Positions 1-64,000 of a DNA stretch of 64,000 nucleotides are shown here, one piece after another. Source of the stretch: an uncultured Erythrobacter sp. (lineage in GTDB: Bacteria > Pseudomonadota > Alphaproteobacteria > Sphingomonadales > Sphingomonadaceae). Where the stretch lies: NCBI GenBank assembly GCA_947488325.1, contig CANKYZ010000002.1, forward strand, positions 248,001-312,000, read 5' to 3'. The stretch's first letter is position 1. The number at the start of each line of letters is the position of its first letter. The translations under genes were made by a program, and so were the position numbers. The notes under the pieces are model-generated. The model ran no database searches. It had not been told where the DNA came from and saw nothing but the letters and a program-made list of their open reading frames with translations.

Positions 1-99
1 CTCGCAAATTCATCAGACTACCCCAGCATCGCCAGTTGCAAACTGCGCCGTCTTCTCAAGCGACCGCCCCAGTTAAATCATCAAACTGCTAGAGTTATG

Positions 100-136
100 A
101 AAAGGGAGGCCGCGAGGACATCGTAGCCTCCCTTTT
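100..136 (-). terminator. Rho-independent-like terminator downstream of pdhB
   Basis: Inverted repeat aaaagggaggc ... gcctccctttt, 11-bp perfect arms, just downstream of the minus-strand pdhB stop. Confidence 0.8.
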
Positions 137-143
137 CTTACTC

Positions 144-1502
144 TTAGACGTAACAAACCCTCTTCACTGCCTCGACAATCCGCGGCGGATCGATCAGCGC
201 GAGCTTTTCGAGGTTCGCGGCATAAGGTAGTGGGACGTCTTCATTACATACGCGCAGAACCGGGGCATCGAGATGATCAAAACCCTCCTCCATGCAGATT
301 GCCACAATTTCACTGGCGATGGAGCAAGTTGGCCAGCCTTCCTCAGCGATAACTAGGCGGTTCGTCTTCGCCAGACTGTCCAGCACGGCTTGCTTATCAA
401 GCGGGCGCAATGTGCGAAGGTCGATGATTTCCACATCGATGCCTTCTGCTGCCAGTGTTTCAGCTGCCTCCAACGCCATTCCAACACCAATTGAGTACGT
501 CACGATGGTCGCATCTTTGCCTTCTTTGACAACTCGCGCCTTGCCGATGGGCAATACGTGATCGTCAAGATCGGGTACATCATAGCTGCGGCCATAAACC
601 AATTCGTTTTCAAGGAAGACGACCGGGTCCTCCGAACGGATTGCAGCCTTCATCAGACCCTTTGCATCGGCGCTGTCATAGGGTGCGATGACAATCAGTC
701 CGGGGACGCTGGCATACCATGGACCGTAATTCTGGCTGTGCTGCGCGCCAACACGGCTCGCCGCACCATTCGGGCCGCGAAATACGATTGGACAGCGCAT
801 CTGGCCACCACTCATATAGTTGGTTTTGGCCGCTGAATTCACGATGTGATCTATCGCCTGCATCGCGAAATTAAAGGTCATAAACTCAACGATAGGCTTC
901 AATCCGCCCATCGCCGCACCCGCACCAATTCCGGCAAAACCATATTCAGTGATCGGTGTGTCGATGACACGTTTTGGACCAAATTCTTCGAGTAGGCCCT
1001 GTGTGACCTTGTAAGCACCTTGATACTCGGCGACTTCCTCACCCATGACGAAAACACGGCGATCAGCGCGCATTTCTTCTGCCATGGCATCACGTAAAGC
1101 ATCACGCACTTGCGTACTGGTGAAGGATGTACCGGCAGGGATTGCGGGGTCGTTCACCGCAACCACTGCCGCGGGCGCTTCCGCTGCGGGTGCAGGAGCA
1201 GGAGATGCTGCTGGGGGCGGTGCAGGAGCTTCCGCGCCAGAGCCAGAATCCTCCCCTTCCCCTTCCCCTTCGATCTGTGCAATCACCGTACCTACAGCGA
1301 CATTCTCAGCCCCTTCGGCAACCAGAATCTTGGTCAGAACACCTTCATCGATGGCCTCAAACTCCATCGTGGCTTTATCGGTTTCGATCTCAGCGATAAT
1401 ATCACCCGGCTCGATCGCGTCGCCTTCTGCTTTAAGCCATTTGGCGAGCGTGCCTTCTTCCATCGTTGGTGAAAGAGCGGGCATTTTGAGTTCGATAGCC
1501 AT
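144..1502 (-). CDS. pdhB: Pyruvate dehydrogenase E1 component subunit beta with N-terminal lipoyl domain
   Basis: [28 protein letters not shown] lipoyl domain with [10 protein letters not shown], Ala/Pro linker, then E1-beta transketolase domain; overlaps pdhA stop. Confidence 0.95.
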
Positions 1503-2629
1503 CAGTATTTCTCCACCAGAATATCGGTGTAGAGTTCGGCTGGCTGCGGTTCCGGTGAATTTTCGGAGAAGTCTGCTGCTTCGGTCACAATTTTTCGAAT
1601 GCCTTTGTCGATAGCTTTCAGATCAGCTTCATCATGTCCCGCCTCAATCAGCACACTTTTCATACGCTCAATCGGATCATGGTTGTCGCGCTGTTCTTGG
1701 ACCTCATCACGAGTCCGATATTTGGCGGGATCGGACATAGAATGCCCGCGATAGCGATAGGTGTTAAGCTCCATCAGAACCGGCCCATTGCCTTCACGCA
1801 CATGTTTAAAGGCGACCTCGGCAGCGGCACGGACTTCTAGGACATTCATCCCGTCAACTTCCATCCCAGGAATGCGGAATGCAGTGCCGCGGCGATGGAA
1901 CCGTGTTTCTGCTGATGAACGCGAACTGGCCGTTCCCATCGCATATTGGTTGTCCTCTACGACAAAGACGATTGGCAGTTTCCAAAGGGCAGCCATGTTG
2001 AAGGTTTCATAGACCTGCCCTTGGTTCGCCGCTCCATCGCCGAAATAGGCAAGGCACAAGCCGCCGTCTTCGTTATATTGATGCGCGAGAGCCAGCCCGC
2101 CACCAAGCGCAACTTGCGCCCCAACGATACCATGACCGCCATAAAACTTATGCTCTGTGCTGAACATATGCATTGAGCCGCCCTTGCCCCCTGAAATGCC
2201 AGCCTCGCGACCGGTCAGTTCGGCCATAATGACTTTGGGATCGATGCCATAGGCGAGCATGTGCCCGTGATCACGGTAACCTGTGATTACGCTGTCACGG
2301 TCATTGTCGAGAGCCGATTGTAAACCAATCGCGACCGCTTCCTGTCCAATATATAGGTGGCAGAAACCGCCAATCAGTCCAAGGCCATAAAGTTGGCCAG
2401 CTTTCTCTTCGAACCGGCGGATCAACAGCATCTGACGATAGAATTCGAGCATTTGCTCGTCATTCGCAACGAAACTTTTCGCGGCTTCGAATTCCTCTTG
2501 AAGCGAATGAAGGATGAAATCAGGATCTTCAATCGAACTGCCAGTTTCAGATACCTTGGAAGCCGCGCGACTCTTTGCCGGCGCCTTTCTGGCTGCGGGT
2601 TTCTTCGCCAATGTGTGATTCCTTCTCAC
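1502..2629 (-). CDS. pdhA: Pyruvate dehydrogenase E1 component subunit alpha
   Basis: [26 protein letters not shown]-binding motif, [11 protein letters not shown]; true start may be the TTG a few codons inside the ORF. Confidence 0.95.
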
Positions 2630-2779
2630 TTAATCACGTGCATCACCTCGCAGGAGATCGCGCGTGCCAATTCATGCGTTTCATATAGGCACGCGAGCAC
2701 ACATTACGCAACGGAAACAACCGCTTTCGCCAAATCGGTGACTTTTGATCAATTTGCGAACCAAAGGTCCGTTCTGTAA

Positions 2780-3094
2780 TTATTCTTCTTCTAGAATAAC
2801 CACTATTTCATCAGGGTGAATCACGCCCAAATCGGACCGGACTAGCTCGCTAATTAAGTCAGGATCTGCGCCGCGCGGATCAAGCAATTCAACCCGATTG
2901 CGCAACGCGTCACGCTGATCGGTCAGAACTGCAATACGAGCCTTTCGCTGTTCAAGCGCTTCGTCGCTTTCAGCCCATGCCAAAAGTCCTGTCGGGCCAG
3001 CAATTGCCGAAACCGTCAGGACAACAAGGAGCACGAGCGCAAGCGCCTGCTTCAAATGTTCCTTAGGTGGTCTGTGCATCGTCCCAATCCTCAC
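2780..3094 (-). CDS. FtsB/DivIC-family septum formation initiator
   Basis: Short protein with one N-terminal TM and a coiled coil (EALEQRKARIAVLTDQRDALRNRVELLDPRGADPDLISELVRSDLGVIHPDEIVV); sits upstream of pdhA as commonly seen in this group. Confidence 0.8.
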   Translation of the reverse strand: MRIGTMHRPPKEHLKQALALVLLVVLTVSAIAGPTGLLAWAESDEALEQRKARIAVLTDQRDALRNRVELLDPRGADPDLISELVRSDLGVIHPDEIVVILEEE

Positions 3095-3186
3095 TCCAAT
3101 TGCACAGAATCATAGTTAACCGGCCGCATCAAGAGAAATGAGCTCTTCGGTGCAAAAAACAGCAATATTAGGACGAATTGGGCTGT

Positions 3187-4347
3187 TTAGTAGGATCGAG
3201 GCAGGCCTAATACGTGTTCAGCGAGGTAGGATAGGATCAGATTGGTAGAGATTGGCGCGACAGTATAAAGACGCGCTTCGCGGAATTTGCGCTCAACATC
3301 ATATTCCTCTGCAAAGCCAAACCCGCCAAAAGTTTGCACGCACATGTCCGCTGCCGCCCAACTGGCCTCTGACGCAAGCAGTTTAGCCATATTGGCTTCT
3401 TCGCCGGGATTGCCGCCCTCATCATACACTTGTGCCGCATGGTAGACCATCAATTCGGCAGCGCACATTTGAGCGTAACAGCGCGCGATGGGGAACTGGA
3501 TGCCCTGATTTTGCCCAATGGGTCGGGCAAAAACGTTGCGGTCACTGGCATAGGCTGTAGCTTTTTCAATGAACCATTTCGCATCGCCAATACATTCAGC
3601 ACCAATCAGTATTCGTTCTGCATTCATGCCAGACAGAATGTAGCGAAAACCCTTTCCCTCTTCGCCAACGAGAGCGGTGGTCGGGATACGCAGATCGTCG
3701 AAGAACACTTCGCATGAGGAGTGATTCATCATCGTGCGGATGGGTTTGATACTCATGCCGGACTTTAATGCTTCGTGCATGTCGACAAGGAACATCGACA
3801 GTCCATCCGTCTTCTTGGCGACCTGATCGCGCGGAGTGGTCCGCGCCAGCAACAGCATCAGGTCGGAATGTTCGGCCCGACTGGTCCAGACTTTCTGGCC
3901 GCTGATGATATAATCGCCGCCGTCCCGAACGGCCCGTGTCTTCAAACTGAGGGTATCGGTTCCACTGGTTGGCTCGGACACACCAAATGCCTGAAGTCGC
4001 AATTCGCCGCTGGCGATCTTGGGAAGATATTCGTTCTTTTGCGCGTCGCTGCCGTACCGCAGAAGCGTGTTCATGATGTACATTTGCGCATGGGCAGAAC
4101 TACCATTGCAGCCCGACGCCTGAATTTCCTCCATGATCACACAAGCAGCATCTAGGTTCAGCCCGCTGCCGCCGAATTCATCAGGAATCAGCGCCGCTAG
4201 GAAACCTGCTTTGGTAAGCGCATCAACGAACTCGCTTGGATATTGCCGCGCGGCATCCTTTGTCCGCCAATATTCACCAGGAAAATCCTCGCATAATGCT
4301 CTGACCGTGCGGCGAATTTCGGCAAGCTGTTCATCTTCAGACTGCAT
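3187..4347 (-). CDS. Acyl-CoA dehydrogenase
   Basis: FGVSEPTSGTDT, GQKVWTSRAEHSDLMLLLART, QTFGGFGFAEEYDVERKFREARLYTVAPISTNLIL. Confidence 0.92.
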   Translation of the reverse strand: MQSEDEQLAEIRRTVRALCEDFPGEYWRTKDAARQYPSEFVDALTKAGFLAALIPDEFGGSGLNLDAACVIMEEIQASGCNGSSAHAQMYIMNTLLRYGSDAQKNEYLPKIASGELRLQAFGVSEPTSGTDTLSLKTRAVRDGGDYIISGQKVWTSRAEHSDLMLLLARTTPRDQVAKKTDGLSMFLVDMHEALKSGMSIKPIRTMMNHSSCEVFFDDLRIPTTALVGEEGKGFRYILSGMNAERILIGAECIGDAKWFIEKATAYASDRNVFARPIGQNQGIQFPIARCYAQMCAAELMVYHAAQVYDEGGNPGEEANMAKLLASEASWAAADMCVQTFGGFGFAEEYDVERKFREARLYTVAPISTNLILSYLAEHVLGLPRSY

Positions 4348-4482
4348 GGATTTCCTGTATCAAATGTTCGCACACTGATTGCCCGCTCACCGCGCGCAAG
4401 TCCACCTGACCGATTTGCTAAGGTAAATTCTAACTGGTCAGTCTTTTTGTGCTACTCAATTTTCTGATTGGAGAAGAGAATC

Positions 4483-5394
4483 ATGCAAATCCTGACAGCC
4501 GCCCTCGATCGCTTTTCAGCAATTCCGGATTATCCGTTCGCCGAGAACTGGATCACTGTTGATCTGGGAGACGGGCATTCGGGAAAGATGCATTATATTG
4601 ACGAAGGGCCAAAGGATGCGCCGCCAGTTCTGCTGTTCCACGGCGAACCAAGCTGGAGCTTTCTCTACCGCAAAATGATTCCAGAACTGCTTGCAGCAGG
4701 GTTTCGCTGCCTTGCCCCAGATCTGATTGGATTCGGCAAAAGCGATAAGCCGGACAATGCCAGTTTCTACACGTATGACCGGCACATTTCGTGGCTGAAA
4801 CAATGGCGCGATGCAGTTGTCCCGCAATCGGCAGCGTTGTTCTGTCAGGATTGGGGTGGATTGTTAGGTCTGCGGATGGTGGGCGAAGAGCCTGAGAAAT
4901 TCTCCTGCGTCGTCGCCAGTAACACATTTCTGCCAACCGGCGGCACGCCCTCGCCCGCATTTCTGGCTTGGCGTGAATTTGCAAAATCATCGCCAGGTTT
5001 TCTGATCGGTGACCTGCTACAACGTGCAACAGCAACGGAGCGTTCATCCGAGGAGATAGCCGCTTACGACGCGCCCTTCCCCGATGAACCGAGCAAGGCT
5101 GGCGCGCGCGCCTTCCCGCAGCTGGTTCCTGTCGAAGACGGAATGGACGGGATCGAACAGAACAAAGCCGCATGGGAAGGGCTCGCCGCTTTTGACAAGC
5201 CATTTCTAACCCTGTTCGGTGAAGATGATCCCGTGACCGGCGGACTGGCACAGCCTTTGATCGACCGGATAAAGGGAGCGAAAGGTATGCCGCATGCCAT
5301 GCTCTCAACCTGCGGCCATTTCTGTCAGGAAGATCGCCCGGTTGAACTGGCGCAGGGCGTGATCGAGACCGCAAAGAAGGCTGGATTCCTCTGA
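4483..5394 (+). CDS. Haloalkane dehalogenase (alpha/beta hydrolase, HLD-I/DhlA-like)
   Basis: HGEPSWSFLYRKMIPELLAAGFRCLAPDLIGFGKSDKP; nucleophile motif FCQDWGG; GEDDPVTG; CGHFCQED histidine. Confidence 0.85.
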   Translation: MQILTAALDRFSAIPDYPFAENWITVDLGDGHSGKMHYIDEGPKDAPPVLLFHGEPSWSFLYRKMIPELLAAGFRCLAPDLIGFGKSDKPDNASFYTYDRHISWLKQWRDAVVPQSAALFCQDWGGLLGLRMVGEEPEKFSCVVASNTFLPTGGTPSPAFLAWREFAKSSPGFLIGDLLQRATATERSSEEIAAYDAPFPDEPSKAGARAFPQLVPVEDGMDGIEQNKAAWEGLAAFDKPFLTLFGEDDPVTGGLAQPLIDRIKGAKGMPHAMLSTCGHFCQEDRPVELAQGVIETAKKAGFL

Positions 5395-6638
5395 ACAGCG
5401 TAACGACGGAAAGCAGCCAGCCTCACTCAACACAAGGCTATCTTAGCAAAGGGCAGGAATATGCATTGGCGGTGACGGCGGCGGTCGTCACCGCCAATGC
5501 CTATTACATCCACCCTATCATCGGTGAAGTTGCGGGCGATTTCGGAGTCAGCAACTCTCAAATTGGCCTCGTTCCTGCGCTCAATCAACTTGCGTTGGCG
5601 CTCGGCATTTTGCTGCTATTGCCGCTGGGTGATCGCTATTCAAACAAGACGCTGTGCATTGCCTTTGTCACCGCGCAAAGCGGGTTCATGCTTGCCATGG
5701 CGCTGGCACAAAGCTTTGTGTTGTTCACGATTGCCTCAATGCTGCTCGGTTTTGTGACTATCGCGCCGTATCTGATTCCTGCTTTCGCATCGAAACGTGT
5801 CGCGCCTGAACGGCTGGGCCACGTCATGGCATTCCTCACCGCTGGGGTGATCTTCGGCATCCTAGTCGCAAGGGTCGGTGCAGGTATCCTCGCTGCGGAG
5901 TTTGGGTGGCGCGTAGTCTATTGGTGCGCCTTTGGCCTAATGGTGAGCGTGACACTGTTGCTACCACTTACACTGAAGACCGACAAGCGAAGCGCGGGCC
6001 AGATGCGCAAAGAGCCGCAGACTTCCTATTTCGCATTGCTTATATCGGTGTTCACACTCTCCTGGTCGCACCGCGATATGGTGGTCTCTGCTGTCATTCA
6101 GGGCTGCAATTTTGCCGCATTCACCGCGACATGGCTCGCATTGGCTCTGCACCTTACCAGCGATGCGATGGGATACGGGGTCGATACGGTCGGATATATC
6201 GCAGGCATTGCGGCGCTCAGCATCTTGTCGACTCCACGGCTTGGAAAGTGGGCTGACAAGATCGGTGCTCGCAAAGCACGATTGATTGCGGCGCTGGTGC
6301 AATTGGTTGGAATCGCTTTGATGTATCCGCTGGGTTGGAATGTCTGGGCGGTGATCGTGCCGCTTGTCATCGTAAACCTTGTCGGACCGACCATTGATGT
6401 CACCGGGCGCATGACCTTCCTTGCACTGGAACCCGCCATTCGAACACGGCTGACCACCAGTTACATCGTCACCATGTTCCTTGGTGGATCAATGGGAAGT
6501 ATACTCGGTACAGCAATCTACGATTTCGGCGGCTGGGCAGGAACATGCGCATTGCTGCTGGCCATTTCGGCAAGTGTGGTAGCCCTATCATTCTGGGCAG
6601 AGCGCAACTGGAAATCACAGATGGCGGGGGCAATCTAA
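5391..6638 (+). CDS. MFS transporter
   Basis: Hydrophobic 12-TM-like protein; frame is open back to a CTG overlapping the dehalogenase stop (CTGA); start uncertain (CTG 5391 or TTG 5466). Confidence 0.75.
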   Translation: MNSVTTESSQPHSTQGYLSKGQEYALAVTAAVVTANAYYIHPIIGEVAGDFGVSNSQIGLVPALNQLALALGILLLLPLGDRYSNKTLCIAFVTAQSGFMLAMALAQSFVLFTIASMLLGFVTIAPYLIPAFASKRVAPERLGHVMAFLTAGVIFGILVARVGAGILAAEFGWRVVYWCAFGLMVSVTLLLPLTLKTDKRSAGQMRKEPQTSYFALLISVFTLSWSHRDMVVSAVIQGCNFAAFTATWLALALHLTSDAMGYGVDTVGYIAGIAALSILSTPRLGKWADKIGARKARLIAALVQLVGIALMYPLGWNVWAVIVPLVIVNLVGPTIDVTGRMTFLALEPAIRTRLTTSYIVTMFLGGSMGSILGTAIYDFGGWAGTCALLLAISASVVALSFWAERNWKSQMAGAI

Positions 6639-6782
6639 AAGAAGGCCTACGGACCCAAAGGGTTCGCGACAGCGCCCAATCCAAAAGCCGCTCAAACAGA
6701 AAAGCGCCCGCCCGCAGCGAAGCGGCCGTCAGGCCATCCAAGTGAGGAAACCACACGCCCGATGGTGCGCGAAAAAATAAAC

Positions 6783-6858
6783 GTGTCCCCGACAGGACTC
6801 GAACCTGTGGCCTTCGGATTAGGAATCCGACGCTCTATCCACCTGAGCTACGGGGACT
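6783..6858 (-). tRNA. tRNA-Arg (anticodon CCT)
   Basis: Reverse complement GTCCCCGTAGCTCAGGTGGATAGAGCGTCGGATTCCTAATCCGAAGGCCACAGGTTCGAGTCCTGTCGGGGACA folds as a cloverleaf; anticodon loop TTCCTAA; no encoded CCA. Confidence 0.97.
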
Positions 6859-6890
6859 TGGCGAAACCAATAGCACCGCCTGCCCCCTAA

Positions 6891-7388
6891 TCAATTGAGT
6901 TTGTCGGGCGGAGCGATTGGAAAAGGCAATGGAGCGACTTGCACCCCTTCATCGACCAGCGCTTGTGCCTCTTCCAGACTGGCCTGACCGTGGATTGGCA
7001 TCTCGTCCCGCTCACCATAGTGCATTTCGCGGGATTGCTCGGCAAAGTTCTTGCCAACCCATGTGCTGTTCTTCAGCGCCTTGTCTTGCGCCTCAGCAAG
7101 TTCATTCAGAGCCTTTTTAACTTCAGCAGGCATCGGCTTGTTTGAAAAGGGTTTTTCTTCCACTCTCACAGGCATCTGCGGGGCGCGTTCTACAATTCCA
7201 GTGCTTTCCGTTGAGCTATTGCCTTTGGCCGAAACTGCCGGAGCCATCACTGCTTTACCAACCTGCGACGAACCACATTCCGGGCACGTCACAAGACCGC
7301 CCGCTGCCTGATCATCATAATCAGAGGAAGAGCCAAACCACCCTTCGAAACGGTGGCCTTCATTGCAGCTGAGGTCGAATACAATCAT
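6891..7388 (-). CDS. DUF1178 family protein
   Basis: MIVFDLSCNEGHRFEGWFGSSSDYDDQ...CPECGSSQVGKAVMAPAV; start trimmed from the longer ORF. Confidence 0.85.
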   Translation of the reverse strand: MIVFDLSCNEGHRFEGWFGSSSDYDDQAAGGLVTCPECGSSQVGKAVMAPAVSAKGNSSTESTGIVERAPQMPVRVEEKPFSNKPMPAEVKKALNELAEAQDKALKNSTWVGKNFAEQSREMHYGERDEMPIHGQASLEEAQALVDEGVQVAPLPFPIAPPDKLN

Positions 7389-7395
7389 CGCCCGC

Positions 7396-8223
7396 TCAAT
7401 TGGTGATTTCGCGGCGATTGGCAAGGCTGGGGACCTGTTCACGCACATCCGTGATGCGCGATAGGTCAATGTTGCAAAACCCCAAACCCGGCCCTTCGCC
7501 GCCCATGTCCAACAGCACTTCGCCCCATGGATCAACAACAAGGCTGTGTCCGTAGGTTTCGCGACCATCATCGTGCCGCCCCACTTGCGCTGCAGCGATG
7601 ACAAAGGCGCTTGCTTCAATCGCACGGGCGCGCAGCAGAATGTGCCAGTGCGCTTTGCCCGTGGGGACGGTGAAAGCAGACGGAATGGCAATGGCATCGC
7701 ATTTCCGATTGCCCAGCTCTGCGAACAATGCGGGGAAACGCATATCGTAACAAATGGTCAAACCAAGGCGCCCGAGCGGCGAATTACTCACCGAAACCAC
7801 TGTCTCGCCCGCTTGATAGGCGTTGCTTTCGCGCCATACTTCGCCTGTCGATAGTTCGACATCGAACATATGAATTTTGTCATAGGATACGGGTTTTTCC
7901 CGCCCATCATGATCACAACCAAAATACATTGCGCGATTGGCCCAGTGGCCCGTTTCCGATTGAACCGGCATTGAACCAAGCGCGATGTCGATCGCACATT
8001 CTCTCGCGCAATTCGTCAACCGTTCAGCCATATCATCTGTATAATCACCATCGATCCATTTGGACGCTCGCTTCCGATTACGGTCGAGCAGGATCGCCAT
8101 TTCTGGCGTGAACAGCACACGCGCACCCTGCCCCGCCGCCTCTCGCGCAGCTCCCTCAATAGCAAGCAGATTGGCCTCCGGATTGATGCCCGAATTCATC
8201 TGAAATACTGCGATTTTAGGCAT
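7396..8223 (-). CDS. Carbon-nitrogen hydrolase (nitrilase superfamily, Nit1-like)
   Basis: Glu-Lys-Cys triad context: LFTPEM, YDKIHMFDVE, ICYDMRFP. Confidence 0.93.
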   Translation of the reverse strand: MPKIAVFQMNSGINPEANLLAIEGAAREAAGQGARVLFTPEMAILLDRNRKRASKWIDGDYTDDMAERLTNCARECAIDIALGSMPVQSETGHWANRAMYFGCDHDGREKPVSYDKIHMFDVELSTGEVWRESNAYQAGETVVSVSNSPLGRLGLTICYDMRFPALFAELGNRKCDAIAIPSAFTVPTGKAHWHILLRARAIEASAFVIAAAQVGRHDDGRETYGHSLVVDPWGEVLLDMGGEGPGLGFCNIDLSRITDVREQVPSLANRREITN

Positions 8224-8232
8224 ATGAGCCAG

Positions 8233-8496
8233 TCAACCTTCCAGCAGCGCGTCGAGTTTGCCCGATGCATTAAGAGCGGCCAATTCGTCTGAACCACCTA
8301 CATGAACGTCACCAATGAAGATTTGCGGCACTGTGCGTGCTTGCGGCGCTCGGCTCAACATTTCGTCACGCTTTGCGCCGCCCATGGTGATATCATGCTC
8401 TTTGTACTCTACGCCCTTGCTAGAAAGCAGGCGCTTTGCTCGGACGCAGAATGGGCATGTGAATTTGGAATAGATATCGATTGTTGGCTTAGTCAT
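8233..8496 (-). CDS. grxC: Glutaredoxin 3
   Basis: CPFCVRAKRLLSSKGVEYKEHDI, TVPQIFIGDVHVGGSDEL. Confidence 0.95.
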   Translation of the reverse strand: MTKPTIDIYSKFTCPFCVRAKRLLSSKGVEYKEHDITMGGAKRDEMLSRAPQARTVPQIFIGDVHVGGSDELAALNASGKLDALLEG

Positions 8497-8667
8497 ATAA
8501 CAGTCCCGTTTGGGCGCTTAGGTCTGCGCAATGCAGCACCTTGGACCTCTTGAAAGCTATCTTGCTAGACCTAACTAATGCGTGTCGGCGCGTTCCGCCA
8601 GTCTTGGGGAACACTAGCCGCTGGCGAAAAGGCAAGCGCTGCATGAGGCAGGCCTGCGATTGAACAC

Positions 8668-8690
8668 AAATTGCTCAAGCAAGAGGATTT
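8668..8690 (+). promoter_or_regulatory. ROSE-like RNA thermometer hairpin sequestering the hsp20 Shine-Dalgarno
   Basis: AAATTGCTC-AAGCAA-GAGGATTT: stem CUC/GAG, G.G mismatch, U-A, U.U mismatch, A-U pairs over the SD GAGGA 9 nt before ATG 8697. Confidence 0.6.
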
Positions 8691-8696
8691 GCACAT

Positions 8697-9176
8697 ATGT
8701 CACGTCTAGATTTTACCCCCTATCGCCGCAGCACCGTTGGTTTTGACCGGCTGTTCGACATGCTCGAAAGCCAGGCACGCGTCAGCTCGGGTGACAATTA
8801 CCCCCCATTCAATATTTCGAAAAGCGGCGAAGACAATTACCGCATCACGCTGGCCGTGGCTGGTTTTCGCGCTCAAGATATCGACATCACTGCGCAGGCG
8901 AACTTGCTAATCGTGCAAGGCAAAAAGCGCGACGATATTGATGACGGTTCCGAACTTTTACATGTTGGTATCGCCAATCGCGGATTTGAACGGCGTTTTG
9001 AACTGGCTGACTACGTCTGTGTTGAAAACGCCGATCTTGCCGATGGCCTTTTAGTAGTCGATTTGGTTCGCGAAGTACCCGAAGCGATGCGGCCCAAGAA
9101 GATCGCTGTAAATGGCGGAGCGAAGCTAACGGCCGTTCCAGACTCAGAAGATGATAAATCGTCGGACGCAGCTTAA
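8697..9176 (+). CDS. Hsp20/alpha-crystallin family small heat-shock protein (IbpA-like)
   Basis: MSRLDFTPYRRSTVGFDRLFDMLE...YPPFNISKSGEDNYRITLAVAGF...HVGIANRGFERRFELADYV. Confidence 0.95.
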   Translation: MSRLDFTPYRRSTVGFDRLFDMLESQARVSSGDNYPPFNISKSGEDNYRITLAVAGFRAQDIDITAQANLLIVQGKKRDDIDDGSELLHVGIANRGFERRFELADYVCVENADLADGLLVVDLVREVPEAMRPKKIAVNGGAKLTAVPDSEDDKSSDAA

Positions 9177-9242
9177 GCACGCCCAAATACGCGTAGGTTG
9201 CGCGAGCGCGTTAATCTCAAAATTGAAGGTTAGCTAGTAAGT

Positions 9243-9285
9243 GGGGGCGGTCCTTTCGGACCTGCCCCCGCGACTCGAAAGTCGC
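9243..9285. terminator. Two tandem hairpins downstream of hsp20 (possible terminator without clear T-tract)
   Basis: gggggcggtcc-tttc-ggacctgccccc followed directly by gcgact-cgaa-agtcgc. Confidence 0.5.
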
Positions 9286-9621
9286 CTCCACCAGTTATGA
9301 CCGTCCGGGTCGCAGAAGACGGTCAATTCCAGCGCGAGATTGTTGCAGCAATTTCCAACGCCAATAATGATTGGCACGCTGCGAATCTCTGATAGCCACC
9401 CAATGCCCCTCGGCAGTCTTTGTCATCAGGCTGAGCTTACCCCTCTGGCCTTTACGAAGTTCTTTAGGTGGAAAATGCGTAAGACGGAAACGAATGGCTA
9501 GGCAAGAGATATTTCGCGCGTTTGTACAAACGCGACACATACCATTCGATAAATTCAAATATCAGATAAAATACGCACGTTTACTGGCTGATTATCCCGA
9601 ATCACGTTGCCAGTTTGTGGC

Positions 9622-11271
<1,650 letters not shown>

Positions 11272-11399
11272 TTAAGGGTCAGAATGGATTCGAGGCAAGC
11301 AAATTGCGTCAGCACACGCCATGCAATCCACAGTCATCTAGATTAGTGCCGAAATTTGGGTGTGAATTTCGCACAATCACCAAATGCCGAAGCGATGCT

Positions 11400-11798
11400 T
11401 TACTCGGCGAGTGGATCGTCGCTGGCCGGTGCAGGCTCATTCCCGCCAGTTGCTGATTCTGCAAGCAGATCATCAGGCGAAGCTGGACCTGAAGGCTCTC
11501 CCAACAAATCATCGGTGCTTGGCGCTGCAACATCTCGGTCCAGATCTGATGCAATTTCACCAACACTCGATTCGCTAACCGCCACCGCAGCAAGAACAAT
11601 CGACAGTACAACGAATGCCACTGCCAGCCATTTGGTCGCGCGGGTCAGGAAATCTGCAGCCCCACGCGCGCCCAATGCACCCGATGGATTGCCGCCAATA
11701 CCTAGGCCGCCCCCTTCGGAACGTTGCATCAGCACGACGCCGACCAGTGCAGCGGCCACAATGGCCTGAATCACGGTGAGGATAATGAACAGCGACAT
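11400..11798 (-). CDS. secG: Preprotein translocase subunit SecG
   Basis: IQAIVAAALVGVVLMQRSEGGGLGIGG, two TMs, disordered C-terminal tail. Confidence 0.92.
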   Translation of the reverse strand: MSLFIILTVIQAIVAAALVGVVLMQRSEGGGLGIGGNPSGALGARGAADFLTRATKWLAVAFVVLSIVLAAVAVSESSVGEIASDLDRDVAAPSTDDLLGEPSGPASPDDLLAESATGGNEPAPASDDPLAE

Positions 11799-11905
11799 GA
11801 GTTTTTTTTAATCCACGTATAAGATGCAGTTTATTGGCTGCAGTTTATCTGATGCAGGGCACTTAGGGATGCGCAAGCCCATCGGCAAGTCGATGCAAGG
11901 CGCGA

Positions 11906-12673
11906 TTAGCCTTCTTCGGTTTCACCTGCGGCCAATGCGATGCCCATAAAACTGTCCGCAGTGAGGCTGGCTCCGCCGACCAAAGCGCCGCCGACTTCTG
12001 GCACATTCAATATTTCACCAGCGTTTTCAGGCTTTACCGAACCGCCATAGAGGATGCGAACTTCCGCCCCTTCCTCTTCTCCAAACAACTCAACGAGCAG
12101 TGCGCGAATTTCCGCGTGCATCTCACCAATATCTGCCGGTGTGGCGGTTTTGCCCGTTCCAATTGCCCAGATCGGCTCATAAGCGACAGTCAATTTTTCC
12201 GCAGCGCCTCTTGGGATTTCAGGAAGCGACGCCTTGAGCTGTTTCTTCACATACGTCAGCGCACTGCCAGAATCGCGAGTCTTCTCACTTTCACCGCAAC
12301 AAAGAATGACGCGCAATCCCGCCGCTAAAGCGGCTTCGGCCTTGGCCTGGACAAGTGCGTCACCTTCGCCCTGACCTTGCCGTCGTTCACTATGGCCAAG
12401 AATTACGAATTTTGCGCCAGCATCAGCGAGCATTGTGGCAGAGATTTCGCCGGTATGCGCCCCGCTTTCCTGATCGTGGCAATCCTGGGCGCCAACAACA
12501 ATCTGTTCTGCCTCACGGTGAACCGGGTGAATTAGGGTCGATGGCGGCGCGATTGCCACTTCGACTTTCATATGGCGCTGCGCCGCACGATCAATCGCGC
12601 GCGCTTCGGAAAGCATGGCGCGAGTGCCGTGCATTTTCCAGTTTCCAACGATGTAGGGCCGCAGGGGCATCAC
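11906..12673 (-). CDS. tpiA: Triosephosphate isomerase
   Basis: YIVGNWKMHG, ILGHSERR, VAYEPIWAIGTGKTATP, YGGSVKPEN. Confidence 0.98.
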   Translation of the reverse strand: MMPLRPYIVGNWKMHGTRAMLSEARAIDRAAQRHMKVEVAIAPPSTLIHPVHREAEQIVVGAQDCHDQESGAHTGEISATMLADAGAKFVILGHSERRQGQGEGDALVQAKAEAALAAGLRVILCCGESEKTRDSGSALTYVKKQLKASLPEIPRGAAEKLTVAYEPIWAIGTGKTATPADIGEMHAEIRALLVELFGEEEGAEVRILYGGSVKPENAGEILNVPEVGGALVGGASLTADSFMGIALAAGETEEG

Positions 12674-12942
12674 ATTATCCTGAACAAAAAGGGTGTTTCG
12701 ATTCTGAAGACCCGATGTAGGGTCGGGGGGCGGCGTCCGCTACCTGACGACATAACTTTAGTCAAAAGCTCAGCCAACCTGTTGCCGCGAGGTCGCAGGG
12801 CAGATAAAGCGCACCTTCAGCAATGTTTGAGCGTTCATGCAAGTCAGGATGTTCAAGTTTAACAATGATATACCCAGTTGGGCACGTAAGTGTCGCGCTG
12901 CATTAACCAAGCGTGATCACGAATACCGGGAAGAGTCTCAAG

Positions 12943-14880
12943 ATGATTTCGATGTTTCGCAACTTCTTCCAATCGAAAATCGGTCTGCCGATATTCATAG
13001 GATTTCTGATTATTGTCGCATTGGCCTTTGCCGCGAGCGATATTAGCGGTTCCTCTACGTTTGGTGGTCTAACTGGTGATGATAAGGTCGCAGTTGTTGG
13101 CGGAGATGACATCTCGAGCAACGATATGGTCGGCGCGATGAACAACGCGATACGGCGTGAACGCAGAGAGAACCCAACCATCACTATGCCGGAATTTGTT
13201 GCTGGTGGTGGTTTAGAGGGCGAACTCAATCTGCTGATTGACCGTTACGCCATGGGCATCTTTGCACAGGAATATGGCCTGCGCGCCGGCGAAAATCTTA
13301 TCAACAGCGAAATCCTCAAGATCGGAGCATTCCGCAATCTGACCGGCGAGTTCGATCAGGTGGCATATCAGGCCGAATTGCGTCGCCAAGGCATCACAGA
13401 TTCGATCCTGCGCCGTGATATTGGCGATAGTATGTTAGCGCAGCAGGTGTTGCGCCCTGCATTTTTTGCACCGCAAATGTCCGATGCGGCCGCGCGTCAC
13501 TATGCGGCATTGGTTTTGGAGCGCCGGATTGGCCAGATTGGCGTTATCCCCAGTGAAACATTCGCACCCGAAGGCGATCCAACCGACGAACAGCTCAATG
13601 CCTATTACTCAGAAAGCCGAGCAGAATTTATCGTTCCAGAACGGCGAACCATCCGATTTGCCGCCTTCGGTGCTGACAGTGTGACAGCGGATATCACTCC
13701 GACTGATGAGCAGATCGCCGAACGGTTCGAAACAAACGCCGATCAATATGATGCGAGTGAGCGCCGTGCAGTCAGTTCCTTCGTCGTACCGACCGAAGGT
13801 GCGGCACGGGCATTGATCGAACGCATTCGCGCAGGAACGTCGCTTGAGGCCGCGGCGGCCGAAGCTGGTTTCCAGGTGTCCCCCGGCACCTTGCTTGAAA
13901 GCGAAGAATTGGCCTCTTCCACCAGTGCTACATTCGCTCAAAATGTATTTGCCGGCGAAGAGGGCTCCGTGGCCGATACCGCGCAGGGAGCTCTGGGTTG
14001 GTATGTTGCACGCATCGACAATGTCGAGCGCACGCCTGCACGCGCTTTGAGCGAAGTAAGCGAAGAGATTTCCGCTCAATTGCAAACAGAGGCCCGCGCT
14101 GGAGCGCTAATTGATCTCAGCAGCCGTATCGAAGAACTGGTTGATACCGGCAGTTCACTGACGGACGTAGCGACCGAATTCGGGCTTGAGATCAACGTGG
14201 TCTCTGACGTTTTGGAAGATGGCCGGGTATTCGGCGGATTTGAGCAAGGGATCAGCCCAGCTTTACGCCCAATCGTCGACACGGCATTCCAAATGGAGGA
14301 AAGCGAACCTCAGTTGGCTGAGCTAATTCCAGGCGCGCAGTTCTTGATTTTTGACGTAGAGGACATTGTCGAAAGCGCCGCACCGCCGCTCGACGAAGTC
14401 CGCAATGTCGCAGTTGATGGCTGGCGCCTTGCCGAGGGAAACAAACTTGCTGGTGAATCGGCAAATCGTATCCTGGCAGCAGTCCGCGGCGGAGCCTCGT
14501 TAACCGAAGCGATGCGCGCCGAGGATGCCTCACTCACTCAGATTGAGGATGTCGATCTGCGCCGCACCGAATTGCTCTCTGCTCAGAACCAGCGCATCCC
14601 GTCCGCCTTGGTCCTGCTGTTTTCGATGGCGCGCGATTCCACGAAAGTTTTGGAAGAAGGAAACGATGTCGGATGGTATGTCATCGATCTCGATAGAATT
14701 GAGACCGATCCGATCGAGGATAACAGCGAGGTATTGGCCGACACCCGTGAACAGCTCGCCCCTGCTCTGGTCGCAGAATATAACGCCCAGCTATCGCGCG
14801 CGATCCGCGCTGAGGTTGGCGTTGAGCGCAATGAGGAAGCAATCGAAGCTGTGCGTAGAGCTTTGGTGGGCGAGAATTGA
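12943..14880 (+). CDS. PpiD/SurA-type peptidylprolyl isomerase, membrane anchored
   Basis: MISMFRNFFQSKIGLPIFIGFLIIVALAF N-terminal TM; SurA_N-like and parvulin-like regions. Confidence 0.85.
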   Translation: MISMFRNFFQSKIGLPIFIGFLIIVALAFAASDISGSSTFGGLTGDDKVAVVGGDDISSNDMVGAMNNAIRRERRENPTITMPEFVAGGGLEGELNLLIDRYAMGIFAQEYGLRAGENLINSEILKIGAFRNLTGEFDQVAYQAELRRQGITDSILRRDIGDSMLAQQVLRPAFFAPQMSDAAARHYAALVLERRIGQIGVIPSETFAPEGDPTDEQLNAYYSESRAEFIVPERRTIRFAAFGADSVTADITPTDEQIAERFETNADQYDASERRAVSSFVVPTEGAARALIERIRAGTSLEAAAAEAGFQVSPGTLLESEELASSTSATFAQNVFAGEEGSVADTAQGALGWYVARIDNVERTPARALSEVSEEISAQLQTEARAGALIDLSSRIEELVDTGSSLTDVATEFGLEINVVSDVLEDGRVFGGFEQGISPALRPIVDTAFQMEESEPQLAELIPGAQFLIFDVEDIVESAAPPLDEVRNVAVDGWRLAEGNKLAGESANRILAAVRGGASLTEAMRAEDASLTQIEDVDLRRTELLSAQNQRIPSALVLLFSMARDSTKVLEEGNDVGWYVIDLDRIETDPIEDNSEVLADTREQLAPALVAEYNAQLSRAIRAEVGVERNEEAIEAVRRALVGEN

Positions 14881-14929
14881 TGCGTCGCGCCAGTTATTTC
14901 ACTGCTGACTAATTCTGAGTGGCCGAAGC

Positions 14930-16486
14930 GTGAATCCGTCCGACTCTTTCCCGTCTCAACTGGAAAATGCTGCTGGTGCCGCGCAGGCTTTGGCACAAGT
15001 CCGGCCTTCATTGGTCTGGCGCCGGGTTGTTGCAGATAGCGATACACCTGTTGGTGCTGCGCGTCGTTTGATTGAACCGGGGCGCGGCGATTTCCTGTTG
15101 GAATCGGTTGAAGGCGGCGAAGTGCGCGGGCGGTACAGCCTGCTTGGCCTAAACCCAGACCTTGTATTCCGCGCCAGCGAAGGTGTGGCGGCGACAAACC
15201 GTGTTTGGCAGACTGATCGTGACGCGTTTGAGCCGTGTGAGGGTGATGCCTTGCGCGAATTGCGAGCTTTAGCTGATACATGCCGGATTGATGTTCCGGC
15301 AGATGGACCAGCGGCGTTACCGCCCGCACTCGCGTGTCTTGTCGGATATTTCGGCTATGAGACAATAGGGTTGGTCGAAAAACTGCCTAGAGCTGCGCCG
15401 AGCGAGCTTGCGCTGCCGGATATGTTGTTTGTCCGACCCACGGTGATCCTGATCTTTGATCGGCTTTCAGATGAGCTGTTCTGCGTTGCACCGATCTGGA
15501 GCGCCAGCAATCCCGGCGCCGCCATCGAAAGCGCGAGCGAGCGGATCGACGAAACATTGCGTGCGCTAACACAGCGACGTCCTGACGAGCCGCGTATATC
15601 CGCTGATCTGGCGGAGCCTGAACTTACGCCGGTTATGGCACCGGGTGATTACAAGAAACTGGTCGCGCGGGCGAAAGACTACATCGTCGCAGGCGATATT
15701 TTTCAAGTCGTCTTAGCCCAGCGTTTCACCTGTCCATTTGAATTACCGCCACTGGAACTTTACCGCGCGCTGCGCCGGGTGAACCCATCGCCATTTCTCT
15801 ATTTTCTCGATCTACCTGGTTTCGCCGTCGTCGGGTCGAGTCCTGAAATATTGGTGCGGGTGCGCGCAAATTCCCATGGGACACAGGAAATAACCGTCCG
15901 GCCCATTGCAGGCACACGTCCGCGGGGCGCTGATCGGGCAGAAGACGATGCAAACGAATCCAGCCTTCTGGCCGACCCCAAGGAACGCGCTGAGCACCTT
16001 ATGCTACTAGATCTGGGCCGCAATGATGTGGGCCGAGTTGCTGCACGCGGCACCGTCGAAGTGACTGACAGTTTCACCATCGAACGTTACAGCCATGTGA
16101 TGCACATTGTTAGCAATGTGGTGGGTGAACTCGCCGATGGCAAAGACGCATTGGACGCTTTGTTTGCAGGTTTTCCGGCAGGCACGGTCTCTGGCGCACC
16201 CAAAATCCGCGCCTGCGAAATCATCGCAGAACTGGAGCCTGAAACACGCGGCGCTTATGCTGGTGGTGTTGGCTATTTCGCGCCTGATGGATCGGTTGAT
16301 TCTTGTATCGTGTTGCGCACCGCAGTTGTGAAAGATCGAACAATGCATGTTCAAGCAGGCGCCGGAATCGTCGCCGATAGCAATCCGGATTATGAACTCG
16401 CAGAATGCAGCGCCAAAGCCGGAGCATTGATCGCCGCCGCGCGCGAAGCAGTGCGAGTGGCCAGCGAACCGGGGTTTGGACAATGA
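14930..16486 (+). CDS. trpE: Anthranilate synthase component I
   Basis: VVLAQRFTCPF, NPSPFLYFLDL, VRPIAGTRPRGADRAED, LMLLDLGRNDVGRVA, GTVSGAPKIRA; GTG start. Confidence 0.96.
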   Translation: MNPSDSFPSQLENAAGAAQALAQVRPSLVWRRVVADSDTPVGAARRLIEPGRGDFLLESVEGGEVRGRYSLLGLNPDLVFRASEGVAATNRVWQTDRDAFEPCEGDALRELRALADTCRIDVPADGPAALPPALACLVGYFGYETIGLVEKLPRAAPSELALPDMLFVRPTVILIFDRLSDELFCVAPIWSASNPGAAIESASERIDETLRALTQRRPDEPRISADLAEPELTPVMAPGDYKKLVARAKDYIVAGDIFQVVLAQRFTCPFELPPLELYRALRRVNPSPFLYFLDLPGFAVVGSSPEILVRVRANSHGTQEITVRPIAGTRPRGADRAEDDANESSLLADPKERAEHLMLLDLGRNDVGRVAARGTVEVTDSFTIERYSHVMHIVSNVVGELADGKDALDALFAGFPAGTVSGAPKIRACEIIAELEPETRGAYAGGVGYFAPDGSVDSCIVLRTAVVKDRTMHVQAGAGIVADSNPDYELAECSAKAGALIAAAREAVRVASEPGFGQ

Positions 16487-17331
16487 AAACAGCGTTACTT
16501 CTACTCACCGCACCCATTTTACTGGGAACTCTCGCCGCTTGTCAGGAACAGGCAGCCGGCGAGGCTGTGGTTCGGACCGAATTGGGCGACCCCGTCGCCG
16601 CGGGACAGGTCGCAGCGGCCGATGAAGAACGCGCTGTTGAACCAGAAGAAACCACCGCCTCCAATTCACCATGCCGCGCGGCCAATTTTGAAGGCATAGC
16701 GATTACGCATTGCGTTGCCGATCCAGAACTTCACCGCATCAGCGCCTCACTCGCGCCGGCAAGCGGTCCCAATTTCGGCACAATCGAAGGGTGGGCAGCT
16801 GGCCGCAATGAAACCGACATCGCATTCGTAATGAATGGCGGAATGTATGGAGATGATTTGAAGGCAATCGGTTATTTCGTTCAAGAGGGTGACCGCTTGG
16901 TTGAGCTTAATCGGGGAGATGGCAGCGGCAATTTCTTCCTGAAACCCAATGGAGTGTTCTTCGGATCGAATGGCAGGTGGCGCATCCTCACCACGGAAAT
17001 ATTCCTGCGCACTGTCGGCGACCGCCCACAATTCGGTACACAATCTGGGCCAATGCTTGTTATTGATGGCGACCTTCACCCTGAAATTCAGGATAACGGG
17101 CCATCCAAGGCGATCCGCAATGGCGTGGGTATCGATACATCAGGCCGAGCGCATTTCGTGATTTCGGATACCCCGGCCAGTTTTGGCCAAATCGCCCGGT
17201 TTTTCCGTGATGAGCTGGAGGTTCAAAACGCAATGTTCCTCGATGGCAATGTTTCGTCATTGTGGGATCCGGCAACGGGCCGAATGGATGGCCGCCGGGT
17301 CGGTCCGCTCTTGGTTGTGGAGACGAAATGA
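16483..17331 (+). CDS. Phosphodiester glycosidase family (DUF2233/NAGPA-like) lipoprotein
   Basis: Lipobox signal MKTALLLLTAPILLGTLAAC; FVMNGGMYGDD, PNGVFFG, RNGVGIDTSGRAHFVIS, NAMFLDGNVSSLW; ATGA overlap with trpE stop. Confidence 0.85.
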   Translation: MKTALLLLTAPILLGTLAACQEQAAGEAVVRTELGDPVAAGQVAAADEERAVEPEETTASNSPCRAANFEGIAITHCVADPELHRISASLAPASGPNFGTIEGWAAGRNETDIAFVMNGGMYGDDLKAIGYFVQEGDRLVELNRGDGSGNFFLKPNGVFFGSNGRWRILTTEIFLRTVGDRPQFGTQSGPMLVIDGDLHPEIQDNGPSKAIRNGVGIDTSGRAHFVISDTPASFGQIARFFRDELEVQNAMFLDGNVSSLWDPATGRMDGRRVGPLLVVETK

Positions 17332-18308
17332 TGCCAGCCTCAAACATGCTCAGTTACGACCGCACACTCTATCCTGAAATTGAGCCTTACCAGACCGGGA
17401 TGCTCGATGTCGGCGATGGCCATTCTATTTATTGGGAACGCAGCGGCACACCGGGTGCAAAACCTGCGGTATTCCTCCATGGCGGCCCCGGCGGCGGCAT
17501 GGCGCCGTCGCACCGCCGCCAATGGGACCCAGATCTGTATGACGTGCTGTTGTTCGATCAGCGCGGCTGCGGCCAATCACTTCCCTTTGCCGAAATAGAG
17601 CACAATGACACATGGCGCATCGTTGAGGACATTGAACGTCTGCGCGAAATGTGCGGGCATGATGCATGGCAAGTGTTCGGCGGCAGCTGGGGCGCAACCC
17701 TCGCACTCGCCTATGCCCAGAAATACCCCGGACGCACAACAGAGATCATCTTGCGCGGCGTATTCCTTGCCCGGCAAAAGGAAAAAGGCTGGCTCTACAC
17801 CTATGGCGCTAGCGAAATCATGGCCGAACAATGGGACAATTTCATCGGTCTGATCCCGGAAGAAGAGCGCGGCGACCTCGTGAAAGCCTATTACGCCCGC
17901 CTCACCAGCGACGATGAACCAACGCGCCTAGCTGCGGCGAAGGAATGGTCTTTGTGGGAGGGCACAGTGGCAACATTGCTGCCCAATGAGGGGCTGTTAG
18001 AAGAGTTTGCGGACCCATCCAAAGCCGTGCCGTTTGCAAGAATCTGCGCACGCTTTTTCCTCGAGGACTTTTTCCTGGAGGAAGCCCAATTGTTGCGTGA
18101 TACCCATAAAATCAAGCATATCCCAACCATCATCGTTCAAGGGCGTCACGACATTTGCACTCCCCCACGTTCAGCATGGGAAGTGAAAAAAGCGCTTCCC
18201 GAAGCCGAACTGTGGATCGTGGACGATGCAGGTCACAGCGCCAGCGAGCCCGGCATTATCGACGGGTTGGTTCACGCGACGGATAAATTTGCGGGCAAAA
18301 CCGCATGA
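17328..18308 (+). CDS. pip: Proline iminopeptidase
   Basis: LFDQRGCGQSLPFA, VFGGSWGATLALAYAQKYP, YGASEIMAEQWDNF, HDICTPPRSAWEVKKALPEAELWIVDDAGHSASEPG. Confidence 0.94.
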   Translation: MMPASNMLSYDRTLYPEIEPYQTGMLDVGDGHSIYWERSGTPGAKPAVFLHGGPGGGMAPSHRRQWDPDLYDVLLFDQRGCGQSLPFAEIEHNDTWRIVEDIERLREMCGHDAWQVFGGSWGATLALAYAQKYPGRTTEIILRGVFLARQKEKGWLYTYGASEIMAEQWDNFIGLIPEEERGDLVKAYYARLTSDDEPTRLAAAKEWSLWEGTVATLLPNEGLLEEFADPSKAVPFARICARFFLEDFFLEEAQLLRDTHKIKHIPTIIVQGRHDICTPPRSAWEVKKALPEAELWIVDDAGHSASEPGIIDGLVHATDKFAGKTA

Positions 18309-18931
18309 GCGCCAAACCCGACATCCTGGTGATCGACAATTACGACAGCTTCACCTTCAACCTCGTCCATTATTTGATGGAGTTAGGGGCAGAAGTGCGA
18401 GTCGAACGCAATGATGCGATTTCGGCTTCAGCGGCTTTGGCTACGGGCGCGCGCGGATTTCTCATTTCTCCTGGACCTTGCACCCCGAATGAAGCCGGGA
18501 TTAGCCTCGATTTGGTTGCCGCCTGCACCGATGCACAAACCCCGCTGCTCGGCGTGTGCCTTGGCCATCAATCCATCGGTCAGCATTTTGGCGGAACGGT
18601 CGCGCGCGGCGGATTGATGCATGGCAAGACGTCTCCGGTGGCGCATGATGGCTCAGGCGTCTTCACAGGCTTGCCCTCGCCCTTTACCGCGACCCGTTAT
18701 CACAGCCTCGAAGTGGTCGATGTCCCCGTAAACTTGATTGCCAACGCCCATGCCAAAACACCAGGTCACAGTAACACCAGCGTGATGGGATTCCGGCACG
18801 AAACTCTGCCAATACACGGCGTCCAATTTCACCCAGAAAGCATTGCCACAGAGCATGGCCACGCGCTGCTCGCCAATTTCCTGAGAATTTGCGGTGTTGA
18901 GGCGCATATGCCCGAAAGGCTGACAGCATGA
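18305..18931 (+). CDS. trpG: Anthranilate synthase component II (glutamine amidotransferase)
   Basis: DILVIDNYDSFTFNLVHYL, SPGPCTPNEAGISLDL, LLGVCLGHQSIGQ, GVQFHPESIATEHGH. Confidence 0.96.
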   Translation: MSAKPDILVIDNYDSFTFNLVHYLMELGAEVRVERNDAISASAALATGARGFLISPGPCTPNEAGISLDLVAACTDAQTPLLGVCLGHQSIGQHFGGTVARGGLMHGKTSPVAHDGSGVFTGLPSPFTATRYHSLEVVDVPVNLIANAHAKTPGHSNTSVMGFRHETLPIHGVQFHPESIATEHGHALLANFLRICGVEAHMPERLTA

Positions 18932-19920
18932 CCGCCCTGCCCGACATTTCCAAGCCACTAACCGAAAGCGACGCAGAAACCGCGTTCGGCATCCTGCTAG
19001 ACGGCGCTCCATCTGAAGATGAGATCGAAGGTTTTCTGATCGCTTTGTCAGAGCGCGGTGAGACTTCGAATGAGATTGCCGGCGCAGCACGAGCATTGCG
19101 CGCACGCCTGAACCCGATTGAAGCACCTGAAGGAGCGATCGATGTCTGCGGAACAGGCGGCGATGGACACCATACTCTCAACGTCTCAACCGCGGTCAGT
19201 CTGGTGGTCGCGGCCTGCGGTGTGCCTGTGGCGAAACATGGCAACCGCGCAGCCTCTTCAAAGGCAGGGGCCGCTGACACTTTGGAAGCGCTCGGCCTCA
19301 ATATGGACGCTGCTGGGGACACAGCGGAAAAAACGCTCGCACAGATCGGTATCTGCTTTCTGTTTGCCAAGAACCATCATCCAGCGATGGGCCGCATCCA
19401 ACCGATCCGCAAACGCATTGGTAAACGCACAATCTTCAACCTGATGGGCCCACTTTCAAATCCGGCGGCCGTAAAAAGCCAATTGATTGGCATTGCACGC
19501 CCGGCCTATGTCCCGATTTATGCTGGTGCTTTGGCAAAATTGGGCACTGGGCGCTCGCTCATCATTTCGGGTGATGAAGGGCTGGACGAGCTAAGTCTCG
19601 CGGGTGGCAATGAGGTCGCAATTGTGACTGGCAATGTCTTCGAAATGCAGCGCCTGCACCCCTCTGATGCTGGACTGCCTACCGCTCCTATCGAGGCCAT
19701 TCGCGGAGACGATGCGACACACAACGCCGCCGCACTGAAAGCGCTGTTGACCGGCACTCCCAGCCCATATCGTGATGCAGTCCTGTTCAACGCTGCGGGT
19801 GCCTTGCTGGTCGCGAAAAAGGGCGGCGACTGGGCAGAACGCACAGCAATCGCGGCCGAGGCGATTGATAGCGGACGGGCGATGCAGTTGCTCAAAGACT
19901 GGATCGCGTTGGCTGTATGA
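18928..19920 (+). CDS. trpD: Anthranilate phosphoribosyltransferase
   Basis: [51 protein letters not shown]. Confidence 0.97.
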
Positions 19921-20705
19921 ATAAACTAGAGGAAATCTGCACAGCGAAAGTCAAAGAGGTTGCCGCGCGAATGCAAGCGATCTCGCGCGCCGATCTAACC
20001 GCGGCTGCCGCCGAACAAACTGCACCGCGCGGGTTTGAGTCGGCTTTACGTGCAAAAACGCAAACTGGTTTCGCTCTTATTGCAGAAATTAAACGAGCTA
20101 GTCCTTCCAAAGGTCTGATTCGCGGGGATTTTCGTCCCGCAGACCACGCGGTCGATTACGAAGCTGGCGGTGCTACATGCCTTTCCGTCCTGACCGATGC
20201 ACCGTATTTTCAAGGACATGAGAATTTTCTGATCCAGGCGCGTGCGGTTTGCGCCCTGCCCGTGCTGCGCAAAGATTTCATGGTTGATCCATGGCAATGT
20301 CTGGAAGCGCGCGCGATTGGAGCCGATGCGATCCTGATTATCGTCGCGGCTTTGGACGATACGCAGATGGCAGAGATTGAAGCGGCTGCGATGGAGCACA
20401 GCATGGACGTGCTCGTGGAAGTTCATAATGAAGCCGAACTTGAGCGCGCATCCGCTCACCTGAAAAGCCGGTTGATCGGGGTGAATAACCGCGATCTGAG
20501 GACATTCACCACGTCGTTATCCGTGACTGAGCGCCTTGTGCCTTTCGCGCCGGAAAGTGCGCTGCTGGTCGGCGAAAGCGGAATTGCGGAGCATGCCGAT
20601 TGTGAGCGCTTGGCGAAAAGTGGTGTGCGCACGTTTCTGGTCGGTGAAAGCTTGATGCGCGCGGATGACATTGCGGCGGCCACGCGAAAGCTGCTTGGAA
20701 CATAG
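19917..20705 (+). CDS. trpC: Indole-3-glycerol-phosphate synthase
   Basis: [51 protein letters not shown]. Confidence 0.97.
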
Positions 20706-20871
20706 CCTCCTCAAAAGCTCCACTGTCCTACAGCGGCTCTCCGTGGCAGATAGGTGGAATGAACCACGCAAAAGCCCTTTTGAATGACTTTTTGACGCAA
20801 TTTGTGGCGGAACCAGTTTCTCTCTCTGGACAGTGTAACATGCGGTCCATGTCTCAAAGGAAAGCCCGGAA

Positions 20872-21348
20872 ATGAGCGGTTTGACGCATCTTAGTGAAGA
20901 CGGCGCAGCGCGCATGGTCGATGTGGGCGGCAAGATCCCTACGCAGCGTGTCGCGATCGCCTCTGGCCGGATCATGATGACAGCCGAAACGCTGAGCGCG
21001 ATCCGTTCTGGCGATGCTCCAAAGGGCGACGTGCTGGGCACGGCCCGGATTGCAGGCATCATGGCGGCAAAACGCACCGGCGAGCTTATCCCGCTCTGCC
21101 ACCCGCTCGGGCTGGAAGCGGTTACGGTGGACTTCACCTTCGAGGATAACTCCATCCGCGCCACCGTCACCGCTTCGCTCACCGGCAAGACTGGTGTCGA
21201 GATGGAGGCGATGGTCGCGGTCTCAACCGCGCTGCTGACAATCTACGATATGGCCAAGGCCATCGATAAGGCGATGGTGATCGGTGAGATCCGCCTACTA
21301 GAGAAGCGCGGCGGTAAGTCGGGCGACTGGAAAGCGCCGCGATTGTGA
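20872..21348 (+). CDS. moaC: Cyclic pyranopterin monophosphate synthase
   Basis: [66 protein letters not shown]. Confidence 0.97.
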
Positions 21349-22523
21349 GTGCGATGCTGGGCCTGGAGGAAGCGCAGGAGCAGCTGATCGCGCTCGCACC
21401 AAGCATGGGAGGCGAGGATGTGCCGATCGAAGCCTCGCTTGGCCGCGTGCTCGCAAGCGACCTTGCTGCAAACCGCACGCAGCCGTCCGCTGACCTCTCA
21501 GCGATGGACGGCTATGCGATTGCAGGGGAAGGACCCTGGGCGCTGATTGGAGAAAGCCGCGCTGGCGCTCCGTTCGATGGCGCGATTGCCCCCGGACAGG
21601 CGACCCGCATCTCAACCGGGGCGCACATGCCGCCAGGCAGCGACCGGGTGCTGATCCAAGAGAACGCGGAGGTCGAAGCGGGCATTGTCAGCAGCGGTGA
21701 CGTACCGCTGCGGATGCGCCATGTCCGGAAACGCGGTTTTGACTTCAATGAAGGTGACGCGGTGATGCGGGCTGGCACTCGAATCGGCGCTGCCCAGATG
21801 GCGCTGGCTATGTCCGCCGGCCATGCAAACGTGTCTGCGGTCCGGTGGCCCAAGGTCGCGATCCTCGACAGTGGTGATGAGCTGGTGCGCAATCCCGGGC
21901 AATGCGGTCCAAACCAGATTCCAGCGAGCAATGGCGCGATGATCGCGGCTATGCTCGCGCCGCTTGTAGGTTCCACAGATCGTCTTGGTCCGGTGCGCGA
22001 CGACCTTGGCGAACTGGCCGCTGCATTGGAGCACGCGGAAGGAGCTGACATCCTCATCACGTCCGGCGGAGCGTCAGTCGGTGACCATGACTTGATCCAA
22101 CGGGCCTTGATCGATTGGGGTGCAGACCTCGCGTTCTGGAAGGTCGCGATCAAGCCGGGCAAGCCATTGATGGTGGCAAGACGCGGCGAACAGGTCGTGC
22201 TGGGCCTTCCCGGAAATCCGGTGTCGAGCTTCGTTACCTGCTTCCTGTTTGGACTGCCCTTGATCCGGGCTGCTCTGGGGATGCCCTTCCCATTGCCGAC
22301 GACGCAGACTGTAACTGCTGCCGAACCAATCCCCGTAACAGGCACGCGGCGTGAGTTCCTGAGAGGGTTCAGCGATGGCTCCAAAGTCCGCCAGGTAGCA
22401 TCGCAGGATTCAAGCGCATTACTGGCTCTAGCCGGGGCCAATTGTCTTATCGATCGCCCCGCTGGATCGCCCGCCGTCGCAGTTGGTGACAGCGTTTCGG
22501 TGTACAACCTCCAAAATGGCTGA
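21345..22523 (+). CDS. moeA: Molybdopterin molybdotransferase
   Basis: [46 protein letters not shown] overlap with moaC. Confidence 0.95.
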
Positions 22524-22579
22524 ATTGCGCGGGTTTGTGTCCAGTGCGTGCTTGACTTACCGAATCAGGTTGCCTACTT

Positions 22580-22594
22580 GTTCTGTATTCGTTC
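22580..22594 (+). promoter_or_regulatory. LexA/SOS box upstream of lexA
   Basis: GTTCTGTATTCGTTC matches the alphaproteobacterial SOS box GTTC-N7-GTTC exactly. Confidence 0.85.
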
Positions 22595-22595
22595 A

Positions 22596-22647
22596 CCATA
22601 TTGGTGCACGTTCAATGCTCTGCCAAGCACCCATATTGGTGCCGTTC
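22596..22647 (+). repeat. Two imperfect direct repeats CCATATTGGTGCaCGTTC / CCATATTGGTGCCGTTC, 35 bp apart
   Basis: Read directly at 22596-22613 and 22631-22647 in the moeA-lexA intergenic region. Confidence 0.8.
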
Positions 22648-22721
22648 AGGGCGTGTGAGTTTGGCACTACGTGTGCTCCTGTTTGGAGTGTCCGGGACGG
22701 TGCGCCTTAGGGAGTTTGCCC

Positions 22722-23411
22722 ATGTTAACGGCAAAGCAACACGAACTGATCCGCTTCATCCAAGAGCGGCTTGAAGATACCGGCATATCGCCGAGCTTTG
22801 AAGAAATGAAGGAAGCGCTCGACCTCAAGAGCAAGTCTGGCGTCCACCGCCTTATTTCAGCACTGGAGGAACGGGGCTTCATCCGCCGTCTGCCCAACCG
22901 TGCTCGAGCGTTGGAAGTCATCAAGCAACCAGAGGATGCGACCCCCGCACCGCGTGCGACCTTGGCTGCAAATGATACAATTGCATCGGCCGCGAAACGG
23001 ATGCCTATTGCACCCGAACCTGCCAATGATGTGATCGAGATCCCGCTCCATGGCAGGATCGCAGCTGGTGCACCGATTGAGGCGCTTGAGGGGCAAACTT
23101 CGCTTCCGGTTCCAGCGGCTCTGCTCGGACCGGGCGAGCATTACGCGCTCGAAGTATCGGGCGATTCGATGATCGATGCGGGCATCTTCGACGGTGACTT
23201 TGCACTGGTACGCAGGACTGACAGCGCGCGCGATGGGGAAATCGTGGTGGCTCTGGTTCATGGGGAGGAAGCGACACTCAAATACCTCCACAAAGACAGT
23301 GGTATGGTGCGGCTAGACCCGGCCAATGCGGCATACGATGCTCAGGTTTACGGCGCTGACGAAGTGCAAGTGCAGGGTAAGCTGGCAGGGCTGCTGCGGC
23401 GTTATCACTGA
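22722..23411 (+). CDS. lexA: LexA repressor
   Basis: [57 protein letters not shown]; peptidase S24 motifs [15 protein letters not shown] and [19 protein letters not shown]. Confidence 0.97.
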
Positions 23412-23441
23412 TAGATAGGTGTTGGGGGGCGGAGGCTGTAC

Positions 23442-25697
23442 TCAGTCGTCCGCCCCGCGCCACCAACCATGCTCGCCCTGCCCTGATACGACTGCGATGA
23501 TATGCTCACCTTCGAGATCGATTGCTAGACCGCCGTTCCGTTCAAGCATGCCTCTGTCAGCCTTGAGCCAGCGTGGGACGCAGGATTGCGGCAAATAGCG
23601 ATCGGCGACGACGATATCAGCGCGTTCGCATGCAGCGGCAAGTGCGCGTTCTTCGACAAGTTCACGGTTGCGGGCAAGCAAGAGCGACCATTCGCGGCCT
23701 CCGCGATCTAAGGTGATGACGCAGAACTCGGAGGAGCACTGCGCGCCATCCCACTCAGCAAGAGGGATCGGGCTGCTGGTGACGCTGGAGAGCTCAAGCA
23801 AGTTGTCCCGTGAATAGGACGAGCGGCTGTCCCTGAGCGAGAGCAACCAGCGGCTGCCATCCTCCGCAGTCATCGTGATACCCACATGGCGTCCTTCGCG
23901 GCCGATCAGGACATCTGGGATAGGCGTTGTCAGTAACATCGCAGTCGCAGCTAAAGCCGGAAGAAATCCGAGCAACCGGGCCCGCCCATTCCACAGCGCA
24001 AGCCACAGTCCCCCAAGCACAAAGAGCGCAATTGCTAGGCTGCTCATCTGCGGCATAAGTTTGACCGCGCCAGGCTGGCTGGAGGTGAAATGCGCTAGCC
24101 CAAGAAGCAGATTCAGCGATGCTTCGACAAGCCACCAAAACGGTGCTCCTAATCCGACAATGTCGAATGCTAGTGCAACCGCGATCAAAGGCATTGAGAT
24201 GAAAGTGACCAGCGGAATGGCAAGAACATTGGCAAACGCTCCGTAGAGGCCCGCACGGTGAAAATGGAACAGCACGATTGGCATCAATGCAATTTCGATG
24301 ACCAGCCCGGTTATGAAGAGCATCACCACGCCTCTACCCATCCGTTTGAGCGAGCTTTCCTCACGCGCTGCAAGGAATGCTCTGACAGGTCCGCTCGAAT
24401 GCAACGCGACGATAGCGAGTACCGCCGAAAAGCTCATCTGAAAACTTGGTCCAATTACGCTTTCTGGCCACAATAGCAGCACGAAGATGGCTGCGACCGC
24501 TACCATTCGCAGCGACAATGCATCGCGCCCCATTGCAAGCGCGATCAGAACCAGCATCGCAGCAACACAGCTGCGCACCGTTGGCACTTGTGCGCCGGTT
24601 AACAGTGTGTAGCTGATCCCAGCCAACGCCCCGGCCGCGGCAGCGACAACTGGCAATCGCACACGCAGAGCCAGCGCGGGGAATAACGCCAACAGCTTGA
24701 TTGCCAGCATATAGATCGCTGCGATCACAGCACTGACATGCAGCCCACTGATCGCTAGCAAATGCGTAAGACCTGCATCGCGCATCGCGTCTTCATCCGC
24801 TTTTAAAATCGCACCGCGATCTCCGCTCGCAAAGGCTGCGGCGATTGTGCCTGCTGACCCATCGACCCGACTGCGCACATGCGCGGACAGCGTACGCTGG
24901 ACCGCTGCAATAGCGCTAGCTTCGGGTGCCTCGTCGATAACGTCTATCGGGCCAACTACGCTGCCAGTTGCAGCCAAGCCTTTGAACCACGCGGCGCGGG
25001 CGAAGTCATAGGCCCCGGGCAACATTGGGCTTGCCGGAGGCATCAGCCGCACCCGCATCCGCACCACTGCCCCCTCGGTCAAACTATCCTTGCCATATTC
25101 ATTGGTCGTTTCAAACAGTGTCCCGAGTGGAACATTCACCCTGATTTTGCGGCTCTCGCCAGTCCCAGTGTCACGCACAGCCATCGTCAATCGGATGCGG
25201 TCTTGTGCAGGTTGATCGTTGCGTTCCAGAACATATCCCTGAACCCGCTCCACCACCGGTCGATCAAGTGCTTGCGCGCCTACAACCTCAGATCGAAGCC
25301 AGATTACCGAAACGCCCGCAACGAATACCAAAGAGCAGGCGATCACCGCGTGCCGCAACTGGTCGCGGTTTGGGTTGTCACGCCAAGCGGTTAACGCAAA
25401 CAAGGCATGTAAAAGACCGAAACCAATTACGCCGACCCATTGCCACGGAGTCTTTAACGCAAACCATGCTAGGATTCCGGCGGCGAACACGACCGCCAAC
25501 CACGGTGCGCGGTCAAATCCAGCATTGCCCAGAAAGTGTTCAGCCGCATCGCCTAGACTGCGCCCAAAGCTGGACAATCCACCGCCCCTTTGCCACAGGC
25601 GCGGGGCAGCCCTTCGCGGCTCTGACGGGACGGTTCCACCAGCAACACCGTTGCTTTCTGAATCGCCCGCAATCGGAATAATCGGCGTGTTAGCCAT
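23442..25697 (-). CDS. ComEC/Rec2-family competence protein
   Basis: GLTHLLAISGLHVS motif, polytopic membrane protein with DUF4131-like N-terminus. Confidence 0.93.
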   Translation of the reverse strand: MANTPIIPIAGDSESNGVAGGTVPSEPRRAAPRLWQRGGGLSSFGRSLGDAAEHFLGNAGFDRAPWLAVVFAAGILAWFALKTPWQWVGVIGFGLLHALFALTAWRDNPNRDQLRHAVIACSLVFVAGVSVIWLRSEVVGAQALDRPVVERVQGYVLERNDQPAQDRIRLTMAVRDTGTGESRKIRVNVPLGTLFETTNEYGKDSLTEGAVVRMRVRLMPPASPMLPGAYDFARAAWFKGLAATGSVVGPIDVIDEAPEASAIAAVQRTLSAHVRSRVDGSAGTIAAAFASGDRGAILKADEDAMRDAGLTHLLAISGLHVSAVIAAIYMLAIKLLALFPALALRVRLPVVAAAAGALAGISYTLLTGAQVPTVRSCVAAMLVLIALAMGRDALSLRMVAVAAIFVLLLWPESVIGPSFQMSFSAVLAIVALHSSGPVRAFLAAREESSLKRMGRGVVMLFITGLVIEIALMPIVLFHFHRAGLYGAFANVLAIPLVTFISMPLIAVALAFDIVGLGAPFWWLVEASLNLLLGLAHFTSSQPGAVKLMPQMSSLAIALFVLGGLWLALWNGRARLLGFLPALAATAMLLTTPIPDVLIGREGRHVGITMTAEDGSRWLLSLRDSRSSYSRDNLLELSSVTSSPIPLAEWDGAQCSSEFCVITLDRGGREWSLLLARNRELVEERALAAACERADIVVADRYLPQSCVPRWLKADRGMLERNGGLAIDLEGEHIIAVVSGQGEHGWWRGADD

Positions 25698-25762
25698 TGG
25701 CCGTTTCCCTCCTTGGGTTAGGCCGGGTTCGGATCGCTCAAGTGAATAGGAAATAATAGCTT

Positions 25763-27166
25763 ATGGCAAGCAAAGTTGTCACCCGATTTGCGCCCTCGCC
25801 CACCGGCTTTTTACATATTGGTGGCGCACGGACGGCGTTGTTTAACTGGCTCTATGCACGACATCACGGTGGTAAGGCAGTATTGCGCATAGAAGATACC
25901 GACAAAAACCGATCAACACAGGAGGCGATTGACGCCATTCTTGATGGGCTTGAATGGCTCGGTTTCGATTATGATGAGGAACCAACTTTTCAATCAAAAC
26001 AGGCAGAACGTCATGCTGCAGTGGCGAACCAACTTCTTGAAGCCGGTTACGCATATAAATGTTTTGCAACAAGCGAAGAGTTGGAAGCAATGCGTGCAGA
26101 GCAACGCGCGAACAAACAACCGATGCGCTATGATGGTCGCTGGAGGGATCGTGATCCATCTGAAGCGGCAGAAGGCACACCCTTCACCATTCGCCTAAAA
26201 ACGCCATCGGATGGTGAGACGACGATTCAGGACGAAGTACAGGGTTCCGTTGCGGTGAAGAACGCCGAGCTCGACGATTATATCATATTGCGTGCCGACG
26301 GCTCTCCAACCTATATGCTGGCGGTCGTGGTCGATGATCACGATATGGGAGTCACTCATGTCATTCGCGGCGATGACCATTTGAATAACGCATTTCGCCA
26401 ATTGCCGATCTATCATGCGATGGACGCGATTGAATCGGGTTGGCCGCAGCCGACATATGCGCACATTCCACTGATCCACGGCTCCGACGGTGCTAAACTG
26501 TCGAAACGGCACGGAGCGCTTGGGGTTGAAGCTTACCGCGATGAAATGGGAATTCTCGCAGATGCGATGTTCAACTATCTCTTGCGGCTCGGATGGGGAC
26601 ATGGCGATCGTGAAGAGATTAGCCGCGCTGAAGCGATCGAGTTATTTGATCTATCCGGAGTCGGTAAAAGCCCATCGCGCTTTGACATCAAGAAATTGGC
26701 GAACCTAAACGGCCATTATATCCGAGAAGCCGACAATGCCGTGCTGGCTTCCTTAGTAGCGGCGCGTATGGTTGAAATGACGGATTTGACTCTGCTCACA
26801 GCGGCTATGCCTGTGCTTAAAACTCGCGCGAAGAATCTTGATGAACTTGTTGAAGGTGCTAAATTTTTGTTTGTAAAATGCCCGCTTTCGATGACCGAAA
26901 AAGCGGCAAAGCTGCTCGATGACGATGGCAAAGCACGGCTTAGCGCTATTTCCAAAGCGCTTAAGACCGAAAATAACTGGACAATTGAGGCTCTCGAAGC
27001 CACTACCAAGACGCTTGCAGAGGAACTGGATTTGGGCCTTGGCAAGCTGGCACAGCCAATGCGCGCTGCGCTGACTGGGACGACAACGTCTCCCGGAATT
27101 TTCGATGTTCTGGTCCTTTTAGGACGGGAAGAATCCCTGGCACGGCTCGACGCGCAAGCATCGTAA
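25763..27166 (+). CDS. gltX: Glutamate-tRNA ligase
   Basis: RFAPSPTGFLHIGGARTALFNWLYARHHGG, KLSKRHGALGVEAYRDEM (KMSKS-like). Confidence 0.97.
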   Translation: MASKVVTRFAPSPTGFLHIGGARTALFNWLYARHHGGKAVLRIEDTDKNRSTQEAIDAILDGLEWLGFDYDEEPTFQSKQAERHAAVANQLLEAGYAYKCFATSEELEAMRAEQRANKQPMRYDGRWRDRDPSEAAEGTPFTIRLKTPSDGETTIQDEVQGSVAVKNAELDDYIILRADGSPTYMLAVVVDDHDMGVTHVIRGDDHLNNAFRQLPIYHAMDAIESGWPQPTYAHIPLIHGSDGAKLSKRHGALGVEAYRDEMGILADAMFNYLLRLGWGHGDREEISRAEAIELFDLSGVGKSPSRFDIKKLANLNGHYIREADNAVLASLVAARMVEMTDLTLLTAAMPVLKTRAKNLDELVEGAKFLFVKCPLSMTEKAAKLLDDDGKARLSAISKALKTENNWTIEALEATTKTLAEELDLGLGKLAQPMRAALTGTTTSPGIFDVLVLLGREESLARLDAQAS

Positions 27167-27205
27167 AACCGGACGTCAGAAGCATTATTGGGCAGGAGAC
27201 AAACC

Positions 27206-28492
27206 TTGGCAGATAGGCACGCGAAACTCGAACTGGACGGCCAGACGCACGAATTTCCAGTTCTCGAGGGCAGTACCGGCCCAGATGTGGTCGACATTCG
27301 CAAGCTTTACGGGGCTACTGGCAAATTCACATTCGATCCTGGATATAAGTCTACAGCGAGCTGTGAAAGCGCGTTGACCTATATTGACGGCAACGAAGGT
27401 GTGTTGCTTCATCGCGGCTATCCGATTGGCCAGCTGGCGGAAAACTCCAGCTTTATGGAAACGTCTTATCTGCTGCTGAATGGCGAATTGCCGAGTGCGG
27501 ATGAGCTCGATGGCTTTAACGACACGATCACGCGGCACACCATGCTGCATGATCAATTGCGTCAATTTTATCAAGGCTTTCGCCGTGATGCGCACCCAAT
27601 GGCAATCATGTGCGGCGTGGTTGGTGCGCTGTCTGCATTCTATCATGACAGCACTGACATTTCTGATCCAGAACACCGAAAGATCAGTTCACATCGATTG
27701 ATCGCAAAAATGCCCACAATTGCCGCGTGGGCATATAAATATTCAATCGGCCAGCCATTCATGCAACCAGACAATTCGCTGAGCTATACCGGTAATTTCC
27801 TGCGCATGACATTTGGCGTGCCTGCAGAGGAATACGAAGTCCACCCTGCGATTGAAAAGGCTATGGACCGGATTTTCATCCTCCATGCCGATCATGAACA
27901 GAACGCTTCGACATCGACAGTGCGGCTCGCTGGTTCATCGGGCGCAAACCCATTCGCCTGTATTGCAGCGGGCATCGCCTGTCTTTGGGGCCCTGCGCAT
28001 GGCGGCGCGAATGAAGCAGCATTGAACATGCTTCAAGAAATTGGCACGCCCGATAGAATTCCGCATTATATTGAACGCGCTAAAGATAAGAGCGATCCGT
28101 TCCGTCTGATGGGTTTTGGCCACCGGGTTTATAAAAACTACGATCCGCGTGCGACGGTCATGCAGCAAACACTGAAAGAAGTGTTTGAGGCGTTGAAGGT
28201 TGATGACCCCGTGTTTGAGACTGCCCTACGGCTCGAAGAACTCGCGCTCAATGATGACTATTTCAAAGAAAAGAAGCTGTTCCCGAATGTAGATTTCTAT
28301 TCGGGAATTATCTTGTCATCGATCGGCTTCCCGACAACCATGTTCACCGCATTGTTTGCCCTTGCTCGCACAGTCGGTTGGGTTGCGCAATGGAACGAGA
28401 TGATTTCCGATCCTGGTCAAGTTATCGGGCGTCCGCGTCAACTTTATACCGGCCCGACACAGCGCGACTACGTGCCACTCGGCAACCGCTAA
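27206..28492 (+). CDS. gltA: Citrate synthase
   Basis: [80 protein letters not shown]; probable TTG start after aggaga. Confidence 0.97.
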
Positions 28493-28514
28493 AAACAACT
28501 TTTGAAACTATGGG

Positions 28515-28557
28515 AGCGATCCTGAGCGTGCCTGCGAGCATTTTCAGGATCGCTTTT
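28515..28557 (+). terminator. Rho-independent terminator downstream of gltA
   Basis: agcgatcctga ... tcaggatcgct followed by tttt. Confidence 0.85.
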
Positions 28558-28602
28558 CCATTTGGGATGCTTACTCATCGCACCAGCTCAGCACCGTATT
28601 CG

Positions 28603-30033
28603 CTATTGGAAAGCGGGAAGAGTCAGTCTGAATTCTGCGCCAGTCAGTTCTTGTGAGCTATCACGCGGCATCACTTCAAGATCGCCCTTCATAGCCAGCG
28701 CCAATCTACGCGAAATATAGAGGCCAAGTCCTGAACCGCTGTCTTTGCCGCCATCACTGTCGCGGCCAAGGCGTTCAAACTTCTCGAAAATTCGCTTTGC
28801 TTGCTCGGGGTCAACACCAGGACCCTGATCCATCACGCTTAACGTCATACGACCATCCACAGCCCTGCTTGCAGCAATCGTCACAGTGCTACCCTCGGGC
28901 GAATACGCAATGGCATTACCAATCAAATTGATTAGGATCTGGAGCACTCGGCGGAATTCACCGGCCGCAATTACCGGTTTTTCAGGATTTACGAGCCTTA
29001 CGGAGATATTGCGATCCTGCGATCGAACACCTAAAATACTCGCAGCGCGCCGTGCAGCATCGACCAAATCAATTTGTTCGTCAGCGGTCGAAAAGCCTGG
29101 CGCCTCGACGACTTCAAGATCTGCCAAATCATCAAGCATGCCTGACAAATGCTGCCCCGCAGAGGCGATGTTTCCGGCATATTCGCTGTATTCAGTTCGC
29201 AATGGCCCGGCGAGCCGCGTGCGAATGGTCTCTGCATTTGCGATAATGCGCGCGACGGGTTGACGCAGTGCGGGTGTAAGCGCGCTCCCTATCAATCGCG
29301 AATGGGCAGTTACATCAGACGTATCGGGCTGGATCTCAGGTGTGGCGAGCGGACTGTCAGCGACCAGTAACAGCTCAAATCCGCGCGGGGCGCCGCTTGC
29401 TGGACCCAGAGGTATCAAACGCACGCGCCATTCTCTATCCGAACCGGGAATGGTGCATTTTGCTCCATCAAGCAGGCGCCAATGCAGCGGCTGTTGGTGA
29501 GCGAGCCCTTTCAGTTGCAGATATTCGGTCCACACTTTGCTGGGGGCTGCAGCAACGTCATCCTGTATGCGAGCGGCATCCGCAGCCGTCGAAGTCAAAA
29601 ACTGTACCTGCTGCCGGGCATCTAGCCGCGCGCTTACTTCGGCAGCAGCGCGGTCAATAGCATCAATTCTGTCTGCATGCTCGTGCGAATTGGTTTGAGC
29701 TTGCGGAGTGCGCTGCCAGTTTTCGACAAGCACTTCACATCCGCCACCATGTTCTTCGCCGAGTGGATGGACACGAACAAAACCGCTTACAATCTCTTCT
29801 CCATCAAAGGCAGTGAATTCCCGCGCAATGCGCAGTCCCATCTCACGTCCTTGGCGCACCAGATCGAGCAGTTCAGGGACTGCCAAAGTGCCCGGCATTG
29901 CGCCGCCGCAACTTTCGTGCAGTTCTGCCAGCGGTTCGTCTGCGGTAAGCAGCCGATCACGGTCATCGGTTAGGCCGCGCGCTGCGAGGAGAGATTGTTG
30001 CCGGTTCACCGCTGCGTCCTCAAACCGCGCCAT
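28603..30033 (-). CDS. Histidine-kinase-like protein with intact HATPase domain but substituted H-box
   Basis: N-box LINLIGNAIAYSPEG, G1 DQGPGVDPEQAKRIFEKFER, G2 GSGLGLYISRRLA; H-box position reads TPALRQPVARII. Confidence 0.85.
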   Translation of the reverse strand: MARFEDAAVNRQQSLLAARGLTDDRDRLLTADEPLAELHESCGGAMPGTLAVPELLDLVRQGREMGLRIAREFTAFDGEEIVSGFVRVHPLGEEHGGGCEVLVENWQRTPQAQTNSHEHADRIDAIDRAAAEVSARLDARQQVQFLTSTAADAARIQDDVAAAPSKVWTEYLQLKGLAHQQPLHWRLLDGAKCTIPGSDREWRVRLIPLGPASGAPRGFELLLVADSPLATPEIQPDTSDVTAHSRLIGSALTPALRQPVARIIANAETIRTRLAGPLRTEYSEYAGNIASAGQHLSGMLDDLADLEVVEAPGFSTADEQIDLVDAARRAASILGVRSQDRNISVRLVNPEKPVIAAGEFRRVLQILINLIGNAIAYSPEGSTVTIAASRAVDGRMTLSVMDQGPGVDPEQAKRIFEKFERLGRDSDGGKDSGSGLGLYISRRLALAMKGDLEVMPRDSSQELTGAEFRLTLPAFQ

Positions 30034-30988
30034 GGGCATAGAATGCCGACACGTCAGATGCTGCAAGCAAATCTTGAGCCTTTCCTGGGGCCATGGCTGC
30101 GATGCCATCGGGGAGCATTTCAGCCGGTTCAACTAGCAGGAACTGCCGTTCAATGGCTTCTGCACTCAAACCCGCCGCACGCAGGCTCAATGCAAGTCGC
30201 GCCGCCTGACGCTCATGACAAGCAAGTATGGCAAGGTCTCTGGGTTGCCGGCTCAATGCCGCAATACCAGACGTAAACAGCGCTAATCCCGCGTGATCAA
30301 GTTCCAAAGCGGCCACCGCACCGCCGCGCATCGACGAAACGAGCCGTGCAAGCAGCCCTAATCGCCCAGCGCCTTCGTCATAGCCCACCTTCAACGCCTT
30401 GATAGCATTGGACATCGCCGCTGGTTCAATATCAAATTTGGATTTCTTAAAACGTTTCAACACGTTGACAAATAGCTGCGACGGCAATTCGCCTAATGGC
30501 AATTCCATACGCCGTTGGCTCTGTGTGAAGCGCGATTGCGCAGCAAGTGTGGCCATAGCGAGTTCTGCAATAGTAGGCTTGTCCGATGCGATCAGCTCTT
30601 GCAGCAATGGACTCAGCACCGGATCGACCGAGGAACGCTGCTCTAGCCGCTCCGTCAAATGCCCCTCCATCGCCAATGCGTAGAGGTGGTTGAGCACCTC
30701 GCCGTCACTCGACAGCGTGTCTGCAACTTGATCGATCGCCCCCTCATCAACCTTGTCGTGTTCTGTCGCGGACTGCCCGGCACTCAACAATTGCAGCGCA
30801 AGATCGTTCAACATTCCGCGAAGCCGTGCGACAATTGCGTCGCTAACCAGAGCGTGGCCGGAGCTTTCGAGCATATGAGAAATAACAGGCGCAACTCCGC
30901 TAAGCGCGCGATTGCCGCGCGCCAGCTCATCCTTAAGGATAGCTTCCACAGAAATGGTTTCTGTCCGGTCCATTGGCTCTTCGCCCAT
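30020..30988 (-). CDS. DUF2336-like protein
   Basis: Helical repeat-like alphaproteobacterial protein; overlaps the start of the histidine-kinase-like gene by 14 nt; family assignment tentative. Confidence 0.55.
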   Translation of the reverse strand: MGEEPMDRTETISVEAILKDELARGNRALSGVAPVISHMLESSGHALVSDAIVARLRGMLNDLALQLLSAGQSATEHDKVDEGAIDQVADTLSSDGEVLNHLYALAMEGHLTERLEQRSSVDPVLSPLLQELIASDKPTIAELAMATLAAQSRFTQSQRRMELPLGELPSQLFVNVLKRFKKSKFDIEPAAMSNAIKALKVGYDEGAGRLGLLARLVSSMRGGAVAALELDHAGLALFTSGIAALSRQPRDLAILACHERQAARLALSLRAAGLSAEAIERQFLLVEPAEMLPDGIAAMAPGKAQDLLAASDVSAFYAHGAV

Positions 30989-31039
30989 TTGGTAGCCTTT
31001 ACAGGACCTATGGTTAAGCCCCGGTTAGCTCAAACGAAA

Positions 31040-32257
31040 CTAGCGGCGTATCAGCAATTGCGCGAGGGCCGCGATGCTAAAGACCGCCATTGCCTCACCG
31101 ATAAAGCCCATGGCAGCCGCGCCAGCGAAAAAAGCAAGATGCAGCGACCGATCCTGCCAGAATGCAGCGGGTCTGTCGGCAACAACCCGCTCTGCATAAT
31201 GCGCGATACCAACCGTAAGAATGGGTAATGCGATTTGAGTGACAAGGTTTGGGGCCAGTCCGTAAACAAGGATCAAGATTAAAGTTGCAGCGAGATCGGT
31301 CCCAATATGGAGCGCATAGCTGAGCCGTCCACCACGCTTTGTCGACCAAAGTCGCTGCCTTAATCCTGCCCACGAGTTGCTTATCGCACCCACAAACGCG
31401 CCCGCAGCTGCTACACCAAGCCCGGCCGTGCCAAAGCCGAAACCTGCCAAAATTACCCCGAAAACCAGCAAAAAGGCTGCCGTCGCGGCGCTCACCTCAA
31501 CTCCGTTTTCCAGCCAGCGCGGGGTGATTTGCTTGACCAAAGATGCGGCCAACGCCCTACCCGGCCCCGTTAATGAGGGGATTGTAGAGCTTTGACTGAT
31601 CAGCGCCTTTTCCCGTTCGGCCAAGCCATCACCTGTCACAGCAAGCAACCAGCGATCACCTTCCAGAGCATCGCTGGAAAGCTCGCGGCATTCAAGCTGC
31701 GACTGCAAGCCTAAGCGCAATAACAGCGACATTGCATCGCTATCCGGCGGTAAATCCGCGATTTTATGTACCTGCCCCGCGCGCATCTCCGCAAAGCCAG
31801 CCCAGCGCCGTTCACGGTCGATCAGCTCGAAATCCTCGTGATGGTCACCTCCAAGCATGTGATTGGCCGGAATGGTTGCAATCCCCTTTTTCAACATGCC
31901 ATCTGCGCTCGTGAAACGAGCGATAACCTCGCGGTCGGCCAGTAAGCCATCCATCAGCATGATGAGCTCATCATCCGCGCGTATCAGGCTAGCGAGTTGC
32001 AAATTACTGCGAATCGCGTGAAATTCGCCGCCTGTTTGTTCAACCAATTGCTGCAGCGAAAGCACATTCTCCCCAGCATTTTCACAAAGGCAAATTATCC
32101 GCTCACACTTAAGGCCGCGCGCCAATTCAACCTGCCAAGCCAGCACACTGCGCCCGCCCAGCATCAGATCGGCGCGCAACTGCCCCGCATCTGTTCGTTT
32201 AACAGCAGAGATAAGAGCGGTGCGCAATTGAGGCCTCAGACCATGATCGCGGCACAA
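31040..32257 (-). CDS. Membrane protein with nucleotidyltransferase-like N-terminal region
   Basis: LMLGGRSVLAWQVELARGLKCERIICLCE resembles NTP-transferase fold; C-terminal half has several TM segments; start codon uncertain (TTG). Confidence 0.6.
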   Translation of the reverse strand: MCRDHGLRPQLRTALISAVKRTDAGQLRADLMLGGRSVLAWQVELARGLKCERIICLCENAGENVLSLQQLVEQTGGEFHAIRSNLQLASLIRADDELIMLMDGLLADREVIARFTSADGMLKKGIATIPANHMLGGDHHEDFELIDRERRWAGFAEMRAGQVHKIADLPPDSDAMSLLLRLGLQSQLECRELSSDALEGDRWLLAVTGDGLAEREKALISQSSTIPSLTGPGRALAASLVKQITPRWLENGVEVSAATAAFLLVFGVILAGFGFGTAGLGVAAAGAFVGAISNSWAGLRQRLWSTKRGGRLSYALHIGTDLAATLILILVYGLAPNLVTQIALPILTVGIAHYAERVVADRPAAFWQDRSLHLAFFAGAAAMGFIGEAMAVFSIAALAQLLIRR

Positions 32258-32345
32258 TCAGCCGCCGATCTTGCGCTACGCCTGAAAAATGCCACACATC
32301 AACCGTGCCTGCACCGTAAACCCACCATTTTCACGATAATTGGGC

Positions 32346-32663
32346 TTAGAAAGGCCCTGGAGCGTTTCCAGCAAACCGAGCTAGCACCGTTTCGATAGTA
32401 CGGATTGCTGCCGGTTCACCCGGAGCCGAGACAAGCGCATTTTCAGCTGCGAACAAGAGATCTTCGGCATGAAAGCTCGCGGCAAGGCCCTTCAGGCGCA
32501 TCGCCGCCACATTCCAATTACCATCGCAACGCGACCTTCTGAGCAAATCGAGTTGCTTCTCCGCGCTCTCTACGAACGCTCCACGCAACTCATGCAGTAG
32601 CGCCGGATCATCTCCAGCTGCTGCAGCTAGGGTCGCATCAAGGTCTCCGCTTTCATAGGCCAT
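32346..32663 (-). CDS. Hpt-domain-like protein lacking the phospho-acceptor His
   Basis: ELRGAFVESAEKQLDLLRRSRCDGNWNVAAMRLKGLAASFHAEDLLFAAENAL; Hpt consensus AHxLKG reads AMRLKG. Confidence 0.65.
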   Translation of the reverse strand: MAYESGDLDATLAAAAGDDPALLHELRGAFVESAEKQLDLLRRSRCDGNWNVAAMRLKGLAASFHAEDLLFAAENALVSAPGEPAAIRTIETVLARFAGNAPGPF

Positions 32664-32733
32664 GAAGCACTATATAGCGCAGACGGAGTTAATGCGGGGT
32701 TTATCCTCGCCTCGGCTGTGGTATCTAGGGTTT

Positions 32734-35313
32734 ATGGCAAGTGGACAACATATTAGGGCTGTAGGCCAAAGCGCCGCGCAAGATGCGCAATCAGAAACCG
32801 CTATTGACGGCGATGTTACCACCGATTCGATTGGCCAGGAACTCGCCGATGCCATTGAAATAGAAGAGGAACTTGACCTCTTGGGTTATGACATAGAAGA
32901 GAGTTTTGGATCTGCATCGCCACGTTTTGCATGGATTGCGCCAACACTTGCTATTTCGCTGATCGTAGCTTGGACCGCTCTTTATGGCTGGGCGATGCAA
33001 GACAGATTGCTCGCCGCTGCAAGCGCAAATCCGGCTGAATGGACCCGCTGGATCATTGATTGGTCCGTTCCGGTGTTGCTTGTTGGTGTCGGTTGGCTGC
33101 TTACAATGCGTCATTCCAAGGCCGAGGCACGGCGTTTCGCAGAGACCGCCGCCTTGCTATCGAAAGAAAGCAGCGAACTTGAAAACAGGCTGACTGTGGT
33201 CAACCGCGAACTTAGTCTAGCGCGTGAGTTTTTGAGTGCGCAATCTCTTGAGTTGGAATCGCTTGGCCGGATTGCGAGTGAACGACTTTCCACCCATGCC
33301 AGCGAATTGCAGCAACTGATCCATGACAATGGGGCGCAGGTCAATGCAATCGGCAGCGCCAGCGAAACCGCGTTAAGCAATATGACACGATTGCGCGATG
33401 ACCTTCCTGTGGTTGCCAATTCTGCGAAAGACGTATCCAACCAGGTTGGCAATGCTGGCCGTACCGCACAGGAGCAGGTGGAAAAACTGATAGGCGGTTT
33501 CAATCGCCTCAACCAATTCGGCAAGGCTAGCGAGGGTCAAGTCACATCATTCGATAAACGTGTGACTGAAACTCTGGACAGTTATGAGTTACATCTGACG
33601 CGCATTGGTGATGTCATCGGGTCGCGTCTTGAAGTCGTAAAGACACAAACGGGCGATTATCGCTCTGAAATCGAAGAAGCTGAAAGCCAGGCATTGAGCG
33701 CTCTCAAGGACCGTATGATGATGCTTCAAACCGAAGCAAAAGCAATTGCCAGCAAGCTTCGCGCAACCGAAGAAACGGCAGTCGAAAAATTGCATACTAC
33801 GCGGGAAAACTTCGAAACGGATCTTGTGAGTACCGGCGAAGCAATTGACCTCATGCATCAAAAAGCCATCACCGCATCTCAAAATCGAGTGAAAGAACTG
33901 CATGGATCGGCAACTCGTTTCGATGAAGAGCTCGGCGTGCGTGATCGCAAATTCCGAGAAGAGATCAGCCGACGCCAGGAAGAATTCGACACAAGAGAAG
34001 CACAAGCGAGCGAGATCTTGGCACAGCGCCTCGCCGATCTCGACGATGCATTGGCCGAAAGGCGCGAATCACAGACTCAAGAAACTGAGAAACTGGTGGC
34101 GCACAGTTCGGCAATCACTGAGCAACTCGATACTCTATCAACATTGATTGCTGAGATCGACGCACAAGGGGCAGCGACGCGCGAAGGCCTTTCGAGCGGC
34201 ATCGGTGAGCTTGGCAGTCAATTGGCAGCCAAGCGTGAGGCCCTGCGTGATACGGAAACACAGTTAGAAGGCTTGACCGAGGCAGGCATAAGGCTGCTCG
34301 AAATAATTCAATCTGGCGCGAAGCACAGCCGAAAGGACCTGCCGGAAGCTATTGAAACGGCATCTGGCGCTTTGAAATCAGTTGAACAGCGTGCCGCCGG
34401 AATTTCTGGCATGATGTTCACGACCAACAAGCAAGCCCTAGATCTCAGCAATTACTTGATCGAGACACAGTCTAAGATTGAGGGTGCAGACATATCAATC
34501 GAGGCACTTCAATCAAAACTGTCGGAACAATCCGAAGAAACACTGACAAAATTGAACGGTCTGCGCGGTGGGTTCTCGAAACTCACGGAGCAAAGCGAAG
34601 GCTTTGCCGGTGAAACGCAGGAACAATTGCGGGAAGCACTAAACACACTCGAACAAGCGACTACGTCAGCCTTTGCCGCACTAGAGGATGGTGCCCGCGA
34701 TAGAGTCGAAGCACTGGCAAGCACAATCTCAAAAGATGCCGTCGATGTTATCGAGCGATCACTGCGCAATGACACAGCAGAAACAGTTGGGAAGCTTGAG
34801 CAAGCGGCCTCGCATGCTGCGGGAGTTGGGCGTGAAGCAACAGTTCAGCTGCGTGATCAATTGGCCAAGGTCAACGAGCTCACCATCAATCTGGAACGAC
34901 GGATTGAGCGGGCTCGTGAGCTAACAGAAGAGCAGGTAGGCAACGATTTTGCGCGCCGAATGGCGCTCATTACAGACACGCTCAATTCCAATGCAATCGA
35001 CCTTACAGGCGCGCTTACAACGGATGTGACAGACACAGCTTGGGATGCATATCTGAAGGGCGACAGAGGCATCTTTACACGCCGTGCGGTTCGTCTTCTT
35101 GAAAATGGCGATGCCAAAGAAGTCGCCGAGCTCTATCAGAACGACGATGCCTTCAATGCGAATGTCAGTCGCTATATCCACGATTTCGAAGCCATGCTGC
35201 GCGCTATGCTCTCAACCCGTGACGGTAACGCACTAGGCGTCACAATCTTGGGTTCAGATATGGGCAAGCTCTACGTCGCACTGGCCCAATCGATTGAGCG
35301 TTTGCGCCAATAA
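32734..35313 (+). CDS. Large coiled-coil protein with two N-terminal TM segments (TipN-like polarity factor candidate)
   Basis: TMs IAPTLAISLIVAWTALYGWAM and WSVPVLLVGVGWLLTM, then about 600 aa predicted coiled coil, C-terminal AYLKGDRGIFTRRAVRLLENGDAKEVAELYQNDDAF...GSDMGKLYVALAQSIERL. Confidence 0.6.
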   Translation: MASGQHIRAVGQSAAQDAQSETAIDGDVTTDSIGQELADAIEIEEELDLLGYDIEESFGSASPRFAWIAPTLAISLIVAWTALYGWAMQDRLLAAASANPAEWTRWIIDWSVPVLLVGVGWLLTMRHSKAEARRFAETAALLSKESSELENRLTVVNRELSLAREFLSAQSLELESLGRIASERLSTHASELQQLIHDNGAQVNAIGSASETALSNMTRLRDDLPVVANSAKDVSNQVGNAGRTAQEQVEKLIGGFNRLNQFGKASEGQVTSFDKRVTETLDSYELHLTRIGDVIGSRLEVVKTQTGDYRSEIEEAESQALSALKDRMMMLQTEAKAIASKLRATEETAVEKLHTTRENFETDLVSTGEAIDLMHQKAITASQNRVKELHGSATRFDEELGVRDRKFREEISRRQEEFDTREAQASEILAQRLADLDDALAERRESQTQETEKLVAHSSAITEQLDTLSTLIAEIDAQGAATREGLSSGIGELGSQLAAKREALRDTETQLEGLTEAGIRLLEIIQSGAKHSRKDLPEAIETASGALKSVEQRAAGISGMMFTTNKQALDLSNYLIETQSKIEGADISIEALQSKLSEQSEETLTKLNGLRGGFSKLTEQSEGFAGETQEQLREALNTLEQATTSAFAALEDGARDRVEALASTISKDAVDVIERSLRNDTAETVGKLEQAASHAAGVGREATVQLRDQLAKVNELTINLERRIERARELTEEQVGNDFARRMALITDTLNSNAIDLTGALTTDVTDTAWDAYLKGDRGIFTRRAVRLLENGDAKEVAELYQNDDAFNANVSRYIHDFEAMLRAMLSTRDGNALGVTILGSDMGKLYVALAQSIERLRQ

Positions 35314-35319
35314 GCTGGA

Positions 35320-35610
35320 CTAATCACTTTGTCCGAAATTTGAAGGGGGATCGGGGAAAACGTTAATATCGTCCACCCCAATCCAGCCATATTCAAAATT
35401 GAGCATGAACAAGCTCGTCAATATGATTGCGATGATCGTTGCCCGGATCACGATCTTGCCCGGACGAAAATTGACCGGTGCGCTATCGGCCTGACCAGGA
35501 ACCTTTTCGACACCTGCTTCATCTGCGGTGCGCACGCCAAATGGTAACATTACAAAGGCGCTCATCACCCAAAACAAGAAATAAATCGCAAGGATGGACG
35601 TGACTTTCAT
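35320..35610 (-). CDS. DUF1467 family protein
   Basis: Two-TM protein FLFWVMSAFVMLPFGVRTADEAG; 1-nt overlap with rnj. Confidence 0.8.
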   Translation of the reverse strand: MKVTSILAIYFLFWVMSAFVMLPFGVRTADEAGVEKVPGQADSAPVNFRPGKIVIRATIIAIILTSLFMLNFEYGWIGVDDINVFPDPPSNFGQSD

Positions 35611-37277
35611 CAGCTCGTTCTTTCAGCGCTCAAGCCTGGCATCACAACGCGCACTTGCGGGCTTTTACCCGCCCACCTGCGCGCGGCGCGGCGGGCGGCA
35701 AGTCGCGCAGCTTCATGAACAGCAGCGGGATCACTCGCATTACGGCCTTTCAATTTGCCGATAGCTTTCAGGATGTCGCCCTGCATTTCCTCAATGAATT
35801 CTGGCATATCCTCTTCCAAAGGCAGGCCGAGAACTTCCAACGCGGGACTTTCCCCACGCGTGAGGACAACGACGATCACACCCTCGCCCGAAATTCGCCG
35901 GCGCATTGCGATAGCTTCTCCGTCAGCAGGAGAGATAATGTCACCATCAAGCACGAGACGGCCATGGCGTACTTCAGCGATCTTACCCGGATCACCCGGA
36001 GCAAGCCGAACAACGTCACCGTTCGACTGAACAATATTTTTGGGAATATCGCAGGCTTTGCCGAGCTTCGCTTGCTCTCGCATATGTCGCATTTCGCCAT
36101 GTACCGGCACCAGAATTTCTGGTTTGAGCCAGCTATATAGAGCCTCAAGTTCAGGTCGGCCTGGATGGCCCGAAACGTGAATCAGGCTCTGGCGATCAGT
36201 CACCATCTCAATCCCGCGCCTGGATAGCTGGTTCTGCATTTTGCCAATCGAAATTTCGTTGCCCGGTATCTGCCGCGATGAGAACAACACGACATCACCG
36301 GTAACCAGCTTCAACTGATGGTTACCGTCGGCAATGCGTGAGAGCGCCGCGCGCGGTTCACCTTGCCCGCCAGTGGCGAGGATCATGACCTCGCCGCGAG
36401 GCAGATTCATGGCGGTGTTGAAATCAATAGTGGGGGGGAAATCTTCGAGATACCCATTATCTTGCGCCACCTCGATGATACGATCAAGTGAGCGCCCCGC
36501 CACGCAAAGCTGACGTCCGTTTTCACGCGCAACTTCGCCCAACGTCTGGAGCCGCGCGACATTGCTGGCAAATGTCGTCACCAACACACGTTTGCCGGAA
36601 TGCCTTGCGACCTCCTCCATCAACCCTTTGTGCACAGCACCTTCGGAACCTGATGGGTTTGGATTGAAGACATTGGTCGAATCGCAAACCAGCGCATGCA
36701 CGCCCTCGGCGCCAATTTCACGCAACTCTTCCTCAGTTGTAGGTTCGCCGATGATCGGATCTTCGTCGAGCTTCCAGTCGCCGGTATGGAAGACTTTACC
36801 ATATGGGGTATCGATCAGCAGGGCGTTGCCTTCTGCAATAGAATGGGCAAGCGGCAAGTAAGTAATCGAGAACGGACCAATGTCGAGCTGGCCGTGGTCT
36901 TCCTCGATAATGTTCAGTTCGACCTTGCCGAGGAGGCCGGCTTCTTCGAGTTTGCGCGCAACAAGGTCTGCGGTGAACGGCGTGGCGTAAAGCGGTACAC
37001 CCAGCTCTCCTGCAAAATATGGGACCGCGCCAATGTGATCTTCATGGGCGTGAGTCAGCACGATGCCGAGTAGGTCTTTGGTCCGCTCTTCGATAAATTC
37101 GATGTCAGCAAAAACCAGATCAACGCCGGGATATTCCCCGCCAGAGAAGGTCATACCAAGGTCGACCATCAGCCATTTTCCGTCGCACCCATACAGGTTG
37201 ACGTTCATTCCAATTTCGCCTGACCCACCAAGGGCGAGGAAAAGCAGTTCACTTTCGGGTGTGTAGTTCTTTTTCAC
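35610..37277 (-). CDS. rnj: Ribonuclease J
   Basis: ALGGSGEIGMNVNLYGCDGKWLMVDLGMTF, LTHAHEDHIGAVPYF, HVSGHPGRPEL, PVHGEMRHMREQAKLG. Confidence 0.95.
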   Translation of the reverse strand: MKKNYTPESELLFLALGGSGEIGMNVNLYGCDGKWLMVDLGMTFSGGEYPGVDLVFADIEFIEERTKDLLGIVLTHAHEDHIGAVPYFAGELGVPLYATPFTADLVARKLEEAGLLGKVELNIIEEDHGQLDIGPFSITYLPLAHSIAEGNALLIDTPYGKVFHTGDWKLDEDPIIGEPTTEEELREIGAEGVHALVCDSTNVFNPNPSGSEGAVHKGLMEEVARHSGKRVLVTTFASNVARLQTLGEVARENGRQLCVAGRSLDRIIEVAQDNGYLEDFPPTIDFNTAMNLPRGEVMILATGGQGEPRAALSRIADGNHQLKLVTGDVVLFSSRQIPGNEISIGKMQNQLSRRGIEMVTDRQSLIHVSGHPGRPELEALYSWLKPEILVPVHGEMRHMREQAKLGKACDIPKNIVQSNGDVVRLAPGDPGKIAEVRHGRLVLDGDIISPADGEAIAMRRRISGEGVIVVVLTRGESPALEVLGLPLEEDMPEFIEEMQGDILKAIGKLKGRNASDPAAVHEAARLAARRAARRWAGKSPQVRVVMPGLSAERTS

Positions 37278-37312
37278 GAATTCTCATGTGATTATGCGCG
37301 CCTGAACGTCTT

Positions 37313-38104
37313 TCAGGCCGCGGCTTGCTGCGCGAGGATCGCCAGCCCTTCGATTGTTAGGCCGGGATCGACCTCGTCAAAAACATCTGTCGCATCGTCA
37401 AACAGGATGGCCAAACCGCCCGTTGCAATGACCTTTGCCGGACGGCCGATCTCAACCTTCATTCGCGCAACGATCCCTTCCATCATGGCGACATAGCCCC
37501 AAAAAACCCCGATCAACATCTGGTCTTCGGTGTTACGCCCGATCACGCTTTTACTTTCAGGAGCGCGGATGGCGATGCGGGGAAGCTTGGCTGTCTTACC
37601 GACCAAGGCATCCAATGAAAGGTTTATCCCTGGCGCGATGGAACCACCCTTATAGGCACCAGTAAAGTCGATTGCTTCAAACTTGGTTGCGGTACCGAAA
37701 TCGATCACGATCAGATCGCCGCCATATTTCTTATGCGCCGCCAGAATATTAAGAGCACGGTCTGCTCCCAGTGAACTGGGCTGGTCCACATCAATCTCAA
37801 ATTGCCACGCAGCACGACCTTCGCCGGCTTTAAGAGGCGTAATACCAAAATATTTCTGTGCAAGAACAGTGAGATTGTGATCCGCACGCGGGACCACCGA
37901 CGCATAGATCAGCTGTTTAATCTCGTCGCGTTCAACGCCCTCAATCGTTAGCAATTGGAGCAACCACACCGCGTATTCATCACCAGTGCGGCGCGGATCT
38001 GTCGCGATCCGCCAGCGCGCACGCGAAGTATAGCCTCCATCGCTTTCCGGTTCGAACAGCGCGAAAACGACATTTGTGTTCCCGACGTCAGCTGCCAGCA
38101 GCAT
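37313..38104 (-). CDS. coaX: Type III pantothenate kinase
   Basis: [54 protein letters not shown]. Confidence 0.96.
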
Positions 38105-38134
38105 CGTGTGTACCTTCCTGCAAAACCTGATCGC

Positions 38135-38860
38135 TCATGCAATCATTGCCACATCGCCTGCATGAATAGTGCGCATGGCTCCATTCGCCAAACGCAATAC
38201 CAATGCACCATCTTCATTGGCGCCCGCAAATTCCCCGCTCAGCTCGCTGTCGTCACCTTTGGAGATCACCAATTGTGTGCCAATCGGATGAGCCAATGCC
38301 ATCCAATCATCCAAAGTCGCAGCGAGTCCTGCGTCGCGCCACCGGGCCAAACGAGCTTCAAAAGCTTCAGCGAGTAGCGAAAGCACCAAACCCGGATTGC
38401 CGCCATGTTTGCTATTTTCATAAAGGATCGAAGTTGTCCTACGACCAGCAAGTTCGGGGGCATGGCAGACATTTATGCCCACCCCAACAATCACCGCATC
38501 TCCGGTTCGCTCCAAGAGAATACCTGCAATTTTGGCTCCATCAACCAGTGCGTCATTCGGCCATTTGAGCATAATTGGCGTGCTGGGGAAAAGGCTTCGC
38601 TTTAGTGTGTCAGCCACAGCCAAAGCGGTGACGAAAGACAAACTGTGGGCGGGCGGATCGCCATCGCGCCAGTTCGCAATTGTGCTGCAATAAAGATTGC
38701 CCGCAGGGCTTTCCCATTTGCGCCCCAACCGTCCTCGCCCGCCAAGCTGACGCTCCGCATGGAGCCAGAAACCTTCGGCAATGTTCTCACCTGATTGGAC
38801 GCGCTCAATCAGATCAGAATTGGTTGAACCGGTCTCGGCAATTGTCTCAATTTCGGTCAA
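38135..38860 (-). CDS. birA: Biotin-[acetyl-CoA-carboxylase] ligase
   Basis: AERQLGGRGRLGRKWESPAGNLYCS, LKWPNDALVDGAKIAGILLE, VGVGINVCH. Confidence 0.94.
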   Translation of the reverse strand: MTEIETIAETGSTNSDLIERVQSGENIAEGFWLHAERQLGGRGRLGRKWESPAGNLYCSTIANWRDGDPPAHSLSFVTALAVADTLKRSLFPSTPIMLKWPNDALVDGAKIAGILLERTGDAVIVGVGINVCHAPELAGRRTTSILYENSKHGGNPGLVLSLLAEAFEARLARWRDAGLAATLDDWMALAHPIGTQLVISKGDDSELSGEFAGANEDGALVLRLANGAMRTIHAGDVAMIA

Positions 38861-38878
38861 TTGTTCTGCAATCCAGCA

Positions 38879-40357
38879 CTATCCGCCAATAAACAATGCA
38901 GATGCCGCCTTGTCCGCCAGATCGGCGAGCGATGGGGTGAGCAGATATCCAAGCGGTGAAACAATTGCGGCGGTGAAGATCAACAAGATCCAATGTGTTG
39001 TTCCACTCTTACCCGTGGCGACACCAGCAGGCTCATCGAAGAACATCACCCTCACAAACTTGATGTAGTAAAATGCACCGATCACACTCGCGGCGATTGC
39101 GATGGCGGCGAAGGCCACCAAACCTGCATCAACGGTTGCCTTGAAGATCACGAATTTGCTGTAAAAGCCGAGCAATGGCGGAATGCCAGCAAGGCTAAAC
39201 ATCTGGATCAGCAAGCACCATGCAATCGCTGGCCGCGTAACAGCTAGCCCGCGAATGTCGGCGAAAGTTTCATAAAGATCGCCATCTTCATCACGCAGCA
39301 TCAAGAGCGCAGTGAAGCTACCGATGCTCATCACGACATAGATGAACAGATAGACAAGCATCGCGCTGGCTCCGGCCACATTGGCAACCGCAAGACCCAA
39401 CAGGATAAATCCGATATTGTTGATTGAGGAATAGGCCAGCAACCGTTTCAGGTTTTCCTGACCAATCGCACCGAGCGCACCAAACACTATCGAAGCAAGC
39501 GCGGTGAACATCACGATCTGCTGCCACGCATCGACCTGACCGCCGAACACTTCGAACACAACGCGCGCTGTCAGCGCCACTGCGGCGACTTTGGGTGCGG
39601 TGGAGAAAAAGGCGGTAACCGGTGTAGGCGCGCCCTCGTAGACATCCGGCGTCCACATGTGGAACGGCACTGCGGCGATCTTAAATGCCAGCCCTGACAT
39701 AACGAAAATCAGACCAAACAATTTGCCAAGGCTCAACTCCCCTTCGAGCCCTGCTCGCACGCTGGCGAAGTCAGTGCCTCCAGTGAAGCCGTAAAGCAGG
39801 CTCATCCCGTAAAGCAAAATACCCGATGCTAGCGCGCCTAGAACGAAGTATTTCAGCCCCGCTTCTGCTGAGCGCTGGTTCTTGCGTAGGATCGAGGCGA
39901 GCACATAAGAAGCTAGGCTGTTTAGCTCCAGACCAAGATATAGCGCCATGAAATCATTGGCCGAAACCATGATGCTCATGCCCAACGCAGCAAAGAGAAT
40001 GAGCACTGGGTACTCAGCTCTTAGCCCGCGTTCAACGCCCGCTGCCTTACTGTTGAAGAAGGCAGGCGCGAGGAACAAACATGCGATGGCCGCGAGATAG
40101 ATCAGGGCCTTTGCGAACAGCGCGAAACTATCAACCTTTAGCAACCCGCCAAAAGCCAAAGTGTCCGGCCCATCAATGCCCATATGGAGCGATGGAACAA
40201 GCGATAGACCAGCAACGAAGAACACTGCCGCGGCTGCGATCGATACACCGATTGCTGCTTTGTCTCCGGCCCACGCAGCCACAAGCAAAAGTACAAGTCC
40301 AGCAGCGGCCAGCATCAATTCTGGCGTGACGAGAATGAAGGAGGTTACGAAATCCAT
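38879..40357 (-). CDS. nuoN: NADH-quinone oxidoreductase subunit N
   Basis: Polytopic antiporter-like subunit; gene order nuoLMN. Confidence 0.96.
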   Translation of the reverse strand: MDFVTSFILVTPELMLAAAGLVLLLVAAWAGDKAAIGVSIAAAAVFFVAGLSLVPSLHMGIDGPDTLAFGGLLKVDSFALFAKALIYLAAIACLFLAPAFFNSKAAGVERGLRAEYPVLILFAALGMSIMVSANDFMALYLGLELNSLASYVLASILRKNQRSAEAGLKYFVLGALASGILLYGMSLLYGFTGGTDFASVRAGLEGELSLGKLFGLIFVMSGLAFKIAAVPFHMWTPDVYEGAPTPVTAFFSTAPKVAAVALTARVVFEVFGGQVDAWQQIVMFTALASIVFGALGAIGQENLKRLLAYSSINNIGFILLGLAVANVAGASAMLVYLFIYVVMSIGSFTALLMLRDEDGDLYETFADIRGLAVTRPAIAWCLLIQMFSLAGIPPLLGFYSKFVIFKATVDAGLVAFAAIAIAASVIGAFYYIKFVRVMFFDEPAGVATGKSGTTHWILLIFTAAIVSPLGYLLTPSLADLADKAASALFIGG

Positions 40358-41898
40358 CAGTGATCTCCCTCCCCTTCAAACTCGATCGCATTGGCGCTCG
40401 CTTCGCGCGACACACCTGCGTCCAAATTCGCGTCGCTCGCTGGAGCAGCCGCCATGATCTGTGCATCCAGTGCAGCAATATCGGCGCGCATTGGGGCCAA
40501 GAAGCTTTCCGGGTAAATGCCCATCCACAACACTACTGCTGCAATCGGCACCATCATCGCCCATTCGCGCGGGCGAATGTCGGCCATCGCTGCGGCGTCT
40601 GCGTTCTTCTGAACGCCAAAGGCGACCCGGCGGTAGAGATAGAGCATGTAGGCTGCGCCAAGAATGATGCCGGTGGTGCAGATCAACGCCACAAGGCTGG
40701 AGGTCTGGTATATCCCGGCTAACGATAAGAATTCGCCAACGAAACCGCTGGTGCCCGGCAGGCCGATAGAGGCCATGGTGAACAGCAGGAAGAATATTGC
40801 GTAATACGGCATGTTAATGCTGAGCCCGCCATACCGCTCAATCTCGCGTGTATGCAGCCGGTCATAGATCACACCCACGCAGAGGAAGAGCGCACCCGAC
40901 ACCAGACCGTGTGACAGCATGATGAGCATTGCGCCTTCGAGGCCCTGCACATTGAATGAGAACAGCCCGACAGTCACAATCGCCATGTGAGCGACCGAGG
41001 AATATGCGATCAGTTTTTTCATATCCTGCTGCACCAGCGCCACAAGGGATGTGTAGATCACCGCCACCATCGACAGGATGAATACGAACCACGCAAAATC
41101 CGCGCTGGCATCCGGCAACATCGGCAGGCTGAAGCGAATAAACCCATATCCACCAAGTTTCAGCAGCACGCCTGCAAGGATCACCGAACCTGCAGTTGGC
41201 GCCTGAACGTGTGCGTCTGGCAACCAAGTGTGGAACGGCCACATCGGAACCTTCACCGCAAAGCTGGCAAAGAACGCCAGCCACAGCCACGTCTGCGCGC
41301 CATCTGCGAACTGGAATTGCATCAATGTCGGGATGTCGGATGTGCCTGCGGTTGCAACCATCCAGAACATCGCGATCAGCATCAACACCGATCCAAACAG
41401 CGTGTAGAGGAAGAATTTGTAACTCGCATAAATGCGATTATCTCCGCCCCATACGCCGATGATCAGATACATAGGGATCAGGCCAGCCTCGAAGAATATG
41501 TAGAACAGGAATAGGTCCTGCGCCGCAAAGGTGCCGATCATCAGCACCTCCATAAACAGGAACGCGCTCATATATTCGCCAACGCGTTTCTGAATCGATT
41601 CCCAACTCGCCAAGATGCAGACAGGCATCAGGAACACGCTGAGCATGATGAGCATCAGCGAGATGCCATCGATCCCTAACGCATAGGAGAAGCCCGCAAA
41701 CAGATCGTAGCTCTCTTGGAACTGCCACTGCGCACCGCCAATTTCGTAATTCACCCAGAGCATTACGCCGAGAACGAACGTCGCCAGTGTAGCCCCCAAC
41801 GCAATGAAGCGCGCTGCGGCAGCCCCGGAGAATAGGCACAGGATTGCTCCTGCAAGCGGCACCAACATCATGATGGTTAGGATGGGAAAGCCTTCCAT
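40357..41898 (-). CDS. nuoM: NADH-quinone oxidoreductase subunit M
   Basis: FFEAGLIPMYLIIGVWGG, KVPMWPFHTWLPDAHVQAPTAGSVILAGVLLKLGGYG. Confidence 0.97.
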   Translation of the reverse strand: MEGFPILTIMMLVPLAGAILCLFSGAAAARFIALGATLATFVLGVMLWVNYEIGGAQWQFQESYDLFAGFSYALGIDGISLMLIMLSVFLMPVCILASWESIQKRVGEYMSAFLFMEVLMIGTFAAQDLFLFYIFFEAGLIPMYLIIGVWGGDNRIYASYKFFLYTLFGSVLMLIAMFWMVATAGTSDIPTLMQFQFADGAQTWLWLAFFASFAVKVPMWPFHTWLPDAHVQAPTAGSVILAGVLLKLGGYGFIRFSLPMLPDASADFAWFVFILSMVAVIYTSLVALVQQDMKKLIAYSSVAHMAIVTVGLFSFNVQGLEGAMLIMLSHGLVSGALFLCVGVIYDRLHTREIERYGGLSINMPYYAIFFLLFTMASIGLPGTSGFVGEFLSLAGIYQTSSLVALICTTGIILGAAYMLYLYRRVAFGVQKNADAAAMADIRPREWAMMVPIAAVVLWMGIYPESFLAPMRADIAALDAQIMAAAPASDANLDAGVSREASANAIEFEGEGDH

Positions 41899-41912
41899 TA
41901 TTCAGACGATCC

Positions 41913-43904
41913 TCAAAGCAGCACGTAAGTGACAGCGGCAATCAAGCCTAGCAGCATGATCAACGCATAGGTGTAGAGATAACCGGACTGGATCACCTTT
42001 GCCGCAGCAGAACCCCGCGCGACAGCCCAGGCAACGCCATTGGGTCCAAACCGATCAATCGTTCCGATATCGCCGAGTTTCCAGAACTGACGACCAAGCC
42101 AGAACGCTGGTTTTACGAAGATGCGGTCATAAAGCTCATCGAAGTACCACTTGTTGAACACAAAGCGATGAAGCGCACCAAAGGTACCAACGAACTTCGC
42201 CGGAATGTCAGGTTTCGCAATGTAAGTGAAATAGGCTCCTGCAAAGCCAATGAGCATGACGATCAAGGCTGAGTACTTAACCCAGTACGGCACAGCGTGC
42301 ATCGCATGCATCAGGTTCTCATTGTAGAAGACCGATCCAGCCCAGAACCCTGCGTTGTCGAGGAAGTCCGAGGCATAGAATTGCCCCGCAAAGACCGCTC
42401 CTACGCTCAGCAGCAACAGCGGGACCAGCATCGTGATCGGGCTTTCATGCGGGTGATAGCCGCCGGTTGTGTCTTCGCCCGCTTCTTCGGGTGTCTTGTG
42501 GACGCTGTGCTGGATGTGCTCGCTCTCGATCCATCGCGGTTTGCCCCAGAATGTGAGGAACATCAGACGCCAGCTATAAAAACTCGTCAGCAAAGCAGCG
42601 ATCACACCAAGCCAGAACGCCGTGGTCGAAATCTCTGTCCCGCGCGCAAAGGCCACTTCGAGCACGGCATCTTTTGACCAGAAACCAGCGAAGCCAATGC
42701 CTGCGTGATATACGCCCAACCCCGTTATCGCGAGCGTGCCCATCAGCATCGCAACAAAGGTGAGCGGGATCTTTTTCCGCAGTCCCCCATAATATCGCAT
42801 GTCCTGTTCGTGATGCATCGCGTGGATCACAGAGCCCGCGCCAAGGAACAGCAGCGCCTTAAAGAAGGCGTGGGTGAACAGGTGGAACATCGCCACATTA
42901 TACGCGCCAACACCGGCGGCAAAAAACATATAGCCGAGCTGCGAGCAGGTCGAATAGGCAATCACTCGCTTGATGTCCCACTGCGTCGTACCAATCGTAG
43001 CCGCAAAGAAGCACGTCGCGGCGCCAATTACAGTCACAATCATCAAGGCCGTCGGAGCGGTCTCAAACATGGGAGACAAGCGGCAGACCATAAACACGCC
43101 TGCGGTAACCATGGTCGCGGCATGGATCAAAGCAGAGACCGGCGTCGGCCCCTCCATCGCATCCGGCAGCCATGTGTGCAGACCCAACTGCGCCGATTTG
43201 CCCATCGCGCCGATGAACAGCAGGATGCACAGAATATCCATAGTATAGAGGCGCATGCCGAGGAACGTGATCATCGAGCCGCTCATCGCAGGTGCGGCGT
43301 CGAGAATTTCCGGGATCGACGTCGTCTGGAACACCACATAGGTTCCAAAAATTCCCAACATAAAACCAAGATCGCCAACCCGGTTGACCACGAAAGCCTT
43401 GATCGCAGCTGCGTTGGCTGTTGGCTTTTTGAACCAAAAACCGATCAGCAGGTAACTCGCAAGACCAACCCCTTCCCATCCAAAGAACATCTGGACGAGG
43501 TTATCGGCTGTCACGAGCATCAGCATCGCGAAGGTAAACAGCGACAAATAAGCGAAGAAGCGCGGTTGATCCGGGTCTTCATCCATATAGCCCCAGGAAT
43601 AGAGGTGCACCAGCGCGGAGACGGTGTTGATCACCACCAGCATCACCGCCGTAAGCGCATCGACGCGCAGTGCCCAATCAAAGCTCAGATTGCCCGACTG
43701 CACCCATTGGAGCACAGGCACGACATGCGCCGTCTCTGTCCCAGCTAGAAAGCCAAGGAAGATCGGCCAACTCAGGATCGCCGATAAGAACAGCGCACCG
43801 GTCGTAATCGACTTTGTGGCAAAGTTGCCCAGCATCCTGTTGCCCAGCCCCGCAATGATGGCGGCGAGCAACGGTGCAAAGACTATGATGAGGATCGGAT
43901 CCAC
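41913..43904 (-). CDS. nuoL: NADH-quinone oxidoreductase subunit L
   Basis: [57 protein letters not shown]. Confidence 0.97.
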
Positions 43905-43911
43905 CGGTCAG

Positions 43912-44217
43912 TTATCCCTTCATCCGGTTGACATCGTCGACCGCGATAGTGCCGCGCCCGCGATAATAGATGACAAGGATGGCAAGCCCGATGGCTGCCT
44001 CTGCCGCTGCGACTGTAAGGACGAGCATGGCGAACACTTGCCCCACCAGATCACCCTTAAAGGCGCTGAATGCGACGAGATTGATGTTCACCGCCAGCAA
44101 GATCAGTTCGACCGACATCAGGATGACGATCACGTTTTTACGATTGAGGAAGATGCCCAGCACGCCCAACACAAACAGGATCGCACCGACGACGAGATAA
44201 TGTTCGATATCGATCAC
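43912..44217 (-). CDS. nuoK: NADH-quinone oxidoreductase subunit K
   Basis: [30 protein letters not shown]. Confidence 0.97.
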
Positions 44218-44837
44218 AGCTCCACCCCTTTCCCATATTCGGGGTTCTTCATAACAGTCGCATCCTCTGGTCGGCGGCTGATTTGCTTACCAATATCCTG
44301 ACGCGCCCGCGCACCCGGTTTCGATTCATGGTGGGTAAGCACAATTGCCCCTATCATCGCGACCAACAGGATGATTCCGGCGATTTCGAACAGGATAATA
44401 TACGGACCGTAAAGCAACGCACCGATTGCCTCGATATTGCTAACATCGGTGCGAGCAACGGCCATACCGTCTGCTGATCCCAGCTCCAGCCCGCCTGCAC
44501 CATATGCACCAATGCCAAGCCCCAATTCCGCCAGTAAAATCAACGCAATCGCGATCCCAATTGGAAAATTCTTGATAAAGCCCGCGCGCATTGCGGCAAG
44601 ATCAATGTCGAGCATCATCACCACAAACAGGAACAACACCGCCACCGCGCCGACATAGACGATCACCAGCAGCATCGCGATAAACTCCGCACCCACCAGC
44701 ACCATCAGACCCGCCGCATTAAAGAATGCTAGGATCAGCCACAGCACGCTGTGAACCGGGTTGCGCGACATGATGACCATCACGCCGCCGGCGATGACCA
44801 ATCCTGCGAACAGGTAGAAGGCGATTGTTTCGATCAT
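44214..44837 (-). CDS. nuoJ: NADH-quinone oxidoreductase subunit J
   Basis: [52 protein letters not shown]. Confidence 0.96.
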
Positions 44838-44867
44838 AGTCCCACTGTTTTCCCGTCCAGCGCGCCC

Positions 44868-45356
44868 TTAACGATAGGGTGCATCGGCTTCAAGATTGGC
44901 CGCAATAGCCCGTTCCCACTTGTCACCATTCGCGAGCAATTTTGCCTTGTCATAAAGCAATTCTTCGCGCGTTTCGGTGGCGTATTCGAAATTCGGTCCT
45001 TCAACCACGGCATCCACGGGGCAGGCTTCCTGACAGAAACCGCAATAGATGCACTTGGTCATGTCGATGTCGTAACGGGTGGTGCGGCGGCTACCATCAT
45101 CACGCGGCTCGCTCTCAATCGTGATCGCCTGCGCCGGGCACACGGCCTCACACAGCTTACACGCGATGCAGCGTTCTTCGCCATTAGGATAACGGCGCAG
45201 CGCATGCTCACCGCGAAAACGCGGGGAGAGCGGTGATTTCTCAAACGGATAGTTGATCGTCACTTTGGGCTTGAAGAAATACTTCAAGGTCAGCGCATGC
45301 GCTTTCAGGAATTCCCACAGGGTGAACGCTTTGAGGAGCTGTGTTGCGGTGGTCAT
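44868..45356 (-). CDS. nuoI: NADH-quinone oxidoreductase subunit I
   Basis: Two 4Fe-4S motifs [12 protein letters not shown] and [12 protein letters not shown]. Confidence 0.97.
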
Positions 45357-45877
45357 AGTGCCAGATACTCTCTGGTTTCGAGCTCGGTGAGCGGCTCTTG
45401 AGCAGACGTTTCACGCTCACAAAAGCCAAGCGCGTAAGTGAAGTGCGGTCCTACTGCATAGGTCTTGATCTCTAAGCCCACGCGATCGTTCGATATTCCA
45501 CTTGAAGGAACCTGCATTCGAAGGAATACCATGTGGAACATGTCGCCAAAGACTTGACCACGTTCAGAAGTAAACCCTGCAAACCGATCTGCGGAGCCTC
45601 CAACATCGTAACTACTGAAGATGTCGGCAGAGGGTCCATCAAAGGTTATCACAGCATCTGTCTTGCCAGTCTCGCCTGTTTCGGGATGCGTGTAGCCCCT
45701 CGGACCAGAATATCGAACTGAAAACTCGTAAGGAGTTTCATCAACCGTCTCGGCTCGGCAATGATAATCAACATTGAACGCTGTCGCTAACTCTGGCGAT
45801 GCATCGGACAAGGGTACAACACTCGGATATCCTTGGCCGAGAGCAAAAATGGCCGAGATAGGGAACAGGATACTCAT
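45353..45877 (-). CDS. Orphan hypothetical protein inserted between nuoH and nuoI
   Basis: 174 aa, hydrophobic N-terminus, two mature Cys; ATGA overlaps on both sides. Confidence 0.75.
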
Positions 45878-46920
45878 CCGAAATGCCCCGTCGCCATCAG
45901 ATACCCGCTAATCAGCGCCACAAAGATCAGGCTCATTGGCAGGAACACTTTCCAGCCAAGCCGCATCAACTGGTCATACCGATACCGGGGCACGGTCGCC
46001 CAAATCCAGCTGAACACGAGGAAAAAGCCAAACGTCTTTAGCAGGAACCAGATGAAGCCCGGCACATAATACAGCGGCGCCCATTCAACCGGCGGCAACC
46101 AACCGCCCATAAACAGGATCGTGCACAGCGAGCACATCAGCAAAATGTTCGCATATTCACCCAGCCAAAACAGCGCAAAACTCATCGAGGAATATTCGGT
46201 CTGATACCCGGCGACGAGCTCGGACTCGGCCTCTGTCAAATCAAACGGTGCGCGGGCCGTCTCGGCCAGCGCAGAGATGAAGAACACCACGAACATCGGG
46301 AACAGCAGCAGGTTGAAGAAGAACCCGTTGACGAAGCCAAAACCATGACCCTTTTGAGCCATGACGATTTCGGTCATGTTGAACGATTTTGACCACAGGA
46401 CGACACAGACCAGAATAAAGCCAATCGAGACCTCGTAAGAGATCATCTGTGCAGCCGCGCGCATGGCGGAGAAAAACGGATATTTGGAGTTTGACGCCCA
46501 CCCGCTCATCACAACGCCGTAAACGCCCAAGCTGCTGATCGCGAGGACATACAGCAGGCCAACATTGATATCTGCGAGCACCACGCCTGCATCGAACGGG
46601 ATCACCGCCCATGCGGCCAGCGCAACGGTAAAGGTGATGATCGGCGCGAGCAGAAAAATGCCCTTATTCGCCGCGCTGGGGATGATAGTTTCTTGCAGGA
46701 ATACCTTCAAACCATCGGCGAAACTTTGCAGCAATCCAAACGGACCGACCACATTGGGTCCACGCCGCAGCATAATCGCGCCCAGCACCTTACGATCAAC
46801 ATAGATCACCATCGCCACCGCGAGCAGCAGCGGAAGCGTTATCAGCAGAATGCCCGCAATCGTCGCGACGCCCCATGCCCATTCATAGGACATGCCGAAA
46901 GATTGGAAGAACTCGGTCAT
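45874..46920 (-). CDS. nuoH: NADH-quinone oxidoreductase subunit H
   Basis: [66 protein letters not shown]. Confidence 0.97.
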
Positions 46921-48935
46921 TCAGCAGCCTCCCGCATCTCATCACCGTGGAGCAATTCCGCTGAACATTGCTGCATCACCGCACTTGCCCGTGCGATCGA
47001 GTTGGTGAGGTAGAAGTCCTTGATCGGATAGGCGGTGATTGCGCCCTCGCCCTTGGCTTTGCTGTCGGCTTTCGGAAGCGTGCCGTAGTTGGCAAGCCCT
47101 TCTTCACCCAAAGCAGGCACTTCGGCAATCATCGCGGATTGCAATTCGGCAAAGCTATCGAATCCAACCGAGACACCCAAAGCATCCGCCAAGGCGCGCA
47201 GAATCGTCCAGTCCTCGCGCGCATCGCCTGGTGCAAACACGGCCTTTTCAGCAAACTGCACGCGGCCTTCGGTGTTGACGTAGGTGCCATCCTTCTCAGC
47301 ATAGCTCGCCGCTGGCAGGATGACATCCGCCGCATGCGCGCCAACATCACCGTGGTGCCCGATATAGACCTTCAGACTGTCAGCAAACGGTTCGTGGTTC
47401 ATCTCATCCGCGCCGAGGTTCAACAACACTTTGGGAGCTTTCGCAGCGATATCTGCCACGCCGCCGGGCATGGTGAAATCGAGCATCAGCGAACCCATCC
47501 GCGCCGCCGACATGTGCAGCACGTTGAAGCCATTCCAACCGTCTTTTACGAGCCCGAATTTATCGACCAGTTTCAACGCCGGAGCCAAGGCTCCATTCGC
47601 CAAAGCTGCACCGCCAAGAATAACTGCCGGACGCTCCGCCGCCTTCATCGCATCGCCCAATGATTTGGGCGCGCGGTTTAGAACTTTCAGGTCTTCACCC
47701 AGGAATTCAGCAGGATAGGTCGTTTCCCATTCGGGACCGACGACAAACACCTTCGCCTCGGACTTCACCGCCTTGCGGATGCGCGCATTCACCAGCGCCG
47801 CTTCCCAGCGGATGTGGCTGCCGATAATCAGGATCGCGTCTGCAGTCTCAATCCCGGCCAGTGTAGAGTTGAAATTGACCGCCGCGATGTTCGACACATC
47901 GTAAGTCATACCGGTCTGGCGGGCTTCGACCAGTGTAGATCCGCAGGCCTTCAACAATGTTTTGGCCGCGAACATGGTTTCGCAATCGACCATATCGCCA
48001 GCGACCGCTGCGATAGAGGGTTTGTCGTCGCCAAGATGCGTAGCGATAGCGTCAAACGCTTCGTTCCAGCTGGCCGTCTGAAGCTTCCCGCCTTTCCGCA
48101 CAAACACCTTATCAAGCCGCCGCTTTGTCAGGCCATCGACTTGATAGCGGCCTTTGTCCGAAAGCCACTCTTCATTCACATCGTCATTGATGCGGGGGAG
48201 CGCGCGCATAACTTCGCGGCCCTTTGAATGCAGCGAGATGTTCGCACCCACAGCGTCGGACACATCGATGCTGAGCGTCCGCTTCAATTCCCACGGACGC
48301 GCTTCGAAAGCGTATGGCCCTGACGTCAAGGCACCAACTGGGCACAGGTCGATCACATTTGCGCTCAATTCATGCTTCGCAGCCTGCTCCAGATAGGTCG
48401 TGATCTGCATATCTTCGCCGCGATACAGCGCACCGATTTCGTCTACTCCTGCAATCTCTTCAGAGAAACGCACACAGCGGGTGCAATGGATGCAGCGGGT
48501 CATGATCGTCTTGATCAGCGGGCCCATATATTTCTCGGTCACAGCGCGTTTGTTCTCTCGCGCATAACGCGAACCACCCCGGCCATAGGCCACCGCTTGA
48601 TCTTGCAAATCGCACTCACCGCCCTGATCGCAGATCGGGCAATCGAGCGGGTGATTGATGAGCAGAAACTCCATCACCCCTTCGCGGGCTTTCTTGACCA
48701 TTGGCGTGTCGGTGCGGATTTCCTGGCCATCACCAACGGGCAGCGCGCAGCTTGCCTGAGGCTTAGGCGGACCCGGTTTCACTTCGACTAGACACATGCG
48801 GCAATTGCCCGCAATGGACAGCCGTTCGTGATAGCAGAAGCGCGGAATTTCTTTGCCCGCCAGTTCACATGCCTGCAAAACAGTTGCGCCCGCTGGGACT
48901 TCGATTTCTTCGCCGTCTACGGTGACTTTAGGCAT
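46917..48935 (-). CDS. nuoG: NADH-quinone oxidoreductase subunit G
   Basis: [51 protein letters not shown]. Confidence 0.97.
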
Positions 48936-49482
48936 CAGTTAAGCTCCCGTCACTTTCGATGTAGGAGCAAGTATACTGCACTGTGACCTGCTCATCTGAA
49001 GATAAATAAGGCGCACTGCTTTCAAAAATGACCTTCAATTCTCCGTCAGACAAATACCCCCAACGTCCTGAAGTATATTGCTTCTCTCCATCGTCGGAAG
49101 GACGCCAGTACAAGCACTGAAACACTCGAATTTCGTGCGCATCATCACCGATTTCGGATGGACGAGTAGCGGCGATGTGTTGGCCAAATGCGGCTTGTTG
49201 ATAGACTGGTAAATTCAAAGGCAGGACCGCGTTGCAAGCCGCAAACATTCGATACCAAGCTCTTGTCTTGCGTGATTTCTCGAATGAGCTGAATTCTTCA
49301 AGTGTATTCGCTTCTGGGGAATCCAACCACAGAGCCGTTGATGCGGGTGCTTTTGACCATAGACAGTGAGCCATGGCTTCAACGGTGGCACGCTCAGCTT
49401 CTACTGGTTGAGCGTTGGTGCTTGATGCGGCTGCTAAGACTGCGGCGGCTGACAAACCAAGAATGTTGAAACGAGTGGTCAT
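48928..49482 (-). CDS. Orphan secreted hypothetical protein inserted between nuoF and nuoG
   Basis: [27 protein letters not shown] signal peptide, four mature Cys; ATGA overlap with nuoF stop, 8-nt overlap with nuoG start. Confidence 0.75.
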
Positions 49483-50771
49483 TCCGCCGCCTCCGCAAAT
49501 TGTGCGTTGTGTTCGTGGATGCGCTTTTCCAGCTCTGGGCGGAAATGGCGGATCAGGCCTTGAACTGGCCACGCCGCTGCATCGCCAAGCGCACAGATCG
49601 TATGGCCTTCAACCTGTTTGGTCACTTCATGCAGCATGTCGATTTCTTCGATAGCCGCGTCGCCAGTCCGCAGCCGTTCCATTACGCGCCACATCCATCC
49701 GGTGCCTTCGCGGCATGGGGTGCACTGGCCGCAACTCTCATGCTTGTAGAAATAGCTCAAGCGACTGATCGCGCGGACAATATCGGTGGATTTATCCATC
49801 ACGATCACCGCCGCCGTACCCAGACCCGAACCCAGCTCTTTCAGCCCGTCAAAGTCCATCGGAGCATGGCGAATTTGGTCGGCCGGAACGAGCGGTACGG
49901 ATGACCCACCGGGGATCACCGCCAGCAAATTGTCCCACCCGCCGCGAATGCCGCCACAATGTTTCTCAATCAGCTCCTCAAACGGGATGCTCATCGCTTC
50001 TTCGACAACGCAGGGTTGTTCGACATGACCGCTGATCTGGAACAGTTTGGTGCCGTGATTGTTCTCACGTCCGAAAGAACTGAACCATGATGCTCCGCGC
50101 CGCAGGATCGTAGGCACAACCGCGATGCTTTCGACATTGTTGACCGTGGTGGGGCAGCCATAAAGACCCGCGCCTGCCGGGAATGGTGGTTTAAGCCGGG
50201 GTTGGCCTTTTTTGCCTTCGAGGCTTTCGATCATCGCGGTTTCTTCACCGCAAATATACGCGCCCGCACCGCGGTGCATAAACACGTCAAAATCGTAGCC
50301 GGAACCACTAGCATTCTTGCCGATCAGGCCCGCATCATAGGCTTCGTCAATGGCTGCCTGTAGCGTATCAGCCTCGCGGATATATTCGCCGCGAACATAG
50401 ATATAAGCTGCCCGCGCGCGCATCGCGAACCCTGCGACCAGTGCGCCTTCTATTAGCTTGTGCGGGTCGTGCCGCAGTATCTCACGGTCTTTGCAGGAAC
50501 CGGGCTCGGATTCGTCCGCATTGATGACGAGGAAACTGGGCCGACCATTAACCGCAGTTTTGGGCATGAATGACCATTTCAGGCCGGTCGGAAAACCGGC
50601 CCCGCCCCGCCCGCGCAGACCCGACGCTTTCATCTCATCGATGATCGCATCGTTACCGCGCTCAATCAGAACCTTTGTGCCATCCCAATCGCCGCGCTTT
50701 TGCGCTGCTTTAAGGCCCCAATCTTGGAAGCCGTAAACATTGGTGAAGATGCGGTCTTTATCGGCCAGCAT
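49479..50771 (-). CDS. nuoF: NADH-quinone oxidoreductase subunit F
   Basis: [51 protein letters not shown]. Confidence 0.97.
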
Positions 50772-50949
50772 CGCTAGTATCCTTGTTCTTTGCTTGCTTA
50801 AGCTGACGCAGGCAGAGCACCTGAAAAATCAGGCCCATCGACATCAGTGCAATACCAGTCGTGCGGCTATGCGTGGCAGCCAAATATGCGCCCGCAAAAA
50901 AGCAAAACAGGCCCGAAAGGCCCAAAATCAGCGTGCCGCCATTCATCAA
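50758..50949 (-). CDS. Small membrane protein between nuoE and nuoF
   Basis: 63 aa, two hydrophobic segments; ATGA overlap with nuoE, 14-nt overlap with nuoF. Confidence 0.6.
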
Positions 50950-51614
50950 TACTCACCCCGATAATCGTGGTTTGCATCGACCATTTGCTTAAGCGTCGTC
51001 GCGCCGCCCTTGGGTTCTGATGTGTGCCTTTCAGGTTCCTGCGTGCCAGCCTTGGGTGTTTCGCCCGCCGCGAGTGCATCCAGGACCGCATCAAGCCGTT
51101 CAGGCGTCAAATCTTCGTAATTGTCGTCGTTGATTTGGACCATCGGCGCGGTTGCGCAATTGCCCATACATTCGACTTCGGTGAGTGTCCAAAGACCATC
51201 TTCGGAGATTTCGCCTTTCGCCATTCCGCGCTTTTTGCAGGCGGAGATAATATCGTCCGACCCGCGCAGCATACACGGCGTAGTGCCGCAAACTTGTACG
51301 TGGAACTTCCCGACCGGCCTCATATTGTACATGAAATAGAAGGTCGCGACTTCGAGCACGCGGATCACCGGCATATCGAGATATTTGGCAACATATTCGA
51401 TCACCGGCAGCGGCAGCCAACCTTGCGTATCAGTCTCTGCACCAACCTGACGTTGACCCAGATCAAGCAGAGCCATCACCGCAGATTTCTGGCGGCCTTC
51501 GGGATATTTGGCGATGTGATAATCCGCCTTGGCCTTGTTTTCCTTCGTCCAAGCAAAAGAGCCCCAATGCGCGCGGAGTTCAGGCGTGTCTGGAGCAGGT
51601 GTGCGATCAGCCAT
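50946..51614 (-). CDS. nuoE: NADH-quinone oxidoreductase subunit E
   Basis: VQVCGTTPCMLRGSDDI, VECMGNCATAPMVQIND. Confidence 0.97.
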   Translation of the reverse strand: MADRTPAPDTPELRAHWGSFAWTKENKAKADYHIAKYPEGRQKSAVMALLDLGQRQVGAETDTQGWLPLPVIEYVAKYLDMPVIRVLEVATFYFMYNMRPVGKFHVQVCGTTPCMLRGSDDIISACKKRGMAKGEISEDGLWTLTEVECMGNCATAPMVQINDDNYEDLTPERLDAVLDALAAGETPKAGTQEPERHTSEPKGGATTLKQMVDANHDYRGEY

Positions 51615-52108
51615 TACTGTTCATCCTTTTTGGGCGAAACGAGGATGAGCTGGGGGCCACTGTTCAAGGGGCAACGATCCCAATTTCTCGGCGTTGTCTC
51701 TCGGACGGTAAAAAACGCAACTCCACCAGCCTCCACCATCTCGCCGTAATACCCTGCGTCAAAGCAAGAACCGGGTCTCATCTCCTCTTGGCAGATCCAA
51801 AGGAGGCGAGGATAATCCACACCTGTTTTGCCATTTACTTCTTCGAATGGCTCAATGGCGTTGGCCACAGAACAACCTGAAATCAAACTGAGGATGGTAT
51901 CGGCATCTGTTTCGTCACCAACAGCGAAAGCTAAGTTTCCAGCATAAGCGATCCTGCCGCCAACAACTTCCGTAAGGCGAGCAGCATCAGAAGCTTCGGC
52001 AGCGGCAACAATTTCGTTCGCACTCACAGACAAGGCTGAATGTGCTCTAACGTGCGAAGTGTGGAGACAGGTGGCCACGATCAAGATTGCCGCAAAGAAA
52101 CCCTTCAC
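51614..52108 (-). CDS. Orphan secreted hypothetical protein inserted between nuoD and nuoE
   Basis: Signal peptide [27 protein letters not shown] start, four mature Cys; GTGA overlap with nuoD, TAATG overlap with nuoE. Confidence 0.75.
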
Positions 52109-53316
52109 CGGTCACACTCCCCGAACACCACATCAATCGCGCCCAGAATTGCGGTGGCGTCTGGCAGCATGTGGCCTTTGCACATAAAGTCCATCGCTTG
52201 CAGGTGGCTAAAAGCGGTCGGGCGGATTTTGCAGCGGTAGGGCTTGTTGGTGCCGTCGCTCACCAGATAGACGCCGAACTCGCCCTTGGGGCTTTCGGTT
52301 GCGACGTAAACTTCACCGGCGGGCACGTGGAAGCCTTCGGTGTAGAGCTTGAAGTGGTGGATCAGGCTTTCCATCGATTGCTTCATCTCGCCGCGTTTTG
52401 GCGGGGAGACTTTGCCATCTGTGCTTGCGATCGGGCCTTGTGGCATTTCGGCGATGCACTGTTTGATGATCTTGGCGCTTTCGCGCACTTCAGCGACGCG
52501 CACCATGAAACGATCATAGCAGTCCGAATTGGTGCCAACTGGAATGTCAAAGTCCATGCGGTCATAAACATCATAGGGCTGTGATTTGCGCAGATCCCAC
52601 GGAACGCCAGCGGCGCGGATTAGCGGGCCACTAAAGCCCCATGCAATCGCGTCATCACGGCCAACCACGGCAATATCGACGTTACGCTGTTTAAAGATGC
52701 GGTTGTCGATCACCAGGCTCATCGCGTCATCGAACAGCTGGAAGAACCGGTTGTCGAGCCAGTCGCCAATATCGACGAGCAATTTTTCCGGCACATCCTG
52801 GTGCACGCCGCCGGGGCGGAACCATGCGGAGTGCATCCGTGCACCGCTCGCGCGTTCAAAGAAGTTGAGGCAATCTTCGCGCAGTTCAAACACCCAAAGG
52901 TTGGGCGTCATCGCGCCCACATCCATCACATGCGCGCCGATATTCAGCATATGATTGCAGATGCGCGTCAGCTCAGCGAACAAAACCCGCAGATATTGCG
53001 CACGTTCTGGCACTTCGATGTTCAGCAGCTTTTCAATCGCGAGCACATAGGAATGCTCCTGACAAAGCGGCGAACAGTAATCGAGCCGATCAAAATAGGG
53101 CAGTGCTTGAAGGTAAGTTTTCGTCTCGATTAGTTTTTCAGTGCCGCGATGCAGCAAACCAACATGCGGGTCGACCCGCTCGATCACTTCGCCGTCCAGC
53201 TCCATAATCATGCGCAACACGCCGTGCGCCGCAGGATGCTGAGGGCCGAAATTGATCGTGTAATTGGTGATGACATCGCCTTCGGTGGTTGGCGATTCTT
53301 CAATTTGGACGCTCAT
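52105..53316 (-). CDS. nuoD: NADH-quinone oxidoreductase subunit D
   Basis: [42 protein letters not shown]. Confidence 0.98.
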
Positions 53317-53981
53317 TTGTCGCCCCCCTTCTTGTCATCCGTCTTTTTGTCGTCGGCCTTTTTGTCGTCGGCCTTTTCGTCGCCGGGAAGCACATAGTCA
53401 GCTCCCTCCCAAGGCGAGAGGAAGTCGAAGGTGCGCATATCTTGCGGCAGTTCAACCGGCTCATAAACAACACGCTTTTCCTCTTCGGAATAGCGCAGTT
53501 CGGTGTAACCCGTCATCGGGAAGTCTTTGCGGAAAGGATGCCCTTCAAACCCATAATCGGTGAGAATTCGGCGCAGATCGGAATTGCCGGAGAACACGAC
53601 ACCGTACATGTCGAACACTTCGCGTTCCAACCAACCAGCATTGGGCCAAAGCGTTGTGACCGTTGGAACCGGTGTCGCTTCATCAGTGGAACATTTGACC
53701 ATGACGCGGTGGTTTTTGGTGAGCGAAAGCAGCATGTAAACGACTTCAAACCGCTCAGCACGGTCGGGGTAATCGGCGCCAGCAATTTCCATCAACTGTT
53801 GGTACTCATGATCATCGCGCAAAGTGCGAAGGACATCCTCAATCGCATTGCGTTTTACGGTGAAGATGATCTCGCCGTGCTTTTCTTTTGACACACTTAC
53901 GGAAGCACCCAGTGCGCTGGTCAGCGTCTCAATCACACCCTCGTTTGATGCAAATTTGGGAGCAGAGTGGAGGACGTTCAT
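53313..53981 (-). CDS. nuoC: NADH-quinone oxidoreductase subunit C
   Basis: [46 protein letters not shown]. Confidence 0.97.
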
Positions 53982-54553
53982 TATGCTGCAAACTCCAAGT
54001 TTTGCATCACCGAATTAAGAACCCATCCATACCGGCCAGCTGGGACATCCGCGCCTTCTGTTCTTATCCGCACAGACAAAACTTGATCTGATCCTAAATC
54101 GACCAAGCCAACGGCAAAGACTTTTCCGTGGGGGTCAATACCATCTGCGGTGAATGCATCACGGCCGCATACTTTCAGACTTTCAAAGTCTTCGGTCCAC
54201 AAGAATTCCCGCATGTCCGCCTTTATTCTTTCAAAAGGCAAAGCTCTAGACGCATCAGCGGCGGCACGTCGCAGCGGAAGAACATCAAGCAAATAATCAG
54301 TTGAGGATCGGCGGACGGATATGAGAACGCTTTCTTGTGCTCCTTCATCCCTAAAACGACAAACAACCTCTGTAACCGGTCCGATTGTGCTTTTCGAAAT
54401 CTGCTCATGCGAACAAGGTAATGAAATTGTGGCGTGAGCCTCTTGCAATTCAATTTGCTGCCAGGATTCAATTGAGCGGTTTTCGTTAGCCGACGAACCG
54501 CTCAATACCAAAAGCGCTGCCGCACCAACTCGAGAGAGTATAAGGCTCATCAT
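53981..54553 (-). CDS. Orphan secreted hypothetical protein inserted between nuoB and nuoC
   Basis: [25 protein letters not shown] signal-like N-terminus; ATGA overlap with nuoB, TAATG overlap with nuoC. Confidence 0.75.
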
Positions 54554-55128
54554 CGCTCAATCGTCCCCGCGCGACGGATTTTCCGCTGCAATTGCATCAC
54601 CCCATACAGCAATGCTTCCGCAGTTGGAGGGCAACCCGGCACATAGATATCAACCGGGACAATCCGGTCGCAGCCGCGCACCACGCTGTAGGAATAGTGG
54701 TAATAGCCCCCGCCATTGGCACACGATCCCATGCTGATCACATATTTGGGGTCGGACATTTGATCATAAACCTTGCGCAAAGCCGGAGCCATTTTGTTGC
54801 ATAAGGTGCCAGCGACAATCATCACATCGGATTGACGCGGAGACGCGCGTGGGGCGATGCCGAACCGCTCCATATCATAACGCGGCATATTCACATGGAT
54901 CATTTCAACCGCGCAGCAAGCGAGGCCAAAGGTCATCCACCACAGGCTGCCCGTACGAGCCCATTGGAACAGGTCTTCGGTTGAAGTAACAAGGAAACCC
55001 TTGTCATTCACCTCGGTCTGCATCGCTTTGAAATAGTCCGCATCAGGTTGCAGGACATCCCCACCTTTCGCGGTTTCAAGAGCGGAAATATCGGGCAGGC
55101 CTTGCGGAGGGGTGATTAGAGTGCTCAT
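54550..55128 (-). CDS. nuoB: NADH-quinone oxidoreductase subunit B
   Basis: [60 protein letters not shown] overlap with nuoA. Confidence 0.97.
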
Positions 55129-55499
55129 TCCCAGTCCAGAGCTCCCTTCTTCCATTCATAGGCAAGGCCAATCGCCAGAATTCCTAAGAATGTCATCATA
55201 CCGATCCAACCGACCCATTGCGTTTCTCCAAGGCTAACCGCCCAAGGAAACAGGAACGCTGCTTCGAGATCGAAGATGATGAAGCTGATCGCGACAAGAT
55301 AGAAACGCACATCAAACTGACTGCGCGCATCCTCAAATGCTGGAAAGCCGCACTCATATTCTGAGAGCTTTTCCGCGTCGGGATTGTGTACGCCAGTCAG
55401 GCGCGAAACGCCCATTGGCAGGAACACAAACAAACAGGAAAGCCCTAAGGCGATTCCGATGAAAAGCAGTATTGGGAGATACTGACTAAGGTCGACCAC
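55125..55499 (-). CDS. nuoA: NADH-quinone oxidoreductase subunit A
   Basis: [46 protein letters not shown]. Confidence 0.97.
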
Positions 55500-55737
55500 G
55501 TTAATGCCCCGCTTTGGGTGAATATGGGCGCTCGTCTAGGCCCGTCAGGCACCGTGTGCAAGTGCGTGAAAGGTGAAATTCCCGCGCATTCTGTTGCACA
55601 TTAGTGGATATACCTAGAAAAAGTGCCTTGAGCTGCGAGAAGCATCCAATTCGGTATCTTTGGCATATTCAATTGCGCATAACGTGGCCCGGTGTCACAC
55701 CTCCCCCGAAATCCCCCAATGGCGAGGAAAGACACCC

Positions 55738-56511
55738 ATGCCCCCGATCAAACTCTATGGATACTGCACCAGTCCCTATGTCCGCAAAGTTGGGGCATTT
55801 CTGATGCATAAGGGACTTGATTTTGAATTTGTGGGGGTAAGTCCTGTGGCCGCGGTCCAACACCTCAGTAAATTTGGCGGAACTCAGGTCCCCGTGCTTG
55901 AAGTTGGGAACGAGTGGAAACGCGACTCCACGCCAATCGGTCATTGGCTCGACGAACTATTTCCAGAAAAGCGCCTCGTTCCCGCCGAAGCAGCCCAGCG
56001 AGATACAATCTTGAAGCTGGATCAATGGGTGAGCGACCGGTTTATGCCATCGATATTCCGCGGTGCCTTGGAAGCGCCTGACAATCTGGCATTTCGTTTT
56101 CGGGCTTGGCGCCTTGCCGCGCTGGTTTCAAGCGGCTCTCCAATGCCTGAGAAAATCAGAAATGCGTGGCCGGACCTCCTGCGCGGCGCTGAATTCATGC
56201 ATGCGATGAAACCGCAGATGAACATGGGAGTCGATGCCAAGACCAACCAGATGCAGCTGGCTGGAGAAATCCTCACCAATTTGGGTGATGGACCATTCTT
56301 TGGCGGGATAGAGCAACCCACAATAGTCGATCTGTCGCTATTTCCGCAAATGGTGTTTGGCGTGATGGGCGGGCTGGAAGAGGACATCAGCGCGGCCACC
56401 TTGCCCGCGCTTAAGGCTTGGATGAAACGGATGGCAGATCACCTGCCAGAAAATCCGGTTCTTATCCCAGATGATTTTGTTGTGAAACCACTGTCGAAGG
56501 CTCTGGCCTAG
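55738..56511 (+). CDS. Glutathione S-transferase family protein
   Basis: KLYGYCTSPYVRKVGAFLMHKGLDFEFVGV, thioredoxin-like N-domain. Confidence 0.85.
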   Translation: MPPIKLYGYCTSPYVRKVGAFLMHKGLDFEFVGVSPVAAVQHLSKFGGTQVPVLEVGNEWKRDSTPIGHWLDELFPEKRLVPAEAAQRDTILKLDQWVSDRFMPSIFRGALEAPDNLAFRFRAWRLAALVSSGSPMPEKIRNAWPDLLRGAEFMHAMKPQMNMGVDAKTNQMQLAGEILTNLGDGPFFGGIEQPTIVDLSLFPQMVFGVMGGLEEDISAATLPALKAWMKRMADHLPENPVLIPDDFVVKPLSKALA

Positions 56512-56549
56512 CGGCAAACCAGGCCAGAGCTGCTCAGACATAAACCTAG

Positions 56550-57995
56550 TTATTTCATCATAGACGCAGCGGCTTTTTGGATCGCCTTGCCATAGGGGGG
56601 CTTCAACCCGCCAAGTTTCGCAATGTCGATCTTCGGCTGATGATAGACAGCGCGTGCATGGCTGAATTCACGGAAGCCTTCTACCGCATGATAACTGCCA
56701 ATCCCTGATGGACCGACACCACCAAACGGTAGGTCTTCCATCGAAACATGGAATATCACATCATTGGTCGTGACACCGCCAGAGATCGTGCGGGTGAGCA
56801 CGCGCTCCTGCTCATTCTTATCCTCGCCAAAGTAATACAGGCCAAGTGGGCGATCATGTTCGTTGACGTAATCAACCGCTTGATCGACCGCTTTGTAGGT
56901 TTTCACCGGCAGAACGGGGCCAAATATCTCTTCTTGCATCGCCTCCATCTCTTCGGTGACGTTTTTCAGGATGGTGAGCGGCATCTTGCGCTGGTTTGAA
57001 TTGCTGAAATCTTCGCCGGCTGGATTGACCTCAACGACTTCGGCACCTTTTTCTCGCGCATCTTCGACCATGCTCTGTAGCCGTTCAAAATGCCGATCAG
57101 AGACGATTGAAGCATAATCGTCGTTCTCGAGCAGTGTTGGATACATCGCAGACGCAGCGTTCGATACACCCGCAACCGCTTCGTCCTGTTTGTCTTCGGG
57201 TACATACATGTAATCGGGCGCGAGGCAGATTTGGCCGGCATTCATCATCTTGCCCAAGGCTATCCGTTCGCCTGCCTTTGCGAAATCGGCACTTGCCCCC
57301 ATGATAACTGGCGATTTGCCGCCCAGTTCCAAAGTGACCGGCACGAGGTTTGCTGCTGCTGCCTCCATGACCCTGCGGCCAGTGGCCGTAGATCCGGTAA
57401 AGACCAAGTGATCGAATGGCAGCGATGAAAACGCGGATGCGATCTCTGGACTCCCGGTGACAACAGCGACTTCGTCACGCGTGAAATATTCCTCTACTAA
57501 TTCCGCCATGAGCATGCTGGTACGTTCGGTAAACTCGCTCGGTTTGATCATCGCGCGGTTGCCTGCGGCCAGCACTTGCATCAACGGGCCAAAGGCTAGT
57601 TGAAGTGGGAAATTCCACGGGCTGAGGATTCCGATCACGCCCTTCGGTTCATACCGAACCTCCGCCTTTGCACCGAGCAAGCCGAGCGGGAATTGAACCG
57701 AGCGCTTTTCCGTCTTCGCCCACTTATCCATATGTTTGAGCGCATGTTTGCCGGCACCCACAGTGGCGGCGATATCGGTGAGCATGCTTTGCTCCACCGC
57801 GCGGCTGCCGAAATCAGCGCTCATCGCTTTACAAAACGCGTCCGCGTGATCTTTCACAAGCGCCATAGCCCGTCTGATACGATCTTTGCGCATGGCCATC
57901 GTTTCAGGCCGAGACGCGGTAAAGGCGTCGCGCTGAAGTTGCAGCAATTGTTCAAGATCTGCACGGCTATCATTCGGAATTTTAGCATCGGCCAT
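56550..57995 (-). CDS. Coniferyl aldehyde dehydrogenase (ALDH superfamily)
   Basis: PWNFPLQLAFGPLMQVLAAGNRAMIKPSE, FTGSTATGRRVMEAAAANLVPVTLELGGKSPVI, NAGQICLAPDYMYVPE. Confidence 0.9.
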   Translation of the reverse strand: MADAKIPNDSRADLEQLLQLQRDAFTASRPETMAMRKDRIRRAMALVKDHADAFCKAMSADFGSRAVEQSMLTDIAATVGAGKHALKHMDKWAKTEKRSVQFPLGLLGAKAEVRYEPKGVIGILSPWNFPLQLAFGPLMQVLAAGNRAMIKPSEFTERTSMLMAELVEEYFTRDEVAVVTGSPEIASAFSSLPFDHLVFTGSTATGRRVMEAAAANLVPVTLELGGKSPVIMGASADFAKAGERIALGKMMNAGQICLAPDYMYVPEDKQDEAVAGVSNAASAMYPTLLENDDYASIVSDRHFERLQSMVEDAREKGAEVVEVNPAGEDFSNSNQRKMPLTILKNVTEEMEAMQEEIFGPVLPVKTYKAVDQAVDYVNEHDRPLGLYYFGEDKNEQERVLTRTISGGVTTNDVIFHVSMEDLPFGGVGPSGIGSYHAVEGFREFSHARAVYHQPKIDIAKLGGLKPPYGKAIQKAAASMMK

Positions 57996-58158
57996 CTGAG
58001 TCTCTCCGGTCTAATTCGTTTTCATTTGCCATCAATTGTCGCGCAAAGACTACCCGCATGCAAGCAGCCGGTCATAATTGCCAATGTCGCAGCCGCGCAC
58101 TACATCCCCGGCTTGTACCCTCAGCAACACATGAATGACTGAATTCAAGGAACCCCTC

Positions 58159-59355
58159 ATGAGCCAATTCTCCCCTACAGATCCGATCGTTATCCTGTCC
58201 TATGCCCGCACCCCAATGGGCGGCATGCAAGGCGCGCTTTCTGATGTTTCCGCGACTGATTTGGGCGCCACCGCGGTTAAGGCTGCGGTTGAACGTTCCG
58301 GCGTTAAAGGCGAGAATTTTGACCGCGCTTATATGGGCTGCGTTCTTCCTGCCGGTCTGGGGCAAGCTCCTGCAAGACAAGCGGTTGTAAAGGCAGGCCT
58401 GCCAAAATCCGTGCAGGCAACCACAGTGAACAAGGTCTGCGGCAGCGGCATGCAAACCGTCATTATGGGCGCAGAAGCGCTCGCCAGTGGCACGATTGAT
58501 TATGTCATCGCTGGCGGGATGGAGAGCATGACCAATGCGCCTTACCTGCTCAAAAAGCACCGTTCGGGCGCGCGTATTGGCCACGACACCGCATACGATC
58601 ATATGTTCCTGGATGGGCTGGAAGATGCCTATGATGAAGGCCGCGCGATGGGCACATTTGCTCAGGACACGGCGGACGAATACCAACTGACCCGCGAAGC
58701 GATGGACGATTATTCAATCGAATCGCTCACCCGCGCCAATGCCGCGATTGAAAACGGCGCATTTGCAGACGAAGTGGTCCCGGTCACCTTCTCCACGCGC
58801 AAAGGTGAAGTGACCGTCGAAAAAGACGAACAACCCGGCAAAGGTCGCCCTGAAAAAATCCCGCAATTGCGCGCTGCATTTGCGAAAGATGGGACGATCA
58901 CTGCGGCAACATCCAGTTCAATTTCCGACGGCGCAGCCGCTGTTGTCCTTACACGTGACAGCATAGCCAGCGCCAACGGTCAGAAACCCGTCGCAAAGAT
59001 CACGGCTATGGCTGCACATGCTCGTGAACCAAAAGACTTCACGGTCGCACCTATTGGCGCGATTGAAAAAGTGCTCGCCAATGCAGGTTGGAGCATCGAA
59101 GACGTAGATCTTTGGGAAGTGAACGAGGCGTTTGCTTGCGTCGCCATGTTCGCAATGCGCGACATCGGCATCCCGCATGACAAAATCAATGTGAATGGCG
59201 GCGCAACAGCGCTTGGCCATCCAATCGGTGCATCAGGGACCCGCATTATCGTCACATTGCTCAATGCTCTGAAACGGCAAGGTAAGAGCAAGGGCGTTGC
59301 CAGCCTATGTATCGGCGGCGGTGAAGCCACTGCTGTTGCTGTTGAATTGGTGTGA
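58159..59355 (+). CDS. Acetyl-CoA C-acyltransferase (thiolase)
   Basis: VNKVCGSGMQTVIMGAEAL, NVNGGATALGHPIGASGTRI, CIGGGEATAVAVE. Confidence 0.96.
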   Translation: MSQFSPTDPIVILSYARTPMGGMQGALSDVSATDLGATAVKAAVERSGVKGENFDRAYMGCVLPAGLGQAPARQAVVKAGLPKSVQATTVNKVCGSGMQTVIMGAEALASGTIDYVIAGGMESMTNAPYLLKKHRSGARIGHDTAYDHMFLDGLEDAYDEGRAMGTFAQDTADEYQLTREAMDDYSIESLTRANAAIENGAFADEVVPVTFSTRKGEVTVEKDEQPGKGRPEKIPQLRAAFAKDGTITAATSSSISDGAAAVVLTRDSIASANGQKPVAKITAMAAHAREPKDFTVAPIGAIEKVLANAGWSIEDVDLWEVNEAFACVAMFAMRDIGIPHDKINVNGGATALGHPIGASGTRIIVTLLNALKRQGKSKGVASLCIGGGEATAVAVELV

Positions 59356-59366
59356 ACTAGGGCAGA

Positions 59367-59879
59367 TTATGGAGCAGCTGTGGGCGGTGCAGTCACTATA
59401 TTGGCTGCACCCCACACCCGGTCTTTAGCGACCCAGCCAGATCGACCGGCCACATCAATCTCGCAGAAATTCTCACGGCAGCGGATCAATTCGCCGACCA
59501 CACCGGGCTCAGCACGCCAACGCAGCGGGCTCGTCGCATTGGGAGTTTCGCGCATTTCGACCGGCCCTTCACCGATAATCAGCGCGCCTCGCGATAGGCT
59601 CAACTGACTTTCTGCGATCCAGCCCTGGACACCTTCGTGGTCTCGCACCAACCGCCAACCTTCACGCAGTCGCACAATTTTCAGCGGCATGCCTTCGCGT
59701 TTGTAGACCCATTCAATCGGGTACTCTTGGCTAGGCCCTACGCGCATATAAACTTCGTCAAAACGCAGCGACGCCCAATAGGGCACCTCACGGTCCTGCG
59801 CGCGCAATTCCGCGGGCACCAATATGGCAGCCGAAAACACAGCAAGAGTTAATACGGCAAACGATCGGATCACATTCAT
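59367..59879 (-). CDS. SH3-domain secreted protein
   Basis: Signal peptide; RVGPSQEYPIEWVYKREGMPLKIVRLREGWRLVRDHEGVQGWIAESQLS. Confidence 0.88.
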   Translation of the reverse strand: MNVIRSFAVLTLAVFSAAILVPAELRAQDREVPYWASLRFDEVYMRVGPSQEYPIEWVYKREGMPLKIVRLREGWRLVRDHEGVQGWIAESQLSLSRGALIIGEGPVEMRETPNATSPLRWRAEPGVVGELIRCRENFCEIDVAGRSGWVAKDRVWGAANIVTAPPTAAP

Positions 59880-59995
59880 AGAGCGCGCTGATAGCGTCCC
59901 GATGGGGATATCTTCAAGTCTATCATTTTCCTGCTGTGCCAATCCGAGAGCTGACCGCTTGACCGGGCGGTGCCAAAGCCATTAGCGCTCCAACC

Positions 59996-61015
59996 ATGGC
60001 TGAAACAAACCCCGCTCCTAGTATCCCCGCTGGCAAACCCAAAGTTGTGGTCACGCGCCACCTAATGCCATCGGTCGAATCGCGGATGAGCGAGCTTTTC
60101 GATGCCACGCTGAACCCCAACGACGTTCCGATGACCCGCGATGGATTGGTCGCTGCGATGCAAGATTGTGACGTGCTGGTCCCCACTGTCACTGACCGCA
60201 TTGACGCAGAAATGATCAACACCGCTGGCGAGCAGCTGCGTTTGATAGCAAATTTCGGCGCGGGGACGGAGCATATCGACCTCGCCGCTGCAGCGAAGCG
60301 CAAAATAAAGATCACAAACACGCCGGGCGTCTTCACCGATGACACTGCTGACATCGCAATGGCCGGGATCATCGGAGTACCCCGGCGTATCCGCGAAGGT
60401 ACGCACTTGGTTCGCTCTGGCGAGTGGACCGGTTGGGCACCGTCAGGCTTACTGGGCCGAAAGCTCGGCGGAAAAGTGCTTGGAATAGTAGGCATGGGCC
60501 GCATCGGACAAGCCGTGGCGCACCGTGCGCGGGCGTTTGGTCTGGAGGTTGCATACTACAACCGAAAGCAGATGCCTCGGGCAGTGGAAAGCATGTTCGG
60601 AGCACGCTTTGTGGCTGATCTCGATGCGCTTGTGGCAGAGGCTGACATCCTAACTCTACACTGCCCATTGACCGAAGAAACTCGCGCGTTGATGGATGCG
60701 CGCCGCTTTGGTCTTATGAAACCGGGCGCCAGCATCATCAACACCGCGCGCGGCGAGTTAATCGATCAGGAGGCATTGATCGCGGCCCTGCAAAGCGGCC
60801 ATCTGTTAGGCGCAGGTCTCGACGTCTATCCGGACGAACCGAGTGTTGACGGCCGCCTGATTGAACATCCCAACGTCATGACCCTGCCCCACATAGGCAG
60901 CGCCACTGCCGAAGGGCGCGAAGCTTCGGGAGAGAAAGTGATCGCCAACATCCGCTTTTGGGCCGACGGGCACCGTCCGCCTGATCAGGTGCTTACGGCG
61001 TTGGTTGGCGGGTGA
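59996..61015 (+). CDS. D-isomer-specific 2-hydroxyacid dehydrogenase
   Basis: LGIVGMGRIGQAVAHRARAFGLEVAYYNR, INTARGELIDQEALIAALQSGHLLGAGLDVYPDEP. Confidence 0.95.
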   Translation: MAETNPAPSIPAGKPKVVVTRHLMPSVESRMSELFDATLNPNDVPMTRDGLVAAMQDCDVLVPTVTDRIDAEMINTAGEQLRLIANFGAGTEHIDLAAAAKRKIKITNTPGVFTDDTADIAMAGIIGVPRRIREGTHLVRSGEWTGWAPSGLLGRKLGGKVLGIVGMGRIGQAVAHRARAFGLEVAYYNRKQMPRAVESMFGARFVADLDALVAEADILTLHCPLTEETRALMDARRFGLMKPGASIINTARGELIDQEALIAALQSGHLLGAGLDVYPDEPSVDGRLIEHPNVMTLPHIGSATAEGREASGEKVIANIRFWADGHRPPDQVLTALVGG

Positions 61016-61034
61016 ATCGTCAAGTGTGACGCTG

Positions 61035-61760
61035 TTAGATTGCGTATTTCAACTGATCACCCACAATCGAGATCACCGTTTCGATAGACCTGCGATCCGC
61101 GCCAAAGGCAAAATGCCTCGAAGTCATTTCGATCTCGACATCGCGTTCCTCCGGCAAGCCCTTCGCGCAGGCCGGTGCTATTACGCCATCATTGGACGAC
61201 CAGACCGCGACAGTGTGCACAGCCGGCTTGATGCTAGGGTCGCCTTCAACCTTTGGCGCATCAACCTTGTGATCGTTTATCGCTTCATACAGTCGCCATG
61301 CATTGTTGGCCCGGCGGTCTCCGGAGAACGGTGAGCCTAATGTTACAACCAAGGCAACTTTGTCAGGATATCGCTGAGCGAGGACGCGCGAGAATATCCC
61401 ACCTAGACTCCAGCCCAGCAGCACCAATTTGCGCTCTTCATGCTCATACAATTGGTGGAACCTAGCTTCAGCTTTGGCAAATGTCTTTGGCGTGATCCCG
61501 GTAACAAAGCCTAGCTCAGATGGGTATGCACGGTATCCCGCAGCATTGAGAGTGCGGCGCAGCAGCGACGTCGATTGGTCACTGGAAAGAATGCCGGGAA
61601 AGACCAAGACTGGTTGCCCATTCTTATTCGCCACAACATCTGCCAACCTCACGCGCCTGAGCGGGCTTGCGATGATCTGAGCGATGTTAGGAATCTCCTT
61701 CAACCACAAGGACGCCGGTGGTGCTCTGGTAGAGTGAGATGAAATTGGGCGTGCCAACAC
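61035..61760 (-). CDS. Alpha/beta hydrolase (lipase-like)
   Basis: PVLVFPGILSSDQST, LLGWSLGGIFSRVLAQRYPDKV; start uncertain. Confidence 0.8.
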   Translation of the reverse strand: MLARPISSHSTRAPPASLWLKEIPNIAQIIASPLRRVRLADVVANKNGQPVLVFPGILSSDQSTSLLRRTLNAAGYRAYPSELGFVTGITPKTFAKAEARFHQLYEHEERKLVLLGWSLGGIFSRVLAQRYPDKVALVVTLGSPFSGDRRANNAWRLYEAINDHKVDAPKVEGDPSIKPAVHTVAVWSSNDGVIAPACAKGLPEERDVEIEMTSRHFAFGADRRSIETVISIVGDQLKYAI

Positions 61761-62213
61761 TCAAATATCCAACGCGAACAATTGGTTGAATTCACCCGAT
61801 TCATATCCGGCAAAGGATTCGCACGGGTTAAATCCAAAAGCGCGATACAGTGCCAGCGCCGCCTTAAACATTTCGCCCGAACCCGTTTCCAACTTCACCT
61901 GACCGTGTCCGAGCTCTCTGGCGCGCGCGATCAGACGTGAAAGCATCGCTTTGCCCGCACCCGTCCCCAGTGCATCTGGATGCGCGCGCATTGACTTTAT
62001 CTCAGCAAAACCATCATGCTGCTTGAGCGCGCCAATCGAAAGCAAGCGCGTTGCATCCCAAGCCGCAAACACTTCGATATCGTCAGATTTCAGGCCAGAC
62101 AGGTCGAGCACATGGCAGGTGCCGGGCGGCGAGAATTGTTCCATTTCGCCATGATGCAATTCGAGCAATGCCACCACCTCAGGTTCCGAGAGATCAGTGG
62201 TTCGAATTTGCAT
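61761..62213 (-). CDS. GNAT family N-acetyltransferase
   Basis: EIKSMRAHPDALGTGAGKAMLSRLIARARELGHGQVKLETGSGEMFKAALALYRAFGF. Confidence 0.92.
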   Translation of the reverse strand: MQIRTTDLSEPEVVALLELHHGEMEQFSPPGTCHVLDLSGLKSDDIEVFAAWDATRLLSIGALKQHDGFAEIKSMRAHPDALGTGAGKAMLSRLIARARELGHGQVKLETGSGEMFKAALALYRAFGFNPCESFAGYESGEFNQLFALDI

Positions 62214-62243
62214 CAATTGCCTTTCAGGACAGGTTCGACATAC

Positions 62244-63044
62244 TCAAAGATTATCGAGTTGCGGCATGCCAAGAACATGAAATCCGCCATCCACATGGAT
62301 GATCTCTCCAGTGGTACAGGCCCCTGCATCGCTGCACAGATATACCGCCGTACCGCCCACTGCTTCCAACGTGGCATTGCTGCGCATCGGCGCATTTGTA
62401 TCGGCATGCCTATAGGTCGTGCGCGCGCCGCCAATGGCGGACATAGCCAGTGTTTTCATCGGACCGGGACTGATCGTGTTGACGCGAATACCATCGGGGC
62501 CGAGGTCATTGGCCAGATAACGCACAGCCGCTTCCAACGCTGCTTTAGCCACGCCCATTACATTGTAATTTGGGGTCACACGCGTCGAACCTATATAGCT
62601 TAGCGTCAACACCGTGCCGCCGTTCTCCACCATCATCGGATGGGCACGGCGCGTGACTTCGATCAAGCTATAGGCCGATATGTCCAGCGAGTTCTTAAAA
62701 TTCTCTCGCGAGGTGTCGAGAATGCGGCCCGTCAATTCCGATTTATCAGCATAAGCAATGGCGTGGATCACAAAATCCAGCCTGCCCCACTGCTCTTTCA
62801 ACGCAGCAAAGGCAGCATCCAGCGAAGCATCATCGGTAACATCAACATCCAGCATGAAATCCGATCCAACGCTTTCGGCAAGCGGCTCCAGACGCTTGCG
62901 AAAGGCGACACCCTGGTAAGCAAACGCCAGTTCCGCCCCAGCTTCAGCACAGGCTTTTGCAATCCCCCATGCGATCGACCGATCATTGGCCACGCCCATC
63001 ACGAGACCACGTTTTCCTGAAAGAACGCCTTTGCTCTCTGGCAT
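62244..63044 (-). CDS. fabI: Enoyl-[acyl-carrier-protein] reductase
   Basis: GLVMGVANDRSIAWGIAKACAEAGAELAFAYQG, YIGSTRVTPNYNVMGVAKAALEAAVRYLANDLGPDGIRVNTISPGPMKTLA. Confidence 0.97.
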   Translation of the reverse strand: MPESKGVLSGKRGLVMGVANDRSIAWGIAKACAEAGAELAFAYQGVAFRKRLEPLAESVGSDFMLDVDVTDDASLDAAFAALKEQWGRLDFVIHAIAYADKSELTGRILDTSRENFKNSLDISAYSLIEVTRRAHPMMVENGGTVLTLSYIGSTRVTPNYNVMGVAKAALEAAVRYLANDLGPDGIRVNTISPGPMKTLAMSAIGGARTTYRHADTNAPMRSNATLEAVGGTAVYLCSDAGACTTGEIIHVDGGFHVLGMPQLDNL

Positions 63045-63087
63045 GCCCAACCCCCTTAGTTATTGGCGTATAAGCCGCACAGGAACT

Positions 63088-64000
63088 TCACCCGTGAAAT
63101 TTCGACAAGAGCATCGACCCATTAGTGCCGCCAAACCCGAAGGAATTAGTCATAACCGTATCAAGACCCGCATTTTCCATCATCTCGGTGGCGATCTCTT
63201 CCGGCTTCAGCGCTGGATCTAGGGTCTCCACATTAATCGACGGAATGATGAAATCATGCTCCAGCGCCAATAGGCAATAGATCGCCTCCTGTGCGCCGGT
63301 GGCCCCTTGGCTGTGACCTGTCATCGACTTGGTGGAACTGACAGGCGGGGTCGCGCCTTTACCAAAGACCCTGCGCACAGCTTCAATCTCACCAACATCG
63401 CCGACTGGCGTCGAAGTACCGTGGGCATTAATGTAGCTGACTTTGCGATCTTCGCTAAGGGTTCTGAGTGCCCCGCGCATGGCGCGTTCACCGCCTTCGC
63501 CCGATGGTGCCACCATGTCTGCACCGTCGGAGGTGGCGGCGAAGCCGGTCACTTCGGCGTAGATCTTTGCCCCGCGCGCCTGCGCATGATCGAGGCTTTC
63601 CAGAACCACCATCGCGCCGCCGCCGCCAATAACAAAACCATCACGGTCGGCGTCAAACGCACGCGAAGCTCGCTGCGGAGTATCGTTAAATTTGCTCGAC
63701 ATGGCGCCCATCGCGTCAAACAGGCACGACAGGGTCCAGTCCAACTCTTCGCCGCCACCGCCAAACATCACATCTTGCTGACCGAGCGCGATCTGCTGAG
63801 CCGCCATACCAATGCAATGCAATGACGTAGAACAGGCAGAGGTGATGGAGAAGTTCACGCCCTTGATCTGGTAGGCCGTGGCAAGGTTTGCGCTCACGGT
63901 AGAGGACATGGTTTTGGGCACAGCTAGCGGCCCAATGCGCTTTGTCGCGCCAGTTTTGAGGACCGTTTGATGTGCCGCGAACATGGCGGAAGTGGATGGA
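63088..64000 (-). CDS. fabB: Beta-ketoacyl-ACP synthase I, truncated by window end (5' part missing)
   Basis: Frame continues past the annotated ATG to the window edge ([11 protein letters not shown]); [16 protein letters not shown] catalytic Cys, [33 protein letters not shown]. Confidence 0.92.

Follow-up and report, generated by a model that had tools for sequence, protein, structure and literature searches.

The window, a stretch of 64,000 nucleotides from an uncultured Erythrobacter sp., encodes a small protein that can be identified with high confidence as a pseudo-Hpt, that is, a protein of the Hpt family with Met55 in place of the phosphorylatable His. The fuller statement, that this protein descends from working Hpts and has been kept as a docking module in a DivL-like complex with a neighboring His-less kinase, is considered probable, at a distinctly lower level of confidence. 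The fold, the ancestry, the loss of the His, the conservation of the operon, the selection on the gene and the intact ATP-binding boxes of the kinase were all computed. The features discussed are listed in Table 1.

Table 1. Features of the pseudo-Hpt locus (positions in the window)
Feature	Position	Strand	Remarks
Pseudo-histidine kinase, HisKA-HATPase_c	28603..30132	(-)	Start possibly further downstream, at about 30033
ATP-binding boxes N, G1, F, G2 of the kinase	28717..28932	(-)	Intact
Pro287 codon replacing the H-box His	29272..29274	(-)	
Diverged DUF2336-type protein	30020..30988	(-)	Linked to DUF2336 through intermediates
Membrane protein related to NTP-transferase and CDP-alcohol phosphatidyltransferase proteins	31040..32257	(-)	CDP-OH signature lost
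Pseudo-Hpt gene	32346..32663	(-)	105 aa
Lys58-Gly59, +3/+4 of the HxxKG motif	32487..32492	(-)	K 117/122, G 119/122
Met55 codon at the phosphorylatable-His position	32499..32501	(-)	
RCDGNW motif	32514..32531	(-)	R, C, D, N and W invariant in 122/122 homologs of the Erythrobacter/Novosphingobium clade
Membrane coiled-coil protein, divergent, synteny anchor	32662..35313	(+)	883 aa; first in-frame ATG; true start may be ~32734

The reading frame, its sequence and the codons of the Hpt core (GCG GCG ATG CGC CTG AAG GGC, of which ATG CGC CTG AAG GGC encodes M55-R-L-K-G) are as described in the initial annotation, which had placed a Met at the Hpt His position. The product contains NVAAMRLKGLAASFHAEDLL. 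Relatives are present in 36 of 37 genomes of the genus and in 163 of 251 genomes of the family; the other 88 sampled family genomes (about one third) gave no match. The frame is open in most genomes. Since relatives are this widespread and the gene order is kept, the ORF is not a product of chance. Elsewhere in the 3.27 Mb genome only two Pfam-grade Hpt domains were identified, in ORFs of 814 and 1046 aa, and no His-bearing single-domain Hpt paralog was found there; the genome encodes 23 receiver domains. No report on the locus itself was found in the open-licence literature.

The AlphaFold2 model (64 sequences; pLDDT 87.8, pTM 0.78) has helices at residues 6-16, 20-43, 50-63, 67-78 and 84-97, with Met55 in helix 50-63 at the His position of aligned Hpts. 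In a Foldseek search of the PDB the top 11 matches were all Hpt proteins (prob up to 0.94, TM about 0.5-0.6), among them ShpA, HptB, YojN, a Shewanella Hpt, a Chaetomium Hpt and the CheA phosphotransferase domain. The best match is Caulobacter ShpA (2ooc; prob 0.94, TM 0.55), and the E-values of 0.5-2 (best 0.54) are by themselves not significant. Model and Foldseek matches, though at E > 0.1, agree on the Hpt helical-bundle fold. The window protein alone falls below the Pfam gathering score and has neither a Pfam nor an NCBIfam match, and a PDB sequence search with the profile gave chance matches only, with no Hpt. Six of 22 close homologs match Pfam Hpt weakly (best E 0.023), and a distant Ala-bearing ortholog scores 24.6 bits, exactly the Pfam Hpt cut-off.

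His-bearing proteins (AHRLKG, AHKLKG etc.) are encoded at the corresponding position, divergently from the coiled-coil gene, in basal Sphingomonadaceae and in other families of the Sphingomonadales (loci L172, L173, L174, L199, L204, L206, L209, L210 and L228-L231). All those scanned exceed the Pfam Hpt cut-off, and alignment of a crown-only profile to these syntenic orthologs with hhalign gave prob 97.6 and E 2.6e-12, with Met over His. The L200 Hpt seems disrupted past AHRLK and is not used as evidence. Common descent with working Hpts is thus given by the synteny and by the profile match, and the latter, together with the model and the structure matches, bears out the Hpt fold proposed in the initial annotation. 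Because the distant syntenic orthologs keep the His, the pseudo-Hpt family descends from a working Hpt; because these orthologs lie outside the crown, the loss of the His is derived and not original. No crown ortholog has His at this site; a retained His, named in the initial annotation as a refuting observation, is seen in distant orthologs outside the crown.

After the Hpt gene, the His-bearing loci usually encode a receiver protein and a second Hpt-domain protein. Searched for genome-wide, this receiver turned up in 10 of the 20 genomes, and no crown (His-less) genome is among these ten. It was absent from the genome of the window and from seven other crown genomes, and it was also not found in G146 and G065, both of which keep the His. 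From this distribution the loss of the receiver seems to precede or accompany that of the His. Loss of the receiver need not entail that of the His, since the lineages L172/L173 and L199 keep the His with no receiver found in their genomes. On a tree of the C-terminus of the coiled-coil protein, which is based on few columns and has many unresolved forks, a single change from His to non-His suffices, and the Hpt His was apparently lost once. The two missing histidines, of Hpt and kinase, had been taken for independent losses; this was not upheld, as a single history is compatible with both: a working Hpt at first stood beside a receiver, which was later lost. Necessarily independent accidents are not needed, one change of the Hpt His fitting the tree.

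None of 122 distinct close homologs has a phosphorylatable His in the HxxKG motif: residue 55 is Met in 103, Leu in 15, Gln in 4 and His in none. In more distant family members the site is occupied by Ala, Trp, Tyr, Leu, Val, Glu, Phe, Arg or Met, and many of these proteins keep RLKGLAASFGA. The replacement of His is general in the crown, but Met is not its fixed substitute (Leu, Gln and others occur). A requirement for Met55 itself was rejected, as the site varies among non-His residues. R45, C46, D47, N49, W50, R56 and F64 are invariant in the 122 sequences, and the invariant patch sits just ahead of the helix that bears the former active site.

The His-less kinase to which the initial annotation had linked the protein is real; it carries Pro287 for His and lies on the same strand about 2.2 kb downstream of the pseudo-Hpt. 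Its H box reads TPALRQPV in place of SHELRTPL. All 75 crown kinases have Pro at the His position, farther relatives another non-His residue (A/R/S/T), and boxes N, G1, F and G2 show no variation among 74 kinases. Lacking the H-box His and keeping the ATP-binding boxes, the protein is a pseudo-histidine kinase, and judged by these motifs it looks still able to bind ATP. The basal-relative kinases of L172, L173 and L200 keep SHELRTPL, and Sphingomonas-type intermediate kinases match the L200 kinase over nearly their own full length. Among the NCBIfam matches listed there are other kinases only, all below the cut-off. Some genomes with no detected pseudo-Hpt gene keep the pseudo-kinase, so the pseudo-Hpt is not indispensable to it. 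DivL, a His-less kinase, does not phosphorylate a receiver but reads the receiver's phosphorylated form (PMC4211667). The neighboring kinase resembles DivL in the missing His and the kept ATP-binding boxes, and differs from it in having Pro (A/R/S/T in relatives) instead of Tyr.

Synteny was followed in 80 fetched loci (Erythrobacter, Altererythrobacter, Novosphingobium, Tsuneonella and others). The order RNase J-like, DUF1467, coiled-coil (-), hpt, NTP-like membrane protein, DUF, kinase and citrate synthase (-), with signs relative to hpt, is kept, the exceptions being contig ends and a few missing genes. The membrane-protein gene links to proteins that carry a CDP-alcohol phosphatidyltransferase domain; the signature of this domain was scored by its DGxxAR core, which is gone in the crown products. 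The 31040-32257 product is the third operon member that looks catalytically dead. At the position of the DUF gene a basal relative has a DUF2336 gene; no paper naming DUF2336 was found in the open-licence literature. The coiled-coil protein has a conserved C-terminal domain, detected in 46 of the 115 genomes that were sampled throughout the Alphaproteobacteria; outside the order, only one of the 19 loci inspected (L246) has a divergent Hpt next to the coiled-coil gene. In build it resembles TipN, a large polar coiled-coil protein with membrane helices. A similar build is also seen in the large polar coiled-coil proteins with membrane helices RgsE/GPR (PMC7327166). Both likenesses are offered as leads only.

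For the pseudo-Hpt itself we infer docking, a partner and an output. Having no acceptor, it lacks the means to pass phosphate on in the known way, and it is best read as a docking or scaffold module, incapable of phosphotransfer, that works alongside the DivL-like pseudo-kinase. The loss of the acceptor His would date to the common ancestor of most Sphingomonadaceae and would have followed or accompanied that of the adjoining response regulator; thereafter the Hpt would have been retained as a binding module. The Lys-Gly of the Hpt motif is part of the receiver contact in known Hpts. Docking would probably use the surface by which Hpts hold receivers (the helices around residue 55 and Lys58-Gly59), with a receiver or the neighboring His-less kinase as the target, and would alter availability or assembly with no phosphate passed. 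Pseudo-Hpt and kinase may together form a DivL-like regulatory complex near the divergently encoded membrane coiled-coil protein. Docking without transfer is the simplest reading of the kept fold, of Lys58-Gly59 and of the invariant patch, and the scaffold role advanced in the initial annotation may fairly be drawn from the sequences. A wider proposal is possible but doubtful: a whole phosphorelay (kinase, Hpt and receiver) would have become a phosphate-free complex in one family, with the receiver and both histidines lost and new invariant surfaces gained, acting by binding and ATP-dependent changes of shape, perhaps with a polar coiled-coil landmark.

The same conservation could point to a purely structural subunit whose partner would be the coiled-coil protein, the pseudo-kinase or the DUF2336-type protein, but at no time a receiver. 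The kept operon and synteny in the fetched loci, the lack of a response regulator in the operon, the disappearance of the ancestral receiver from the crown genomes tested and the invariant RCD-NW patch all agree with such a subunit, which is nevertheless rather unlikely: Lys58-Gly59, the part of the motif linked to receiver docking, is retained, and any of the 23 receiver domains of the genome could be bound.

Pairwise dN/dS values (Nei-Gojobori; medians of pairs with dS 0.2-1.2) were determined for the genes of the locus. The median for hpt is 0.288 (301 pairs), compared with 0.394 for the kinase, 0.491 for the coiled-coil, 0.514 for the DUF and 0.597 for the NTP gene; the flanking citrate synthase and RNase J-like genes have medians of 0.115 and 0.195. 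The hpt gene is under purifying selection and is more constrained than its operon partners; it is kept by selection and is not decaying. A decaying relic of an obsolete phosphorelay, which the failure to find the gene in many crown genomes and the lost transferase signature of the adjoining membrane protein might suggest, is very improbable in view of this ratio (0.29), of motifs invariant in 122 distinct sequences, of frames open in most genomes and of the invariant ATP boxes of the kinase.

A relay still working through His65 or Cys46 as a replacement acceptor is scarcely more than conceivable. His65 is present in 116 and Cys46 in all of the 122 close homologs. Residue 65, however, falls in the turn that joins helix 50-63 of the model to helix 67-78, a place taken by Gly in canonical Hpts; it is Gln in three, Asn in two and Asp in one of these homologs; distant His-less homologs have Gly at 65 and mostly no Cys46, and the sole nearby kinase lacks a His of its own. 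That an unrelated helical protein resembles the motif by coincidence is hardly credible and already largely refuted, for despite the missing Pfam and NCBIfam matches and the lack of Hpts among the PDB sequence matches, the syntenic orthologs belong to the true Hpts, intermediates connect the family with Pfam Hpt, and the structure search ranks Hpts first.

The pseudo-Hpt shares with Hpts (PF01627) such as ShpA the predicted helical-bundle fold, the AxxLKGxA motif and the small single-domain build; it differs in that the crown orthologs all lack the acceptor His and that the original response regulator is gone. Arabidopsis AHP6 is a plant pseudo-phosphotransfer protein, an Hpt domain without the His that is thought to bind partners and not to pass phosphate. 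Pseudo-Hpts are also mentioned in plant papers of the open-licence literature. The window protein shares with it the His-less Hpt domain, but is bacterial, of separate origin and encoded in an operon with a His-less kinase. In a survey of bacteria 0.9% of Hpt domains (90 of 10,312) lack the His (PMC12632262). The kind of loss is the same; the surveyed domains are counted among recognised Hpts, whereas the window family is lineage-wide and conserved and mostly falls below the Pfam threshold. Here the loss of the His spans the lineage, is conserved under selection, goes together with a His-less kinase and can be traced to living relatives with the His and mostly the receiver. States before and after the loss are thus available for asking what two-component proteins do without phosphate.

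Some further observations concern the neighborhood. At L172 (2949-6256) inositol-phosphate synthase-, nucleotidyltransferase- and Wzi-like genes, recognized by inspection, lie between the transferase and DUF2336 genes; they are absent from the same place in the window. The citrate synthase gene (27188-28492) adjoins the pseudo-kinase in nearly all relatives, possibly by coincidence. A citrate synthase of Caulobacter controls the cell cycle without enzyme activity, as was found in a tipN mutant background (PMC7083601). In two basal relatives, read by eye, the DUF2336 gene (at L200 the kinase gene too) follows apparent flagellar hook-associated proteins (L200:5625-12501 and L223:9493-12500), hinting at an ancestral link to motility.
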